This document shows, in pieces, positions 1 through 64,000 of a DNA stretch of 64,000 bases. Numbering within the stretch: the stretch's first letter is position 1; the number at the start of each line of letters is the position of its first letter. The position numbers and the translations under genes were made by a program. The notes below the pieces were generated by a model. It saw nothing but the letters and a program-made list of their open reading frames with translations. It was not told the DNA's origin and searched no databases. Source of the stretch: Streptomyces sp. HUAS CB01 (GTDB lineage Bacteria; Actinomycetota; Actinomycetes; Streptomycetales; Streptomycetaceae); contig NZ_CP129137.1 in the NCBI RefSeq assembly GCF_030406905.1, positions 1,739,001-1,803,000 on the forward strand. Reading direction: 5' to 3'.

Positions 1-588
1 CAGGGCGGCGAGAAGGTGGTCGGCTATCTGGAGGAGGAGGGCATCGACCCCGGCTCCAAGACCGACACCTACGCGGCGATAAAGCTGGAGATCGACAACC
101 GGCGCTGGGCGGGCGTGCCGTTCTACCTGCGCACCGGCAAGCGGCTCGGCCGCCGCGTCACCGAGATCGCGGTCGTCTTCCAGCGCGCGCCGCACTCCCC
201 CTTCGACCGCACGGCCACCCAGGAGCTCGGGCAGAACGCCCTGGTCATCCGGGTCCAGCCGGACGAGGGCGTGACCCTGCGCTTCGGCTCGAAGGTGCCC
301 GGCACCTCCATGGAGGTCAGGGACGTCTCCATGGACTTCGCCTACGGCGAGTCCTTCACGGAGTCCAGCCCGGAGGCGTACGAGCGGCTGATCCTCGATG
401 TGCTGCTCGGCGACTCCAACCTCTTCCCGAGGGTCGGGGAGGTCGAGCTGTCCTGGAAGATCCTCGACCCGATCGAGGAGTTCTGGGAGAAGCACGGCAG
501 GCCCGCGCAGTACCCAGCCGGGACGTGGGGTCCGGTCGAGGCGGACGAAATGCTCGCACGAGACGGACGGAGCTGGCGCCGGCCATGA
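1..588 (+). CDS. zwf: glucose-6-phosphate dehydrogenase, C-terminal part
   Basis: This is the last 195 codons of a gene that begins before the window. The product oxidises glucose-6-phosphate to 6-phosphogluconolactone with NADP+, the entry step of the oxidative pentose phosphate pathway. The visible part carries typical C-terminal G6PD sequence: the KLEIDNRRWAGVPFYLRTGK stretch that lines the active site, then FGSKVPGT and YERLILDVLLGD. The stop codon TGA overlaps the ATG of opcA (ATGA at 585-588), so the two genes are translationally coupled. The very close fit to actinobacterial G6PD and the opcA-pgl context make the identity secure. The N-terminal NADP-binding domain is outside the window. 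Confidence 0.95.
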   Translation, partial: QGGEKVVGYLEEEGIDPGSKTDTYAAIKLEIDNRRWAGVPFYLRTGKRLGRRVTEIAVVFQRAPHSPFDRTATQELGQNALVIRVQPDEGVTLRFGSKVPGTSMEVRDVSMDFAYGESFTESSPEAYERLILDVLLGDSNLFPRVGEVELSWKILDPIEEFWEKHGRPAQYPAGTWGPVEADEMLARDGRSWRRP

Positions 589-1649
589 AGATCGACCTTA
601 CGGACACCACCTCCGGCAAGATCAACAAGGCGCTGGTGCAGGGCCGGCGGGCCATCGGCACCCCGGCCGTCGGCATGGTCCTCACCCTCGTCATCGTCAC
701 CGACGAGGAGAACGCCTACGACGCGCTGAAGGCGGCCAACGAGGCGGCCCGCGAGCACCCCTCGCGCAAGCTCGTCGTCATCAAGCGCGTCTCCCGCTCG
801 CCGCGCGACCGGGCCAAGGCGCGCCTGGACGCCGAGGTGCGGGTCGGCGCGGACGCGGGCACCGGTGAGACGGTCGTCCTGCGGCTCTACGGCGAGGTCG
901 CCGACCACGCCCAGTCGGTGGTGCTGCCGCTGCTGCTGCCGGACGCGCCGGTCGTGGTGTGGTGGCCGGTGAACGCGCCGGTCAATCCGGCCTCCGACCC
1001 GCTGGGCGCGCTGGCCCAGCGCCGGGTCACCGACACCTACGCCTGCGAGCAGCCCATCGCCGAGCTGACCGCCCGCGCCGACGCCTACACCCCGGGCGAC
1101 ACGGATCTGTCCTGGACCCGCATCACCCCGTGGCGCTCGATGCTGGCGGCCGCGCTGGACCAGGTGGACTGGCGGGTCACCGGGGCCGAGGTCGAGGGCG
1201 AGGAGTTCAACCCGAGCTGCGAACTGCTCGGGATGTGGCTCGGCGACCGGCTGGACGTACCGGTGACGCGCACGGTCTCCGGCGGTCCCGGACTCACGGC
1301 CGTTCGGCTGCTGACGGGCAGCGGCACGATCGTGCTGGACCGGGCGGACGGCTCGCTGGCGACGCTGTCCATCGAGGGCCAGCCGGACCGCGCGGTGGCG
1401 CTGAAGCGACGTGACACCGCCGAGCTGATGGCCGAGGAGCTGCGGCGGCTGGACCCGGACGACATCTACGCCGCGACGCTGCGGTTCGGGGTCGACCGGC
1501 TCAACGAGGAGGGCGCCGCGGCCGGCGACGGCTCCACCGCGAGGAAGGCCGCGGCGAAGCGCCCGGACGCGGTCGCGGGGAAGTCCGGGGAGACGAGCGG
1601 GGAGAAGGCCCCCGCGAAGGCACCGGCGAAGAAGGCGGCGTCGAAGTGA
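585..1649 (+). CDS. opcA: glucose-6-phosphate dehydrogenase assembly protein OpcA
   Basis: A 354-residue protein of the OpcA family, known in actinobacteria and cyanobacteria as a factor needed for assembly or activation of G6PD. It lies directly between zwf and pgl. The start is the ATG at 585 inside the zwf stop; an upstream in-frame start would only extend into zwf. The body (MKIDLTDTTSGKINKALV, later VVVWWPVNAPVNPASDPLGA) is typical. The last about 40 residues form a low-complexity Ala/Lys tail of unclear role. Its stop overlaps the GTG of pgl (GTGA), so the three genes form one operon supplying NADPH. Confidence 0.95.
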   Translation: MKIDLTDTTSGKINKALVQGRRAIGTPAVGMVLTLVIVTDEENAYDALKAANEAAREHPSRKLVVIKRVSRSPRDRAKARLDAEVRVGADAGTGETVVLRLYGEVADHAQSVVLPLLLPDAPVVVWWPVNAPVNPASDPLGALAQRRVTDTYACEQPIAELTARADAYTPGDTDLSWTRITPWRSMLAAALDQVDWRVTGAEVEGEEFNPSCELLGMWLGDRLDVPVTRTVSGGPGLTAVRLLTGSGTIVLDRADGSLATLSIEGQPDRAVALKRRDTAELMAEELRRLDPDDIYAATLRFGVDRLNEEGAAAGDGSTARKAAAKRPDAVAGKSGETSGEKAPAKAPAKKAASK

Positions 1650-2452
1650 GCGCCCCCCAACTCGTCGTCCACCGCGACAAGGAGCTGATGGCCCAGGCCG
1701 CGGCGGCCCGGCTGATCACGAAAATCGTGGACGCCCAGGCCGCCCGGGGCTCGGCGTCGGTGGTCCTCACCGGCGGGCGCAACGGCAACGGTCTGCTGGC
1801 CGCGCTCGCCGCGGCACCCGCGCGGGACGCCGTCGACTGGTCGAGGCTCGACCTGTGGTGGGGCGACGAGCGCTTCCTCCCCGAAGGGGATCCGGAGCGC
1901 AATGTCACCCAGGCCCGCAAGGCGCTGCTGGACTCGGTACCGCTGGACCCGGCCCGGGTGCATCCGATGCCCGCGTCGGGCGGACAGTACGGCAACGACG
2001 CGGACGCGGCAGCCGCCTCGTACGCGGAGGAGCTGGCCGCCGCCGCGGGTCCCGAGCACTACCGGTCGGCGGCTTCCGCCGCGGGCGGCGATGTGCCGGC
2101 GTTCGACGTCCTGATGCTGGGCGTGGGGCCGGACACGCACGTCGCCTCCCTGTTCCCCGAGCTGCCGGCGGTGCGGGAGACCGAGCGCACGGTCGTCGGT
2201 GTCCACGGCGCGCCCAAGCCCCCGCCGACACGCATCTCCCTGACGCTCCCGGCGATCCGGGCGGCCCGCGAGGTGTGGCTGCTCGCGGCCGGCGAGGACA
2301 AGGCGAACGCCGCGCGCATCGCCCTGTCGGGCGCCGGGGAGATCCAGGCCCCGGCGGCCGGTGCGTACGGCAGGTCGAGGACGCTGTGGCTCCTGGACGC
2401 CGCGGCCGCCTCCCAGCTGCCGCGCGATCTCTATCCGCCCGCCTCCGCCTGA
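1646..2452 (+). CDS. pgl: 6-phosphogluconolactonase
   Basis: A 268-residue enzyme of the DevB/glucosamine-6-phosphate isomerase superfamily that hydrolyses 6-phosphogluconolactone, the second step of the oxidative pentose phosphate pathway. Recognisable pieces are VVLTGGRNGNGLLAAL near residue 35, WGDERFLP near residue 73 and the DVLMLGVGPDTHVASLFP segment near residue 157. It starts at a GTG overlapping the opcA stop and ends 20 bp before a strong hairpin terminator. It is the last gene of the zwf-opcA-pgl operon and has normal length for the family. Confidence 0.95.
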   Translation: MSAPQLVVHRDKELMAQAAAARLITKIVDAQAARGSASVVLTGGRNGNGLLAALAAAPARDAVDWSRLDLWWGDERFLPEGDPERNVTQARKALLDSVPLDPARVHPMPASGGQYGNDADAAAASYAEELAAAAGPEHYRSAASAAGGDVPAFDVLMLGVGPDTHVASLFPELPAVRETERTVVGVHGAPKPPPTRISLTLPAIRAAREVWLLAAGEDKANAARIALSGAGEIQAPAAGAYGRSRTLWLLDAAAASQLPRDLYPPASA

Positions 2453-2471
2453 CGGGACCTCAGCACCTGGT

Positions 2472-2516
2472 GCGTACGGCCCGGTCCGCCCTTCCCCGGC
2501 GGACCGGGCCGTACGC
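2472..2516. terminator. bidirectional terminator between pgl and the PH-domain genes
   Basis: A perfect 19-bp inverted repeat (2472-2490 with 2498-2516; arm starting GCGTACGGCC) closes a 7-nt loop. It lies exactly between two convergent genes. As is common in Streptomyces there is no downstream T-run. Confidence 0.85.
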
Positions 2517-2524
2517 CGTCCTGC

Positions 2525-4063
2525 TCACCCGCCGGACGGCGCGCCGGGGTCGCCGGGCCGTTCGAGGAACGGCTCCAGCAGGCCCGGCACCGCCCGGGCG
2601 GCGAAGTCCAGGATCTCGTGCCCGTCGGCGTCGTACACCGGGTACGCGCCGTCGCCCGCCGCCGTCGTCGCGGTCAGGGTGAGCAGCCCGGCACGCCGCT
2701 GGAACCACGACTGCTTCAGCGTCCAGCCGATGACACCGCCGCGCCGCAGCGCCACCGTGCCCCGCCGGACGGTCCCGCAGCGGGCGACCAGATAGTCGCC
2801 TTCCAGCGCATGACCCAGGCTCCGGTAGGCGTCCAGGGCCAGCAGCACCGCGAGCGGCAAGGCCACGGCCGCGCACGCCGCGGCCGCGTACAGCAGGGCG
2901 TCCGTCAGGCACAGCCCGAGCACGACGAGGACCAGGACCGGCACGAGGGCCGCCGCGAGCGCCCAGCGCAGTCTGCGCGAGCGCGCCGCACGCGGATGCG
3001 CGGTGAGGTGCGCGCCCGTCGGCGGGACCCCCTCCCGCAGCACCCGGGCCACGACGGCGTCGGCCACGGGCCCGGGCACGGGCGGGAGCAGCGTCCTGTG
3101 GTCGGCGTTCTTGTCCTCGTCGTCCTTGACCAGGCCGGTCGCCACGGCGTCCACCCGTGCGGCGCCGCACAGCCGCACTCCGAGGGGCTCGACCAGTTCC
3201 ACTCCCCGCAGCCGCCGCTCCTCGATCGACAGCGAGCGGGACGTGAACAGGCCCCGGCGGACCCGCAGCGTGCCGCCCGGCTCGCGTTCCAGCCGGTAGC
3301 CGAACCACATCTCCAGCCAGAGGCCGAGCGCTCCGACGACTCCGGCGACCAGGGCGAGTGCGGCCAGCACCACGACCGTCCAGAGCAGCGGGGTGTCCCG
3401 GAACCGCTCCCCGACCCAGTCGATGACCTGGGCCTGCACCCCGAACCACTCGCTCACCTGCATCACCGCGCCGACCGCCGCTCCGCCGAGCAGGGGGGCG
3501 ACGAAGGAGACCGGCGCATAGCGGATCCAGCGGGGGTCGAGGACCGCCAGCGTCCCTTCCCGGTCCGCCTCCGGTGCCTCCTCGGCGGCGCGGGCCAGCA
3601 GCTCCCGGCGCAGCCGCTCGCCCTCGGCCCGGGAGACCGGGTCGAGTTCCAGGGTGGACTCCCCGCCCCCGGTGTGTTCTCCGGTGCCGATCCGCACCTT
3701 GACCAGGCCGAGTATCCGCAGTAGCGGATGGGCCGTCAGATCGACGGTGCGAATGCGTTCGCGCGCCAGGGAGCGCCGCTTCACCAGCAGCAGTCCGGTG
3801 TGCAGTTCGGCGCGCTCGGGACCGATGCGGTACCGCGTGCGCCGCCAGCGCAGCCAGTCCGCGCCCGTGGCCAGGGCGACGAGCACCAGGGCCCCGGCGA
3901 GCACCCAGCCGAGCGCCTGCCACCACGGCATGCTCCCGGCGAGACCGAGCAGGACGGGCAGTCCGGCACCGCCCGCCACGCCCGCCATCACGGCGGCCGT
4001 GACGAGCACCGTGCGCCGGTCGAGCCCCCGCCAGTCCTCGTCCGGCCCGCCCGGGGTGCTCAT
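2525..4063 (-). CDS. large bacterial PH-domain (YdbT/YdbS type) membrane protein
   Basis: A 512-residue membrane protein that resembles YdbT-type proteins carrying repeated bacterial PH (bPH2) domains. Hydrophobic segments near residues 15-60, about 190-250 and about 355-400 alternate with PH-like blocks such as TRYRIGPERAELHTGLLLVKRRSLARERIRTVDLTAH. The chosen ATG at 4063 overlaps the stop of the upstream PH-domain gene (ATGA), which supports this start over longer readings. The two genes form one operon. The function of the family is poorly understood; a membrane-surface or envelope role is inferred only. Confidence 0.85.
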   Translation of the reverse strand: MSTPGGPDEDWRGLDRRTVLVTAAVMAGVAGGAGLPVLLGLAGSMPWWQALGWVLAGALVLVALATGADWLRWRRTRYRIGPERAELHTGLLLVKRRSLARERIRTVDLTAHPLLRILGLVKVRIGTGEHTGGGESTLELDPVSRAEGERLRRELLARAAEEAPEADREGTLAVLDPRWIRYAPVSFVAPLLGGAAVGAVMQVSEWFGVQAQVIDWVGERFRDTPLLWTVVVLAALALVAGVVGALGLWLEMWFGYRLEREPGGTLRVRRGLFTSRSLSIEERRLRGVELVEPLGVRLCGAARVDAVATGLVKDDEDKNADHRTLLPPVPGPVADAVVARVLREGVPPTGAHLTAHPRAARSRRLRWALAAALVPVLVLVVLGLCLTDALLYAAAACAAVALPLAVLLALDAYRSLGHALEGDYLVARCGTVRRGTVALRRGGVIGWTLKQSWFQRRAGLLTLTATTAAGDGAYPVYDADGHEILDFAARAVPGLLEPFLERPGDPGAPSGG

Positions 4064-4560
4064 GTGGCGTCCCCGGGGGTGGCCTGGGTGATCCGCGTCA
4101 GCTGCTCGGCCAGTGTGGCGGCGGCCTCGTGGTCCAGGCCCGCGATCCGGAGCGCGCCCTTGGAGGAGGCGGTGGTGACGGTGACGGTGGCCAGCCGGAA
4201 GAGCTGTTCCAGCGGGCCGCGCACGGTGTCGACGGTCTGGATCCGCGACATCGGGGCGATCCGCCACTCCTGCCAGAGGGCGCCCGTGCGGACGTACACG
4301 GCCTCGTCCGTGACCTCCCAGCGGTGGACCCGGTACCACCAGGAGGGGAGGAAGGCCGTGCCGGCCAGGCCCAGCACCGCCAGGGCCCCGGCCGCGAACC
4401 ACAGCCAGGTCCTGGCGGGCCCGATGAACGCGCCGAGGACGGCGAGCACCGCCACCGGCACCGCCGTCGTCAGCAGGCACTGCGACCGCCACCAGGTGAC
4501 GGCCCGTTCGTTCAGCGCGTTGTTCGGCGGCCTCAGCCGCACGGTCCCCTCCCCCGTCAT
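4060..4560 (-). CDS. small bacterial PH-domain membrane protein
   Basis: A 166-residue protein with two adjacent hydrophobic segments (about residues 30-65) followed by a bPH2 domain (WEVTDEAVYVRTGALWQEWRIAPMSRIQTVDTVRGPLEQLF). This is the usual YdbS-like partner of the large PH-domain protein encoded just downstream, whose start overlaps its stop. It is probably a two-subunit membrane complex, by analogy with ydbS-ydbT of Bacillus. No catalytic residues are apparent. Confidence 0.85.
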   Translation of the reverse strand: MTGEGTVRLRPPNNALNERAVTWWRSQCLLTTAVPVAVLAVLGAFIGPARTWLWFAAGALAVLGLAGTAFLPSWWYRVHRWEVTDEAVYVRTGALWQEWRIAPMSRIQTVDTVRGPLEQLFRLATVTVTTASSKGALRIAGLDHEAAATLAEQLTRITQATPGDAT

Positions 4561-4573
4561 CGGTTCGCCGCCC

Positions 4574-6238
4574 CTACGCCCCGCCGTCCAGCGGGCTCCG
4601 GCCGCGCAGCGTGCGGTACGCGGACACCAGCGCCGCGGTGGAGCTGTCGAGGTCCTCGCCGCCGCGGCCCTCGGTGAGGACGGGCTCCAGGCGCTTGGCC
4701 AGGACCTTGCCGAGTTCGACGCCCCACTGGTCGAAGGAGTCGATGTTCCAGACGGCGCCCTGGACGAAGACCTTGTGCTCGTAGAGCGCGACGAGCTGGC
4801 CGAGGACGGAGGGCGTCAGCTTCCCGGCGAGGATGGTGGTGGTCGGGTGGTTGCCGCGGAACGTCTTGTGCGGAACCAGTTCCTCCGGCACGCCCTCCGC
4901 CCGTACCTCCTCCGGGGTCTTGCCGAAGGCCAGCGCCTGGGTCTGGGCGAAGAAGTTGGCCATCAGCAGGTCGTGATGGCCCGCCGGCCCGGCCGGCAGT
5001 TCGTCGACGGGATCGGCGAAGCCGATGAAGTCGGCCGGAACGAGCTTGGTGCCCTGGTGGATCAACTGGTAGTAGGCGTGCTGCCCGTTGGTGCCCGGCG
5101 TGCCCCAGACGACGGGCCCCGTCTGCCAGTCGACGGGCTCGCCCTCGCGGTCGACGGACTTGCCGTTCGACTCCATGTCCAACTGCTGCAGATACGCCGT
5201 GAACTTGCTCAGATAGTGCGAGTACGGCAGGACCGCGTGCGACTGGGCGTCGAAGAAGTCGTCGTACCAGATGCCGAGAAGTCCCATCAGCATCGGCGCG
5301 TTCTGCTCCGGCGGGGCCGTGCGGAAGTGCTCGTCGACGAGGTGGAACCCGTCGAGCATCTCGCGGAAGCGCTCCGGGCCGATGGCGATCATCAGCGAGA
5401 GGCCGATCGCCGAGTCGTACGAGTAGCGGCCGCCGACCCAGTCCCAGAACTCGAACATGTTCGCCGTGTCGATGCCGAAGTCGGCGACCTTCTCCGCGTT
5501 GGTGGACAGCGCGACGAAGTGCTTGGCCACGGCCTCCTGGCCCGCGCCGAGCCCGCTCAGGAGCCAGTCGCGGGCGGTGGTGGCGTTGGTGATGGTCTCG
5601 ACGGTGGTGAACGTCTTGGAGGCGATGACGAACAGCGTCTCCGCGGGGTCGAGGTCGTGGACCGCCTCGTACAGATCGGCCCCGTCCACGTTCGAGACGA
5701 AACGGAACGTCAGATCCCGTGCGGTGTAGGCGCGCAGCGCCTCGTAGGCCATCGCGGGGCCGAGGTCGGAGCCGCCGATGCCGACGTTGACGATGTTCTT
5801 GACGGGCTTCCCGGTGTGGCCGGTCCAGCGGCCCGAACGGATCTGCTCGGCGAAGGCGCTCATCCTGTCGAGCACGGCGTGCACGGCGGGCACCACGTTC
5901 TCGCCGTCGACCTCGATGACCGCGTCACGGGGTGCCCGGAGCGCGATGTGCAGCACCGCCCGGTCCTCCGTGATGTTGATCTTCTCGCCGCGGAACATGG
6001 CGTCCCGCAGCTCCGCGACACCGGTGGCGGCGGCGAGGTCGCGCAGCAGCGCCAGCGTCTCGTCGGTCACCCGGTGCTTGGAGTAGTCGAGATGCAGATC
6101 GCCGGCCCGCAGGGTGTACCGGCTGCCGCGCTCGGGGTCGGCGGCGAACAACTCCCGCAGATGCGTGTCCGCCATCTGCTCACGGTGCTTGGTCAGAGCA
6201 GCCCACTCGGGCCTCCGGTTGAGCCGGATTGCGTTCAT
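4574..6238 (-). CDS. pgi: glucose-6-phosphate isomerase
   Basis: A 554-residue phosphoglucose isomerase interconverting glucose-6-phosphate and fructose-6-phosphate. Family hallmarks visible are [26 protein letters not shown], the SKTFTTVET segment, WDWVGGRYS and the C-terminal [13 protein letters not shown]. The start is the ATG at 6238 ([12 protein letters not shown]); the open frame continues upstream only as unlikely Arg/Pro-rich sequence. The gene stands alone, 13 bp from the PH-domain gene. It links the pentose phosphate genes to the glycolytic genes that follow. Confidence 0.95.
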
Positions 6239-6344
6239 CTTCAGCCCACTTCTTCTCGTACCTGACTGCGTGCCCCGCTGCCCCACCAACCTAGTTGATC
6301 GTGAGGGCGGGCGGCGCGACGCAACGGCGTGCGGGCGAAACGCA

Positions 6345-6395
6345 CCGGGCCCGGCCGGCGGCGGACCATGGGGTCCCACCGCCGGCCGGGCCCGG
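6345..6395 (-). terminator. hairpin terminator downstream of the RbpA-family gene
   Basis: A perfect 17-bp inverted repeat (6345-6361 with 6379-6395) with a smaller GGACC/GGTCC pairing inside the loop. It lies 11 bp after the stop of the leftward RbpA-family gene and before pgi. Confidence 0.8.
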
Positions 6396-6405
6396 CATCA
6401 GCTGC

Positions 6406-6741
6406 TCAGATCTCGCCCCGGAGCTTCGCGAGCGCCTCGGCGAGGATCGCCTCGCCGTCCGCGTCGCTGCGCCGCTCGCGCACGTACGCCAGATGCGTCT
6501 TGTACGGCTCGGTACGCGGCGGGTCCGGCGGGTTGTCCCGGTCCTGGCCGGCCGGGAACCCGCAGCGCGGGCAGTCCCAGCTGTCCGGAACCTGCGCGTC
6601 ACTGGCGAAGCTCGGCTGCGTCTCGTGCCCGTTCGAGCACCAGAAGGAGACGCGGAGACGCGGCGCGGACTCGCCCCGCTCTGCCTCCCCCATCGGCCCC
6701 GCCCCGACCCGGCTTCCCCGGATCGCGTTGCCACTTGCCAC
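6406..6741 (-). CDS. RbpA-family RNA polymerase-binding protein
   Basis: A 111-residue protein of the actinobacterial RbpA family, small zinc-associated factors that bind RNA polymerase and principal-type sigma factors. C35, H39, C57 and C60 form a plausible zinc site (FWCSNGHE and WDCPRCG). The C-terminal half (RTEPYKTHLAYVRERRSDADGEAILAEALAKLR) matches the sigma-interacting helix region. The sequence differs clearly from the better known RbpA that carries THWDMLMERR, so it may be the second paralogue found in streptomycetes. GTG start, with GGGAG about 9 nt upstream. Confidence 0.85.
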   Translation of the reverse strand: MASGNAIRGSRVGAGPMGEAERGESAPRLRVSFWCSNGHETQPSFASDAQVPDSWDCPRCGFPAGQDRDNPPDPPRTEPYKTHLAYVRERRSDADGEAILAEALAKLRGEI

Positions 6742-6780
6742 GGTCGTAACTCCCTGCGTGATGGTGCTCGAAGATGCCCC

Positions 6781-6808
6781 AGTCTACGTAAGGCCCAACG
6801 CTCGTCCA
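6781..6808 (-). promoter_or_regulatory. predicted promoter of the RbpA-family gene
   Basis: Reading leftwards, TGGACG (6808-6803) and TAGACT (6786-6781) are separated by 16 bp, giving a transcript start near 6774 and a leader of about 33 nt. No GGAAT-N18-GTT (SigR-type) promoter is visible in this gap. Confidence 0.45.
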
Positions 6809-6851
6809 GTGATTGGAGTTACACCCCCACCCCCGGGACGCTCTTGATGGC

Positions 6852-7088
6852 TCAGCCGCCCAGCTTCATCAGCAGGGCAAGTACGACAATGCACGCGAAC
6901 CACATCAGGCCGACCACGATGGTGATGCGGTCCAGGTTGCGCTCGGCGACCGAGGAGCCGCCGACGGACGACTGCATACCGCCACCGAACATGTCGGAGA
7001 GGCCGCCGCCCTTCCCCTTGTGCATCAGCACCAGCAGCATCAGCAGCAGGCTGAAGACGATCAGGGCGATCGAGAACCCCATAACCAC
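6852..7088 (-). CDS. secG: preprotein translocase subunit SecG
   Basis: A 78-residue small membrane protein of the SecYEG translocon. Two transmembrane helices (GFSIALIVFSLLLMLLVLM and ITIVVGLMWFACIVVLALLM) flank the conserved HKGKGGGLSDMFGGG loop. I chose GTG at 7088 because GAGGAAG lies about 11 nt before it; the ATG at 7082 two codons later is an equally simple alternative. It lies between the RbpA-family gene and the tpiA-pgk pair. Confidence 0.9.
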   Translation of the reverse strand: MVMGFSIALIVFSLLLMLLVLMHKGKGGGLSDMFGGGMQSSVGGSSVAERNLDRITIVVGLMWFACIVVLALLMKLGG

Positions 7089-7143
7089 GGCTGGACCAAC
7101 TTCCTCGGACGAAAGAATCAGACTGAACAACTGATCAAGAAAA

Positions 7144-7174
7144 CGGGGGCCGGGCCCGCAAGCCACGGCCCCCG
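7144..7174 (-). terminator. hairpin terminator downstream of tpiA
   Basis: A 9-bp GC-only stem (7144-7152 with 7166-7174) lies about 100 bp past the tpiA stop and before secG. It is probably the end of the leftward glycolytic transcript. Weaker than the other terminators in the window. Confidence 0.55.
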
Positions 7175-7272
7175 CAAGCGTACGACGAGGTTACCCATTT
7201 CCACGACCCTCGCCGCGGACCGGACCCTCCTCACCCAGGGTGACGGGGAGGACGGACGGCGCTACCGTCCGC

Positions 7273-8049
7273 TCACTGGTCCCGGAAACGCACGATCCTG
7301 ACGAACTCGTCCACGTCGAGGGACGCGCCGCCGACCAGGGCGCCGTCGACGTCCGGCTGGGCCATGATCGCCGCCACGTTGTTCGCCTTCACCGAGCCGC
7401 CGTACTGGATCCGGACCTTGTCGGCCACCTCCTGGCCGTACAGCTCGGCCAGCCGGCCGCGGATGGCCCCGCAGACCTCCTGGGCGTCCTCGGGGGTGGC
7501 GACCTCGCCGGTGCCGATGGCCCAGACGGGCTCGTAGGCGACGACGAGGGTCTCGGCCTGCTCGGCCGTGACGTCCTTCAGGCCGCCGTCGATCTGGTTC
7601 AGCGTGTACTGGACCTGCTGGCCGGCCTTGCGGACGTCGAGGCCCTCGCCGACGCAGAGGATCGGGGTCAGACCGTGCCGGAACGCGGCCTTCACCTTGG
7701 CGTTGCACAGCTCGTCGGACTCGGCGTGGTACTGGCGTCGCTCGGAGTGACCGACGACCGCGTAGGTGCACTTCAGCTTGGCGAGCATGACGCCGGAGAT
7801 CTCACCGGTGTACGCGCCGGAGTCGTGCGCCGAGAGGTCCTGGGCGCCATAGGTGATCTTCAGCTTGTCGCCGTCCACCAGGGTCTGCACGGAGCGCAGG
7901 TCGGTGAAGGGGGGCAGGACCGCGACGTCCACGGCGTCGTAGTCCTTGTCGGTCAGGGCGAAAGCGAGCTTCTGGACGTGCGCGATGGCCTCGAGGTGGT
8001 TGAGGTTCATCTTCCAGTTGCCCGCCATCAGCGGGGTGCGGGTGCTCAT
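7273..8049 (-). CDS. tpiA: triose-phosphate isomerase
   Basis: A 258-residue TIM-barrel enzyme interconverting dihydroxyacetone phosphate and glyceraldehyde-3-phosphate. Catalytic residues are all present: N11 and K13 in MAGNWKMN, H101 in VVGHSERR and E173 in [11 protein letters not shown]. The start at 8049 lies 7 bp after the pgk stop, so tpiA is co-transcribed with pgk. A longer in-frame reading would only run into pgk. Confidence 0.97.
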
Positions 8050-8056
8050 AGGGGGT

Positions 8057-9268
8057 TCAGTCCTCCAGTGCTGCGAGGCCGGGAAGCGTCTTGCCCTCGA
8101 GGTACTCGAGGCTCGCGCCGCCACCGGTCGAGATGTGGCCGAATGCGTTTTCGTCGAAGCCCAGGGTGCGGACAGCGGCCGCCGAGTCGCCACCGCCGAC
8201 GACGGTGAAGGCCTTGCTGTCCACGAGTGCCTGGGCGATGGCACTGGTGCCGCCCGCGTAGTCGGGGTGCTCGAAGACGCCCAGCGGGCCGTTCCAGAAC
8301 ACCGTGGCGGCGTCGGCGATCTTGGACGCGTACAGCTCGCGCGTCCTCGGGCCGATGTCCAGTCCCTCCTTGTCGGCGGGGATCCGGTCAGCGTCCACCG
8401 TGACGTACTCGGCGGGCGCCTTGGTCTTGAGGTCCGGGAACTCGCCCGAGGCGAGGACGTCGACCGGCAGCACCAGTTCGACGCCGTTCTTCTCGGCCCG
8501 CTCCATGTACTCCTTCACCGCCGGGACCTGGTCCTCCTGGAGGAGGGAGATGCCGACCTCGTAGCCCTTGGCCTTGAGGAAGGTGTACGCCATGCCGCCG
8601 CCGATCAGCAGGCGGTCGGCCTTGTCCAGCAGCGAGTCGATGACGGCGAGCTTGTCGGAGACCTTGGCGCCGCCGAGGACGACCACGTACGGCCGCTTGA
8701 CCTCCTGGGTGAGCTTCCTCAGCACCCCGACCTCGGCGACGACGAGGTAGCCGGCGGCGTGCGGCAGCCGGGCCGGAAGGTCGTACACCGAGGCGTGCTT
8801 GCGGTGGACCGCCCCGAAGCCGTCGCCGACGTACAGGTCGGCGAGGGAGGCCAGCTCGTCGGCGAAGGCACCGCGCTCGGCGTCGTCCTTGGACGTCTCC
8901 CCGGGGTTGAAGCGCAGGTTCTCCAGTACGGCGACGTCGCCGTCGCCGAGGCCGGCGACGGTGGCGCGGGCGGACTCGCCGACGGTGTCGGTCGCGAACG
9001 CCACCTCAGCGCCGAGGAGTTCGCCGAGCCGGGCGGCGGCCGGGGCGAGCGAGTAGGCCGGGTCCGGGGCGCCCTTCGGGCGGCCGAGGTGCGAGGCGAC
9101 GACGACCCGGGCGCCCGCGGCGGCGAGGGCCTTCACGGTCGGCAGCACGGCGCGGATGCGGCCGTCGTCGGTGATCGCGGTGCCGTCGAGGGGCACGTTC
9201 AGGTCGGCGCGGACGAAGACCCGCTTGCCGGAGACGCCTTCGGCGAGGAGTTCGTCGATCGTCTTCAT
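8057..9268 (-). CDS. pgk: phosphoglycerate kinase
   Basis: A 403-residue phosphoglycerate kinase that makes ATP from 1,3-bisphosphoglycerate. Signatures: [13 protein letters not shown] (residues about 17-29), [19 protein letters not shown] and the nucleotide loop [10 protein letters not shown]. The ATG at 9268 is preceded by CCTAGGAGCC. It is followed by tpiA at 7 bp and preceded by gap at 118 bp, the usual actinobacterial gap-pgk-tpiA order. Confidence 0.97.
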
Positions 9269-9386
9269 GCTTTGTTGGCTCCTAGGGGAGGTCGGGGACA
9301 CACCACAGGGCCCGCGCAGCGCGCCGTTGCGCTGCCCGAGCCCTGCTCCGCTCACATCGAGGTGCTTGTTGTCGCCGGGGAGGCGA

Positions 9387-10403
<1,017 letters not shown>

Positions 10404-10523
10404 TCAGTGGTACGCCGGTTTCGACGCCGGCGAGCTGATATGGGATGTCCCCGACCGCTTACGACCCTACCTCCCCGGGGCAGCCGGAGTGGCATCGAGC
10501 ACGCCCCCGGATCGAGCCGAAAA

Positions 10524-10561
10524 CCGGTGGCCCGTACCTACCGGCAAGTACGGGCCACCGG
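10524..10561 (-). terminator. hairpin terminator of the M14 carboxypeptidase gene
   Basis: A perfect 14-bp inverted repeat (10524-10537 with 10548-10561; arm CCGGTGGCCCGTAC) with a 10-nt loop, 23 bp past the carboxypeptidase stop. Confidence 0.8.
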
Positions 10562-10584
10562 CGCTTTTCGGCGACTACGCAGTG

Positions 10585-13524
10585 TCAGCGACGGAGCGCG
10601 GCGAGCGCCTTGCGGACCAGTGCGTTGCGGTCCGCGGGCGCGGTGACGTGCTCCAGGCCGAAGCCCAGCAGGACCGTGTCCCGGGTGGTGACGGCCGCGT
10701 ACGAGACGAACAGCTCACCTGTGCGCGCCCAGTCACCACCGAGCGCGGGGCTGCCCTCCGGTGCGCCCGGTGTGGTCCACGGCCCGAGCGAGGTCTCGAA
10801 GCCCTCGCTCTCCCTCTCCGATCCGCCGACGACCAGGGCGGCGTTGTCGGCGAACACACCGCGTCCGCCGCTGCCCGGGTCGGTGACGTAGGCGAGGGAG
10901 AGCTCGACCCGCTTGCCGGCGTAGGCGCTCAGGTCGAAGGACACCTGCTTCCAGCCGGCGGAGGAGCCGGTGAAGCTGTTCCACGTGCCACTGGATCCGG
11001 TCGCGGTGCAGCCGCCGGAGCCCAGGGTGAGGTAGTGGCGCAGGAAGGGGTGCCCGTTGAGGAAGTACCCGGCCTCGCACTCCTCCGGAACCGCGGTGCC
11101 GCTGAGCCCTCCCTCGTCGGGGAGCGTCGTCCAGTCCTCGCCGCCGGCCGTGCGGGCCTCCATGACCGCGTGGTCGTAGCCCGGCTCGGTGTTCCAGTTG
11201 AGCGCGAGCCTCAGCTGCGGCCTGTCGGCCGCGGTGACCCCGGTGAGGTCGACGGTCCGGGTGAGCCGCTTCCAGTCGTTGTCCTCGTGGGTCGCGGAGG
11301 CCATCGACGAGCCGGCGTACGGGGCGTAGGGGTTGGTCACCCCGCCGTAGCGGCCCCCCTGGGCGCTCGCGAACTGCGGGAACTGCGCGGCCGGCAGGGT
11401 GTCGGAGGTGACCGTGTACGCACCGGGCGCGTTCAGCGGGTTCCCGGGGGCCCCGGACAGGGGCCCGCCGGATCCGGTGAGTTTTCCCGCGCCGGCGAAC
11501 CCGGTGGCGCCGGGCGCCGAGGCACGGCCGTACGCCCCCAGCCAGTACTGGCTGAAGTCGTTGGTCGCGGCCCGGCCGACCTGCGCGTTGCCGCCGGCCA
11601 GCTCCCCGGCCTCGATCAGCTTGCCGCCCTCGTTGAGGAAGTCGCGCAGGGCGAGCTGGGTGGGTCCGCCGGGCGCCTGCGCGCCGGTGTGGTGGACCGC
11701 GGTGGAGAAGTGTCCGAGGACGCCGAGCGGGTGCGGGGCGCCCTGGGTGGCGACGTCCCAGACGACGGCCTTGCGGCCGTTGGCCCGGAGCGCGTCGACG
11801 TAGGTCTGGGCGTGCTGGGCCGGCGCGCCCTCCTCCGCCACGACCACGGTGTCGGCCTTGGGCCGGGCCGCGACGGTGTAGGTGAAGTGCTCGCTGGAGG
11901 TGCGCTTGCCGCTTCTGGTCTCGCCGGTGAACCAGACCTCGACCCGGTCGCCGACGTCGCCGTCCTTGACCTCGGCGCGGTACTGGTCGAAGCGGATGTT
12001 GTCCTCACCGCCGTACGTCTCGCCGCCCTTCCACGGCCGGAGGGCCATGTCGTGGGTACGGCCGCCGTTGACGCGGTACTTGAGCTCCTTGTCCCGCAGG
12101 GACTTGCGGGCGATGACGGAGACCTCCTGGTCGCCGCCGCGCGCGTAGGAGGTGGTGAACGGGTCCACGGTGAAGTCGGGTGCCTCCAGCCCGACCGGGG
12201 ACGACGGCTGGTCGGGGTGGACGGCGGTCTCGGCGACGGACAGCGCGAATTCGACGTTCTTGGCGAACTCCGCCTGGATCAGCTTCTCGTCGTCGGGGAA
12301 GTTGAAGCCGGAGCGGCAGTCCTCGGGCCGCCACTGGTCGTTCGGGTCGACGGCCGAGGCGGTCTGGCAGGTCGTCATCTCCGGGGTGAACATCATCGTC
12401 CCGTTGACGTTCGCCGCGTGGCCGTCGGCCTCCCCGTTGGTGGTGTAGAGCTCCGAGGAGACCTGGGGGTAGTAGCCGGGGACGGCCGGGTTGTCCGGGG
12501 TGCCCGCCAGCGCCTTGTAGAGCACGTCGTCCGGGGTGGGGGTGGCGACCTGCCAGCCCACGCCGTACAGCAGCAGTTCGGCGGCCGAGTGGTAGTTGAT
12601 GCCGTACTCGAAGCCGATGCGCTTCTGGAAGCGGTCCACGGCGACGGTCTCGGGCTCGGAGGAGGGGCCGGAGCCGCGGTAGGTCTCGCTGGCGGCGTTG
12701 GGGGACGAACCCTCGTTGTCGTAGCCCCACTTGTAGGCGAAGTTGCGGTTCAGGTCGACGCCGTCGCCGGTGGTGATCCGGCCGTCGCCGTTGTTGTCGC
12801 GCAGGTTCTTGCGCCAGAGGCGGTTGCTGTCGGCGGCGTGGGTGAAGTCGTAGCCGTCCGGATTGGCGGAGAGCAGGAACCACAGCTCCGTGCCGTCCAC
12901 GATCCGGGTGATGCGCCGGTCCTTGCCGTAGCCGTCCACATAGTGGTGGAGCAGCCGCCGGGTCATCTCCGGGGTGATCCACTCGCGGGCGTGCTGGTTG
13001 GACATGTAGAGGGTGGACGGCTTGGCGCCGTCCCGGTACTTCTTCGCGCCCTTGGTCAGCTTGAGGGCGAGGATGTCCTTGCCCTGCACGGTCTTGCCGA
13101 TGCTGACGACCTTGGTGATCGACGGGTTGGCGGCGGCGACGGCGAGGATCTCCTCCTGGAGGCCGCCCTCCCCGCTGTACGGCCGGAAGACACCGTCCCC
13201 GGCGGCGGCGACGCGCTTCTTCGCGGCGCCGGACACGGTGTGCTCGGTGAGGCTCACGCCCTTGTCGCGGAGCGCGCCCGCCTGGTCGTCGGTGAGGAAC
13301 ACCTCGACCGTGGCGGTGCCCTTGGCCGGTACCTGCTCGGTCAGTTCATGACCGTCGGCGCCGGCCTGGAGGAGCAGTGGCACCTGTTCCTTGGTGACTT
13401 CGGCCTGCCACACGGAGAGTCCGGCACCGTCCGCGCTCCCGTCCGCCCGGGCGAGCGGCGCGGCGGCCAGACCGGCCATCAGGAGTGAGGTAGCGGCGAG
13501 GATCGATCTCGCTCTTCGTCTCAT
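10585..13524 (-). CDS. secreted M14-family zinc carboxypeptidase
   Basis: A 979-residue exported peptidase. The ATG at 13524 (MRRRARSILAATSLL) follows a G-rich ribosome site and gives a clear Sec signal peptide ending near LARADG. A pro-region is followed by the M14 domain: the zinc motif HAREW with a nearby E (NQHAREWITPEM), a downstream zinc histidine in NYHSAAELLLYG, and the catalytic-type Glu in MMFTPEMTTC. The C-terminal half has beta-rich modules (LRLALNWNTEPGYDHAVMEA and SLAYVTDPG), resembling immune-inhibitor-A-type domains seen in large Streptomyces carboxypeptidases. It is monocistronic, with its own terminator. It probably takes part in extracellular protein degradation. Confidence 0.88.
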   Translation of the reverse strand: MRRRARSILAATSLLMAGLAAAPLARADGSADGAGLSVWQAEVTKEQVPLLLQAGADGHELTEQVPAKGTATVEVFLTDDQAGALRDKGVSLTEHTVSGAAKKRVAAAGDGVFRPYSGEGGLQEEILAVAAANPSITKVVSIGKTVQGKDILALKLTKGAKKYRDGAKPSTLYMSNQHAREWITPEMTRRLLHHYVDGYGKDRRITRIVDGTELWFLLSANPDGYDFTHAADSNRLWRKNLRDNNGDGRITTGDGVDLNRNFAYKWGYDNEGSSPNAASETYRGSGPSSEPETVAVDRFQKRIGFEYGINYHSAAELLLYGVGWQVATPTPDDVLYKALAGTPDNPAVPGYYPQVSSELYTTNGEADGHAANVNGTMMFTPEMTTCQTASAVDPNDQWRPEDCRSGFNFPDDEKLIQAEFAKNVEFALSVAETAVHPDQPSSPVGLEAPDFTVDPFTTSYARGGDQEVSVIARKSLRDKELKYRVNGGRTHDMALRPWKGGETYGGEDNIRFDQYRAEVKDGDVGDRVEVWFTGETRSGKRTSSEHFTYTVAARPKADTVVVAEEGAPAQHAQTYVDALRANGRKAVVWDVATQGAPHPLGVLGHFSTAVHHTGAQAPGGPTQLALRDFLNEGGKLIEAGELAGGNAQVGRAATNDFSQYWLGAYGRASAPGATGFAGAGKLTGSGGPLSGAPGNPLNAPGAYTVTSDTLPAAQFPQFASAQGGRYGGVTNPYAPYAGSSMASATHEDNDWKRLTRTVDLTGVTAADRPQLRLALNWNTEPGYDHAVMEARTAGGEDWTTLPDEGGLSGTAVPEECEAGYFLNGHPFLRHYLTLGSGGCTATGSSGTWNSFTGSSAGWKQVSFDLSAYAGKRVELSLAYVTDPGSGGRGVFADNAALVVGGSERESEGFETSLGPWTTPGAPEGSPALGGDWARTGELFVSYAAVTTRDTVLLGFGLEHVTAPADRNALVRKALAALRR

Positions 13525-13574
13525 TGGCCCCCCTTGCTTTCGTCTGTCGCGAAAGAAAACAGATGCCAGGCTCA

Positions 13575-13595
13575 TGACAGTTCATGATCATGTCA
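13575..13595. promoter_or_regulatory. palindrome upstream of the M14 carboxypeptidase
   Basis: TGACA and TGTCA flank 11 bp that contain a TGATCA palindrome, and TCATG occurs three times nearby. It lies about 50-70 bp before the start codon, where an operator could overlap the promoter. No known regulator box is matched. Confidence 0.35.
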
Positions 13596-13771
13596 AGATG
13601 CCCTCGCTGTCCCAGTGGGGTCCAAGTGGAGCCCGGCAAGGGGACGTTGGGGAACGCGCGTACGACCCGTCGCAGGGCACGGTGCGCAAGGACCCGTCCG
13701 GCGGTCCGGTCCCTCCGGGGCAGTGACGGGCCGTGCCCCCGGAGGCGGGGACGGCGGACGGGGATCTCCGA

Positions 13772-13896
13772 AGGGGGACGCCGGACCGGCCGTGACGCAC
13801 GGAAGGGGACACCGGGCGGGACGGGGTCTCCGGCGGCGCACGCCGGATACGCTGCGACGCCCTGAGGGGGACGCCGGACCGGCCGTGACGCACGGA
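13772..13896. repeat. 32-bp direct repeat, spacing 93 bp
   Basis: Positions 13772-13803 and 13865-13896 are identical over 32 bp. The sequence between them holds related G-rich pieces, suggesting a decayed tandem array of about 93 bp per unit. Confidence 0.8.
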
Positions 13897-14275
13897 GGCG
13901 GGGGCGGGACTGGTTTCGGCGAGCGGGCTCTTGTGACGCAGACCCGCCGCACGGCTCTGTGGCGCGGCGCCGCGGAACGGCTCGTGGCCGAGAGCCTTGC
14001 GCAGCGGGTTTCCCGGCGCGACCACGCGGGACGGCGGGGACGTGCTCGCGGACGCGGCGACGCGTCACGCGTTCTGCGCGGACCCGTGCCCGCGGGACCG
14101 TCCCGGCAGGAGCGTGCTCGCGGGACACGGCCACGGCACCGAGCGAGGCGTGATGCGCGCAGGACGGCGTCCCCGGCACGAGCGGGCCTGCGAGGACGCG
14201 ACCCCGGCGCGCGCGGCCCCGCGGCACACGACCCCGGCGAACGGGCCCTCGCAGGGCCGGGCCGCCGGGACGGGC

Positions 14276-15265
14276 TCAGCCCACCAGGCCGTCGGCCATC
14301 TCCTCCGTCAGATTGGACTCCGTCCCCGGGATCCCGAGGTCCTGGGCTCGCTTGTCGGCCATCGCCAGCAGCCGGCGGATACGGCCCGCGACCGCGTCCT
14401 TCGTCAGCGGCGGGTCCGCCAGCGCACCCAGCTCCTCCAGCGACGCCTGCTTGTGCTCCATGCGGAGCCGGCCCGCCGCCGCGAGGTGCTCCGGGACCTC
14501 CTCGCCCAGGATCTCCAGCGCCCGCTGCACCCGCGCGCCCGCGGCGACCGCGGCCCTCGCCGAGCGGCGCAGATTGGCGTCGTCGAAGTTGGCCAGCCGG
14601 TTGGCGGTGGCCCGGACCTCACGGCGCATCCGCCGCTCCTCCCAGGCCAGGACGGACTCGTGCGCGCCCAGCCGGGTCAGCAGCGCACCGATCGCGTCGC
14701 CGTCGCGCACGACGACCCGGTCCACTCCGCGCACCTCACGGGCCTTCGCTGCGATGGAGAGCCGGCGGGCGGCACCTACCAGCGCCAGCGCGGCCTCCGG
14801 GCCCGGGCAGGTCACCTCCAGCGAGGAGGAGCGGCCGGGCTCGGTCAGCGAGCCGTGGGCGAGGAAGGCACCGCGCCAGGCGGCCTCCGCGTCGCACGTG
14901 GCGCCGGAGACGACCTGCGGCGGCAGCCCTCGGATGGGGCGTCCCCGGCCGTCGACCAGCCCGGTCTGGCGGGCCAGCTGGTCGCCTCCCGCCACGACGC
15001 GCACCACGTAGCGGGAACCGCGCCGCAGCCCGCCGGGAGCCATCACCACGAGGTCGGAGGAGTGCCCGAAGATCTCCAGGATGTCCTTGCGGAGCCTGCG
15101 TGCCGCGATGCCCGTGTCCAGCTCCGCCTCGATCACGATGCGGCCGCTCACCAGGTGCAGCCCGCCCGCGAACCGCAGGATCGCCGAGACCTCCGCCTTT
15201 CTGCAGCAGGTCCGGGTGACGGGGAGCCGGGAGATCTCGTCCTTCACCGCTGCCGTCATCGCCAT
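14276..15265 (-). CDS. whiA: sporulation regulator WhiA
   Basis: A 329-residue WhiA protein. In Streptomyces it works with the WhiB-type Wbl protein to switch aerial hyphae to sporulation septation. The N-terminal part has the degenerate LAGLIDADG homing-endonuclease fold ([18 protein letters not shown]). The C-terminal helix-turn-helix is [28 protein letters not shown]. It overlaps the end of yvcK by 10 bp, so it is the last gene of the uvrC-rapZ-yvcK-whiA operon. A second ATG two codons downstream is an alternative start. Confidence 0.95.
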
Positions 15266-16290
15266 GGGCCGATCCTTCCATGCATCCGAAAAATACGGTC
15301 GTACGCGGCGGCCAACAGCTCCGGATCGTGCGTCGGAGCCCCGTCGGGTCTCGCCACGGGCGCCAGCTCGACCGCCGCACCGAGCCTCTTCGCCGCGTCG
15401 GCGAGGGACTCGCGGTCGGGCACGGCGGCCTCGTCGGCCAGCACCACGTCCAGGGCGAGTTTAGGGGCGTGTCGCCCCAAAACCTCCAAATGACGCTGCG
15501 GAGAGAAGCCCTCCGTTTCACCGGGCTGCGGGGCCAGGTTGAGCGAGAGGACCCGCCGGGCCTTGGTCTCGACGAGCGCGTCCAGCAGCTCGGGCACGAG
15601 GAGGTGCGGGATCACCGAGGAGAACCAGGAGCCGGGGCCGAGGACCACCCAGTCCGCGTCCAGTACGGCCTCGACGGCCTCCGGGACGGCCGGCGGATCG
15701 TTCGGCACCAGGTGCACGGACTGCACCTCGCCCCGCGTCAGAGCGACGGTGGCCTGGCCGCGGACCGTGCCCACCTCGTCGGGGCGCGCCGGATCGTGCC
15801 CCTTGACCAGGGCCTGGAGCTCCAGCGGCACGGCGGACATCGGCAGCACCCGGCCGTGGGCGCCGAGCAGCCTGCCGACCAGGTCCAGGGCCTGCACATG
15901 GTCGCCGAGCTGTTCCCACAGCGCGACGATCAGCAGATTGCCGACGGCGTGCTCGTGCAGCTCGCCCTGGGACTGGAAGCGGTGCTGGATGACCCGGGAC
16001 CAGGTCTGGCCCCAGTCGTCGTCCCCGCACAGCGCCGCGAGCGCCTTGCGGAGATCGCCGGGCGGAAGCACCCCGAGCTCCTTGCGGAGCCGCCCGCTGG
16101 AGCCCCCGTCGTCCGCGACGGTGACGACAGCGGTGAGGTCGCCCGTGATGCGGCGCAGCGCCGCGAGGGACGCCGAGAGACCCATGCCGCCGCCGAGCGC
16201 GACGACCTTGGGCTGGGTGCCGCGTCTGCGGCCGGTGCGGAGCGCGTCACTGCCCCGCAGCCGCCGCAGCCGGAGATTGCGTGCGGTCAC
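15256..16290 (-). CDS. yvcK: YvcK/CofD-like protein (gluconeogenesis factor)
   Basis: A 344-residue member of the YvcK family, which binds UDP-sugars in Bacillus and affects cell-wall metabolism and growth on gluconeogenic carbon sources. The nucleotide-binding [12 protein letters not shown] (residues about 31-42), [13 protein letters not shown] and [10 protein letters not shown] motifs are intact. The GTG start at 16290 overlaps the rapZ stop (GTGA), which decides the start. Flanking whiA and rapZ is the conserved actinobacterial context. Confidence 0.93.
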
Positions 16291-17228
16291 TCGCGCCCCA
16301 TGTCCCGGTGGACGACGACGGTCTCGATCCCCTCGGTGCCGAGCCGGGCGGCGAGCTTCTCGGACATCGCGACGGAGCGGTGCTTGCCGCCCGTGCAGCC
16401 CACGGCGATCGTCACGTACCGCTTGCCCTCGCGGCGGTAGCCCGCCGCGATCAGCTGCAGCAGCTCGGTGTACTGGTTGAGGAACTCCTTGGCCCCGGGC
16501 TGGTCGAACACATAGCCCGACACCTCCTCGTTCAGGCCGGTGAAGGGGCGCAGCTCGGGGACCCAGTGCGGGTTGGGCAGGAAGCGGCAGTCCACCACCA
16601 GGTCGGCGTCGACGGGCAGGCCGTACTTGTACCCGAACGACATCACCGTGGCCCGCAGCTCCGGCTCCTCGTCGCCGGCGAACTGGGCGTCCATCTTGGC
16701 GCGCAGCTCGTGGACGTTGAGGCTGGAGGTGTCGATCACGAGGTCGGCGTCGCCGCGCAGCTCCCGCAGGAGGTCCCGCTCGGCGGCGATGCCGTCGACG
16801 ATCCGGCCGTCGCCCTGCAGCGGGTGCGGGCGGCGCACGGACTCGAAACGGCGCACCAGGGCCTCGTCGGACGACTCCAGGAAGACGATCCGGCGGGTGA
16901 CCTGCTTGGCGTCGAGGTCCGCGAGCGACTCGCGGAGGTTGTCGAAGAACCGCCGGCCGCGGACGTCCACGACGACGGCGATCCGGGCGACGTTGCCCTG
17001 GGAACGTGCGCCGAGCTCCACCATGGTGGGGATCAGCGCGGGCGGCAGGTTGTCCACGACGAACCAGCCGAGGTCCTCCAGGCACTTCGCCGCGGTGCTG
17101 CGGCCGGCGCCCGACATTCCGGAGATGATCACCAGCTCGGGGATGGCCGCCTCTGCGGCCTGCCCGGCCTCGGTCGTGCCCGTACTCACGTCTCCTGCTC
17201 CGTGTTCTCGTCTGTTCCGCTCGGTCAT
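16287..17228 (-). CDS. rapZ: RNase adapter / nucleotide-binding protein RapZ
   Basis: A 313-residue P-loop protein of the RapZ (YvcJ) family. Walker A is GMSGAGRS at residues 37-44; the C-terminal domain has [24 protein letters not shown] and [12 protein letters not shown], both family signatures. In E. coli RapZ adapts RNase E to the sRNA GlmZ; the actinobacterial role is not established. The ATG overlaps the uvrC stop and the stop overlaps the yvcK GTG, so translation is coupled both ways. Confidence 0.93.
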
Positions 17229-19255
17229 TCCGTGGTTCCCCCGTTCCCTTCCGTCACTGCTGCCCCGTCTTCCTCTTCAATGATCTCGCCTGTCGCCATG
17301 TTGACCGCCGGGGCGGCCGGCGCGGCCTGCGCCAGGGCAACGGCCACGGACTCGGCGGTCTTCCTGCCGAAGCCCGGGACCTCGCAGATCTGCTCGACGG
17401 TCGCCTGCCGGAGCCGCTTCACCGAGCCGAAGTGCTTGATCAGCGCCTGCTTGCGAGCCTCCCCCAGGCCCGGCACGGAGTCCAGCGGGCTGGTCCGCAG
17501 CCGCTTGGTGCGCTTGGAGCGCTGGTAGCGGATCGCGAAGTCGTGAGCGGTGTCGCGCACCCGCTGGATGAGGTACAGCCCTTCGCTGGAGCGGGGCAGC
17601 ACGACCGGGTCGTCCTCCCCCGGCAGCCACACCTCCTCCATGCGCTTGGCGATGCCGGCGACGGCGACGTCGTCGATGCCCAGCTCGTCCAGGGCCCGCC
17701 GGGCCGCCGCGACCTGCGGCTGCCCGCCGTCGACGAGCACCAGCTGCGGCGGGTAGGCGAACCGCTTGGGCCTGCCGTCGTCCCCCGTGGCCGCCGGCAC
17801 CTCCCCGCCCGTCACGGCCTCGCCGTCCTCCGGGACGGCCCACTCGCCGGTCTTCTCCCGCTCGGCGAGATACCGCCGGAAGCGCCGGCTGATCACCTCG
17901 TGCATCGAGCGGACGTCGTCCTGGCCCTCGAAGCCCTTGATCTGGAAGCGCCGGTACTCGCTCTTGCGGGGCAGGCCGTCCTCGAACACCACCATGGACG
18001 CGACCACGTCCTCGCCCTGCAGGTGCGAGATGTCGAAGCACTCGATCCGCAGCGGCGCCGAGTCCAGGTCGAGCGCCTCCGCGATCTCCTCCAGGGCCCG
18101 GGAGCGGGTCGTCAGATCGCTCGCGCGCTTGGTCTTGTGCAGGACGAGGGCCTGCTGGGCATTGCGCCCGACCGTCGCCATCAGGTCCTTCTTGTCGCCG
18201 CGCTGCGGGATGCGCAGCGACACGGCCGAGCCCCGGCGGTCGCTGAGCCACTGGGTGACCGCGGCGAGGTCCTCGGGCAGGGCGGGGACGAGCACCTCCT
18301 TGGGGACGGCGTCGCCGCTCTCCTCCCCGTACAGCTGCTGGAGCGCGTGCTCCACGAGGCCTGACGTGTCGACGGCCTCGACCTTGTCGGTGACCCAGCC
18401 GCGCTGTCCGCGCACCCGCCCGCCGCGGACGTGGAAGATCTGGACGGCGGCCTCCAGCTCGTCCTCGGCGACCGCGATCAGGTCCGCGTCGGTGGCGTCG
18501 GCCAGCACCACCGCGTTCTTCTCCATGGCGCGCTTCAGGGCCTCTATGTCGTCCCGCAGCCGGGCGGCCCGCTCGTACTCCATGTCCTCGGCCGCCACCA
18601 TCATGTCCTTCTCCAGGCGGCGGATGTACGTGCCGGTGCGGCCGGCCATGAAGTCGCAGAAATCCTCGGCCAGTTCGCGGTGCTCGCCGGCGCCGGTCCT
18701 GCCGACACAGGGCGCGGAGCACTTGCCGATGTAGCCCAGCAGGCATGGCCTGCCGGTGCGCTCCGCGTTCTTGAAGACCCCGGCGGAGCAGGTGCGCACC
18801 GGGAAGACCCGGAGCATCAGGTCGACCGTCTCGCGGATCGCCCACGCGTGCGCGTACGGGCCGAAGTAGCGCACGCCCTTCTTCTTGGCGCCGCGCATCA
18901 CCTGGACCCGCGGGAACTCCTCGTTCATGGTCACCGCGAGGTACGGGTAGCTCTTGTCGTCCCGGTACTTGACGTTGAACCGGGGGTCGAACTCCTTGAT
19001 CCAGGAGTACTCCAGCTGGAGCGCCTCCACCTCCGTGGAGACGACCGTCCACTCCACGGACGCCGCGGTCGTGACCATCGTGCGGGTGCGCGGATGCAGA
19101 CCCGCCAGGTCCTGGAAGTAGTTGGCCAGCCGCTGCCGCAGACTCTTCGCCTTGCCGACGTAGATCACCCGGCGGTGCGCGTCGCGGAACTTGTAGACCC
19201 CTGGCGAGTCGGGGATCTGTCCCGGCTTGGGGCGGTAGCTGGAGGGGTCTGCCAT
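17225..19255 (-). CDS. uvrC: excinuclease ABC subunit C
   Basis: A 676-residue UvrC, the nuclease of nucleotide excision repair that cuts on both sides of a lesion after UvrA and UvrB. The GIY-YIG domain opens the protein (GVY at 19-21, YVG at 32-34), the C-terminal endonuclease region includes [10 protein letters not shown] and VDGGQPQV, and a double helix-hairpin-helix ([36 protein letters not shown]) ends it. The ATG at 19255 is 7 bp after a TAGGGT hexamer, so the mRNA is probably leaderless. It is the first gene of the uvrC-rapZ-yvcK-whiA operon. Confidence 0.96.
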
Positions 19256-19631
19256 GCCGCCCACCCTACTGGCGGGCACGGACAACCGGGGCCGCCGGAG
19301 GGGCGGCGCGGGCCCGCTCCCGCGCCCGGGCGGCGGCCCGGTGCCCGGCCCGTCGCAGGAGGGTCCGGCAGGGAGCCGCCGCTACGGCGGGTGTCCGTTC
19401 CCTCACCGTTCGGCGGGGGCATTTCCGGGCGCTTCGGCCGGGCTCCCGCGCCCTTCGGACCGGCACCCGGACAACCGTTGTCCGGACGGGACCGACACGC
19501 TTCAATGCGGGGTGACACGCGGCTGTGCCGGCGGCCCCAAGGTCCCTCGCCGCCGCCATCGGCCCTTCCGCACGCCCCGCCCCCGGCACGAGGTCCCACC
19601 GGGCAGGCGTGAACGTCCATCGAGGAGTCCC
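19256..19631. other. 376-bp intergenic region, uvrC and HTH-like gene (divergent)
   Basis: It contains the uvrC promoter at its left edge. The rest is GC-rich without a recognisable gene. GACAACCGTTGTCCGG near 19471 is a small palindrome. A GAGGAG ribosome site lies just before the ATG at 19632. I see no clear promoter for the rightward gene. Confidence 0.5.
19263..19285 (-). promoter_or_regulatory. PafBC/RecA-NDp-type DNA-damage promoter of uvrC
   Basis: Reading leftwards: TTGTCCGTGCC, 6 bp, TAGGGT, 7 bp, ATG. The recalled consensus is TTGTCAGTGGC-N6-TAGGGT, so 9 of 11 upstream bases and all six -10 bases match. The predicted transcript begins at or next to the start codon. Confidence 0.75.
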
Positions 19632-20576
19632 ATGGGGCACGCCGCGCACCCCGCGCACACCCAGGCCGAACTGGACCGGGTGCTGCGCACGGGCCCCTTC
19701 CACCTCGCCCTGCGTGCCGCGCTCGCGGTGCGGGGGCTGCCGCTGCAGCGGGTGCAGCACCATCTGGCGCACCGGGGGATCAAGGTCGGGGTGACCAGTC
19801 TGAGTTACTGGCAGCAGGGTGCCCGCCGCCCCCAGCGCCCCGAGTCGCTGCGGGCGGTACGGGCACTCGAGGACGTGCTCCGGCTGCCGGAGAACTCCCT
19901 GCTGCGGCTGCTCCCCGACGACGCCGGGCCCGCACCCCGGCGCCCCGCGGCCCGTTCGCCGCGCGCGCCGGCCGAGGTGTCCGGGGCGGTGGAGCGGCTG
20001 CTCACCGGACTCGGCCGGCCCGCGGACGGCGGGCTGCACACGGTGGGGCACCACGAGCGCGTACGGATCGGACCGGGCCGCGAACTGCTGGGCCGGGACT
20101 CCCAGAAGATCGTGCGCGCCCATCGCGACGGCGTCGACCGTCTGCTGGCCGTCCATCGCGGGGATCCCGGGTGGGATCCGGCACGGGTGTCGGTCCGGGC
20201 GTACGAGAACTGCCGCCCGGGGCGGATCCGGTACGACCGGGATGCGGGGGTGCTGGTCGCGGAACTGCTCCTGGACGCCCGGCTGCGGTCCGGTGAGACG
20301 TACCTCCTCGGCTACGGCTTCGAGGACGGCACGGCGGGCCCGAGCGGCGAGTACGTACGCGGCTTCCCCGCGGCCGGCGGGCAGTACGTGCTGCAGGTCC
20401 GCTTCCACGAGGCGGCACTGCCGGCACGGTGCCGGCACTTCGCCCAGAACTCCCCCGGCTCGGCACGGATCTGCCGTGCGGAGCTGGCGCCGAGCGGCCG
20501 GCACCCGGCGGTCCACCTCGTCGAGCAGGGCGTCCGGCCGGGAATCCAGGGGATCGACTGGGAGTGGGAACGCTGA
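19632..20576 (+). CDS. hypothetical protein with N-terminal HTH-like domain
   Basis: A 314-residue protein I do not recognise by name. Residues about 18-85 look like an XRE-type helix-turn-helix read in register: LRAALAVRGLPLQRVQHHLA, then GVTSLSYWQQGARRPQRPES and RALEDVLRLPENSLLRLL. A Pro/Arg linker follows. The C-terminal domain (about 110-314) is beta-rich with conserved-looking Tyr/Phe/Gly (ETYLLGYGFED, GEYVRGFPAAGGQYVLQVRFH). The ATG at 19632 has a GAGGAG site 5-6 nt upstream. It is divergent from uvrC and could be a DNA-binding regulator with a sensing domain; that is inference. Confidence 0.75.
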   Translation: MGHAAHPAHTQAELDRVLRTGPFHLALRAALAVRGLPLQRVQHHLAHRGIKVGVTSLSYWQQGARRPQRPESLRAVRALEDVLRLPENSLLRLLPDDAGPAPRRPAARSPRAPAEVSGAVERLLTGLGRPADGGLHTVGHHERVRIGPGRELLGRDSQKIVRAHRDGVDRLLAVHRGDPGWDPARVSVRAYENCRPGRIRYDRDAGVLVAELLLDARLRSGETYLLGYGFEDGTAGPSGEYVRGFPAAGGQYVLQVRFHEAALPARCRHFAQNSPGSARICRAELAPSGRHPAVHLVEQGVRPGIQGIDWEWER

Positions 20577-20966
20577 CGCGGGGCGCGCCCGTCACCGTCC
20601 GCGTCACCGCCCGGTGAGGCGGGGACGGCTCACCGTGGGTGCCGCGGGGCCCGGTTCGGCGTGCGGACGGCCGCCGTCCGCAAGGTCCGCACGGGCGTCC
20701 GCGCCGCCGCGGGCCGACAGCCGCCGGCTCGCCCGGTCCCGGCGGAGGAGCGGGGCGGCGTCCTGCGGCCTGCGGCGTGGGCTCGTCGACGCCTCCGGGG
20801 ACGGGCGGAACGAACCCGCTCCATGACCGTCCCGTACCTCGGGACGGTCGGGGTGAGCCCTCTCGGGCCTCGGGTGGGGGCGGAACGAACGCTCACGCCC
20901 GGGGACCAGGAAGAGCAAACGCTCATGCCCCGGGCCTCACGCGGGCACGGAGGGGGGTGAGCTCTC
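20577..20966. other. 390-bp intergenic region between convergent genes
   Basis: No gene is supported. It holds a hairpin terminator and short duplications. GGGCGGAACGAACsCGCT-like sequence occurs twice (about 20802 and 20879). A GTGAGCyCTCTCrGGCCTCGG segment at about 20853 is copied at the 3' edge of the Rieske gene (about 20956). Confidence 0.55.
20826..20848. terminator. hairpin terminator between HTH-like and Rieske genes
   Basis: Perfect 9-bp stem ACCGTCCCG / CGGGACGGT with a 5-nt loop, placed between convergent genes. Confidence 0.65.
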
Positions 20967-21395
20967 TCAGGCCTCGGGGCCGGCCACCAGCTTCCCGTCC
21001 CGCACCCGGACCGGGACCTCCGGGAGCGGTACGGTCGCCGGGCCCCGGAGTGCCGTGCCGGTCGTGACGTCGAACCGGCTGCCGTGGCAGGGGCAGTTGC
21101 CCTCCGTGCCCTCGACCTTGTCCAGGACGCAGCCCGCGTGGGTGCACTGGGCGCTGAACGCCTTGTACCGGCCCTCGGCCGGGCAGTGGACGACGAGCCG
21201 CTGCTCGCGGTAGAGCCGGGCGCCGCCCACGGGGACCTCATCGGCGGCGCCGAGGTCGACCGGCGCGGTCGGCGTCGGCACCTGCGCGTGGCCCACCTTG
21301 GACTCGGTGGAGCAGGCGGCGACCCCCAGCCCGGCGGCCCCGGCGAGGGCGGCGCCTTTCAGCACGGTACGGCGGGCGGCGGGTGGGCCGGACAT
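20967..21395 (-). CDS. Rieske [2Fe-2S] lipoprotein
   Basis: A 142-residue exported iron-sulfur protein. The N-terminus has a twin-arginine motif (RRTVLKG, residues 8-14) and a lipobox-like ending at C28. The Rieske cluster ligands are C84 and H86 (CTHAGC) and C101 and H104 (CPCHGSRFD); C89 and C103 can form the usual disulfide. The ATG at 21395 follows GGAG. It stands alone, without cytochrome bc1 partners, so the redox partner is unknown. Tat export fits folding with the cluster in the cytoplasm. Confidence 0.9.
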   Translation of the reverse strand: MSGPPAARRTVLKGAALAGAAGLGVAACSTESKVGHAQVPTPTAPVDLGAADEVPVGGARLYREQRLVVHCPAEGRYKAFSAQCTHAGCVLDKVEGTEGNCPCHGSRFDVTTGTALRGPATVPLPEVPVRVRDGKLVAGPEA

Positions 21396-21516
21396 GAGGA
21401 TCTCCACGGGTGGGGGCGCGGCGGGTGACCAACCCGACGATACCGGCGCAGATCGCGGCGCTTCCGGGCGGGTCGGCCGGTCCGGAACGGGGCTGTCGCG
21501 CCCCGGAACGATCGGC

Positions 21517-21522
21517 TACGTT
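21517..21522 (+). promoter_or_regulatory. -10 hexamer giving a probable leaderless PfkB-kinase mRNA
   Basis: TACGTT ends 7 bp before the GTG start and no ribosome site is visible. No convincing -35 is seen. Confidence 0.4.
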
Positions 21523-21529
21523 CTGAGCC

Positions 21530-22447
21530 GTGATCGTCGTCGCCGGTGAGTCCCTGATCGACCTGGTCCCGCAGCGGACGGCCGCCGGGCACGCACCACT
21601 GCCACCCCTGCTGCCGCGGCCCGGCGGCGGCCCGTACAACACGGCGGTGGCCCTGGGCCGGCTGGGATCCGCCGTGGGCTTCTGCTCGCGCGTCTCGGTG
21701 GACGGCTTCGGCGAGGCGCTGCTGGGCGGGCTGCACGCGGCGGGTGTGCGGACGTCGCTGGTGCAGCGGGGCCCGGAGCCGACGAGCCTCGCGGTCGCCG
21801 AGGTCGGCGCGGACGGCTCGGCCGGTTACGGCTTCTACATGACGGGCACCGCCGACCGGCTGTTCGCGCTGCCGCCGGCGCTGCCGGACGAGGTGCGGGC
21901 GCTGGCGCTCGGGACGTGCTCGCTGGTGCTGGAGCCCGGGGCGAGCGCGTACGAGGCGCTGCTGCGACGCGAGGCGGACCGCGGGGTGTTCACGCTGCTC
22001 GACCCCAACATCCGGCCGGGGCTGATCCCGGACGCCGGGGCCTACCGGGAACGGTTCGCCGGCTGGCTCCCCTCGGTGTCGCTGCTGAAGCTCTCGGAGG
22101 ACGACGCCGCGTGGCTCGGCGGCTCCCCGGAGCAGTGGCTGGCCGAGGGCCCGGCCGCGGTGGTCCTGACCCATGGCGATCGCGGTCTCACGGTGCGCAC
22201 CCGGGAGGGTGTGGAGGCAGCCGTTCCCGCGGCGGCCGTGCCGGTGGCCGACACGATCGGCGCGGGCGACACCGTGAACGCGGCGCTGCTGCACGACCTG
22301 GAGCGGCGCGACGCCCTCTCGCGGGGCGGTCTGCTCGCCCTGGACGCCGCCGGCTGGACCGAGGTGCTCGGCTTCGCCGCACGCGCCGCCGCCGTCACGT
22401 GCTCCCGTACGGGCGCGGAGCCCCCGTACGCCTGCGAACTGGCCTGA
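21530..22447 (+). CDS. PfkB-family carbohydrate kinase (fructokinase-like)
   Basis: A 305-residue ribokinase-fold sugar kinase. The N-terminal signature region is GGGPYNTAVALGRLGS (about residues 29-44). The catalytic motif is ADTIGAGDTVNAALL (about 240-254) with the base Asp in GAGD. Sequence resembles fructokinases (AGESLIDLVPQ), but the sugar cannot be fixed from sequence. GTG start at 21530 with no Shine-Dalgarno, so it is likely leaderless. It is convergent with uvrA and shares a terminator. Confidence 0.88.
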   Translation: MIVVAGESLIDLVPQRTAAGHAPLPPLLPRPGGGPYNTAVALGRLGSAVGFCSRVSVDGFGEALLGGLHAAGVRTSLVQRGPEPTSLAVAEVGADGSAGYGFYMTGTADRLFALPPALPDEVRALALGTCSLVLEPGASAYEALLRREADRGVFTLLDPNIRPGLIPDAGAYRERFAGWLPSVSLLKLSEDDAAWLGGSPEQWLAEGPAAVVLTHGDRGLTVRTREGVEAAVPAAAVPVADTIGAGDTVNAALLHDLERRDALSRGGLLALDAAGWTEVLGFAARAAAVTCSRTGAEPPYACELA

Positions 22448-22475
22448 CAGGGGGCGCGCGAGCGGCGGACGACGA

Positions 22476-22514
22476 CCGTCGCCCCGGGGCCTGTGACAGG
22501 ACCCGGGGCGACGG
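22476..22514. terminator. bidirectional terminator between PfkB kinase and uvrA
   Basis: A perfect 13-bp inverted repeat (22476-22488 with 22502-22514; arm CCGTCGCCCCGGG), loop 13 nt, between convergent stops. Confidence 0.82.
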
Positions 22515-22554
22515 GTGTTCGGGGCCGGCCGGCGACCGACGGGCCCGGAGCCGG

Positions 22555-25500
22555 TCAGGCCTTGCGGGCGCGGCTCCGTGTCGCTGCGGCCTTCTTGACC
22601 GGGGTCGCGTCGGCCGTCACCGTCTTCTTCCGCACCGGCGTGGAATTGGCCGAGACCGCCTTCCTCGACGCGGTCTTCTTCGCCGCCGTCTTGCGGGACT
22701 GCGGCGGCACCGAGTCGCTGATGCGGTCCGGTCCCAGGATGTCCCGCAGGAACTTGCCCGTGTGGCTCGTCGGCACCGCGGCGACCTGCTCGGGCGTGCC
22801 CTCGGCGATCACGAGGCCACCGCCGCTGCCGCCCTCGGGCCCCATGTCGACGACCCAGTCGGCGGTCTTGATCACATCGAGGTTGTGCTCGATCACGATC
22901 ACCGTGTTGCCCTTGTCGACCAGTCCGGACAGCACGTTGATCAGCTTGGAGATGTCCTCGAAGTGCAGACCCGTGGTCGGCTCGTCCAGCACGTAGACCG
23001 TGCGGCCGGTGGACCGCTTCTGCAGCTCGCTCGCGAGCTTCACCCGCTGTGCCTCACCACCGGAGAGCGTCGGCGCCGGCTGGCCGAGCCTGACGTACCC
23101 GAGACCCACCTCGGTCAGCGTCTTGAGGTGACGGGAGATCGTCGGCACGGCCTCGAAGAAGTGCAGCGCCTCCTCGATCGGCATGTCCAGCACCTCGGCG
23201 ATGGACTTCCCCTTGTAGTGGACCTCCAGGGTCTCCCGGTTGTACCGGGCACCGTGGCAGACCTCGCACGGGACGTAGACGTCCGGGAGGAAGTTCATCT
23301 CGATCTTGATGGTGCCGTCGCCGGAGCAGTTCTCACAGCGTCCGCCCTTGACGTTGAAGGAGAAGCGGCCCGGCAGATAGCCGCGCACCTTCGCCTCCAT
23401 CGTCTCCGCGAAGAGCTTGCGCACGTGGTCGAAGACGCCGGTGTAGGTCGCCGGGTTGGACCGGGGCGTGCGTCCGATGGGCGACTGGTCGACGTGGACG
23501 ACCTTGTCGACGAGGTCGTCGCCGTCCACGCGGGTGTGCCGGCCCGGCACCGACTTGGCACCGTTCAGCTCGCGCGCCAGATGCGTGTACAGGATGTCGT
23601 TCACCAGCGTGGACTTGCCGGAGCCGGAGACGCCGGTGACCGCCGTGAGCACACCGAGCGGGAACGACACGTCGATGTCCCGGAGGTTGTTCTCCCGGGC
23701 GCCGTGCACCGTGAGCCGGCGGGCCCCGTCCACGGGCCGCCGGATCTCCGGCGTCGCGATGGACTTCTTCCCGGACAGGTACAGCCCGGTCATCGAGTCC
23801 TTGTTGGCCAGCAGCTGCTTCAGCGGTCCGGAGTGGACGACCTTGCCGCCGTGCTCGCCGGCGCCCGGGCCGATGTCCACGACCCAGTCGGCGACCTTGA
23901 TCGTGTCCTCGTCGTGCTCGACGACGATCAGGGTGTTGCCCATGTCGCGGAGCCGCACCAGGGTCTCGATGAGCCGGTGGTTGTCGCGCTGGTGAAGTCC
24001 GATGGACGGCTCGTCCAGCACGTACAGCACGCCCACCAGCCCGGAGCCGATCTGGGTGGCCAGCCGGATGCGCTGTGCCTCGCCGCCGGACAGCGTGCCC
24101 GCCGCCCGGTTGAGGGAGAGGTAGTCCAGACCGACGTCGACCAGGAACCGCAGCCGCTCGTTGACCTCCTTGAGCACCCGCTCGGCGATCTTCTTGTCGC
24201 GTGCGGTGAGCGTCAGCCTTCCCAGGAAGTCGGCGCACTCGCTGATGGACATGGCCGAGACCTCGGCGATCGACCTCTCCATGATCGTCACTGCCAGGAC
24301 GATCGGCTTCAGCCGGGTGCCGTCACAGGTGGGGCAGGGCACCTCGCGCATGTAGCCCTCGAAGCGCTCCCGGCTGGAGTCGCTCTCCGCCTCGCTGTGG
24401 CGCCGCTTGACGAAGGACACCGCGCCCTCGAACGCCGGGGTGGTGTAGGCGCGCTCCCGCCCGTACCGGTTCCGGTAGCGGACCTCGACCTGGGTCTTGT
24501 GGCCGTACAGCAGGGCCTTCTTGGCGCGCTGCGGAAGCCCGGCCCACGGAATGTCGGTGCGGAAGCCGAGGGCGTCGGCGAGCCCGCCGATGAGGCGCCC
24601 GAAGTACTCCTTGGTGTGGCCGTGCGACCAGGGGTGGATGGCACCGTCGTCGAGGGAGCGGTCCTCGTCCGGGACGATCAGCTCGGGGTCGACCTCCATC
24701 CGCGTGCCGATGCCGGTGCAGTCGGGGCAGGCTCCGAACGGCGAGTTGAAGGAGAACGAGCGGGGTTCGAGCTCCTCGAAGGAGAGGTCGTCGTACGGGC
24801 AGTACAGGTGCTCCGAGTACATCCGCTCGCGCTCGGGGTCGTCCTCGGGGAGGTCGACGAAGTCCAGCACGACCATGCCGCCGGACAGGCCCAGCGCGGT
24901 CTCCACGGAGTCCGTGAGCCGGCGCTTGGCGCTCTCCTTGACGGTCAGGCGGTCGATGACCACCTCGATCGTGTGCTTCTCCTGCTTCTTCAGCTTCGGC
25001 GGCTCGGTGAGCTGGATCGTCTGCCCGTCGACCCGCGCTCGCGCATAGCCCTTGGACTGGAGGTCGGCGAAGAGGTCCACGAACTCGCCCTTGCGCTCCC
25101 GCACCAGCGGCGACAGCACCTGGAAGCGGCTGCCCTCGGGCAGCTCAAGCACCTTGTCGACGATGGCCTGCGGGGACTGGCGCGTGATGGGGCGGCCGCA
25201 CTCCGGGCAGTGCGGCTTGCCGATGCGCGCGAAGAGCAGCCGGAGGTAGTCGTAGACCTCGGTGATCGTGCCCACGGTCGAGCGGGGGTTCCGCGAGGTG
25301 GACTTCTGGTCGATCGAGACGGCCGGGGAGAGGCCCTCGATGAAGTCCACGTCCGGCTTGTCCATCTGGCCCAGGAACTGCCGGGCGTAGGAGGACAGCG
25401 ACTCGACGTAGCGGCGCTGTCCCTCGGCGAAGATCGTGTCGAACGCGAGCGACGACTTGCCCGACCCCGAGAGCCCGGTGAAGACGATGAGTGAGTCACG

Positions 25501-25569
25501 CGGGAGGTCGAGCGAGACGTTCTTGAGGTTGTGCTCGCGAGCGCCACGGACGATGAGACGGTCGGCCAC
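22555..25569 (-). CDS. uvrA: excinuclease ABC subunit A
   Basis: A 1004-residue UvrA, the damage-scanning ABC ATPase of nucleotide excision repair. It has two ATPase modules: Walker [10 protein letters not shown] (residues 32-40) and GVSGSGKST in the second half, with two LSGGEAQR signatures. Zinc-binding cysteines are seen in [24 protein letters not shown] and the CENCSGDG / CEVCHGARY pair. A Lys/Ala/Thr-rich tail of about 50 residues extends past the usual end, as in other streptomycetes. The 225-bp upstream gap lacks a good copy of the damage promoter found at uvrB and uvrC and no LexA box is obvious. Confidence 0.97.
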
Positions 25570-25758
25570 GCCGGGTCCGCACCTTTCTTGAGACAGGTCG
25601 TGAGAAGCATCGGGGGCACGGCCCCCGGCCCGGACTGCTCCAGGCTAGGTCGACCACGAGATCGACGGCTGCCGGACGGACGAACGCCCGGCCCTCCAGA
25701 ATGCCTCAGCCCCGAGCCTATAGCACGCGTATTCGATTAACGCCGGTCGGCGGTCACC

Positions 25759-25787
25759 TTCACTCGAACGTGTGGCGGGGCTATCGT
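25759..25787 (+). promoter_or_regulatory. promoter of the maleylpyruvate-isomerase-like gene
   Basis: TTCACT (25759-25764), 17-bp spacer, TATCGT (25782-25787), then 7 bp to the ATG. A leaderless transcript is predicted. Confidence 0.55.
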
Positions 25788-25794
25788 CTTCCCC

Positions 25795-26484
25795 ATGATC
25801 GATCCCGTGGTTGACCTGGCCTCCGTACGCGAAGCGACCGAGCGACTACTGAACGCAGCCGTCTCCCTGGACAACGCGGCGGCCGCCGAGCCGTCACGGC
25901 TCCCCGGCTGGAGCCGCGGCCATGTCCTGGCCCACCTCGCCCGCAACGCCGACGCCCTCGTGAACGTCTTCGAGGGCCGCCCCATGTACGCGAGCGCGGA
26001 GACGCGCGAGGCCGACATCGAGCGCGACGCGCCCCGGCCCCTGGCCGTCCAGCTCGACGACGTGCGCGAGTCCGGCGAGCGCTTCCAGACCGCGGCCACG
26101 GCGGACGCCGACTGGTCGCGGATCGTGGAGCTCCGCAACGGCGTGAAGGACACGGCGGCGCGCATCCCCTTCCGGCGGCTGATCGAGGTCGAGCTGCACC
26201 ACGTGGACCTCGGCGTCGGGTACGAGCTGGAGGACCTGCCCGCCGCCTTCATCGAGCGCGAGACCGCCTTCCTCGCGGAGCGGTTCGACGGGCACAAGGA
26301 CGTGCCGCCCACGACCGTCGTCGCCGACGGCGGAGGGACGTGGGCCACGGGAGGCGGGGCCGCCGGCGGTCCGGTCACCGTCCGGGGCACTGCCGCGGAG
26401 GTGCTCGGCTGGCTCGCCGGCCGCCGCGACGGCACGGCCCTCGAGGTCGGCGGCGGCCCGCTGCCGGTGCTGCCGCCGCTGTAG
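25795..26484 (+). CDS. maleylpyruvate isomerase family mycothiol-dependent enzyme
   Basis: A 229-residue protein of the DinB-like mycothiol-dependent family. The N-terminal four-helix part carries the metal-site histidines (GWSRGHVLAHLARNADAL, and IEVELHHVDLG), and the C-terminal domain (PVTVRGTAAEVLGWLAGR) is the usual SCP2-like cap. Members include maleylpyruvate isomerase, but most are of unknown substrate, so only the thiol-transferase class is assigned. It is followed 21 bp later by an MBL-fold hydrolase, a conserved pair in actinobacteria that may detoxify thiol conjugates. Confidence 0.85.
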   Translation: MIDPVVDLASVREATERLLNAAVSLDNAAAAEPSRLPGWSRGHVLAHLARNADALVNVFEGRPMYASAETREADIERDAPRPLAVQLDDVRESGERFQTAATADADWSRIVELRNGVKDTAARIPFRRLIEVELHHVDLGVGYELEDLPAAFIERETAFLAERFDGHKDVPPTTVVADGGGTWATGGGAAGGPVTVRGTAAEVLGWLAGRRDGTALEVGGGPLPVLPPL

Positions 26485-26505
26485 TCGGCTGAGTACGCTG
26501 GCCCC

Positions 26506-27162
26506 ATGACTTACAGCGGAGCGGTGACGGTCGGCGGCCCGGCTGACGTGCACGAGCTGGCGGCGCTGATGATCTCCAAGGTCGCCGTCGGCCCCATGGA
26601 CAACAACTCCTATCTGCTGCGCTGCCGGGCCACCGACGAGCAGTTGCTGATCGACGCGGCCAACGAGCCCGAGACGCTGCTGCGGTTCATCGGTGACGAC
26701 GGGATCACGTCCGTCGTCACCACGCACCGGCACGGCGACCACTGGGGCGCGCTGGCCGACGTGGTGGCCGCGACCGGGGCACGCACGTACGCGGGGCGCC
26801 ACGACGCGGCCGGCATCCCGGTGCCGACCGACGTGCTGCTCGACGACGGCGACACGATCAGGGTGGGCGACGTCGAGCTCACCGCCCGCCACCTCGTGGG
26901 CCACACGCCCGGCTCGATCGCGCTCGTCTACGACGACCCGCACGGCCATCCGCACGTGTTCACGGGCGACTGCCTCTTCCCCGGCGGCGTGGGCAACACC
27001 TGGAAGGACCCGCAGGCCTTCGCCTCGCTGATCCGCGACGTGGAGACGAAGCTCTTCGACGTGCTGCCGGACGAGACCTGGGTCTACCCCGGCCACGGCA
27101 ACGACACGACGCTCGGCGACGAGCGGCCGCATCTCCCCGAGTGGCGCGAGCGCGGCTGGTGA
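26506..27162 (+). CDS. MBL-fold metallo-hydrolase (glyoxalase II-like)
   Basis: A 218-residue metallo-beta-lactamase-fold hydrolase. The HxHxDH zinc motif is H74, H76, D78, H79 (THRHGDHWG); further ligands lie in GHTPGSIALV, FTGDCLF and VYPGHGNDT. The arrangement is that of hydroxyacylglutathione hydrolase. In an organism using mycothiol a mycothiol thioester is a likely substrate; this is inference. TACGCT ends 6 bp before the ATG, so it may have its own leaderless transcript in addition to read-through from the gene before. Confidence 0.88.
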   Translation: MTYSGAVTVGGPADVHELAALMISKVAVGPMDNNSYLLRCRATDEQLLIDAANEPETLLRFIGDDGITSVVTTHRHGDHWGALADVVAATGARTYAGRHDAAGIPVPTDVLLDDGDTIRVGDVELTARHLVGHTPGSIALVYDDPHGHPHVFTGDCLFPGGVGNTWKDPQAFASLIRDVETKLFDVLPDETWVYPGHGNDTTLGDERPHLPEWRERGW

Positions 27163-27259
27163 CACCGGGCCCGGCGGCCCTCGGGAGGTGTCCGAAAAGA
27201 GCGCGTGGCACGGGTAATCCCGATGCCCGGCGCCCGGACACCTGGCTAGCCTGCCGCCC

Positions 27260-28333
27260 ATGACACCGCCCGGCAGCCCCTCCGCGTTCTCCGTACCCGT
27301 CCACCCGCCCAAGCCCCGGCCCGGGGACCGGATCGCCGTGATCTCCCCCTCCTCGGGCCTCCCCGGTCTGCTGCCCCTGCCGTACGAGCTGGGACTCGAG
27401 CGGCTGGAGAAGGAGTTCGGGCTGGTTCCGGTCGAGTACCCGGCCACCCGCACGATGGGGTCCACTCCCCGCCGGCGCGCCGACGACATCCACGCGGCCT
27501 TCGCCGATCCGGACATCCGCGCGGTGATCGCGTCGATCGGCGGCGACGACCAGATCACCGTGCTGCCGCTGCTGGACCGGGAGTTGATACGGGCGAACCC
27601 GAAGCCGTTCTTCGGCTACAGCGACAACACCAATCTGCTCGCGTTCCTCTGGAACACCGGCGTGGTCGGCTACCACGGCGCGTCGGTGATGTGCGAGCTC
27701 GGCCGGCCCGGCGCCGTGGCACCGCTGACCGCGGACTCGCTGCGGGCCGCCCTGTTCACCTCCGGCCCCTACGAGCTGCGCCCGGCGGACCGGGTCCGCG
27801 TGATCGACCGCGACTGGGCCGACCCCGGGACGTTCACGGCCGAGCCGGATACCCTCCCCGCGACCGGGTGGAGCTGGGCGGGGCCCGAGCGGATCGTCGA
27901 GGGCCGGGGCTGGGGCGGCAATCTGGAGATCCTGTCCTGGATGCTCATGGCCGACCGGGAGATCCAGCGCGACCCGGCCGTGTACGACGGCTGTGTGCTG
28001 TTCCTGGAGACCTCCGAGGAACTGCCGTCCGCCACCGAGGTGTTCCGGATCCTGCGCAACATGGGCGAGCGGGGACTGCTGCGCCGCTTCCCCGCGCTGC
28101 TGTGGGCGAGGCCCAAGACCTGGTCGTTCGAGCGGCCGCTCGACGCGGAAGGGCAGGCCCGGTACGCCCGGGAGCAGCGCGAGGCCGTGGAGCGGGCGCT
28201 GGCCGTGTACGCGCCGGACACCATGGTGGTGTTCGACGTCGACCTCGGGCACACCGATCCCCAACTGGTGATCCCCTACGGCGGGCTGATCCGGGTGGAC
28301 GGCGTGGCCCGCCGCATCGTGGTCACGTACTGA
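27260..28333 (+). CDS. S66-family LD-carboxypeptidase (MccF-like)
   Basis: A 357-residue serine peptidase of family S66. The nucleophile Ser lies in FFGYSDNTNLL (about residue 120), the catalytic His in DLGHTDPQ near the C-terminus, and the Glu in GWGGNLEIL. Family members cleave L,D-peptides in murein recycling or, as MccF, inactivate microcin C-type nucleotide antibiotics; the length and NLE/DLGHTDPQ pattern are closer to the MccF group. TAGCCT ends 7 bp before the ATG, another leaderless-type start. Confidence 0.87.
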   Translation: MTPPGSPSAFSVPVHPPKPRPGDRIAVISPSSGLPGLLPLPYELGLERLEKEFGLVPVEYPATRTMGSTPRRRADDIHAAFADPDIRAVIASIGGDDQITVLPLLDRELIRANPKPFFGYSDNTNLLAFLWNTGVVGYHGASVMCELGRPGAVAPLTADSLRAALFTSGPYELRPADRVRVIDRDWADPGTFTAEPDTLPATGWSWAGPERIVEGRGWGGNLEILSWMLMADREIQRDPAVYDGCVLFLETSEELPSATEVFRILRNMGERGLLRRFPALLWARPKTWSFERPLDAEGQARYAREQREAVERALAVYAPDTMVVFDVDLGHTDPQLVIPYGGLIRVDGVARRIVVTY

Positions 28334-28579
28334 GGCCCGGGGGATCCACGCGCGCCATCGCCGGCAGGTTCGACGCGACGCCCCATGGCTCTGCATTCCC
28401 CATCAGGTTCCGGCGCGCCGCCGCATGGCCCCGGCTTCCCGGATGTCGCCGGGGCGCCGCGGCGCCCGCGGAGTTCCGACGCGCCGCGCACCGAGGCGTT
28501 CACCCCGGTGCGCGACGGCCCGCCATCACGCTCCCGTGCGCCCCCGTAACCGCCGACGGTCACGGGTAGTTGGCGCGAC

Positions 28580-29953
28580 ATGCACAGTCGTCACGCTCCG
28601 TCGTCGGCGGGGTCACCGTCCTCCCCTCCGGCCCCGTCCTCCCCTCCCGCACCGTCCGGCCGGCCCGTCTCCATGGCCCGGCTCGCGGCCGCCTCGCTCG
28701 CCGGGACGGCCGTGGAGTTCTACGACTTCTTCGTCTACGGCACGGCCGCGGCGCTGGTGCTCGGGCCGTTGTTCTTCCCGACGTTCTCCCCGCTCGCCGG
28801 GACCCTCGCCGCCTTCGGGACGTTCGCCGTCGGCTTCGTCTCCCGACCGCTCGGGTCGGTGCTCTTCGGGCACATCGGCGACCGTCACGGGCGGCGGCCG
28901 GTGCTGTTCGCGTCGCTGCTGCTGACGGGCCTGGCCACGGTCGGCGTGGGGTGCGTCCCGTCGTACGCGACCCTCGGGGCCGCCGCTCCCGCGCTGCTGC
29001 TGGTACTGCGCTTCCTCCAGGGACTGGGACTCGGCGGTGAGTGGGGCGGGGCGGTGCTGTTGACCGCCGAGCATGCGCCGCCCGGGCGGCGCGGCCTCTG
29101 GACGAGCTTTCCGCAGATCGGGCCGTCGGTGGGCTTTCTGCTGGCCAACGGGGTGATGCTGGCGCTTTCGGCGGGGCTGACCGAGACCCAGTTCCGGGAC
29201 TGGGGCTGGCGGGTCCCGTTCTGGGCGGCGGGGCTCCTGGCGGCCGGCGGGCTGTTCCTGCGCGGTTCACTGGCGGAGACCCCGCAGTTCGAGCGGATCA
29301 CCGAGCGGGCCCGCCTGCCGCTCGCCGAAGTGCTGCGGGGGCACTGGCGGCTGGTGCTGCTCACCGCGGGCGCGCTGTCGGTCGGCTACGCCGTCTTCTA
29401 CGCCGTCTCCACCTGGTCGCTGGCGTACGGCACCGAGCGGCTCGGGGTGAGCCGGACGGTGATGCTGGTCTGCGTCATGGCGGCGGTCGCCGTGAAGGGG
29501 GCTGTGACGCCGTTCGCGGCGATGCTCGGGGACCGTTACGGGCGCCGGCCGCTCTGTCTGACCGGATGCGCGGCGAGCGCGCTGTGGATGTTCCCGATGG
29601 TGGCGCTGCTGCAGACCGCCGAGCCGCTGCTGATGTTCACCGGGTTCCTGGGCGCGATGCTGGCGTTCATCACGATGTTCGCGGTGGTGGCGGCGTATCT
29701 GCCGGAGCTGTACGAGCCCCGGGTGCGGTGCACGGGGGCGGCGGTCGGCTACAACCTGGCGGGAGTGCTCGGAGGGGCGCTCACCCCTCTCGTCGCCACA
29801 GCGGTGTCCGGCGGGAGCGGACCGCCGTGGGGAGTGGCGGCGTATCTGAGCGGGATCGCCGTGCTCAGTCTCGGGTGCTTCGCGCTGCTGCCGGAGACGG
29901 CGCCGGCGTGTGAGCGGGTGCGCGAGCCCTCGGAGGGCGCGGCCGCCGTGTGA
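28580..29953 (+). CDS. MFS transporter, metabolite:H+ symporter (MHS) type
   Basis: A 457-residue, 12-helix major facilitator. The first about 30 residues are Ser/Pro-rich and cytoplasmic. Signatures of the MHS group include AGTAVEFYDFFVYGTAA, GHIGDRHGRRPVLF, LQGLGLGGEWGGAVLL and the second-half GDRYGRRPL. Relatives import shikimate, alpha-ketoglutarate, proline/betaine or similar solutes, so the substrate stays open. TAGTTG ends 7 bp before the ATG. The gene ends at a very strong terminator. Confidence 0.9.
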   Translation: MHSRHAPSSAGSPSSPPAPSSPPAPSGRPVSMARLAAASLAGTAVEFYDFFVYGTAAALVLGPLFFPTFSPLAGTLAAFGTFAVGFVSRPLGSVLFGHIGDRHGRRPVLFASLLLTGLATVGVGCVPSYATLGAAAPALLLVLRFLQGLGLGGEWGGAVLLTAEHAPPGRRGLWTSFPQIGPSVGFLLANGVMLALSAGLTETQFRDWGWRVPFWAAGLLAAGGLFLRGSLAETPQFERITERARLPLAEVLRGHWRLVLLTAGALSVGYAVFYAVSTWSLAYGTERLGVSRTVMLVCVMAAVAVKGAVTPFAAMLGDRYGRRPLCLTGCAASALWMFPMVALLQTAEPLLMFTGFLGAMLAFITMFAVVAAYLPELYEPRVRCTGAAVGYNLAGVLGGALTPLVATAVSGGSGPPWGVAAYLSGIAVLSLGCFALLPETAPACERVREPSEGAAAV

Positions 29954-30018
29954 CGCTCCCCCGCACCCACCGGGCGGGATCCGCGCGGTGTCGGGCCGGC
30001 ACGTTACCCCGGCCCGTA

Positions 30019-30066
30019 CACGTCGGCGCCGGCCGGGTTGCGTACACCCCGGCCGGCGCCGACGTG
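30019..30066. terminator. bidirectional terminator between the MHS transporter and terC
   Basis: A perfect 19-bp inverted repeat (30019-30037 with 30048-30066; arm CACGTCGGCGCCGGCCGGG) with a 10-nt loop, between convergent genes. It is one of the two longest perfect stems found in the window. Confidence 0.88.
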
Positions 30067-30105
30067 CCGTGTGCCGCGCGTCAGGGGCGCGCGGCACTGC
30101 GGAAC

Positions 30106-31113
30106 TCAGGCCTCGACGCTGTCCTTCTCGGACGAGGACGCGGACGCGGCGGCGGCTTCCGCCTCCCGCTTCTCCTGCCTCCGGGAGGCGATGAGGCTCG
30201 TGATCGTGGTGATGATCAGGACACCGCAGATGACCGCCAGCGAGAACGGGATGGAGATCTCGGGGACGTGGACCCCGGACTCGTGCAGTGCGTGCAGCAC
30301 CAGTTTGACGCCGATGAAGCCGAGGATCACGGACAGGCCGTAACTGAGGTGGACCAGCTTCTTGAGCAGTCCGCCGATCAGGAAGTACAGCTGCCGCAGC
30401 CCCATCAGCGCGAAGGCGTTCGCCGTGAAGACGATGTACGGGTCCTGGGTGAGGCCGAAGATCGCGGGGATCGAGTCCAGCGCGAACAGCACGTCGGTGG
30501 TGCCGATGGCGAGCATGACGACCATCAGCGGCGTCAGCACCCGCTTGCCGTTGACGCGGATGAAGAGCTTGGTGCCGTGGTACCTGTCGGCGACGCCGAA
30601 CTTCCGCTCGATGGACTTGAGGAGCCTGTTCTCCTCGAACTCGTCCTCGTCCTCGTCGGAGCGCGCCTCCTGGATGAGCTTCCAGGCCGTGTAGATCAGG
30701 AACGCGCCGAAGATGTAGAAGACCCACGAGAAGCTGGCGATGATCGCGGCGCCCGCGGCGATGAAGATCGCCCGCAGGACCAGCGCGATGAGCACACCGA
30801 ACATCAGCACGCGCTGCTGGAGCTGCGACGGAACCGCGAACTTCGCCATGATCAGCACGAAGACGAAGAGGTTGTCGACGCTGAGCGACTTCTCGGTGAT
30901 GTAACCCGCGAAGAACTCGCCCGAGGCCTGGCTCTCACCCGCCATCAGCAGTCCGACGCCGAAGATCACTGCGAGGACGATCCAGACGATCGTCCAGATT
31001 CCCGCTTCCTTGATCGACACGTCATGGGGCTTGCGCCCGATGAAGAAGTCGACCGCGATCAGGGCGGAGAGACCAAGAATGGTCACCAGCCACATGGTCA
31101 ACGAAACGTCCAT
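30106..31113 (-). CDS. terC: TerC/Alx-family integral membrane protein
   Basis: A 335-residue membrane protein with about nine helices. The conserved acidic signatures ITEKSLSVDNLFVFVLI and ALDSIPAIFGLTQDPYIVFTANAFALMGLRQLYF are present. TerC/Alx proteins were first linked to tellurite resistance; several are now tied to manganese export or to metalation of exported proteins. The C-terminus is an Ala/Ser/Glu-rich cytoplasmic tail. A possible manganese riboswitch lies in the leader. It is separated from the terD genes by 425 bp, so it is probably its own transcript. Confidence 0.92.
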   Translation of the reverse strand: MDVSLTMWLVTILGLSALIAVDFFIGRKPHDVSIKEAGIWTIVWIVLAVIFGVGLLMAGESQASGEFFAGYITEKSLSVDNLFVFVLIMAKFAVPSQLQQRVLMFGVLIALVLRAIFIAAGAAIIASFSWVFYIFGAFLIYTAWKLIQEARSDEDEDEFEENRLLKSIERKFGVADRYHGTKLFIRVNGKRVLTPLMVVMLAIGTTDVLFALDSIPAIFGLTQDPYIVFTANAFALMGLRQLYFLIGGLLKKLVHLSYGLSVILGFIGVKLVLHALHESGVHVPEISIPFSLAVICGVLIITTITSLIASRRQEKREAEAAAASASSSEKDSVEA

Positions 31114-31222
31114 TGCGCCTCCGGCGTCGTACGGCTACTCACCAGCGTCGTCGCTGCCGGAGGTCTCTTCCACCCGTGTGGCTGGTCGCCGAACCACGGG
31201 CCGGCGCCCCGGGACCGCTCTG

Positions 31223-31271
31223 GGTCTGTCGGTCCGTACTGACGGGCACGCCGCAGGTGGGAGTACTCCCC
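31223..31271 (-). promoter_or_regulatory. candidate yybP-ykoY-like (Mn2+) riboswitch in the terC leader
   Basis: Reading leftwards, GGGGAGTA (31271-31264) is followed by a short CCGT/ACGG hairpin and then ACAGACC (31229-31223), about 110 nt before the terC start. GGGGAGUA and a 3' AGACC element are hallmarks of the yybP-ykoY aptamer, which commonly sits upstream of terC. The closing P1 helix is weak here, so this remains a candidate. Confidence 0.4.
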
Positions 31272-31435
31272 TCCGCCCGACGAACACTACCCGAAAAACC
31301 AAAGGACGGTAAAGGCGGGGGTAATGGAGGGTCAAAGTCCCAGCTCAACGGGCTGAGCCCGGCATCGTCCCACGGTGCGGACACGGCAGCACGGCGAACC
31401 CCGGGGCCTGCGGGGACACGGGGGCCGCGGGCCCG

Positions 31436-31489
31436 CACGGCAGCACGGCAGCAAGGCAGCAAGGCAGCACGCCAGCACGCCAGCACGCC
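31436..31489. repeat. short tandem repeat (CAGCACG/CAGCAAG-type)
   Basis: Seven or so 8-9-bp units, such as GGCAGCAC, GGCAGCAA and GCCAGCAC, follow one another just downstream of the TerD-FtsK-like gene stop. Confidence 0.6.
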
Positions 31490-31538
31490 GACGATGCGGC
31501 ACCGCCGGACGACCAGCGGCGGCGTTTGCCGCCGGAGC

Positions 31539-33509
31539 TCAGCGCCGCCAGGTCCGCCGTGCCTGTGCGACCTTCGCCAGCACCGCGCCGAGCACGTCAC
31601 TGCCCTCCGGGACCACCGGCGGCTCGTACGTCCAGGCGTGCTGGACCCATGGATCGGCCAGGTGGTCGTCCGGGACCGGGGTGATCCGCAGGAGGGAGCG
31701 CCACAGCGGATCGAGCACCGGCCCGTAGGCGGAGGCGTCCTCCCGGTCGGCCACCATCAGCAGATGGACGCCGACCGCGGGCCCCTCGTCGGCGAGGTAG
31801 CGGAGCTGCGTCACGGCCCGGTCGTCGAAGCCGTGCGGGAAGTCGTTGACGATCAGCAGCTGCTGGGCGGTGTCCAGGTCGGGCGGCAGCGCGTCGGCCG
31901 CGCCGCCGCGCACGGCCATCTGCACCAGGTCCACGCGTTGCGTGAGCTTCGCGAGCACCGCGGAGACGCCCTGGGCCCCGGCCGCGGGCGGCTCGTCCAG
32001 CACGCCCGAGCGCACCAGCGGGGTCAGTGGGCGCGCCGCCGAGCCCGCGGGGTCGATGACGTGCACGGTGAACTCCCCGGCCGGATAGACCGCGAGCAGC
32101 CGGGCCGCGTGGGCGACCGCGGTGTCCACGGCGAGCGCGCGCAGTCGCGCCTCGTCCAGCGTCACGGCGGTCTCCGACGTGCTCCGGCCGCTGTCCACCC
32201 ACAGGCCGCGCTCCAGCGGCAGCCGGACCAGCATCGGGATCCGCAGCTCGGGCCGCTCGGGGAGGTGGAGGTCGCCGAGGCGGAGGGCCATCGGGATCTC
32301 CATCGGTACGCGGTAGCCGTGCCAGACCGGGCTGTCCCAGCGGGCGAACGCCGGCGGCAGGGCGGGCTCGACGACCTCGGACTCGGCGGCCAGCTGCGCG
32401 AGGTCGCGGTCGAGGACTTCGCGGGCGCGTCCCGTGAGTTCGTCGTGCTTGGCCCGGGCCGCCTCACGGGCTCCGTCCCCCGCGCCGGCGATCCGGCTGC
32501 GCGGGTCGGACAGGGCGCGGTCGAGCTCCTGGTCGAGCCGTGAATCGGCGAAGTCCACCGCGCTGCGGTACGCGGCCGTCGTGCGGGCCAGGTCCTCGAA
32601 CATGCCCCACACCTGGTTGTACAGCCGCTCCTCCATGGACCAGCCGGTGGCGTCGCCCGCGACGGGCACCGGCGGCCGGCCGGGCTCGGCGGGCGGGACT
32701 GCCGGGGGCGGGGGCGGCGGCGCGGCGGACTGCCGGCGCGGGTGCGTGTAGTCGATGGGGCCGCCGTGCGTCTGGGCCGACGGCTGCGGTGTCGCCGGGT
32801 CCGATGGCCGCCGGCCCGGCCCTTCCGCGGATCCCGCGCCGGCGGCGGGCGCCGGGCCGGGATCCGCGGAGGAGCCGGGGTCGCCCGCGGTGGCGGCTGC
32901 GGCCGCGTTGTGCCGTACCTCCGACGTCCGGGGCGGGGGCGTGCCGACGGTGCGCGCGAGCCCGGACGCGACGGATTCCTGGACGACCGCTGCGAGTTCG
33001 CCCGCGCGGTCGAGGCCCTGGTCGGTGAGGCACGCGGCGAGGCCGCCCGCGTACCCCTGGCCGACCGCGCGGACCTTCCACGCCCCCTGACGCCGGTAGA
33101 GCTCCAGGGCCACGACGGCGGACTCGGAGTCCAGGCCGGTGACCGTGTAGCTGGCGATCTCGTCGCCGTCCGGGGGGCCGACGGTGACGAAGGGGGCGGC
33201 GACCGCCCCGAAGCGGACGGGGCACCCCGGGCCCATCGGCAGCGCCAGCAGCACCGTCACCCGATGGACCGAGGCGGGCACGGCGTTCAGGTCGACGGCC
33301 AGCAGATGGTCGGCGGTGGCCTGGCGGGAGACCTCGACGCCGGGCAGGGCAGGCTGGGCGGGGTGGGCGACCCACTCGGTGCCCGGTACCCGGCCGTCCT
33401 CGTCGCTCAGCGCGGCGGCGGCCACGACCGGCTTGCCGGCCGACACCCGGATGTCGAGTCGGGTGTGGGGCAAGGGATGGTTCTGCCCCCTGACCAGCTC
33501 GGCCGTCAT
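31539..33509 (-). CDS. TerD-domain protein with degenerate FtsK-like C-terminal module
   Basis: A 656-residue protein. Residues about 1-190 form a TerD-like beta domain (VEVSRQATADHLLAVDLNAVP, VTGLDSESAVVALELYRRQGAWKVRAVGQGYAGGL). A Pro/Ala-rich linker follows to about 290. The rest resembles FtsK/EccC ATPases: PVPVEIPM-like RVPMEIPMALRLGDLHL, a P-loop position near 435 reading GLWVDSGRSTSE with no GKS/T, and LLIVNDFPHGFDD in the Walker B place. The ATPase is therefore probably inactive. It lies 118 bp after terD. A role in a tellurite/stress (Ter) complex is inferred from context. Confidence 0.82.
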   Translation of the reverse strand: MTAELVRGQNHPLPHTRLDIRVSAGKPVVAAAALSDEDGRVPGTEWVAHPAQPALPGVEVSRQATADHLLAVDLNAVPASVHRVTVLLALPMGPGCPVRFGAVAAPFVTVGPPDGDEIASYTVTGLDSESAVVALELYRRQGAWKVRAVGQGYAGGLAACLTDQGLDRAGELAAVVQESVASGLARTVGTPPPRTSEVRHNAAAAATAGDPGSSADPGPAPAAGAGSAEGPGRRPSDPATPQPSAQTHGGPIDYTHPRRQSAAPPPPPPAVPPAEPGRPPVPVAGDATGWSMEERLYNQVWGMFEDLARTTAAYRSAVDFADSRLDQELDRALSDPRSRIAGAGDGAREAARAKHDELTGRAREVLDRDLAQLAAESEVVEPALPPAFARWDSPVWHGYRVPMEIPMALRLGDLHLPERPELRIPMLVRLPLERGLWVDSGRSTSETAVTLDEARLRALAVDTAVAHAARLLAVYPAGEFTVHVIDPAGSAARPLTPLVRSGVLDEPPAAGAQGVSAVLAKLTQRVDLVQMAVRGGAADALPPDLDTAQQLLIVNDFPHGFDDRAVTQLRYLADEGPAVGVHLLMVADREDASAYGPVLDPLWRSLLRITPVPDDHLADPWVQHAWTYEPPVVPEGSDVLGAVLAKVAQARRTWRR

Positions 33510-33540
33510 CGCCTTCGTCCCCCTCGGTGGTGTGCGGAGC

Positions 33541-33571
33541 AGCTCCCGGCGGCCTGCCGCCTCCGGGAGCT
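33541..33571 (-). terminator. hairpin between terD and the TerD-FtsK-like gene
   Basis: AGCTCCCGG pairs with CCGGGAGCT around an inner GGC/GCC stem (33541-33571), about 57 bp past the terD stop. It may terminate or attenuate before the next gene. Confidence 0.6.
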
Positions 33572-33627
33572 GCGTGGCCGCGGCGGACGCCGCCGCGGCC
33601 TCTGGTGCGGAGCGATGTTCCGCGTGT

Positions 33628-34260
33628 CTACAGGTGCGGCAGGATCGACGGCATCAGGTCCTGGAACGTACGGCCGTTGGCCGGGTTGCCCAGGGCGGTC
33701 ATCTGCCAGCCGGAGCCGGCGCGGTGCACCTTGGCCATGATCTGGGCGGTGTACTGGCCGCCGCCGTCCAGGGTGTAGCGGGCGAGCTCCTGGCCGTTGG
33801 TCTCGTCCACGATGCGGCAGAACGCGTTCTGCACTTCCTGGAAGGTCTGGCCGGTGAAGGAGTTGACGGTGAACACGATCTGGTCGATGTGCACCGGCAC
33901 CCGCTGCAGGTCGACGAGGATCGCCTCGTCGTCGCCGCCCTGACCGGCACCGCCGACCAGGTTGTCGCCGGTGTGGCGGACCGATCCGTCGTCGCTCACG
34001 AGGTGCCGGAAGAAGACCACGTCCACCGGCTGCTTGTCGGCGAAGAGCACCGCCGAGGCGTCCAGGTCGACCTCGCGGGTGCGCGACCCGAACAGTCCAC
34101 GCCGGGGCGCCGCCTGCCAGCCGAGGCCCATCCGCACCGCGGTGAGGGTGCCGCCGCCCTTCTTCTCCAGGCTGATGGCCTGTCCCTTGGTCAGATTGAC
34201 GCCGGGACCCCCGGGCGCATTGCCCTTGGATACGTCCACCACGCGCTGTCCCCTCTCCAT
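33628..34260 (-). CDS. terD: TerD-family protein
   Basis: A 210-residue TerD-family protein: VNLTKGQAISLEKKGGG opens the domain, with GLGWQ, FGSRTREVDLDASAVLFAD, calcium-type acidic loops (GDDEAILVDLQRVP) and VNSFTGQTFQEVQNAFCRIVDE. TerD proteins bind Ca2+ and act in tellurite, phage and stress resistance systems, and in Streptomyces also in development. The ATG at 34260 is used; GTG at 34242, with AGAGGGGA 6 nt upstream, is an equally good alternative that would shorten the protein by six residues. Confidence 0.9.
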   Translation of the reverse strand: MERGQRVVDVSKGNAPGGPGVNLTKGQAISLEKKGGGTLTAVRMGLGWQAAPRRGLFGSRTREVDLDASAVLFADKQPVDVVFFRHLVSDDGSVRHTGDNLVGGAGQGGDDEAILVDLQRVPVHIDQIVFTVNSFTGQTFQEVQNAFCRIVDETNGQELARYTLDGGGQYTAQIMAKVHRAGSGWQMTALGNPANGRTFQDLMPSILPHL

Positions 34261-34371
34261 GGTTCCCCCGCAACCGTCCGTGTGTGCGGTTGCCTGTACC
34301 CTACGCAGTCACCCCGACGGCGCAGCAGACTCGGTGCGCTTTTGTGGCGGTGTTGAGACACGGGCCACGGC

Positions 34372-36531
34372 TCAGGCGATACCGGCTTCCTTCATCTGCC
34401 GCAGCTCCTTCTTCAGTTCGCCGACCTCGTCGCGCAGGCGTGCGGCGACCTCGAACTGGAGCTCCGCCGCCGCGGCGCGCATCCGGTCCGTCATCTCCTC
34501 GATGATCCCGGCCAGTTCGGCGGCCGGCCGGTCGCTCGTGATCGCTCCCTTGCCCGCCTTCGCGGACTTGCCGGCCTTGGCGCCCTTGCCGTCGGCCCCC
34601 TTGACGGCGTGCGCGGCCAGCGACGGAACGGGTGCCTTGGCCCCCTTGCCGTCCTTGCCCTGCCGATAGCCGCTGCCGAGCAGCTGCTCGGTGTCGACCT
34701 CCTCGCGGGCGATGGTGGCGACGATGTCGTTGATCTTCTTGCGCAGCGGCTGCGGGTCGATGCCGTTCGCCTCGTTGTACGCGATCTGCTTGGCCCGGCG
34801 CCGGTTGGTCTCCTCGATCGCCTTCTCCATCGCCGGAGTGATCTTGTCGGCGTACATGTGGACCTGGCCGGAGACATTGCGCGCCGCGCGGCCGATGGTC
34901 TGGATCAGCGAGGTGCCCGAGCGCAGGAAGCCCTCCTTGTCGGCGTCGAGGATCGCCACCAGCGACACCTCGGGGAGGTCGAGGCCCTCACGGAGGAGGT
35001 TGATGCCGACCAGGACGTCGTACTCACCGGCGCGCAGTTCGCGCAGCAGCTCGATCCGGCGGAGCGTGTCGACGTCGCTGTGCAGATAGCGGACCCGGAC
35101 GCCCAGCTCCAGGAAGTAGTCCGTCAGGTCCTCCGCCATCTTCTTGGTGAGCGTGGTGACGAGGACCCGCTCGTCCTTCTCGGTGCGCGTGCGGATCTCG
35201 TGCACCAGGTCGTCGATCTGGCCCTCGGTCGGCTTGACGACCACCTCCGGGTCGACCAGGCCGGTGGGACGGATGATCTGCTCGACGGAACCGTCGCCGC
35301 GGGAGAGCTCGTAGGCGCCGGGCGTCGCCGACAGATAGACCGTCTGCCCGATCCGCTCCTGGAACTCCTCCCACTTCAGCGGCCGGTTGTCGAGGGCGGA
35401 GGGCAGCCGGAAGCCGTGCTCGACGAGGGTGCGCTTGCGGGAGGCGTCGCCCTCGTACATGGCGCCGATCTGCGGGACCGTCACATGGGACTCGTCGATG
35501 ACCAGGAGGAAGTCCTCCGGGAAGTAGTCGAGGAGCGTGTTCGGCGCGCTGCCCGGCAGGCGGCCGTCGAAGTGCATCGAGTAGTTCTCGACACCGGAGC
35601 AGGTGCCGATCTGGCGCAGCATCTCGATGTCGTACGTGGTGCGCATCCGCAGCCGCTGGGCCTCCAGGAGCTTGCCCTGCTTCTCCAGCTCCGCGAGGCG
35701 TTCCTCGAGCTCGCGCTCGATCCCGGTGATCGCCTTCTCCATCCGCTCCGGACCCGCCACATAGTGGCTGGCCGGGAAGACGTACAGCTCGCGGTCGTCG
35801 CTGATGACCTCGCCCGTGATCGGGTGGAGTGTGGACAGCGCCTCGATCTCGTCGCCGAACATCTCGATCCGGACGGCGAGCTCCTCGTACACCGGGAAGA
35901 TCTCGATGGTGTCGCCGCGGACCCGGAAGGTGCCCCGGGTGAAGGCGAGGTCGTTGCGCGCGTACTGGATGTCCACGAAGCGGCGCAGCAGCTGGTCGCG
36001 GTCGATCTCGTCGCCGACCCGCAGCGGCACCATGCGGTCCACGTACTCCTGCGGGGTGCCGAGGCCGTAGATGCACGAGACGGAGGCGACCACCACGACG
36101 TCCCTGCGGGTCAGCAGGGAGTTCGTGGCGGAGTGGCGCAGCCGCTCGACCTCCTCGTTGATCGAGGAGTCCTTCTCGATGTAGGTGTCCGACTGCGGGA
36201 CGTAGGCCTCGGGCTGGTAGTAGTCGTAGTACGAGACGAAGTACTCGACGGCGTTGTTCGGCAGCAGCTCGCGGAACTCGTTCGCCAGCTGGGCGGCCAG
36301 CGTCTTGTTGGGCGCCATCACGAGGGTCGGGCGCTGGAGCTTCTCGATCATCCAGGCCGTGGTGGCCGACTTGCCGGTGCCGGTCGCACCCAGCAGGACG
36401 ACGTCCTTCTCGCCCGCGCGGACCCGCCGGTCGAGCTCGGCGATGGCCGCGGGCTGGTCACCGCTGGGCTTGTAGGGGCTGACGACCTCGAAGGGCGCCA
36501 TCGTGCGTTCGATCTCGGTAACGGGCCGCAT
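34372..36531 (-). CDS. uvrB: excinuclease ABC subunit B
   Basis: A 719-residue UvrB, the damage-verifying helicase of nucleotide excision repair. Walker A is GATGTGKS (48-55); [23 protein letters not shown] is the beta-hairpin region that wedges into [13 protein letters not shown] is motif II; the C-terminal UVR motif ([32 protein letters not shown]) recruits UvrC. A Lys/Gly/Ala-rich linker ([10 protein letters not shown] ... GKSAKAGKG) precedes UVR. The ATG at 36531 is 7 bp after the -10 of a damage-type promoter. Confidence 0.97.
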
Positions 36532-36538
36532 GCCATCA

Positions 36539-36561
36539 ACCGTACGACCCCCCACTGACAA
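36539..36561 (-). promoter_or_regulatory. PafBC/RecA-NDp-type DNA-damage promoter of uvrB
   Basis: Reading leftwards: TTGTCAGTGGG, 6 bp, TACGGT, 7 bp, ATG. Ten of 11 upstream bases match the recalled consensus TTGTCAGTGGC, with TAcGGT at -10. A leaderless mRNA is predicted. Confidence 0.8.
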
Positions 36562-36635
36562 CCGGGCCCGACCGGTCCCGCGCCGGGCGGCCGCCGTGCG
36601 CGGCGCGCCGTGGCGGGGACGGCGTCACGTGGGAC

Positions 36636-36811
36636 GCGCCGGTGCACGTCGGGCGGCCCCGTGCGGATGGGTGCCGTCAGCGCCGGTGCACGTCGGGCGG
36701 CCCCGTGCGGATGGGTGCCGTCAGCGCCGGTGCACGTCGGGCGGCCCCGTGCGGGTGGGTGCCGTCAGCGCCGGTGCACGTCGGGCGGCCCCGTGCGGGT
36801 GGGTGCCGTCA
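36636..36811. repeat. four tandem copies of a 44-bp unit
   Basis: Units begin at 36636, 36680, 36724 and 36768. They are identical except that copies 1-2 have GCGGATGGG and copies 3-4 have GCGGGTGGG. Each unit has GCACG and CGTGC arms 11 bp apart. Since 44 is not divisible by 3, the array is not a conserved reading frame. It lies between the uvrB promoter and the 3' end of the MHYT gene. Confidence 0.95.
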
Positions 36812-36829
36812 GGGCCGGCGGGCGCGCTG

Positions 36830-37690
36830 TCAGCCGCGTCGGGCTTCCCGCGAGGGCGCCGACCAGTTCGCCGGCTCGCCGTAGGAGGGCCGCCGCTGCG
36901 CGGGCACGCCCGCGGCGGCCGCCCGCCCCGTGGCGGGAGCGTGCCGGGTGTCCGGGGTGCCGGTGAGAAGCGCGGGGTCGGACATGACGATCACCGCGGC
37001 CAGGACCAGGAACACCGCGGGCCCGACCAGCATCGGGGCGAGGAGGGCGACGGGTGCGTCACCGCCGCCGGAGGGCGACGCGGCACCGTGCACATGGACG
37101 GTGACGGCCGCCATGCCGGTGTAGTGCATGCCGCTCACCGCCACGCCCATCACCAGGCCGGCGCCGAGGCTCGGCAGGAAGCCGTGGACGGACACCGCCG
37201 CCCACAGTGCGGCGGTCGCCGCCACCACGGCGATCACCACCGACAGGGCCACGGTCGGGGTGTCGTACTCGAGTCGCCCCCTGAGCTGCATCCCGGCCAT
37301 GCCCAGGTAGTGCACGGTCGCGATGCCGAGGCCCGTGATCATGCCTCCGGTGACCAGGGCCATCGTGTTCGCGCCGCGGTGGCCGACGACGAAGATCCCG
37401 ATCGCTGTCATGACGACGGCGACGCCCAGGCTGGCGAAGGTGACCACGGGGTCGTAGCTGATCGGCACCTCGTCGACGGAGAAGCCCGTCATGGCCACGA
37501 AGTGCATCGTCCAGATCCCGGAACCGATGGAGACGGCGCCGAGCGCCAGCCAGCCCGGCCGTACCGAGCCCCCGCTCCGCAGCGCCCTGGTCGTGCAGCG
37601 CAGCCCTAGCACACCGCCGAGGCACGCCATGAGGTACGCGGCCACAGGCGTGATGAGCCCGTGGCTGAAACCGTCCACTGTGCCCTGCAT
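36830..37690 (-). CDS. MHYT-domain integral membrane sensor protein
   Basis: A 286-residue membrane protein with seven or eight helices. MHYT-type signatures recur: WTMHFVAMTGF, ATVHYLGMAGMQ and SGMHYTGMAAVTVHVHG. In other bacteria this sensor domain, thought to bind metal and detect O2, CO or NO, precedes GGDEF/EAL or histidine kinase modules; here it stands alone, with only a Pro/Arg/Ala-rich cytoplasmic tail. The ATG at 37690 (MQGTVDGFSHG) is used because the sequence before it has no membrane or domain character. Confidence 0.88.
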   Translation of the reverse strand: MQGTVDGFSHGLITPVAAYLMACLGGVLGLRCTTRALRSGGSVRPGWLALGAVSIGSGIWTMHFVAMTGFSVDEVPISYDPVVTFASLGVAVVMTAIGIFVVGHRGANTMALVTGGMITGLGIATVHYLGMAGMQLRGRLEYDTPTVALSVVIAVVAATAALWAAVSVHGFLPSLGAGLVMGVAVSGMHYTGMAAVTVHVHGAASPSGGGDAPVALLAPMLVGPAVFLVLAAVIVMSDPALLTGTPDTRHAPATGRAAAAGVPAQRRPSYGEPANWSAPSREARRG

Positions 37691-37761
37691 CGCGCTATGC
37701 CCTTCGCCCCATGTGTCGCCAGGTGTCCTCGTGCGTCCCGTCGAGAAGGCCGTCCGGGGCG

Positions 37762-37789
37762 AGCGTATGGCGAGCGCCTCGGCAAGCAA
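37762..37789 (-). promoter_or_regulatory. predicted promoter of the MHYT gene
   Basis: Reading leftwards, TTGCTT (37789-37784), 16 bp, TACGCT (37767-37762). The leader would be about 65 nt. Confidence 0.5.
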
Positions 37790-38039
37790 ACATCGGGAGG
37801 GAGATTTACCGCGAGGAAACCGTGGAGCGGGAGCCGCAGCGCGAGGGTTCCGTTCAACTTGTGGCCATCCTGCGACCGTACGTGACCGGTCGGCGAGCCC
37901 GTTGAACGTTGATCGGTCCGGCTGCCCGGCCCGGGCGTCGCCGGCCGGGGTCCGGCAGCCCCGGCGGCACCGGCCCGCCAGGGGTCCGGTGCCGGTCGGC
38001 CGAGGGCTTGCGTGCGGGGTTCCCCCCGGGCCGGGGCGG

Positions 38040-38062
38040 CTGTCGGTGCCCGGCCGTACGGT
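38040..38062 (+). promoter_or_regulatory. PafBC/RecA-NDp-type promoter of the ogt-type gene
   Basis: CTGTCGGTGCC (38040-38050), 6 bp, TACGGT (38057-38062), then 7 bp to the ATG. Eight of 11 upstream bases match the recalled TTGTCAGTGGC consensus, in the same geometry as uvrB and uvrC. Confidence 0.65.
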
Positions 38063-38069
38063 GGTCCGC

Positions 38070-38606
38070 ATGAAGAGCTTCGAGTGGGCGGTCGTGGACT
38101 CCGGCATCGGGCCGCTGCTGCTCGCCGCGACCGAGGACGGGCTGGTGAGCGTCTCCTTCCATGCCCACGAGCCGGTGCGGGACAGGGCCCTGGAGCACCT
38201 CGCGTCCCGCCTCGGCCGCCGGCCGGTCGAGGACGCGACGGGGTCGGGCCGGCTGGCCGAGCCGATACGCCTGCTCGCGGAGTACTTCGCGGGGCGGCGG
38301 ACGCAGTTCGGGCTGCCGCTGGACTGGTCGCTGACGTCCGGCTTCAACCGCCGGGTGCTGCGCGAGCTCGCGGAGTCCGTGCCGTACGGGACGGTCGTGG
38401 GGTACGGGGAGCTGGCCGACCGGGTGGGCCGTCCCGGCGCCGCCCAGGCCGTGGGCGCGGCGATGGGTTCGAACCCCCTGCCCCTGGTGGTGCCGTGCCA
38501 CCGGGTGGTGGAGAGCGACGGCGGCCTGGGCGGGTTCGGCGGTGGTCCGGAGACCAAGCGGAAGCTGCTGGCGCTGGAGGGCGTGCTGCCCCAGCCGCTC
38601 TTCTGA
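38070..38606 (+). CDS. ogt: methylated-DNA--[protein]-cysteine S-methyltransferase
   Basis: A 178-residue suicide enzyme that removes O6-alkyl groups from guanine. The acceptor is C143 in LVVPCHRVVESDGGLGGFGGG; the helix-turn-helix region PYGTVVGYGELADRVGRPGAAQAVG precedes it. N-terminal domain is of the short Ogt type without an Ada regulatory part. The ATG at 38070 lies 7 bp after a -10 hexamer and has no ribosome site, so leaderless translation is likely. Confidence 0.94.
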   Translation: MKSFEWAVVDSGIGPLLLAATEDGLVSVSFHAHEPVRDRALEHLASRLGRRPVEDATGSGRLAEPIRLLAEYFAGRRTQFGLPLDWSLTSGFNRRVLRELAESVPYGTVVGYGELADRVGRPGAAQAVGAAMGSNPLPLVVPCHRVVESDGGLGGFGGGPETKRKLLALEGVLPQPLF

Positions 38607-38679
38607 CCGCCCCGGCCGCGCGGACCGCACGCGGCCGCCGGGGATGCCGTGGAGGGGAGGTCACTGGCACACTGCGGCA

Positions 38680-39963
38680 GTGGCCAGTACCTCGCATGAC
38701 GTGCCGATAGCCGTGGGCTCCGTCGACCTGCCCGCCCTGCGCCGCAGGATCACGCCCGTGCTGATCGTGAGCCAGATCCTGGGCGGGCTCGGGGTCGCGA
38801 CCGGCATCGCCCTGGCAGCCGTGCTGGCCCAGCAGGTCAGCGGGTCGGAGGCGCTGTCGGGCCTGGCCCCCACCGCGACGGTCGCCGGGACGGCGCTGCT
38901 GTCCGTGCCGCTCGCCGCGCTCATGACCGCTCGCGGGCGGCGCCCCGGGCTGGTGCTGGCCTATGTGATCGGGTCCGCGGGTGCGGGTGTGGTGGTGCTG
39001 GCGTCGGTGCTCGGGAACTTCCCCCTGCTCCTGCTGGGAATGGCCGCGTTCGGAGCCGCGTCCTCGGCGAACCTCCAGGCGCGGTTCGCCGCCGCGGACC
39101 TGGCGGAACCGGCGCGACGCGCCCGCGCCATCTCCCTGGTGGTGTGGGCGACCACGATCGGCGCGGTCCTCGGACCGAACATCGCGGCACCGGCGGGCCG
39201 CAGCGTCTCCGGGGTCGGCATACCGGAGGCCGCGGGGCCGTTCGTCTGGGCCGCCGGGGTCTTTCTGATCGCGGCGGTGGTCGTCGCCGTCCTGCTCCGG
39301 CCTGATCCGCTGCTGACGGCCCGGGCGCTCGCGCCGTCGGAGGAGGGGGACAAGGAGGAGCGGTCGCTGCGGGCGGGGGTGCGTGCCGTACGGGAGTCCA
39401 CGGGGGCCCGGCTGGCGCTCGTCACGGTCGCGGTGTCGCACACCGCGATGGTGTCGATCATGTCGATGACCCCCGTGGCGCTGAGCCACCACGGCGCCGG
39501 TATCCAGCTGATCGGCCTGGTCATCAGTGGCCACATCGCCGGTATGTACGCGTTCTCGCCGGTGATGGGCATGCTGTCCGACCGCTTCGGCAGACTCTCC
39601 GTGATCGGCCTCGCCGTGGCACTGCTGTCGGTCGCCGCACTGCTCGCGGGTACCGCGGGGGCGAGCCACGGCCGTACGGCGGCGGGTCTGTTCCTGCTCG
39701 GCCTCGGCTGGTCCGCCGGCCTGGTCTCCGGTTCCGCCCTGCTCACCGACTCCGTCCCGGGCCCCGCCCGGGCCGCGGCCCAGGGCCTGTCGGACCTGAC
39801 CATGAACGCGTCAGCGGGCATCGGCGGTGTCATGGCGGGACTGATCGTCGCGCAGGGAGGCTACGGCCTGCTCAACCTCATCGGCGCGTGTCTGCTGCTG
39901 CCGCTCGCGGCCCTCGCCGTCCGCCGCGCCCTCGCGGGAAGCGGCAAAGCGGCCGAGGGCTGA
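38680..39963 (+). CDS. MFS transporter (drug/efflux type)
   Basis: A 427-residue 12-helix major facilitator. Loop 2-3 has LAALMTARGRRPGLVLAY and loop 8-9 has GMLSDRFGRLSVIGLAV. Conserved Gly-rich helices (GLGWSAGLVSGSALLTDSVP, ASAGIGGVMAGLIV) fit exporters of the DHA type. The start is taken as GTG at 38680 (MASTSHDVPIAVGSVDLPALRRRI); a GGAGGGGAGG lies about 20 nt upstream, rather far, so the exact start is uncertain. Substrate unknown. Confidence 0.87.
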   Translation: MASTSHDVPIAVGSVDLPALRRRITPVLIVSQILGGLGVATGIALAAVLAQQVSGSEALSGLAPTATVAGTALLSVPLAALMTARGRRPGLVLAYVIGSAGAGVVVLASVLGNFPLLLLGMAAFGAASSANLQARFAAADLAEPARRARAISLVVWATTIGAVLGPNIAAPAGRSVSGVGIPEAAGPFVWAAGVFLIAAVVVAVLLRPDPLLTARALAPSEEGDKEERSLRAGVRAVRESTGARLALVTVAVSHTAMVSIMSMTPVALSHHGAGIQLIGLVISGHIAGMYAFSPVMGMLSDRFGRLSVIGLAVALLSVAALLAGTAGASHGRTAAGLFLLGLGWSAGLVSGSALLTDSVPGPARAAAQGLSDLTMNASAGIGGVMAGLIVAQGGYGLLNLIGACLLLPLAALAVRRALAGSGKAAEG

Positions 39964-39979
39964 CCGCCCACCGGCGCCG

Positions 39980-40357
39980 TCACTGGCTGATGTGGTACGC
40001 CTTGCGCAGCGTCTCGTGCACGGTCCACGTCGTACGGTCGCCCTCGCGCAGCACACAGGCGTCGCCCGGCCCGATCTCCAGCGTGTCGCCGCCCTCGACC
40101 GCGACCGTGGCGCGCCCGCTCACGACGACGAACAGTTCGTCGGCCTCCGTGTCGGTGACCACGCCGGGCGTGATCTGCCAGAGGCCGCGCACCTGCTTCC
40201 CGTCCTCGGACTCCCACAGCACCCTGCCCGTCACCACCGGGTCCCCCGAGACGATCTGCGCCGGGTCGAGGGGCTCGGGCTCCAGCTCCGCGTCCGCAAT
40301 GTGCACGACGAACGAAGGAGAAGAAGGCCCGGCAACTGAGTGATCAAAGGTCGTCAT
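39980..40357 (-). CDS. cupin-domain protein (DUF861-like)
   Basis: A 125-residue single cupin. The beta-barrel carries RGLWQITPGVVTDTEADELFVVVSGRATV and GDACVLREGDRTTWTVHETLRKAYHI, in which the Glu/Tyr-rich pattern matches the (S)-ureidoglycine aminohydrolase-like cupin group rather than HxH metal cupins. Activity unknown. TAAGGT lies 8 bp before the ATG. Convergent with the MFS gene, 16 bp apart. Confidence 0.83.
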   Translation of the reverse strand: MTTFDHSVAGPSSPSFVVHIADAELEPEPLDPAQIVSGDPVVTGRVLWESEDGKQVRGLWQITPGVVTDTEADELFVVVSGRATVAVEGGDTLEIGPGDACVLREGDRTTWTVHETLRKAYHISQ

Positions 40358-40397
40358 GGCCGCTCACCTTAGCGGGCGAAAGATCCGCGGTGAGCGG
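40358..40397. promoter_or_regulatory. inverted repeat between cupin and C39-peptidase genes
   Basis: GCCGCTCACC (40358-40367) and GGTGAGCGGC (40388-40397) form a perfect 10-bp inverted repeat directly at the cupin start. It covers the likely cupin -10, so an operator is plausible. Confidence 0.45.
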
Positions 40398-40526
40398 CGA
40401 GCCGCCCCGGGAGGCGCAGAGGCAGGCGGCACCGTCGTGGTACGCCCACAGCTGCCCACGCGCAACGGCGTGCGACACCCACGGCAGCGCTTGCCCGAGT
40501 TCCCCCTCGTACAGGAGCGACCACCG

Positions 40527-41414
40527 ATGTCAGCAGTGCGCACAGGGCGTTGCCTCGCCCTCATGACGGCCGCGTGCCTCCTCTCCGCCCTCACGACGGC
40601 CGGACCGACCGCCGCCGCGGAGCCCGCCGACGCCCGCGCGACGGCCGGGCACGACACCGATCCGTTCCCCGGATCCGAGTCCCGGCGGGCACCCGGAGCC
40701 TTCTACAAGCAGGCCCTCGACACCCTGGGCCCGCAGCGGCTCACCGCGGAGCAGCGCAGGCTGACCGCCCGGAAGGAGGCGGAGGCCTCCTCGTGGTTCC
40801 GACGGCCCGCCGCCCGCGCGAAGCGCGCCGGCTACGTCGTCTCGGGCGGGCTGCACCAGTCCCAGCAGACGTCGTACTGGTGCGGACCGGCGGCGCTCGT
40901 CATCGCGCAGTCCGCGCACGACGAGGTCGGTGGACGGTCGCAGCAGAGCGCGGCGAACCTCCTGGAGACCGATTCCAGCGGCACGGCCTGGTACGGGGTC
41001 GGCATCGACGTACCCGAGCCGACCGGCTATCCGATGGTCGACGCCCTCAACCACCGTCTCCCGGGGGCCAACTACGTGCCCCGGTCGCTCCCGTACAGCC
41101 CGACGTCGGCCGACGTGGCGGACTTCCGGGAGCACATCGTCCACAACACGGACTACGACTACGCGATCGCCGGCAACGCCTGGGAGGTGCCGGGCGGACC
41201 GCACCTGGCAGGCCACCCGAACATCGAGATCTTCCACTGGGTCGCCATCGACGGCTACAACAGCGACACGGACGCGCAGCAGGTCCGCTATCTGGACCCG
41301 GTCGGCGGGGTGAGCACCAGCGTCATCTCGTGGGCGGGCGGCGTCCCCAAGTCGGCCAGGATCTCCGCGGACACCCTCACGACGATCATGGGTGGCCGTG
41401 GCTACGTCTGGTAG
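40527..41414 (+). CDS. secreted C39-like cysteine peptidase
   Basis: A 295-residue exported protein with a Sec signal peptide (LALMTAACLLSALTTAGPTAAA). The papain-like peptidase core has Q114 and C119 (QQTSYWCGPAAL), H237 (IFHWVAIDGYN) and D257 (RYLDPVGG), so the triad is intact. The family (C39-like, Peptidase_C39_2) is common in Streptomyces; substrates are mostly unknown. AGGAG lies 11 nt before the ATG. The next gene starts inside its 3' end. Confidence 0.87.
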   Translation: MSAVRTGRCLALMTAACLLSALTTAGPTAAAEPADARATAGHDTDPFPGSESRRAPGAFYKQALDTLGPQRLTAEQRRLTARKEAEASSWFRRPAARAKRAGYVVSGGLHQSQQTSYWCGPAALVIAQSAHDEVGGRSQQSAANLLETDSSGTAWYGVGIDVPEPTGYPMVDALNHRLPGANYVPRSLPYSPTSADVADFREHIVHNTDYDYAIAGNAWEVPGGPHLAGHPNIEIFHWVAIDGYNSDTDAQQVRYLDPVGGVSTSVISWAGGVPKSARISADTLTTIMGGRGYVW

Positions 41415-42759
41415 GTCCATCAGGAAGCATCTGATCCGCGGGCCCCGTCGGGACGGCGGGGCGGCGCCGGACCGGCCGCTCCGCGCGGGCGGGCTCCGAG
41501 CGGGGGCGAACGCGCCGTCGGTCCCGGCGCTGCTGGGCTCGGCCCTGCTGGTGGTCGCGGGCCTGGGATGTTCACCGGGCCGCACGTCCGGCCCCGCGGA
41601 GCCCACGCCCTCCCCGGTTCCCTCGGCATCCGCCTCCGCCGGGCCGACGCCGTCCTCGCACGCGCTCCCGTCCGGCTCCGTGCCGACGGGGTCGCCGCCG
41701 GCGACGGTCGTCAGGGCGGCCTGCGAGGCACCCCTGCCCGAGAGCTGGCGGTCCGCGCTCGCGGCGGGCGAGTTCCGTGCGCCGACGGGCCAGCGCGCCG
41801 TCCTCACCGAGGTCGGCCCCCGGGCCCGCTGGACCGTCGTCCAGCTCTCCGACGGGCGGAGCCGCCGGGCGGCCGTGGTCGAGGACGCCGAGCCGCCGCG
41901 CACGCTGCTGACGTTCACCGACCCCGTCGAGCACCAGCTCCTCGCCGCCGATGTGTCGGCGGACGGGAGGTGGACGGCGTTCGCGGTGCTGGAAGGACGC
42001 ACGCTCGACAGTCCGTGGTCGCTGTACGTGCAGGACGCCGAGGGCGGGATGCGCCGACTCGCACGGTCCACCCTCCCCGGTCCGCTCCCCCAGCCCGTCG
42101 TCCGGGACGGTTCGGTCTTCTGGGCGCAGGGCACGGGCAAGGGCCGGGCCACGATCTTCACCAGTCCGGTCCGCCCGCCCGGCTCAGGGGACCGGGCGCC
42201 CGCGCCGCGCGCCCTGCACTCCGGGGTGATCGACGCCCCGTTCGCCGCGGGCGCGCTGCTGGCGTGGCGGGAGGCGGGTGCGGACGGCCGGTCGACGAAG
42301 CTGTCCGCGCTGTCGTTCGCCACGCTGCGCCCGGCCGGGCTGCCGGGTCCTCTCGGCGCGCTGCGCGATCTGAGGTCCCCGGCCTCGGACGGGGCGACCT
42401 GGGCCTGGATCGAGGACGAGGCGGACGGGGGTGAACCGAGGCTGGTGGTCTGGCGGCAGGGACAGTCGTCACCGGTGGCCCGGCTCTCCGGGGCCCCCGC
42501 GGCCGAGGGGCTCGACCAGCTGCGGATCAGCGGTGAACTGATCACCTGGCGTACGCCGGAGGCCGCCTACGCACTGGACCTGCGGACCTCCGCGTACACG
42601 CGCGTCACCCCGCAGTACGGCTACGCCCAGGCCAGGGCGGGCACGCTGGCCGTCGCGTACAACAGGGACCGGACGAAGGGGCCGGGTGCGCGGTCGGTGA
42701 TCCAGGTCGTGCGCGCGGACCGGCTGCCCCGGCTGGCGAAGCCGCGGGGCTGCGGCTGA
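41392..42759 (+). CDS. lipoprotein-like protein, predicted TolB-type propeller
   Basis: A protein of up to 455 residues starting at GTG 41392, overlapping the peptidase gene by 23 bp. After about 45 residues an export segment ends at C60 (ALLVVAGLGC), an imperfect lipobox, followed by a Ser/Pro linker. The rest reads as repeated beta-strands (RWTVVQLSDG, ADGRWTAFAVLEGR, VRDGSVFWAQGTGK, GELITWRTPEAAYALDLRT), like TolB/WD-type propellers. The N-terminal extension before the signal is unusually long, so the true start may lie later. Function unknown; overlap suggests joint expression with the peptidase. Confidence 0.75.
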   Translation: MAVATSGRSIRKHLIRGPRRDGGAAPDRPLRAGGLRAGANAPSVPALLGSALLVVAGLGCSPGRTSGPAEPTPSPVPSASASAGPTPSSHALPSGSVPTGSPPATVVRAACEAPLPESWRSALAAGEFRAPTGQRAVLTEVGPRARWTVVQLSDGRSRRAAVVEDAEPPRTLLTFTDPVEHQLLAADVSADGRWTAFAVLEGRTLDSPWSLYVQDAEGGMRRLARSTLPGPLPQPVVRDGSVFWAQGTGKGRATIFTSPVRPPGSGDRAPAPRALHSGVIDAPFAAGALLAWREAGADGRSTKLSALSFATLRPAGLPGPLGALRDLRSPASDGATWAWIEDEADGGEPRLVVWRQGQSSPVARLSGAPAAEGLDQLRISGELITWRTPEAAYALDLRTSAYTRVTPQYGYAQARAGTLAVAYNRDRTKGPGARSVIQVVRADRLPRLAKPRGCG

Positions 42760-42798
42760 CGCCGCGGAGCCCCGCCGGGCCTCCCGTGCCCGCGGTGC

Positions 42799-42905
42799 TC
42801 CGGCCGGAGGCCGCGATGGCCGGTGGACGCCGATGGCCGGTGGACGCCGATGGCCGGAGGCCGCGATGGCGGTGGGCGCGGTGATCCGGTGATCCGGTGA
42901 TCCGG
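42799..42905. repeat. short tandem repeats upstream of psuG
   Basis: GATGGCCGGTGGACGCC occurs twice in tandem (42816 and 42833), followed by two diverged copies, and then GTGATCCG three times (42882, 42890, 42898). It fills the gap before psuG. Confidence 0.8.
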
Positions 42906-43007
42906 TGGGACGGGAGCAGGCGCGGACGCGGGGCGGCACCCTGATGCGGCCGGCCGTGACGGCCCGACTGGCGAAACGTTTGGGCAGACCGTTGCCGTGC
43001 CAGGGAT

Positions 43008-43922
43008 GTGGACATGCCCGAGACCACGCTGATGCTGTCCGAAGAGGTGCGGGAGGCGTTCGACGCGCGTCGGCCCGTTGTCGCCCTGGAGTCCACGATC
43101 ATCGCCCACGGACTGCCGCGACCACGCAATCTGGCCGTCGCCGAGGAGCTGGAGTCGCTGGTCAGAGGCGTCGGCGCGGTGCCCGCGACGATCGCCGTGC
43201 TGGACGGACGGGCCCATGTCGGCCTGGACAAGCACGAGTTGGAGCGCATCGCGACCGACCCGGCGGTGCGCAAGTTCGGACATCGCGACCTGGCGCCCGC
43301 CCTCGCCACCGGGGCCAGCGGCGCGACGACCGTGTCCGCCACGGCGTTCCTGGCGGCTCGCGCCGGAATCCGGGTCTTCGCTACCGGCGGACTCGGCGGG
43401 GTCCACCGGGAGTGGACGGTCACCCAGGACGAGTCGGCGGATCTGCGGCTGCTCGCCAGGACGGGGATCACCGTCGTCTGCGCCGGGGTCAAGTCGATCC
43501 TCGACGTCGCGGCGACGCTGCAGCGCCTGGAAACGCTCGGGGTCGGCGTCCTCGGCTACGGCACCGACCACTTCCCCGGCTTCTATCTGTCCTCCTCCGG
43601 GCTGCCGGTCGACTGGACGGTCCGTACCCCGGAGGAGGTGGCGGACGTGATGCGGGCGAAGGACGCGCTCGGCGGGCCGGAGACGGCGCTCGTCGTGGCC
43701 CAGCCGGTGCCGGAGGACGAGCAGTTGGACCCCGCGCTGCACGACCGCGTGCTCGCGGAGGCACTGGACGAGTGCCGGGAGCGGGGCATCGGCGGCCAGG
43801 CGGTCACCCCGTTCCTGCTGGACTTCCTGATGAAACGCACGGACGGCGCCTCGCTGGAGGCCAATCTGGCGGCGGTACGCGGCAACGTACGGCTGGCGGC
43901 GCGGATCGCGGCGGCGCTGTGA
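43008..43922 (+). CDS. psuG: pseudouridine-5'-phosphate glycosidase
   Basis: A 304-residue PsuG/IndA-family enzyme that splits pseudouridine 5'-phosphate to uracil and ribose 5-phosphate. Signatures: VALESTIIAHGLPRPRN, ASGATTVSATAFLAARAGI, VFATGGLGGVHRE and VVCAGVKSILD, the last holding the conserved lysine. GTG at 43008 or ATG at 43014 may start it. The stop overlaps the start of the PfkB-type kinase (GTGA), so the two form a psuG-psuK operon for pseudouridine salvage. Confidence 0.93.
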   Translation: MDMPETTLMLSEEVREAFDARRPVVALESTIIAHGLPRPRNLAVAEELESLVRGVGAVPATIAVLDGRAHVGLDKHELERIATDPAVRKFGHRDLAPALATGASGATTVSATAFLAARAGIRVFATGGLGGVHREWTVTQDESADLRLLARTGITVVCAGVKSILDVAATLQRLETLGVGVLGYGTDHFPGFYLSSSGLPVDWTVRTPEEVADVMRAKDALGGPETALVVAQPVPEDEQLDPALHDRVLAEALDECRERGIGGQAVTPFLLDFLMKRTDGASLEANLAAVRGNVRLAARIAAAL

Positions 43923-44869
43923 GGCCACCCGGGGAGGGCGCGCGGTCGACGGGGCCGGACGCGACCGGGGCGTTGCTGGTCGTCGGGGACGTGGCCACGG
44001 ACGTGGTGGCCCGGCACGACGCGGCGCTCACGCACGGGACGGACACCGCGGCGGTGATACGGACGCTCCCGGGCGGGGCCGGCGCCAATGCCGCCTGCTG
44101 GGCGGCGCACTCGGGCTGTGCGGACGTACGGCTGCTCGGCCGGGTCGGCGCCGGCACGGCGGACCGGCACGGCACGCTGCTGCGGGACTCCGGGGTCCGC
44201 CCGATGCTGGTTCCGGACGAGGAGGCACCGACGGCCACGATCGTCGCACTGGTCGACGCGCAGGCCGAACGTACGTTCCTCACCGACAGTGGGGCGGCGC
44301 TGCGGCTGTGCCCCGCCGACTGGTCGGCGGGGCTGCTGGACGGGGTGGCCAGGCTCCATCTGTCCGGGTACCTCTTCTTCTCCGAGCCCAGCCGCGAACT
44401 GGCCGGGCTGGCGCTGGCGGACGCGCTCGACCGGGGCGTCCCGGTGAGCGTCGACCCGGCGTCTGCGGGGTTCATCGCCGCGCTCGGCGTGGACCGGTTC
44501 CTCGCGGCGACGGCGGGGGCGGCGGTGCTCCTCCCGAACGCGGACGAGGCGCGGCTCCTCACCGGCCTCCCCGACGTCGCCGACGCCGCGGCCAAGCTGA
44601 GCCGCCACGTCCCGCTGGCCGTCGTCACGCTCGGCGCGGGCGGTGCGCTCGTCGCGGAGTCGGGCGCGGTGACGGCCCGGGTCTCCGCCGTCCCCGCGAC
44701 GGCGATCGACTCCACGGGCGCGGGCGACGCCTTCACCGGCGCCTTCCTGGCCGCACTGCTCGCCGGTGCGTCCCCGGCCGCCGCGGCGTCGGCGGGATGC
44801 CGCGCGGGCGCCCGAGCGATCACCGTGTGCGGGGGCCGCCCGCCGGGGCGTCCGGGGACGCACCCGTAG
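43919..44869 (+). CDS. psuK: pseudouridine kinase (PfkB family)
   Basis: A 316-residue ribokinase-fold kinase. It begins at the GTG overlapping the psuG stop, which decides the start. LPGGAGANAACWAAHSG is the first PfkB signature; IDSTGAGDAFTGAFLAALL with the catalytic Asp is the second. Coupling to psuG makes pseudouridine the likely substrate, giving the phosphate that PsuG splits. The C-terminal 33 codons are within a segment that is duplicated just downstream. Confidence 0.88.
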   Translation: MRPPGEGARSTGPDATGALLVVGDVATDVVARHDAALTHGTDTAAVIRTLPGGAGANAACWAAHSGCADVRLLGRVGAGTADRHGTLLRDSGVRPMLVPDEEAPTATIVALVDAQAERTFLTDSGAALRLCPADWSAGLLDGVARLHLSGYLFFSEPSRELAGLALADALDRGVPVSVDPASAGFIAALGVDRFLAATAGAAVLLPNADEARLLTGLPDVADAAAKLSRHVPLAVVTLGAGGALVAESGAVTARVSAVPATAIDSTGAGDAFTGAFLAALLAGASPAAAASAGCRAGARAITVCGGRPPGRPGTHP

Positions 44870-45100
44870 GCCGCGGTCCGGGAGTACCGGGTGCGGGGGC
44901 GGCCCACGCAATCGGCCGGTACCGCAACGGTCCGACGCCGGCGTCCCCGGCCGCCGCGGCGTCGGCGGGATGCCGCGCGGGCGCCCGAGCGATCACCGTG
45001 TGCGGGGGCCGCCCGCCGGGGCGTCCGGGGACGGGCCCGTAGGCCGCGGTCCGGGAGTACCGGGTGCGGGGGCGGCCCACGCAATCGGCCGGTACCGCAA
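44768..45100. repeat. tandem duplication of the psuK 3' end
   Basis: Positions 44768-44927 recur at 44941-45100 (offset 173 bp) with only a CA-to-GG difference noticed. The first copy holds the last codons of psuK and its TAG; the second copy keeps the same frame and TAG (45040-45042) but has no upstream gene body. Confidence 0.93.
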
Positions 45101-45252
45101 GGTCCGGTACCGCAACCGCCCGGGGTCCCCGCGCGTGCGGCCCCCGTACACGGCCGGTCCCGCACCGCCCGGCCGGTACCGCACGGTCCGGTACCGCACC
45201 CGTCCGGTTCCGAGAACCGTCCGGGACCCCGCGCGTGCGGCCCCGGAGTCTC
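44870..45252. other. 383-bp repeat-rich region between convergent genes
   Basis: Non-coding. Besides the psuK duplication, CGGTACCGCA occurs about five times (44919, 45089, 45104, 45174 and 45189 areas), and a CCCCGCGCGTGCGGCCCC block appears twice (about 45127 and 45230). Paired GGTACC-containing arms could form terminators. Confidence 0.6.
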
Positions 45253-45921
45253 CTACCGCGCTGCGCCGTTCTCGTCCTCGGCCTCCCACGGCGCGTTCCA
45301 CGCGGGGTGGCGCGGGTCGTCGGCGCGGACCACCACGTCGGCTGCGCCGGACGGCGAGACCTCGTGCTCGTAGCGCTCGAAGGCCGGCAGCGTCCACAGC
45401 TCGCCGGGGTCTGTGCGGCGACGAAGGGCACCGGGCGACAGGCGCAGATGGACGGTCAGGTCGAAGGGGAACCAGTGCCCGAGGAGGAGCGGGCCGTGGA
45501 GCACCAGCACGCCGCCGGGCGGCAGTTCGGCGCGCGGGCTACGGGTCGAGCGGTCCGTGGCCGGGTCCCGGAGGTCCGGGAGCACCCGGCCCGAGCCGCC
45601 CGGCTCCAGCGGCCCGAACACCTCGCGCCAGAGCGCCCCGGTGTCGAACCAGCCGTCGTAGTAGCTGTCGGGATCCTCGCGACCGAGCTCGAACCGCAGC
45701 GAGGCGGGCCGCAGGAACCCGCCCGTGCCCACGACCTGCACCGCCCGGCCGCGCAGCCGCAGAGCCTCGGCGAGGGCGCCGGCCGTGCCCGCCGTGCCGG
45801 CGGCGGGGGCGCCGTCGACGGCGATGCGCAGCCAGGGGCTGCCGTCGTCGGCCCGGCTCGCCGTGACGCGCTCGGCGAGGGCCTCGGTCAGCCGTTCCCA
45901 GGTGATCGGTTCCAGTCGCAC
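45253..45921 (-). CDS. uridine kinase-like protein with degenerate P-loop
   Basis: A 222-residue protein of the kind usually annotated uridine kinase in Streptomyces. After LRIAVDG the P-loop position reads GAPAAGTAGTAG, with no GK[ST]. The acidic/aromatic block EDPDSYYDGWFDTGALWREVF and GGVLVLHGPLLLGHWFPFDLTVHL keep the kinase-like core. GTG at 45921 is chosen; it follows the HxlR-gene stop by 7 bp, so the two genes form an operon. Catalysis is doubtful without the lysine. Confidence 0.75.
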   Translation of the reverse strand: MRLEPITWERLTEALAERVTASRADDGSPWLRIAVDGAPAAGTAGTAGALAEALRLRGRAVQVVGTGGFLRPASLRFELGREDPDSYYDGWFDTGALWREVFGPLEPGGSGRVLPDLRDPATDRSTRSPRAELPPGGVLVLHGPLLLGHWFPFDLTVHLRLSPGALRRRTDPGELWTLPAFERYEHEVSPSGAADVVVRADDPRHPAWNAPWEAEDENGAAR

Positions 45922-45928
45922 CGGTCCA

Positions 45929-46696
45929 TCATGGCCGCCGGCCGCCGTCCCGCTCCTCTCCACCCCGCGACGGCGGGCCGCAGGACGCGTCGACGAGTTC
46001 GCCCGCGTCCCGGCGCGTGCCGCGCGGCTCCCCCACCGGCCCCGGATCCCCGGCCCACGCGACCGCCAGGGGCCCGCTGCCGGAGACGCGGATGCGTCCG
46101 TCCCGTACGGCCTCCTCGAGACCGAGGTCTCCTCGGCTGACGGCGAGGCAGGTCCCGCCGTCCAGCTCCAGCCGGGCGACCGGGACACCGGCGGGCGCCG
46201 GGCCGTCCCCGTAACCGGGCGCTCCGGACCCGTCCGGCGCCAGGCGCAGATGGAACTCCCCCTCCGGAAGCCGCACGTCGACCGTGCCCGTCACACCCGC
46301 CGCCTCCAGGCGGCGCAGCAGCGGGACGGCGAACCAGTGGGCCCTGACCGCGTCCGTCGGCCGCGGCCCGTCGAGCGCGGGCGCGCCCCACTCGGCCAGG
46401 GCTCCGACCAGCGGGAGCAACGCCCTTCCACGTTCGGTCAGTTCGTACACGTACGCCGAGACCGGAGCGGGCAGCCGGCGCCGGGCCGCCAGCCCGTCGC
46501 GTTCCATGTCCTTGAGCCGGGAGGCGAGGACGTCCGTGCTGACGCCGGGCAGATCGGCGTGGAGATCGGTGTACCGGCGGGGGCCTGCGAGCAGTTCCCG
46601 CACGATCAGCAGCGTCCAGCGGTCGCCGACGGAGTCGAGGGCGCGGGCGACGGCGCAGTACTGGTCGTAGCTTCGGCGGCGTGGAGGACGGGGCAT
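45929..46696 (-). CDS. HxlR-family transcriptional regulator with SCP2-like C-terminal domain
   Basis: A 255-residue regulator. The first about 110 residues are an HxlR winged helix (YCAVARALDSVGDRWTLLIVRELLAGPRRYTDLHADLPGVSTDVLASRLKDMERDGL, split here for description: sensor cysteine C14, recognition helix near residue 50). The C-terminal half (FHLRLAPDG, LAVSRGDLGLEEAVRDGRIRV) resembles an SCP2-type lipid-binding fold. It is divergent from the aminotransferase and likely binds the half-sites in the shared gap. Confidence 0.88.
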   Translation of the reverse strand: MPRPPRRRSYDQYCAVARALDSVGDRWTLLIVRELLAGPRRYTDLHADLPGVSTDVLASRLKDMERDGLAARRRLPAPVSAYVYELTERGRALLPLVGALAEWGAPALDGPRPTDAVRAHWFAVPLLRRLEAAGVTGTVDVRLPEGEFHLRLAPDGSGAPGYGDGPAPAGVPVARLELDGGTCLAVSRGDLGLEEAVRDGRIRVSGSGPLAVAWAGDPGPVGEPRGTRRDAGELVDASCGPPSRGGEERDGGRRP

Positions 46697-46727
46697 GCGG
46701 GGCAGTCTAGACCGGTTGTTGGACTTT

Positions 46728-46753
46728 CCAAGCTCCTACTTGGTAAAACCAAG
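46728..46753. promoter_or_regulatory. three-half-site operator in the HxlR/aminotransferase gap
   Basis: CCAAG (46728-46732), 6 bp, CTTGG (46739-46743), 5 bp, CCAAG (46749-46753) give two overlapping palindromes in an AT-richer patch 32-57 bp from the HxlR start. This fits a dimeric winged-helix regulator site controlling both directions. Confidence 0.55.
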
Positions 46754-46798
46754 TGCCATCGCGTTCCACCGTCGCGCCAGTCCTGGGGAGGCCTCCGC

Positions 46799-48010
46799 AT
46801 GGAGTTCCGGCAGTCGAGCAAGCTCAACGAGGTCTGCTACGAGATCCGCGGACCGGTGATCGAGCACGCCAACGCGCTGGAGGAGGCTGGCCACAGCGTG
46901 CTGCGGCTCAACACCGGCAATCCCGCGCTGTTCGGCTTCGAGGCGCCGGAGGAGATCGTCCAGGACATGATCCGGATGCTGCCGAAGGCCCACGGCTACA
47001 CGGACTCCCGCGGCATCCTCTCCGCCCGGCGCGCCGTTGCCCAGCGCTACCAGGCCCTCGGACTCGCGGACGTCTCCGTCGACGACGTGTTCCTCGGAAA
47101 CGGCGTCTCCGAACTCGTGTCCATGGCGGTGCAGGCGCTGCTCGAGGACGGCGACGAAGTGCTCGTTCCCGCGCCCGACTTCCCGCTGTGGACCGCCGTC
47201 ACGACCCTCTCCGGCGGAAAGCCCGTCCACTATCTCTGCGACGAATCGGCGGACTGGTACCCGGACCTCGACGACATGGCGGCGAAGATCACCGACCGGA
47301 CCAGGGCCGTGGTGATCATCAACCCCAACAACCCCACGGGGGCGGTGTATCCGCGGGAGATCGTCGAAGGGATCCTGGACCTCGCGCGCCGCCATCAGCT
47401 GATGGTCTTCGCCGACGAGATCTACGACCAGATCGTCTACGACGACGCCGTTCACCACACCGCGGCCGCCCTCGCCCCGGACCTGGTCGTCCTCACCTTC
47501 AGCGGTCTGTCCAAGACGTACCGGGTCGCGGGCTTCCGCTCCGGCTGGCTGGTCGTCACCGGCCCCAAGCAGCACGCGCGCAGCTATCTGGAGGGGCTCA
47601 CGATGCTCGCGTCGATGCGGCTGTGCCCCAACGCGCCCGCTCAGTACGCCATTCAGGCGGCGCTCGGCGGACGCCAGTCGATCCGCGAACTCACCGCACC
47701 GGGCGGACGGCTGCGCGAACAGCGCGACCGGGCGTGGGAGCGGCTGAACGAGATCCCCGGTGTGTCGTGCGTGAAGCCCAAGGGGGCGCTGTACGCCTTC
47801 CCGCGCCTCGACCCCACGGTCCACCCGATCCACGACGACGAGAAGTTCGTGCTGGACCTGCTGCTGCGGGAGAAGATCCAGGTCGTGCAGGGCACCGGTT
47901 TCAGCTGGCCGCGGCCGGACCACTTCCGCATCCTGACCCTGCCGTACGCGGACGACCTCGACGCCGCGATCAGCCGGATCGGGCGCTTCCTGAGCGGGTA
48001 CCGCCAGTGA
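46799..48010 (+). CDS. pyridoxal-phosphate aminotransferase (alanine-transaminase type)
   Basis: A 403-residue class I/II aminotransferase. The Schiff-base lysine is K239 in SGLSKTYRVAGFRSGW; INPNNPTGAVYP (174-185) and FADEIYDQIVYD are the cofactor-binding signatures. The N-terminus MEFRQSSKLNEVCYEIRGPV is that of the AlaA/alanine aminotransferase group. ATG at 46799 is preceded by GGGGAGG. It is divergent from an HxlR regulator and probably under its control. Confidence 0.9.
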   Translation: MEFRQSSKLNEVCYEIRGPVIEHANALEEAGHSVLRLNTGNPALFGFEAPEEIVQDMIRMLPKAHGYTDSRGILSARRAVAQRYQALGLADVSVDDVFLGNGVSELVSMAVQALLEDGDEVLVPAPDFPLWTAVTTLSGGKPVHYLCDESADWYPDLDDMAAKITDRTRAVVIINPNNPTGAVYPREIVEGILDLARRHQLMVFADEIYDQIVYDDAVHHTAAALAPDLVVLTFSGLSKTYRVAGFRSGWLVVTGPKQHARSYLEGLTMLASMRLCPNAPAQYAIQAALGGRQSIRELTAPGGRLREQRDRAWERLNEIPGVSCVKPKGALYAFPRLDPTVHPIHDDEKFVLDLLLREKIQVVQGTGFSWPRPDHFRILTLPYADDLDAAISRIGRFLSGYRQ

Positions 48011-48191
48011 GGGGCGCGGGGCCGTGGGGCGGAGGACGCCGCCGCGGGGCCCGAGGAACCGGACGCGGGAACCGGAGCATCGCAGACCGGAGGAGCCTGC
48101 GCGGCACGGGCCGGAGAGCCGGGACGCCGCTCGCCGGAGCACGTGGATCGGGAGCTCGAGGCCGCCGGAGCGTGCCCGGAAACGGAGCGGA

Positions 48192-48216
48192 CCCGGAGGC
48201 GTAGCCGGCCTCCGGG
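48192..48216. terminator. hairpin terminator downstream of the aminotransferase
   Basis: CCCGGAGGC (48192-48200) pairs with GCCTCCGGG (48208-48216), loop 7 nt, 182 bp past the stop. It could also end leftward transcripts. Confidence 0.6.
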
Positions 48217-48231
48217 CCCTGTTGATGCCGC

Positions 48232-48276
48232 TCACATCACACGCCGGCACGCTTGAGGACCCGGGTCAGTCGTCAT
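48232..48276 (-). CDS. possible 14-codon mini-ORF
   Basis: ATG at 48276 has AAGGAAGGA 9 nt upstream and encodes MTTDPGPQACRRVM before a TGA. The ribosome site is among the best in the window. It sits between two hairpins, which resembles a leader-peptide arrangement, but no gene follows on this strand except antisense to the aminotransferase. May be chance. Confidence 0.25.
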   Translation of the reverse strand: MTTDPGPQACRRVM

Positions 48277-48558
48277 TGCGCCGCGTCCTTCCTTTGGACC
48301 ACCGCGGACCGAGCTCCGCGGGCCGGACTTGAACCGGCATTTCGACGCACCAGGGCCCGAGCCCGGTCGATCCGGCGATGAGCGGCGAATGCTGAGTCTG
48401 GAGCGAGAGTCTGAGATTCATCACGACCGGTCTCCTGCCGGCCGCGCGTTCACGACAAGCTTCAGCTTCAGCTTTGCGCTCCTCGCGCACCCCGGCCGTG
48501 GTGCGTGGTGGCCGGGGAGTTCATGGGGGGCCGCCCGGACGGGCGGCCGAACACGGTA

Positions 48559-49290
48559 CTACCCGAAGAGGTAGCCGAACACCGCGTCGCCGACCCGCTG
48601 GTCGGTGACCTCCGCGCCGTTCGCCTCCTCACGGGCGAACTTCACCGCCTGCTGGAGCTTCTCCACCCGGTCCAGCAGTTCGTTGACCCGCCGGGCGGGC
48701 AGGGCACCGGAGAACTTCACGGTGGTCCAGTAGCCGACGGGGATGTCCTCGTAGTACACCTCGACCTGCGCGGGGTGCTTCTCGGTCGCCTCCGCCTTGA
48801 CGTGGTTGCGGGGCACCTTCTTCGTACGGACCGTCTTGACCGGCTCCGTCTTCCACGAGTCGGTGGAGGGGTCCTGGGTCCAGGACTCGGCGGCGTCCAG
48901 CACGGGGAGCTTGCGCACGAAGGTGTTGATGTCCGTGAGCTGCTTCTCCAGGAAGAGCAGGTACGCGACCGGTACGTCGGCGACCAGGACCCGTCCGTCG
49001 ACGGTGACGTCCGCGCGGGCCGTGCAGTTCGCCCAGTCCTTCGTGGCGGTCACGTCGAACAGCCGGGTCAGGGTCTTCGCGGTGTCGCGCAGCACGTCCT
49101 CGCCCTTGACCTGCACCAGCGTCGACTCGGGCGGAAGCTGCTCGCCCTCCTCGTCCTTGGGCTGGTAGGTACGGGCGATGCCGGCGAGCAGGGCCGGCTT
49201 CTGGAGGCCGTGATGAGCCGACGTCAGGTCCTGGTGCGCCTTGGACTTGACGCCTTTCTCCACTGCGATGATCTGATTGAGTTTCGCCAC
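48559..49290 (-). CDS. conserved hypothetical protein
   Basis: A 243-residue protein I recognise only as a conserved Streptomyces hypothetical. It starts MAKLNQIIAVEKGVKSKAHQD with GTG at 49290, and ends ANGAEVTDQRVGDAVFGYLFG. A helical N-terminus (HHGLQKPALLAGIARTYQ) is followed by an alpha/beta body with VAYLLFLEKQLTDINTFVRKLPVLD and a C-terminal coiled segment (RRVNELLDRVEKLQQAVKFAREEANG). No signal peptide or membrane segment. TAACTT lies 7 bp before the GTG and no ribosome site is seen, so it is probably leaderless. Function unknown. Confidence 0.8.
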   Translation of the reverse strand: MAKLNQIIAVEKGVKSKAHQDLTSAHHGLQKPALLAGIARTYQPKDEEGEQLPPESTLVQVKGEDVLRDTAKTLTRLFDVTATKDWANCTARADVTVDGRVLVADVPVAYLLFLEKQLTDINTFVRKLPVLDAAESWTQDPSTDSWKTEPVKTVRTKKVPRNHVKAEATEKHPAQVEVYYEDIPVGYWTTVKFSGALPARRVNELLDRVEKLQQAVKFAREEANGAEVTDQRVGDAVFGYLFG

Positions 49291-49381
49291 AACCGGGAAG
49301 TTAGCAAGACCAATGTCCTTTTCTCCAACGATTATCGGACGGTCGGCAGCTGTCGGTCGTGGCCACCCGCCGCGCCTAATC

Positions 49382-49436
49382 CCTGAGCCGTAGCCGTGAG
49401 CCGCAGTCCGTGAGCCGTTGCCGTGAGCCGCGGGAC
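49382..49436. repeat. short GTGAGCCG-type repeats
   Basis: TGAGCCG recurs four times at about 10-18-bp spacing (49382-49436) in the gap before the DUF2293 gene. Confidence 0.6.
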
Positions 49437-49459
49437 GTGTCGGGAGGGGGCGAGGAACG

Positions 49460-50119
49460 GTGGATCCGCTCGTGGTCGTCGAACCGCTGAAGCGGCGGCA
49501 CTGCGCGGAATGCCGGCGGGGACCGCTGGAGCGGCTGGTGCTGGAGTTCAACGCACCGCGTTGCCTGGACTGCGCGGACCTGGGGCATCTGGTCTTCCTG
49601 CCGCGCGGCAACGCGGCGCTGACCAGGCGGGCGCGCGAGGCGAGTTCGCTGTGGGCCGTCGTCGTACGGCACAACCGGCAGCGCACGCGGTACGAACGGC
49701 AGGGCCTGCTGGTGGAGGAGGCGGCGCTGGCGAGCGCGGAGGAGGCGTGCCTCGCCGATGCGGAGGCCCGGGCACGCCGACGCGAGCGGGACGCGGCGCG
49801 GCGGGCGGCCGAGGACGTGCGTTTCACCGCCCGGCTCACCGCGGAGATCCTGCGGCTCTTTCCGTCCTGTCCGCTCGACCGTGCGCTGGACGTGGCGGCG
49901 CACACCTCGGTGCGGGGCAGCGGGCGGGTGGGGCGCACCGCGGCCGGCCGCGCCCTGGACGACGGCGCCGTCACGGCGGCGGTCCGGGCCTCGGTGCGCC
50001 ATCTGGACACCCCGTACGACGCGTTGCTGATGCGGGGCGTCCCCCGCCACGAGGCGCGCCGCCGTGTCGCCGCGGTCATCGAGGCGACACTCACGGCCTG
50101 GCGGACGACGCCGCCGTGA
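49460..50119 (+). CDS. DUF2293-type protein with zinc-ribbon-like N-terminus
   Basis: A 219-residue protein. Two CxxC pairs (C15/C18 in HCAEC and C35/C38 in CLDC) suggest a zinc ribbon. A long Arg/Glu/Ala coiled region (EEACLADAEARARRRERDAARRAAEDV) leads into the conserved C-terminal domain FTARLTAEILRLFPSCPLDRA ... HLDTPYDALLMRGVPRHEARRRV, which I recall as DUF2293. Function unknown; the zinc ribbon and basic surface hint at nucleic-acid binding. GTG start with AGGAA upstream. Confidence 0.8.
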   Translation: MDPLVVVEPLKRRHCAECRRGPLERLVLEFNAPRCLDCADLGHLVFLPRGNAALTRRAREASSLWAVVVRHNRQRTRYERQGLLVEEAALASAEEACLADAEARARRRERDAARRAAEDVRFTARLTAEILRLFPSCPLDRALDVAAHTSVRGSGRVGRTAAGRALDDGAVTAAVRASVRHLDTPYDALLMRGVPRHEARRRVAAVIEATLTAWRTTPP

Positions 50120-50221
50120 GGGGTGGCGCCGTCCGGGCCGGGTGATCAGGGAACGGGGTACCGCCGGCGCGGGGGCTTCCCCACGGGGTACCGACGCGGC
50201 GAGGGCGATCCCGACCGCACG

Positions 50222-50262
50222 GCTCGGGGCCGGACGGGCGGAAGCGGGATCCGGCCCCGAGC
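50222..50262. terminator. bidirectional terminator between the DUF2293 and chaplin genes
   Basis: A perfect 13-bp inverted repeat (50222-50234 with 50250-50262; arm GCTCGGGGCCGGA) between convergent stops. Confidence 0.8.
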
Positions 50263-50281
50263 ACGGCCCGGACCGTACGGT

Positions 50282-50917
50282 CTACGCCGCGCGCCGGGCC
50301 CGGCGGTACAGCACGGCGCCACCCAGGACCAGGGCCGCGCCGGCAGGGAGGGTGAGGCCGAGCGGGGCCGGCGTGCCGGTCTCGGCCAGGTGGACCGGGC
50401 CCTGCTGGGGCTCCAGGTCACGCGTGGCGGGACGGACTTCCGACGGCGTGACCGTCTTGGGCGGGGTGACGGGGCGGGGCCGGGCCGGCGGGTTGGCGGC
50501 GTTCGAGGAGGAGTTGCCGACCGACGCGTTGCCGACACCGACGACGTTCACGGAGTTGCCGGTGACGTTCAGGGGGACGTCGACGGGCAGCTGGACCGCG
50601 TTCCCGGAGAGAACTCCCGGGGAGTCCTCCGCGCTGGTCCGGGCGACCGCTCCGCCGGCACCTTCGCCCGTGCCGTTTCCTTCGTTCTCGCAGCTGTTGC
50701 CGATCGCCGGGTTCAGCAGACCGACCACGTTCACGGTGTTGCCGCACACGTTCACCGGCACATGGACCGGGATCTGCACCGTGTTGCCGGACAACAGACC
50801 CGGTGATCCGGCCGCGCTCCCCTGCGCGCCCGAGTCGGCGTGAGCGGCCCCGGCGGCGGCGAGCGCACCGCCCGTGACCATCGCTGCGACCAGACCTGTT
50901 CGGCGCATCTGCCTCAT
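50282..50917 (-). CDS. long chaplin, sortase-anchored
   Basis: A 211-residue long chaplin. A Sec signal peptide (to about A27) is followed by two chaplin domains (about 38-79 and 98-139), a Pro/Thr linker, the sortase signal LAETG (177-181), a hydrophobic helix (about 186-204) and the basic tail RRARR. Chaplins assemble into amyloid fibres that make aerial hyphae hydrophobic; long forms are attached to the wall by class E sortase. Domain 1 has the disulfide pair C58/C76; domain 2 has T119 and S136 instead. GGAAGGCAGGAA precedes the ATG. It resembles ChpA/B/C but cannot be assigned to one. Confidence 0.93.
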   Translation of the reverse strand: MRQMRRTGLVAAMVTGGALAAAGAAHADSGAQGSAAGSPGLLSGNTVQIPVHVPVNVCGNTVNVVGLLNPAIGNSCENEGNGTGEGAGGAVARTSAEDSPGVLSGNAVQLPVDVPLNVTGNSVNVVGVGNASVGNSSSNAANPPARPRPVTPPKTVTPSEVRPATRDLEPQQGPVHLAETGTPAPLGLTLPAGAALVLGGAVLYRRARRAA

Positions 50918-51411
50918 GGATTCCTGCCTTCCGGTGGATGAACACGGGTGCTCACCCGCACCGAAAATAACGCCACGAAGCCGATCGGGTTATGGCCACG
51001 AATCGTTTCACCCCATCGGGTGGAGGGCGGCAGAACTGTTCAGCGCCGTCCGCGCGTTCAGCCCCCGGCGTCGTACCTCCCGGGTCCGGTGCCCGTGCAC
51101 ACGCCGGTCGGTTCGGGGAGCTCCGGGCGAGTGCGGTCGCGATGGCGTCCACGCCGAGCGTCAGCAGCCGGGGCGGAGTGGTGGTCGGAGCCGCGAAGGG
51201 GGCGGGGCGCGGTCACCACGTGCCCGGCGGGCATGGACCCGGGGGGTTCCGCGACTCGACGGCTCCACGACTCGACGGACTCCGCGACTCGACGAGCTCG
51301 ACGGGCTGCACGGCTGCACGCGCTCCGTGACTCGCCGGCCCGGCCGTCGGGCCGCGCCCCCTTCGGTGGGCGGTCGGCGCGGCAAGGGCCCGGCGACCGG
51401 CCCGCCGGTGG
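50918..51411. other. 494-bp intergenic region upstream of the chaplin
   Basis: The first about 80 bp are less GC-rich (CCGAAAATAACG near 50961) and should hold the chaplin promoter. The remainder is non-coding; CGACTCGACGG-like 11-bp units recur at 51251-51310. No gene is supported. Confidence 0.55.
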
Positions 51412-52767
51412 TCAGCGGCCCAGCAGGGTGGTGAGCGCGCCCACCGGGTCCTCGTCAGGGACGCCCCGCGGCCACCAGTCGTCGCGGCCGGGGTCCGACT
51501 CGTATCCGTACCACCGTCCGTCCCGGCCCAGCCGGAGTTGGAGGGACGGGGTGGAGAGGCGATTGCGCCACGGCCGGAAGTGCGGGAAGTCCGCGGCGGC
51601 GAGGGCCGGGCGGGCCCGGTCGAAGGGACCGGCGGGCGGATCCCAGTCCTCCTCCAGGGCAGCGAGTCCGGCGAGCCCGCCCTGGCGCCAGGCCGCCACG
51701 GCGCGCGCGAGGTCGGTGGGGGTGCGGCCACCCGCGCGGGCCAGCGCGGTGTACAGCGCACGGGTGGAGGCGGTGAGCCCCGATCCGGGGTGGGCGGCCG
51801 CGAGCCGGACGGCGTCCTGCCAGAGGCTGAGCCCGCCGACCGGGTCCCGGCCGGTGTGCAGGGTGGCATGGGCGCGTGTCGCGGCCTCGGCGGCGAGGAG
51901 GTCGAGGGCGAGCGGGTCGGGCGCGCCGGCGGCCTGCGGGTACACGGGTGGGCGCCCGGGCTGCGGTGGCACGGGCAGCGGGGGCGGGAGCGGAGGGCGC
52001 GTCCGCGGGGCGAGGGCGTCGCGCGCGCGGACCGTCGCCAGGGCGGGGGCGGCGCCGCTGGCGCCGTCGGCCGCGTCCGGTCCCGTGCGGACCGCCGTAC
52101 GCTCTGCCGCGCCGCGTTCGGCCGCCGAGCGGGCGGCGTTGCGCCGGGTGAGCTCGGCGAGGATCTCCTGCTCGCCGCGGCCGCGCATCAGGAAGAGCAC
52201 GAAGGGGTCCTCGTCGAGGATCCGCGCGGTCTGGTAGCAGAGCGCGGCGGCGTGCTTGCAGGGGAATCCGTCGTCGGGGCACGAGCAGTCGGGGATCAGA
52301 TCACCGGGCGCGGGCAGCAGGTCGGCGGCGGCCGCGAGGGCGTGCGGGACGTCCTTGTCGAGCAGGGCCGCGATGTGGTCCGGGCGGGCGGCCGCCGTGT
52401 CCAGCAGCCGCTCCCAGTCGTCCTCGCCGAGGGTGCGCAGCCTGATCTCGGCGCGGTAGGGGCGCGGGCGGGAGCCGTGGACGTAGGCGACGACCCTGCC
52501 CGGGGTCACCGTGATCGCGTCGACGTGGCCGCGTCCGGCGTACGCCCGGCCACGGGCGAGGCGGGCCGGGTCGAGAGCGGTGTCCTCCAGGGCGTCCACC
52601 CAGGCGTTGCCCCACCAGGAGGCGGCGAAGCCGTCCTCCTCGGACCGGGGGGCGAGGGCGGGGAACGTGCGCCGCCGCTCGTCCGGCCGGCCCGGGCTGT
52701 CCGGGCCGGACCTGCCGGTGCGGCGCCGCCCGGGCGGCCCGGTGCGGCCGGGGGTGGCGGGGCTCAT
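51412..52767 (-). CDS. SWIM zinc-finger protein
   Basis: A 451-residue protein with the SWIM pattern CxC...CxH at C161, C163, C170 and H172 (DCSCPDDGFPCKHAAAL). The N-terminal FAASWWGNAWVDALED and GRAYAGRGHVDAITVTPG are typical of SWIM proteins paired with helicases. The middle is Pro/Ala/Arg-rich; the C-terminal domain ends WYGYESDPGRDDWWPRG. Its ATG overlaps the stop of the SNF2 helicase (ATGA), so the two are coupled. SWIM domains bind DNA or protein; a repair or remodelling role with the helicase is inferred. Confidence 0.87.
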   Translation of the reverse strand: MSPATPGRTGPPGRRRTGRSGPDSPGRPDERRRTFPALAPRSEEDGFAASWWGNAWVDALEDTALDPARLARGRAYAGRGHVDAITVTPGRVVAYVHGSRPRPYRAEIRLRTLGEDDWERLLDTAAARPDHIAALLDKDVPHALAAAADLLPAPGDLIPDCSCPDDGFPCKHAAALCYQTARILDEDPFVLFLMRGRGEQEILAELTRRNAARSAAERGAAERTAVRTGPDAADGASGAAPALATVRARDALAPRTRPPLPPPLPVPPQPGRPPVYPQAAGAPDPLALDLLAAEAATRAHATLHTGRDPVGGLSLWQDAVRLAAAHPGSGLTASTRALYTALARAGGRTPTDLARAVAAWRQGGLAGLAALEEDWDPPAGPFDRARPALAAADFPHFRPWRNRLSTPSLQLRLGRDGRWYGYESDPGRDDWWPRGVPDEDPVGALTTLLGR

Positions 52768-55586
52768 GACGGCCTCCTCAGGGAGACGAGATCGGCCAGT
52801 TCCCGGTCGGTGAGCTCGGTCAGCGCGGCCTCGCCGGAACCGAGGACGGCGTCGGCCAGCGCCCGCTTGGACAGCAGCAGTTCGGCGATGCGGTCCTCGA
52901 CCGTGCCCTCGGCGATCAGCCGGTGGACCTGGACGGGCTGGGTCTGTCCGATGCGGTAGGCACGGTCGGTGGCCTGGTCCTCCACCGCCGGGTTCCACCA
53001 GCGGTCGTAGTGGACGACGTGGCCCGCGCGGGTCAGGTTGAGGCCGGTCCCCGCCGCCTTGAGGGAGAGGACGAAGACGGGGATCTCGCCCGACTGGAAG
53101 CGGTCGACCATCCTCTCCCGCTCCGGTACGGGGGTGGAGCCGTGCAGCAGCTGGGACGGGATCGCGCGGGAGGCCAGATGGTCGGAGATGAGCCGGGCCA
53201 TCGCCACGTACTGGGTGAAGACCAGGACGGACCCGTCCTCGGTGAGGATGGTGTCGAGCAGCTCGTCCAGCAGGGCGAGCTTGCCGGAACGCGCCGTGAG
53301 GCGGGGGCGGTCCTCCTTCAGGAACTGCGCGGGATGGTTGCAGATCTGTTTGAGCGAGGTGAGCAGCTTCATGATCAGACCACGGCGGGCGATGCCCTCG
53401 GCGGTCTCGATCCGGGCCATCGTCTCCCGCACGACCGCCTCGTAGAGCGACGCCTGTTCGCGGGTGAGCGGAACGGGATGGTCGGACTCCGTCTTCGGCG
53501 GCAGCTCGGGCACGATGCCGGGGTCGCTCTTCTTCCGGCGCAGCAGGAAGGGCCGGACGAGCCGGGAGAGGCGCTCGACCGCCTCCTCGTTGCCGACGTG
53601 CTCGTCGTTCTCGACCGCGCGGGCGTGGCGGGAGCGGAAGGACTTCAGCGGGCCGAGCAGTCCCGGTGTGGTCCAGTCGAGGAGGGACCACAGTTCGGAG
53701 AGATTGTTCTCGACGGGGGTGCCGGTCAGGGCGATCCGGGCCGGGGCGGGAATGGTGCGCAGGGCCTTGGCGGTCGCGGAGAACGGGTTCTTGACGTGCT
53801 GGGCCTCGTCGGCGACGACCATGCCCCACTCCCGGGCGGCGATCTCCCCGGCGCTGGTGCGCATCGTGCCGTACGTCGTGAGGACGAAGCCGCCGGGCCC
53901 GATGCCGAGGCTGCGCTCCTGGCCGTGGAAGCGCCGCACGGGCACTCCGGGGGCGAAGCGCGTGATCTCCCGCTGCCAGTTGCCGAGCAGGGACGCCGGG
54001 CAGACGACGAGCGTCGGCGCCGTGCGGGCCCGGTGCTCGGCCCGGTGCAGATGGAGCGCGATGACGGTCACGGTCTTGCCGAGGCCCATGTCGTCGGCGA
54101 GGCAGCCGCCGAGGCCCAGTGAGGTCATCAGGTCCAGCCAGGCGAGTCCGCGCAGCTGGTAGTCGCGCAGGGTGGCGGCGAGCGCGGTGGGCTGGGCGAG
54201 GGCGGCCGGGCCGTGGGTGAGCCGGTCCCTCAGGGCGGCGAGCGCACCCTCGGGGACGGCCTCGACGGTCTCCCCGTCGACCTCGGCGGTGCCGGTGAGC
54301 GCCACGGCCAGGGCGTCCACCGGTTCGAGGAGGCCGAGTTCCCGCTTGCGGGCCTTGCGCACGAGGTCCGGGTCGATCACCACCCACTGGTCGCGCAGCC
54401 GCACGACGGGCCGGTGGGACTCGGCGAGCGCGTCCATCTCCTGCTCGGTGAGCGGGTCGCCGTCCAGGGCCAGCCGCCAGTCGAACCGCAGGAGCTGCCC
54501 GCTCTCGAAGAACGGCGTCCCGTCCGTGGCGGAACCGGGTGCGGGCGCGCGGACGACGGCCGTGGCACTGAGGGTCCTGGCGAGCTCCCTGGGCCAGTGC
54601 ACGGCGATCCCGGCGTCGGCGAGGCGGCCCGCGGCCCGGCCGAGCAGCTCGTACAGCTCGTCCTCCGTGACCGGCAGGACGTCGGGTACCTCGCGCTCGA
54701 GGAGCCGGCTCAGCGGCGGCCAGACGCGGGCCGCGCGGCGCAGGGCCAGCACGGCGTCGACGCGGGCGCGCGGGCCGAAGTGCTCGTCGCCCTCGCCCGC
54801 CCACAGCCGTGCGGCGTCGACCACCAGTGTCGGGTCGGCGAGGCTGTGCACCTGGACGAGGGCCGCCGCGGCCTGCCGGTCCGCTCCGCCGCCCTCGGAC
54901 ACGTCGAACAGTTCGTAGGAGGACAGGTCGAGGCGCAGGGAGATCCGCACCCCCGCGTCCATCCCGGCAGCGGCCTGGGCAGCCCAGTCCCGGGCGTACG
55001 GCAGGTGCTGCGGCGCCATCGCGGCGAACGGCCCGCCCACGGCGTGCTCGGCCGCCGGAGTGCGGGGCAGGCTGTCCGCGACCGCGTCGAGGAAGGCCCT
55101 GACCAGTGCCTCGGGCTCGGGCAGCCGGAGCGGCCGGAGCCCGGGGACCGGCGTGGCGTGCGCCTCGGGCGGCATGGCCGCGGCGACGGCCCGGAGCTGG
55201 GCGATGTCGTCCGCGTCCAAAGGCCCGGCGCGCCAGGCGTCGTGGTCCGACGCCGTCAGGCCGGGCAGCAGCCTGCCGCGCGCGACGAGGTGCAGGGCGT
55301 GCAGGGCGGCGGCGCCCCAGCAGGCCGTGGCGGGGTGGGCCGCCGTGTCGTGCCGGGCGCCGGCGAGCAGCGGCACGGCGTCGGCGACGGGCAGCAGCAG
55401 AGCGGGGACGGTACGGCTGCGGATCCCGGCGCCGTGGCCGCGGACGACGGTGATCTCGCCGGGGGTGCCGTGGCGGGCGTCCCCGGCGGCGTGGGGGGAG
55501 GGCTCCCCGCCGGGGCTCCAGAAGGCGACCCGCCCGTCGCGGGGCAGCTCCGCCGGGAGGAAGACGGCGGCAAGGGTGTGCAGCAT
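52764..55586 (-). CDS. SNF2-family DNA-dependent ATPase/helicase
   Basis: A 940-residue Swi2/Snf2 ATPase. A long N-terminal region (1-470) is specific to the bacterial group; the motor has Walker A ADDMGLGKT (about 500), DEAQ box VVADEAQHVKN (about 592), LTGTPVENNLSELWSLLD, VLVFTQYVAMARLI and the final RAYRIGQTQPVQVHRLIAEGTVEDRI. The ATG at 55586 follows GGGAGG by 9 nt; a longer frame upstream has no domain content. It is followed by the SWIM gene and preceded by a weak damage-type promoter. Confidence 0.92.
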   Translation of the reverse strand: MLHTLAAVFLPAELPRDGRVAFWSPGGEPSPHAAGDARHGTPGEITVVRGHGAGIRSRTVPALLLPVADAVPLLAGARHDTAAHPATACWGAAALHALHLVARGRLLPGLTASDHDAWRAGPLDADDIAQLRAVAAAMPPEAHATPVPGLRPLRLPEPEALVRAFLDAVADSLPRTPAAEHAVGGPFAAMAPQHLPYARDWAAQAAAGMDAGVRISLRLDLSSYELFDVSEGGGADRQAAAALVQVHSLADPTLVVDAARLWAGEGDEHFGPRARVDAVLALRRAARVWPPLSRLLEREVPDVLPVTEDELYELLGRAAGRLADAGIAVHWPRELARTLSATAVVRAPAPGSATDGTPFFESGQLLRFDWRLALDGDPLTEQEMDALAESHRPVVRLRDQWVVIDPDLVRKARKRELGLLEPVDALAVALTGTAEVDGETVEAVPEGALAALRDRLTHGPAALAQPTALAATLRDYQLRGLAWLDLMTSLGLGGCLADDMGLGKTVTVIALHLHRAEHRARTAPTLVVCPASLLGNWQREITRFAPGVPVRRFHGQERSLGIGPGGFVLTTYGTMRTSAGEIAAREWGMVVADEAQHVKNPFSATAKALRTIPAPARIALTGTPVENNLSELWSLLDWTTPGLLGPLKSFRSRHARAVENDEHVGNEEAVERLSRLVRPFLLRRKKSDPGIVPELPPKTESDHPVPLTREQASLYEAVVRETMARIETAEGIARRGLIMKLLTSLKQICNHPAQFLKEDRPRLTARSGKLALLDELLDTILTEDGSVLVFTQYVAMARLISDHLASRAIPSQLLHGSTPVPERERMVDRFQSGEIPVFVLSLKAAGTGLNLTRAGHVVHYDRWWNPAVEDQATDRAYRIGQTQPVQVHRLIAEGTVEDRIAELLLSKRALADAVLGSGEAALTELTDRELADLVSLRRPS

Positions 55587-55651
55587 GCCGGGTCGCCTCC
55601 CTTCCCCTGGGTCGTACGGAGGCGCGCCATGGGCCGCGCCTTGGATGAACG

Positions 55652-55674
55652 ACCCTACGGGGAGGGTCTGACAT
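55652..55674 (-). promoter_or_regulatory. possible damage-type promoter of the SNF2-SWIM operon
   Basis: Reading leftwards: ATGTCAGACCC, 6 bp, TAGGGT. The -10 and the TGTCAG core match the uvrB/uvrC promoter type, 7 of 11 upstream bases in all. The leader would be about 59 nt, unlike the leaderless uvr genes. Confidence 0.4.
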
Positions 55675-55872
55675 CGATACCCGTAGCGGGTTCCGGTGGT
55701 CGTCGCCCAGGGTCTGACGGACGTCCTGCTGGACTGTGCTGCGACTGTGCCGTCCGCCTGCCGGGGCCCGTTCAGCGCCCCGGCCCGCGCCACGACCGGC
55801 TCCCGGCCGAAGGCCCACCGCGCCGCGCCCCGGCCAGGGCCACTGTCTCCCCCGGGGCGGGCGGCCGGTGTC

Positions 55873-56820
55873 TCACCTCGCTGCGCCTCCCAGGGACTCG
55901 TGCCCCCCGTGCGCCTGGTCCTCGAGGGCCGCGGGGCTCTCGGGCACGACCGGCATCGGGGGGTTCGGAGTGGCGGGCATCGCCGTGGAGTTCGTCACCG
56001 GCGTGTGCAGCGGCGGCTTCACGTCGCGTGCCTCGCGGTGGGGCTCCGCTTCCGGGGCGGGTGCCGAACCGCGTTCGAGGAACCGCAGGAGCTCTACCGG
56101 GATGGGGAGCACCAGCGTGGAGTTCTTCTCGGCGGCGACGGCCATGACGGTCTGCAGCAGCCGCAGTTGCAGGGCCGCCGGGGTCTCCGACATCTGGTGC
56201 GCCGCCTCGGCCAGCTTCTTCGACGCCTGGAGTTCGGCGTCCGCGTTGATGACGCGGGCCCGCCGCTCCCGGTCGGCCTCCGCCTGGCGAGCCATGGAGC
56301 GCTTCATCGTCTCGGGCAGCGACACGTCCTTGATCTCCACACGGTCGACGCTCACACCCCAGCCGAGTGCCGGACTGTCGATCATGAGTTCGAGGCCCTG
56401 GTTGAGTTTCTCGCGGTTGGACAGGAGGTCGTCCAGTTCGCTCTTGCCGATGATCGAGCGCAGCGACGTCTGGGCCATCTGGGAGACGGCGAAGCGGTAG
56501 TCCTCGACCTTCACGAGGGCCTCGGACGCGTCGACCACCTTGAAGTAGACGACGGCGTCCACCCTGACCGTGACGTTGTCCCGGGTGATGCCCTCCTGCG
56601 CGGGCACGGGCATCGTCACGATCTGCATGTTGACCTTGTGCAGCCGGTCGACGAACGGAACGATCATGGTGAATCCGGGTTCGCGGACCCGGTCGCGCAG
56701 CCGACCGAGGCGGAAGACCACGCCCCGCTCGTACTGCTTGACGACCTTGGCCGCGGCCACGACGTACGCGGTGCACGCGGCACCAGCCGCGACACCGATC
56801 GCCACGAGATCCAGAACCAT
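55873..56820 (-). CDS. SPFH/band-7 membrane protein (stomatin-like)
   Basis: A 315-residue stomatin/prohibitin-family protein. One N-terminal membrane helix (VAIGVAAGAACTAYVVAAA) precedes the SPFH domain (VKQYERGVVFRLGRLRD ... ITRDNVTVRVDAVVYFKVVDASEALVKVEDY ... GVSVDRVEIKDVSLPETMKRSMARQAEADRERRA, cut here for description). A Pro-rich C-terminal tail follows. Such proteins form oligomers at the inner membrane surface and modulate proteases. No NfeD-like partner is adjacent. Confidence 0.9.
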   Translation of the reverse strand: MVLDLVAIGVAAGAACTAYVVAAAKVVKQYERGVVFRLGRLRDRVREPGFTMIVPFVDRLHKVNMQIVTMPVPAQEGITRDNVTVRVDAVVYFKVVDASEALVKVEDYRFAVSQMAQTSLRSIIGKSELDDLLSNREKLNQGLELMIDSPALGWGVSVDRVEIKDVSLPETMKRSMARQAEADRERRARVINADAELQASKKLAEAAHQMSETPAALQLRLLQTVMAVAAEKNSTLVLPIPVELLRFLERGSAPAPEAEPHREARDVKPPLHTPVTNSTAMPATPNPPMPVVPESPAALEDQAHGGHESLGGAAR

Positions 56821-57007
56821 CACGGCACCCCCTGCTGTTTCACGCGTCCGGGAGTCGGTCTGTGATTCAACGGTATTCCTGTCCGGTGCGGCGGTCGAGC
56901 GGCGTGCGGGCGCCGGTGTCCCCTGAGCGGGTGCGCCCGGCGTGCGGACCCCCGAGGACGTCCGGCAGGGTCTGAGCAGGAGTCCGCCCCACAGACGAGG
57001 ACCAGTC

Positions 57008-57343
57008 ATGGCCGATCACCGGCGCCTCGGCATCGCCACCGGCGCAGTGCTTCTGACCGCCGCCCTCACCGGATGTTCCGGCCTGGGCCGGACCGCCGTG
57101 GGCACCGTGACCTACGAGGCCGGCGCCGACCGCGTCGTCACGGTGTCCAACCCCGTGGTGACCGGCTGCCACAAGCTCCTGCCGGCCGGCGCGGTGCGCA
57201 TCGAGAACGCGACGCTGATCGACCTCATCGCGTACCGGACACCGAACTGCACGGGCGGTGACACGGCGTACATCGCGACGACGCTGTTCGACAACATCGC
57301 TCCCGGTACGCAGCCCTGGCGCAGCTACAGCTGGGTCCACTGA
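57008..57343 (+). CDS. small putative lipoprotein
   Basis: A 111-residue protein with a lipoprotein signal: LGIATGAVLLTAALTGC, lipobox LTGC with C23. The mature part (TVTYEAGADRVVTVSNPVVTGCHKL ... TPNCTGGDTAYIATT) has two cysteines and beta character. No family recognised. ATG at 57008; it is divergent from the SPFH gene and convergent with DoxX. Confidence 0.78.
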   Translation: MADHRRLGIATGAVLLTAALTGCSGLGRTAVGTVTYEAGADRVVTVSNPVVTGCHKLLPAGAVRIENATLIDLIAYRTPNCTGGDTAYIATTLFDNIAPGTQPWRSYSWVH

Positions 57344-57350
57344 GCACGCG

Positions 57351-57384
57351 CCGGGTCGCCGGGCGCATGCCGCCGCCGACCCGG
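57351..57384. terminator. hairpin between the lipoprotein and DoxX genes
   Basis: CCGGGTCG (57351-57358) and CGACCCGG (57377-57384), loop 18 nt, between convergent stops. Confidence 0.5.
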
Positions 57385-57397
57385 GCGGGCGCCCGAC

Positions 57398-57844
57398 TCA
57401 CCGGCGCCGGCGCAGCAGCGCGACGAGCTCGGCGTTGCGGTGCCGGCGGACGCGGGCGACGACGGCGAGCGGCAGCGCCACCAGCACGGGTGTGAGGGCG
57501 TACTGCCCGTCGAAGACGGTCACCTGGGTCACGAACGCCCCGGCCATCAGGCCGATCAGTGCCAGCGCGGAGACACCGGCGAGGACGGGGATCAGCAGCG
57601 CCACCGCCCCGGCCAGCTCGAGCGCGCCGACGGTGTACATGAACCAGTCGCCGAATCCGATCCTGTCGAAGGACTCCGCGGCCGAGGAGTGCCCGATCAG
57701 CTTGGGAAGGGCGCCGGCACCGCCGAGGAACAGGGCGAGCAGCACCTGCAGCGTCAGGGCCGTCAGATGCGCGCGGCGGCCGGGGGCGTGAGACGCGGCG
57801 GGCGCGCCGGTCGGGGCGGAGGTGCGCGGGGCGGTGGCGGACAT
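57398..57844 (-). CDS. DoxX-family membrane protein
   Basis: A 148-residue protein with four helices: LTLQVLLALFLGGAGALPKLIG, then YTVGALELAGAVALLIPVLAG, LALIGLMAGAFVTQVTVF and LVALPLAVVARVRR. This is the DoxX-like pattern of small quinone- or oxidative-stress-related membrane proteins. ATG at 57844 with GAGGAGAGC upstream. Precise function unknown. Confidence 0.85.
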   Translation of the reverse strand: MSATAPRTSAPTGAPAASHAPGRRAHLTALTLQVLLALFLGGAGALPKLIGHSSAAESFDRIGFGDWFMYTVGALELAGAVALLIPVLAGVSALALIGLMAGAFVTQVTVFDGQYALTPVLVALPLAVVARVRRHRNAELVALLRRRR

Positions 57845-58099
57845 GGAGCTCTCCTCAGGGTGTGCCGTGCCGGCGATCGGTGCGGGCGCCTCGTGGCGCT
57901 CACACCGAGTCAGACCCTGGACACCCCGCGAACTCATCGCCCTCCGTGGTCCGCTCCCGCGGTTTCCGGGGGCCACCCCCGCCGTCGTCCCGCGGACGGC
58001 CGTCTGCCCGGAATCCGCGAGGACCCGGTCCGTTCCGCGCGGTCCGTTCCGCCCGATCCGTTCCACGCGCTCCGGGTGGATCCTGGAGGGGAAGAGGCG

Positions 58100-58381
58100 A
58101 TGACCATGCGTACGGGAAACGAGCCTGTCACGGCGCGCAGTCCGCTGCGGATGCGGTTCTGGCTGAGTGTGTGGGGACTGCTGTGGGCGGTCGCGGGGAC
58201 GGCCCTCTTCGCGCTCGTCGAGCGCCCCGGGTGGGCGATCGCCTGCGGGCTGCTGGGCCTCGTCGTCATGACCGACCTGATGATCGTGGTGCACCGGCTG
58301 CACCAGGGGCCGCACTACCAGCCGGGGCCCGGCATCCCGCCGTACGAGCCGGACCACGGGGACGGCCGACGGCGTCGGTAG
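58100..58381 (+). CDS. DUF6343-like small membrane protein
   Basis: A 93-residue protein with two helices (FWLSVWGLLWAVAGTALFALV and WAIACGLLGLVVMTDLMIVVH) followed by HQGPHYQPGPGIPPYEP. I recall this as a conserved Streptomyces family (DUF6343). The ATG has GAGGGGAAGAG just upstream. Divergent from doxX. Function unknown. Confidence 0.78.
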   Translation: MTMRTGNEPVTARSPLRMRFWLSVWGLLWAVAGTALFALVERPGWAIACGLLGLVVMTDLMIVVHRLHQGPHYQPGPGIPPYEPDHGDGRRRR

Positions 58382-58426
58382 GGCACGGGAGCCGGCGCTC
58401 CGGCGACGGGGGCCGGGAAGCGGCGC

Positions 58427-58789
58427 TCAGGAATCGAAGCGTGCGGCTTCCAGGTACTCGGGCTTGGGGTCGAGCGCGGCGGCGAGGCGGAAGTGCCGCT
58501 GGGCCTGGTCGGGGCGGCCGGAGCGCTGGAAGGTCCGGGCGAGCGCGAAGTGGGCGAAGGCGTTGTCGGGCTCGTGGTCGACTATGTGCTGGAACTCGCG
58601 CTCCGCCGCGCGCAGTTGGGCGGACGCGAAATAGGCGCGCGCCCGCAGCAGTCGGGCCGCCCGGCTCTCCGGGTGGGCGGCGATGACCGAGTCGAGGAGC
58701 TTGATCGCCCCGCGCGGGTCCCGCGAGGCGAGCAGTTGCTCGGCCGCGCGGAAGTCGATGACATGGGTCTCCGGGGTGGTCTCGGGCAC
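58427..58789 (-). CDS. tetratricopeptide-repeat protein
   Basis: A 120-residue protein made of about three TPR-like helix pairs: AEQLLASRDPRGAIKLLDSVIAAHP, RLLRARAYFASAQLRAAEREFQHIV and AHFALARTFQRSGRPDQAQRHFRLAAALDP. No signal peptide. GTG start with GAAGGA 7 nt upstream. It is probably a protein-interaction module; partners unknown. Confidence 0.85.
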   Translation of the reverse strand: MPETTPETHVIDFRAAEQLLASRDPRGAIKLLDSVIAAHPESRAARLLRARAYFASAQLRAAEREFQHIVDHEPDNAFAHFALARTFQRSGRPDQAQRHFRLAAALDPKPEYLEAARFDS

Positions 58790-58912
58790 GCTCGCATCCT
58801 TCCCTCCCCCCTCACGTATTCAACATCTGCGGCCGCGGGGGATTCCCGGAAGCGGTCACGAAGCGGCCGCGCGGGGCCGACGGCCGTAGGGCCTCGGCCG
58901 AGCAGCCGAGCG

Positions 58913-59512
58913 CTAACGCCGCGCGCGCTCGCGCAGCTCCGCCCAGACCTTGCGCACCTGGGGCTCCAGTGCCTCGCGCGGCCCGTCGTTGTCGATGAGC
59001 ACGTCGGCGATGGCCCTGCGCTGCTCGCGCGTGGCCTGCGTGGCCATCCGGGCACGCGCCTCCGACTCGGTCATGCCGCGCTGCCGTACGAGCCGGTCGA
59101 GCTGGGTCTCGGGGGCCGCGTCCACGACGACGACCAGGTCGTACAGCGGGGCGAGGCCGTTCTCCGTCAGCAGCGGGACGTCGTGGACGACCACCGCGTC
59201 CGGGCCGGCTGCGGCCTCCAGTTCGGCCGACCGCGCCCCGACCAGCGGGTGCACGATGGCGTTGAGCCGTGCCAGCCGTTCGGCGTCCGCGAAGACGATC
59301 GCGCCGAGCCGGGGCCGGTCGAGGGTGCCCTCCGGAGTGAGGACGTCGGGGCCGAACGCCTCGACGACGGCCGCCAGTCCCGGCGTGCCGGGCTCGACGA
59401 CCTCCCTGGCGATCTTGTCCGCGTCGATCAGCACCGCGCCGTACGACGCGAGGAGCCGTGACACTTCGCTCTTGCCGGCGCCGATACCGCCGGTCAGGCC
59501 CACCTTCAGCAT
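58913..59512 (-). CDS. coaE: dephospho-CoA kinase
   Basis: A 199-residue P-loop kinase making the last step of coenzyme A synthesis. [17 protein letters not shown] (P-loop at 8-15), [13 protein letters not shown] and HPLVGARS are family signatures. The ATG at 59512 is chosen over a longer Arg/Pro reading. It lacks the GrpB fusion found in some actinobacteria. Confidence 0.95.
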
Positions 59513-59605
59513 GGGCGGAAGCTTAGGCGCGTGCCGGGTGCGGCACTCCGCCGGGCCCCGGGACCCGTCCCGCTGCCGTGTCCGACCCATCCCATCGGAC
59601 CCGGC

Positions 59606-60544
59606 CTAGGACTCGCCCTCACGCTCGGCCAGGAACCGCTCGAACTGCCTGCCGATCTCGTCCGCGGAGGGCAGCTCCACCGGTTCGGCGACCAGACTGC
59701 CGCGCGTGTCGGCGCCGGCGATGGCGTCGTACTGGTGCTCGAGCCCTCGCACCAGGGACGTCAGATCCTCGTCGCCTTCGCCGATCTGGCGTTCGATCTC
59801 GGTCTGGGTCCGCTGGGCCTGGGTGCGCAGGGTGTGCGCGACGGTGGGGAGCACCAGACCGGTGGCCGCGGTGATGGCCTCGAGTGCGGTCAGCGCGGCG
59901 TCCGGGTAGGAGGAGCGGGCCACGTAGTGCGGCACATGGGCGGCGACGCCGAGGACGTCGTGACCCCACTGCGCGAGCCGGTACTCGACGAGGGACTCGG
60001 CGCTTCCCGGCACCTGGGCCTCCTCGAAGGGGCTGCGGTGACCGGGCATCAGGTCCGTACGGTTGCCGTGCGGGGTGATGCCCACGGGGCGGGTGTGCGG
60101 CACGCCCATGGGAATGCCGTGGAAGTTCACGGAGAGGCGCACGCCGAGCCGCTCGACGATCTCCCGGACGGCGGCGGCGAACAGTTCCCACTCGACGTCC
60201 GGCTCGGGTCCGGACAGCAGCAGGAACGGGGCGCCGGTGGCGTCCTGGACCAGCCGGACCTCCAGGGAGGGGGTCTCGAAACCGGTCCAGCGGTCGCGCC
60301 GGAAGGTCAGCAGCGGGCGGCGGGCGCGGTAGTCGACGAGCCGGTCGTGGTCGAAGCGGGCCACCACCTGGTGGGGCAGGGACGCGAGCAGGGTGTCGAC
60401 GATCTGCTCGCCCGTCTCGCCCGCGTCGATGTACCCGTCGAAGTGGTACAGCATGACGAGCCCGGCCGACTCCTGCGCCAGTGCCACGTCGACGACCGCC
60501 AGGCCCTTCGGCTCCCACTCGTAAAGACTCTGCGGATCTCGCAC
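59606..60544 (-). CDS. PAC2-family protein (proteasome assembly chaperone-like)
   Basis: A 312-residue protein of the PAC2 family ([81 protein letters not shown] in part). Homologues are widely conserved in actinobacteria near rpsA; archaeal and eukaryotic relatives assist proteasome assembly, but the bacterial role is not proven. GTG start at 60544. It is followed by coaE. Confidence 0.88.
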
Positions 60545-60665
60545 CCTTACCGCCCCTTCTCCGTGTCTCCGGGGTCAACCCCACGGGCCGCGCGATCATT
60601 CCCGCCGGTCGGGGGCCGCCCCGAAGCGTCCGAAGAGTGCGGGCGGCGAAGCGTTCGGGGAAACG

Positions 60666-60701
60666 ACGGAGGCCCGCCCCCCGAAAGGGGCGGGCCTCCG
60701 T
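60666..60701 (-). terminator. rpsA terminator
   Basis: A perfect 15-bp inverted repeat (60666-60680 with 60687-60701) with a 6-nt CCGAAA loop, 32 bp past the rpsA stop. Confidence 0.88.
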
Positions 60702-60732
60702 GCCAGTTGCCTGGTGGCTAACGGGGAGCCTT

Positions 60733-62226
60733 TCAGCTCTGACCGCCGGCCAGCTTCTCGCGGAGCGCGGCGAGGGCCTCGTCCGACGCCAGGGCGCCGG
60801 AGTTGTCGTCCGACTCCGAGGAGTACGAACCGCCCTGCGGCGCGGCGGCCGGAGCGGCCTGGCCACCCTCGGCAGCGGCGGCCTCGTCGGCCTCGCGGGA
60901 CTTGATGACCTGCGCCTGGTGCTGCTCGAAGCGCTGCTGCGCCTCGGCGTACTGGCGCTCCCACTCCTCGCGCTGCTTCTCGTAGCCCTCGAGCCAGTCG
61001 TTGGTCTCGGGGTCGAAGCCCTCGGGGTAGATGTAGTTGCCCTGGTCGTCGTAGGACGCGGCCATGCCGTACAGGGTCGGGTCGAACTCGACCGACGCCG
61101 GGTCGGCACCGAAGGACTCGTTGGCCTGCTTGAGGGACAGCGAGATCCGGCGACGCTCGAGGTCGATGTCGATGACCTTGACGAAGATCTCGTCGTTGAC
61201 CTGGACGACCTGCTCCGGGATCTCCACGTGGCGCTCGGCCAGCTCGGAGATGTGGACCAGACCCTCGATGCCCTCGTCCACGCGGACGAACGCACCGAAC
61301 GGCACCAGCTTGGTGACCTTGCCCGGGACGACCTGGCCGATCTGGTGGGTGCGGGCGAACTGCTGCCACGGGTCCTCCTGCGTCGCCTTCAGCGACAGGG
61401 AGACACGCTCGCGGTCCATGTCCACGTCGAGAACCTCGACGGTGACCTCCTGGCCGACCTCGACGACCTCGGACGGGTGGTCGATGTGCTTCCAGGACAG
61501 CTCGGAGACGTGGACCAGACCGTCGACGCCACCCAGGTCCACGAAGGCACCGAAGTTGACGATCGAGGAGACGACGCCGGAACGGACCTGACCCTTCTGC
61601 AGGGTGGTGAGGAACGTCTGGCGGACCTCGGACTGGGTCTGCTCCAGCCAGGCACGGCGGGACAGGACCACGTTGTTGCGGTTCTTGTCCAGCTCGATGA
61701 TCTTGGCCTCGAGCTCCTTGCCGACGTACGGCTGGAGGTCGCGGACGCGGCGCATCTCGACCAGGGAGGCCGGGAGGAAGCCACGGAGGCCGATGTCGAG
61801 GATGAGACCACCCTTGACGACCTCGATGACGGTACCGGTGACGATGCCGTCCTCTTCCTTGATCTTCTCGATGGTGCCCCAGGCACGCTCGTACTGGGCG
61901 CGCTTCTTCGAGAGGATCAGGCGGCCTTCCTTGTCCTCCTTCTGGAGGACCAGGGCCTCGATCTCGTCACCGACGGCGACGACCTCGTTCGGGTCGACGT
62001 CGTGCTTGATCGAGAGCTCGCGGCTCGGGATGACACCTTCGGTCTTGTAACCGATGTCGAGCAGGACCTCGTCCCGGTCGACCTTCACGATGACGCCGTC
62101 GACGATGTCGCCGTCGTTGAAGTACTTGATCGTCTCGTCGATCGCGGCGAGGAAGGCTTCCTCGTTACCGATGTCGTTGACCGCAACCTGCGGGGTGGTG
62201 GCGGTGGTCTCGGTGCTGCTCGTCAT
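60733..62226 (-). CDS. rpsA: 30S ribosomal protein S1
   Basis: A 497-residue S1 with four S1 (OB-fold) repeats: about 35-105, 121-190, 207-277 and 293-363. The two middle repeats have the classic FGAFVDLGGVDGLVHVSELSW and FGAFVRVDEGIEGLVHISELA. The C-terminal 130 residues are acidic/Gln/Ala-rich. S1 has fewer domains here than the six in E. coli, as usual in actinobacteria. ATG at 62226. A good promoter lies about 190 nt upstream. Confidence 0.97.
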   Translation of the reverse strand: MTSSTETTATTPQVAVNDIGNEEAFLAAIDETIKYFNDGDIVDGVIVKVDRDEVLLDIGYKTEGVIPSRELSIKHDVDPNEVVAVGDEIEALVLQKEDKEGRLILSKKRAQYERAWGTIEKIKEEDGIVTGTVIEVVKGGLILDIGLRGFLPASLVEMRRVRDLQPYVGKELEAKIIELDKNRNNVVLSRRAWLEQTQSEVRQTFLTTLQKGQVRSGVVSSIVNFGAFVDLGGVDGLVHVSELSWKHIDHPSEVVEVGQEVTVEVLDVDMDRERVSLSLKATQEDPWQQFARTHQIGQVVPGKVTKLVPFGAFVRVDEGIEGLVHISELAERHVEIPEQVVQVNDEIFVKVIDIDLERRRISLSLKQANESFGADPASVEFDPTLYGMAASYDDQGNYIYPEGFDPETNDWLEGYEKQREEWERQYAEAQQRFEQHQAQVIKSREADEAAAAEGGQAAPAAAPQGGSYSSESDDNSGALASDEALAALREKLAGGQS

Positions 62227-62609
62227 GTGGGAAAGGGCTCCGGTACGGACATTGAAGTCGTAGGTACTGCTACGCCGTGAGCCCGTATCGCAGCTGAAGA
62301 AGCCGGACAGCCAAGGAAGCGCCAACCGCGGAGGAATGGCGCCTCGACAACCGAGGGGACATACAACAGATGCGAGCGCGGCCTGCTCCGTCTGAGGCGC
62401 GCAAGCCCGCAGCGCAACCTTTAGCATACGGGGGCGGCAGGGCACGGTCAATGCGCGAAGGCCCCCACCCGGGGCGGAACGCCGCATACCCGGCACAACT
62501 AAGGTTTGCCGAGGCCATGATGGCCTCGCCTCGCCCCTCCGCGACACGGCCGCAAGGGCTCTCGCGGTGCTTCCGGGCGAGGTACCAGCAACGTACAACG
62601 ACGGGCGAG
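62227..62609. other. 383-bp gap: rpsA leader and divergent methyltransferase upstream region
   Basis: The left 190 bp form the rpsA leader. The centre holds the rpsA promoter. The right part contains an imperfect GAGGCCAT-type palindrome at 62510-62526 and, if the later start is right, the methyltransferase upstream region. No other gene seen. Confidence 0.6.
62423..62451 (-). promoter_or_regulatory. strong vegetative promoter of rpsA
   Basis: Reading leftwards, TTGACC (62451-62446), exactly 17 bp, TATGCT (62428-62423). This is close to the HrdB consensus. The predicted 5' leader is about 190 nt. Confidence 0.78.
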
Positions 62610-63440
62610 ATGATCCAAGAGTACGAACCGGAGGCGACCCGGCGTGACGCCGGCGGCGCGGAGAGCAGCCGGGCGAACCGCGGCTGGTGGGACCGCAACG
62701 CCGACGAGTACCAGACCGAGCACGGCGCCTTCCTCGGCGACGACCGGTTCGTCTGGGGGCCCGAGGGACTGGACGAGGAGGAGGCCCGGCTGCTCGGGCC
62801 GGCGGAGTCCCTGCGGGGTGCCGCCGTGCTCGAGATCGGCGCCGGCGCGGCCCAGTGCTCCCGCTGGCTGCTGGCCCAGGGCGCGCGCCCGGTGGCCCTG
62901 GACCTCTCGCACCGCCAGCTCCAGCACGCCCTGCGGCTCGGCACCGGCTTCCCGCTGGTCGAGGCGGACGCGGGCGCGCTGCCCTTCGCCGACGGCTCCT
63001 TCGACCTGGCCTGCTCCGCGTACGGGGCCGTGCCGTTCGTGGCCGACCCGGTGAGCGTGTTCCGGGAGGTGCGGCGGGTACTGCGGCCGGGCGGGCGGTG
63101 GGTCTTCTCGGTCACCCACCCGATCCGCTGGGCGTTCCCCGACGAGCCCGGCCCCGAGGGGCTGAGCGTCGCCGCCTCCTACTTCGACCGCACCCCTTAC
63201 GTGGAGCAGGACGAGGAGGGCCGCGCCGTCTACGTGGAGCACCACAGGACGATCGGCGACCGGGTCCGCGACGTGGTCGCGGGCGGATTCCGCCTGGTGG
63301 ACCTGGTCGAGCCGGAGTGGCCGGCGTGGAACGGCCAGGAGTGGGCCGGCTGGTCCCCCCTGCGCGGGAACCTGATCCCCGGGACGGCGGTCTTCGTGTG
63401 CGAGCGGAGCGGGGCGGGCCCCCGGGCGGGGGACGAGTGA
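62610..63440 (+). CDS. class I SAM-dependent methyltransferase
   Basis: A 276-residue methyltransferase. Motif I is VLEIGAGAAQCSRWLLAQGA, followed by PVALDLSHRQLQHAL, the post-I acidic VEADAGALPFADGSFDLACSA and RRVLRPGGRWVFSVTHPIRW. The ATG at 62610 (MIQEYEPEATRRD) is used; an open frame extends upstream to about 62520 without domain content. Substrate unknown. hrpB starts 2 nt after its stop. Confidence 0.87.
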   Translation: MIQEYEPEATRRDAGGAESSRANRGWWDRNADEYQTEHGAFLGDDRFVWGPEGLDEEEARLLGPAESLRGAAVLEIGAGAAQCSRWLLAQGARPVALDLSHRQLQHALRLGTGFPLVEADAGALPFADGSFDLACSAYGAVPFVADPVSVFREVRRVLRPGGRWVFSVTHPIRWAFPDEPGPEGLSVAASYFDRTPYVEQDEEGRAVYVEHHRTIGDRVRDVVAGGFRLVDLVEPEWPAWNGQEWAGWSPLRGNLIPGTAVFVCERSGAGPRAGDE

Positions 63441-63441
63441 C

Positions 63442-64000
63442 GTGATCCGCGAGGACGCCCTGGCCCGGCTTCCCGTGCGCACCGCGCTGCCCGCGCTGGA
63501 ACGGGCCCTGGACGCGCACGGCGCCGCCGTGCTCTGCGCCCCGCCCGGCACGGGCAAGACGACGCTGGTGCCGATCGCGCTCGCCGGGCTCCTGGACGGC
63601 GGCGGCACGGGCACCCGCGGCCGGGTGGTGGTCGCCGAGCCGCGGCGGATCGCTGCGCGCGCCGCGGCCCGGCGGATGGCGTGGCTGCTGGGCGAGAAGG
63701 TGGGCGGCCGGGTCGGCTTCACGGTGCGCGGGGAGCGCGTCGTGGGGCCGGACACCGCGATCGAGGTCGTCACCACCGGTGTCCTGCTCCAGCGGCTCCA
63801 GCGCGACCAGGAGCTCGCCGGGGTCGGCGCCGTGATCCTGGACGAGTGCCACGAGCGGCATCTGGACGCGGACACGGTGGCGGCGTTCCTCCTCGACGTG
63901 CGCGCGACGCTGCGCCCCGAACTGCGCCTGGTGGCGGCGTCGGCCACGACGGACGCGGAGGGCTGGGCGGGCCTCCTCGGCGGCGCGCCGGTGGTCGAGG
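63442..64000 (+). CDS. hrpB: ATP-dependent helicase HrpB, N-terminal part
   Basis: The gene starts at GTG 63442, 2 nt after the methyltransferase stop, and runs off the window. The visible 186 residues have Walker A APPGTGKT (33-40), AEPRRIAARAAARRMAW, TTGVLLQRLQRD, the DECH box at 134-137 (VILDECHERHLDAD) and ASATTDAEGWAGLLG. That order is the DEAH/RHA helicase core of HrpB. Role in Streptomyces not established. Confidence 0.9.
   Translation, partial: MIREDALARLPVRTALPALERALDAHGAAVLCAPPGTGKTTLVPIALAGLLDGGGTGTRGRVVVAEPRRIAARAAARRMAWLLGEKVGGRVGFTVRGERVVGPDTAIEVVTTGVLLQRLQRDQELAGVGAVILDECHERHLDADTVAAFLLDVRATLRPELRLVAASATTDAEGWAGLLGGAPVVE

Follow-up and report, generated by a model that had tools for sequence, protein, structure and literature searches.

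The closest described counterparts of the promoter examined here are the RecA-NDp (P1)/PafBC promoters of mycobacteria, for which the consensus tTGTCRgtg-8nt-TannnT has been printed (PMC5656591). In M. smegmatis lacking pafBC the expression of uvrB was 37% lower (PMC5656591), and it was reported that mycobacterial PafBC is switched on by single-stranded DNA and reprograms the housekeeping holoenzyme via sigma adaptation (PMC11804915). According to a review, pafBC sit close downstream of pafA (PMC8223512). RecA-NDp promoters have also been described for Streptomyces recA and SCO6735 (PMC5087735, PMC9411070), with S. coelicolor recA standing in the same promoter alignment as SCO6735 (PMC5087735). 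A first motif search in a 2022 paper pointed to a lack of conservation of the M. smegmatis PafBC motif in S. venezuelae; because that search was negative, the paper left open a RecA/LexA-independent damage response in Streptomyces (PMC9380542). A Streptomyces uvrB with a RecA-NDp promoter was not mentioned in the accessible portions of the open-licence literature that we searched. The recA and SCO6735 promoters share genus and promoter type with the element described below, and differ from it in the gene that they serve. Work by Ahel in 2002 is said to have dealt with recA of S. rimosus.

The element lies in front of uvrB in a window (the whole 64-kb stretch of Streptomyces DNA that was analysed). 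Read directly from the window, minus-strand positions 36561-36529 are TTGTCAGTG-GGGGGTCG-TACGGT-TGATGGC-ATG, with the following parts:

36553..36561, minus strand: nonamer of the PafBC/RecA-NDp type in the uvrB promoter, TTGTCAGTG, 0 mismatches to the printed consensus
36545..36552, minus strand: 8-nt spacer of the uvrB promoter, GGGGGTCG, by sequence
36539..36544, minus strand: -10 hexamer of the uvrB promoter, TACGGT (TAnnnT class), by sequence and conservation
36532..36538, minus strand: 7-nt gap from the -10 to the uvrB start codon, by sequence, with almost no room for a leader
34372..36531, minus strand: uvrB, excinuclease subunit B, ATG start at 36531 (TIGR00631 1068 bits, cut-off 750; NF003673 1072 bits, above its cut-off)

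All nine letters of tTGTCRgtg are found in the uvrB nonamer, and both the 8-nt spacer and TAnnnT follow. The canonical -35 hexamer is TTGACA. No such hexamer was found at the usual place in the uvrB promoter, where the letters 17 nt above the -10 are GCCCGG and agree with TTGACA in 0 of 6 positions. A preliminary description had placed a damage promoter just before uvrB; the string is indeed present there, on the minus strand, and its type is borne out by a RecA-NDp/PafBC consensus match with 0 mismatches and by strong conservation. Nonamer, 8-nt spacer and TAnnnT are the same as in the mycobacterial promoters. The locus differs from these in belonging to a Streptomyces-type genome, in a PafBC dependence that is predicted, in a -10 region at uvrB that is nearly fixed as CGTAC(G/C)GT in the genus and in a start codon that almost always follows at 6-7 nt. 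A tandem repeat with a unit of 44 bp (4.2 copies, 98% match) extends over 36636-36818, upstream of the promoter. Taken together we consider it very probable that the uvrB element is a PafBC-dependent, leaderless promoter of the RecA-NDp type that is free of LexA.

Searching the window with the full consensus returned the uvrB copy as the only perfect match, in agreement with the earlier view that it is the best copy within the 64 kb. At up to 2 mismatches 4 matches were found against 1.14 expected from shuffles, and the pattern RTCRGTGR-N7-TANNRT gave 1 match where 0.02 were expected. In the host genome (8.10 Mb) 80 sites were found at up to 1 mismatch, 17 of them perfect, while a control pattern read backwards gave 5; when the spacer was set to 9 instead of 8, the whole-genome search gave 0 sites. 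A chance origin of the uvrB element was ruled out by the reversed-pattern control, the shuffles and a permuted consensus.

Conservation of the element was followed in 71 distinct genomes of the genus, the host included, and in all 71 it was found 5-7 nt before the uvrB ATG. There were 0 mismatches in 54 genomes, 1 in 15 and 2 in a single genome; the remaining one (L077) has a spacer of N7, was scored as 3 and is the exception to an N8 spacer kept in 70 of the 71. The genus alignment held 73 rows for these 71 genomes, with G013 and G056 present in both genus sets. Nonamer letters 2-5, 7 and 9 (TGTC, G, G) were invariant in the 71 distinct rows, although the rows were aligned on their best match to the consensus, which favours the consensus columns. 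Outside the consensus used for registration, the last four spacer columns (GTCG) were 86-99% conserved, as were the letters C, G and G that stand between TA and T in the -10. In the genus rows the element columns carried 1.3-2.0 bits, the exceptions being the first T and spacer columns 1 and 2. Above the element, columns -60 to -5 carried 0.14-0.95 bits, 53 of the 56 at or below 0.70, and the four columns directly before the nonamer about 1.0-1.1 bits. The -10 region of uvrB is almost constant in the genus, with the sequence CGTAC(G/C)GT. This octamer is common to uvrB (36539-36546, minus strand) and ogt (38055-38062, plus strand) in nearly all genus loci of these two genes that have the element; it goes beyond what the consensus demands, and only 4 of the 80 host-genome sites have it.

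Two further copies of the element were found in the window, in front of uvrC and, beyond what the preliminary description listed, in front of ogt; uvrA serves as a contrast gene:

19263..19285, minus strand: uvrC promoter copy, TTGTCCGTG-N8-TAGGGT, 7 nt before the ATG, 1 mismatch
17225..19255, minus strand: uvrC (NF001824 1106 bits, from a scan of the longer frame 17225-19285)
38040..38062, plus strand: third copy, CTGTCGGTG-N8-TACGGT, 7 nt before the ogt ATG, 1 mismatch
38070..38606, plus strand: ogt, O6-methylguanine-DNA methyltransferase (PF01035 104.9 bits, PF02870 37.9 bits)
22555..25569, minus strand: uvrA, contrast gene, with AAAGGTG 10 nt before its GTG start

The spacing at uvrB had been said to equal that at uvrC, and in both genes N8 is followed by 7 nt to the ATG. 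Genus counts for ogt and uvrC come from 30 loci in 31 genomes searched. At uvrC the element stood 7 nt from the start in 30 of 30 loci, with 1, 2, 3 and 4 mismatches in 12, 8, 6 and 4 of them; TGTC and TAGGGT are kept throughout, save for one locus (L388) that reads CGTC, and it is the GTG end that decays. At ogt the element was present at up to 1 mismatch, 6-7 nt from the start, in 27 of 30 loci (host included) and missing in the other 3. In front of uvrA no PafBC-type site was found at up to 2 mismatches; a weak LexA-like match with 2 mismatches lies 96 bp upstream, and a LexA ChIP peak was reported at uvrA in S. venezuelae (PMC9380542).

LexA SOS boxes, as known from the S. venezuelae regulon, answer to the same occasion, DNA damage. 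As a positive control, the host recA was found to carry TCGAACATCCATTC, which is identical to the LexA box printed for S. venezuelae recA (PMC9380542). Unlike recA, the genes uvrB, uvrC and ogt have LexA-like matches with 4 mismatches at best within the 300 bp upstream. In the 73 genus rows no LexA box was found at up to 2 mismatches in the 300 bp before uvrB, a 3-mismatch match being present in 15, and a 3-mismatch match at 36497-36512 of the window is located inside the uvrB gene. Across the whole genome the pattern TCGAAC-N4-GTTCGA at up to 1 mismatch gave 64 strand matches against 26 for the control, the pattern being palindromic and weak. LexA control of uvrB is unsupported, the box being missing upstream in the host and in the genus rows. 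The independence from LexA that had been predicted for uvrB agrees with this absence of an upstream box, from which it is read.

The 80 host sites show a preferred distance to the start codon. An ATG or GTG opening a coding-like frame was found 6-8 nt past the -10 in 31 of the 80 sites, and exactly 7 nt past it in 21, whereas the 63 other offsets between -5 and 60 summed to 66 such starts, or about 1 each. In 49 of the 80 sites no start codon was found at offset 6-8, and chance must account for part of the 63 sites with one mismatch. Repair- or replication-type domains were recognized in 14 of the 31 products of the offset 6-8 sites: UvrB, UvrC, Ogt, RecA, a DNA polymerase III gamma/tau-like protein, a RadA-like ATPase (the name being based on its domains), a Y-family polymerase, a PolA-like 5'-3' exonuclease end, an AlkZ-like glycosylase, a UvrD-like helicase, two DEAD/Helicase_C proteins that could be other kinds of helicase, one PD-(D/E)XK protein and one RNase_T+BRCT exonuclease. 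The other 17 are not obviously repair proteins and are mixed or without an assigned kind (for example TetR, PrsW, GNAT, DUF4253 and YjbR). Nine products of sites with longer gaps were also scanned and included UDG-like and UvrD-like proteins, RuvC, DNA polymerase III alpha and topoisomerase IV/gyrase A, as well as a transporter, a formyl transferase, an Hsp90-like protein and one without a family. A candidate PafBC-type site is common to a set of repair genes in the host genome. In the host recA (L045) an in-frame GTG lies 7 nt past the -10 and would give a product 12 residues longer than that from the ATG at offset 43.

The short distance to the start bears on translation as well. Pairing with the anti-Shine-Dalgarno sequence was calculated for 30 of the 31 starts at offset 6-8 (recA was omitted) and had a median of -4.0 kcal/mol, against -3.7 for shuffled sequence and -9.9 for eight hand-picked leadered control genes. 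The individual values for uvrB, uvrC and ogt (-5.3, -7.7 and -11.0 kcal/mol) are all better than the shuffled median, and because these three pair as they do, the group makes a stronger leaderless case than they do themselves. The promoter geometry, from which the predicted 5' end is derived, would fit a leaderless uvrB mRNA.

Genes for the putative regulator are present in the host. PafA was identified in the host genome by TIGR03686 (767 bits, cut-off 551), and downstream of pafA lie two adjacent WYL genes whose domains, WYL+WCX and HTH_PafC+WYL+WCX, make them pafB- and pafC-like. By analogy with the mycobacterial work, from which PafBC binding, sigma adaptation, the single-stranded DNA signal and damage induction at uvrB are all inferred, DNA damage would result in the WYL-domain activator PafBC being loaded with single-stranded DNA. 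The loaded PafBC would bind TTGTCAGTG immediately upstream of the uvrB -10 and might let the housekeeping RNA polymerase initiate there without a -35. Transcription would start on or beside the A of the uvrB ATG and would yield a leaderless mRNA, and LexA would be without action on the promoter. That a promoter of this known type is conserved with hardly a change before uvrB in the related genomes suggests that a damage alarm of the mycobacterial type also operates in the host.

Outside the genus, 70 uvrB genes of the class were compared, drawn from 131 non-genus genomes with a uvrB match; 17 were given as loci and 53 were chosen as one per remaining genus, and tblastn was used to locate loci. 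With a start 5-9 nt away, 7, 27, 40 and 52 of the 70 carried the element at up to 0, 1, 2 and 3 mismatches. In 300 trials with a permuted consensus the means were 0, 0.02, 0.18 and 0.98 and the maxima 0, 4, 20 and 37, high values that may come from permutations near the original consensus. More than 3 mismatches were found in 18 of the 70, and in 17 of those 18 genomes a PafC-like match was present. Among 394 genomes of the class at a completeness of at least 97% the PafC-like domain was found in 389, and in the 5 without a match the uvrB copies had 6, 3, 6, 2 and 5 mismatches; a perfect uvrB copy occurs in G118, a genome that is 91% complete and has no PafC match. Since negatives are few (5 of 394) and G118 has a perfect copy, the test of co-occurrence between PafC and the motif is powerless. 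In the 5 PafC-negative genomes (L416, L420, L422, L426 and L428) the uvrB ATG is preceded at 6 nt by a TAnnnT and the nonamer is decayed to a varying degree, TAnnnT having counted towards the score by which the frames were chosen; as TAnnnT remains in these genomes, nonamer and leaderless -10 may be separable. Four loci from four genera of one family (L143, L153, L161 and L170, family f16) have at uvrB CTGTCGG, then TGTGGTGTT(C/G)T in place of the TAnnnT -10.

Several other explanations were weighed against a PafBC-dependent promoter. The promoter class might be real and yet be served in Streptomyces by a different activator, ClgR or another WYL regulator that reads the nonamer, with PafBC having a different role. 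ClgR was earlier reported to recognise a P1-type motif in M. smegmatis (PMC5656591), WYL domains occur at 6 places in the host genome, the pafBC-like pair accounting for two, and the presence of PafC could not be linked to the motif by co-occurrence. On the other hand, the binding sites of M. smegmatis PafBC yield a motif closely resembling RecA-NDp (PMC8223512), and the PafC-like domain, in 389 of 394 class genomes, matches the reach of the motif; we judge a different activator to be unlikely. That the element is an ordinary housekeeping-sigma promoter, with the nonamer as a constitutive upstream element and uvrB not inducible by damage, appears very unlikely. The TAnnnT located 6 nt ahead of the uvrB start in the 5 PafC-negative genomes, where the nonamer is mostly decayed and the frames were scored on TAnnnT, speaks for it, and since this hexamer occurs there without an intact nonamer, a basal leaderless uvrB promoter may work without one. 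Such a constitutive role agrees poorly with a nonamer that is near-invariant in the genus and common to many repair genes of the host, and UV induces S. coelicolor SCO6735, whose promoter is of the same type as that of uvrB (PMC5087735).

It is more improbable still that uvrB is leadered from a distal promoter, with GGTTGAT/GGTGGAT as a Shine-Dalgarno sequence and the element as a secondary one. At the second base past the -10, 99% of the genus rows have G, and a weak pairing with 16S rRNA is possible at uvrB (-5.3 kcal/mol), as a leader would have it, but the 30 starts pair about like shuffled sequence and the 44-bp tandem repeat occupies 36636-36818 upstream. Nor is a shared distal promoter visible in the 60 bp above the element, because columns -60 to -5 carry 0.14-0.95 bits, with 53 of 56 at or below 0.70. 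On the preferred reading, a probable PafBC-dependent and leaderless promoter, uvrB is a new location for a kind of promoter already known, and a regulon is likely to stand behind it.

With regard to the 2022 search, the data from the genus argue, at the level of sequence, against non-conservation of the motif, S. venezuelae itself lying outside the named genomes; it was not among the at least 120 matches listed in the named collection for a pattern taken from the uvrB start region of the genus. These data argue that a PafBC response exists in Streptomyces. We would go further only tentatively, putting at somewhat below an even chance the proposal that Streptomyces has a PafBC regulon of tens of genes, with repair prominent, which the published motif search missed and much of which would be leaderless by design. 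One rigid module would be formed by the activator site, the -10 and the start codon, and damage-induced repair proteins would be made from leaderless mRNAs without Shine-Dalgarno pairing. Excision repair would then be split in this window, with uvrB, uvrC and ogt on PafBC and uvrA on a leadered, possibly LexA-bound promoter.

The host site set names candidate target genes, and the uvrB element supplies a reporter. Together, a uvrB element that hardly varies and an enrichment of sites across the genome are a strong reason to expect a damage response independent of RecA/LexA, and the fixed distance to the start codon ties a stress regulon to leaderless translation.
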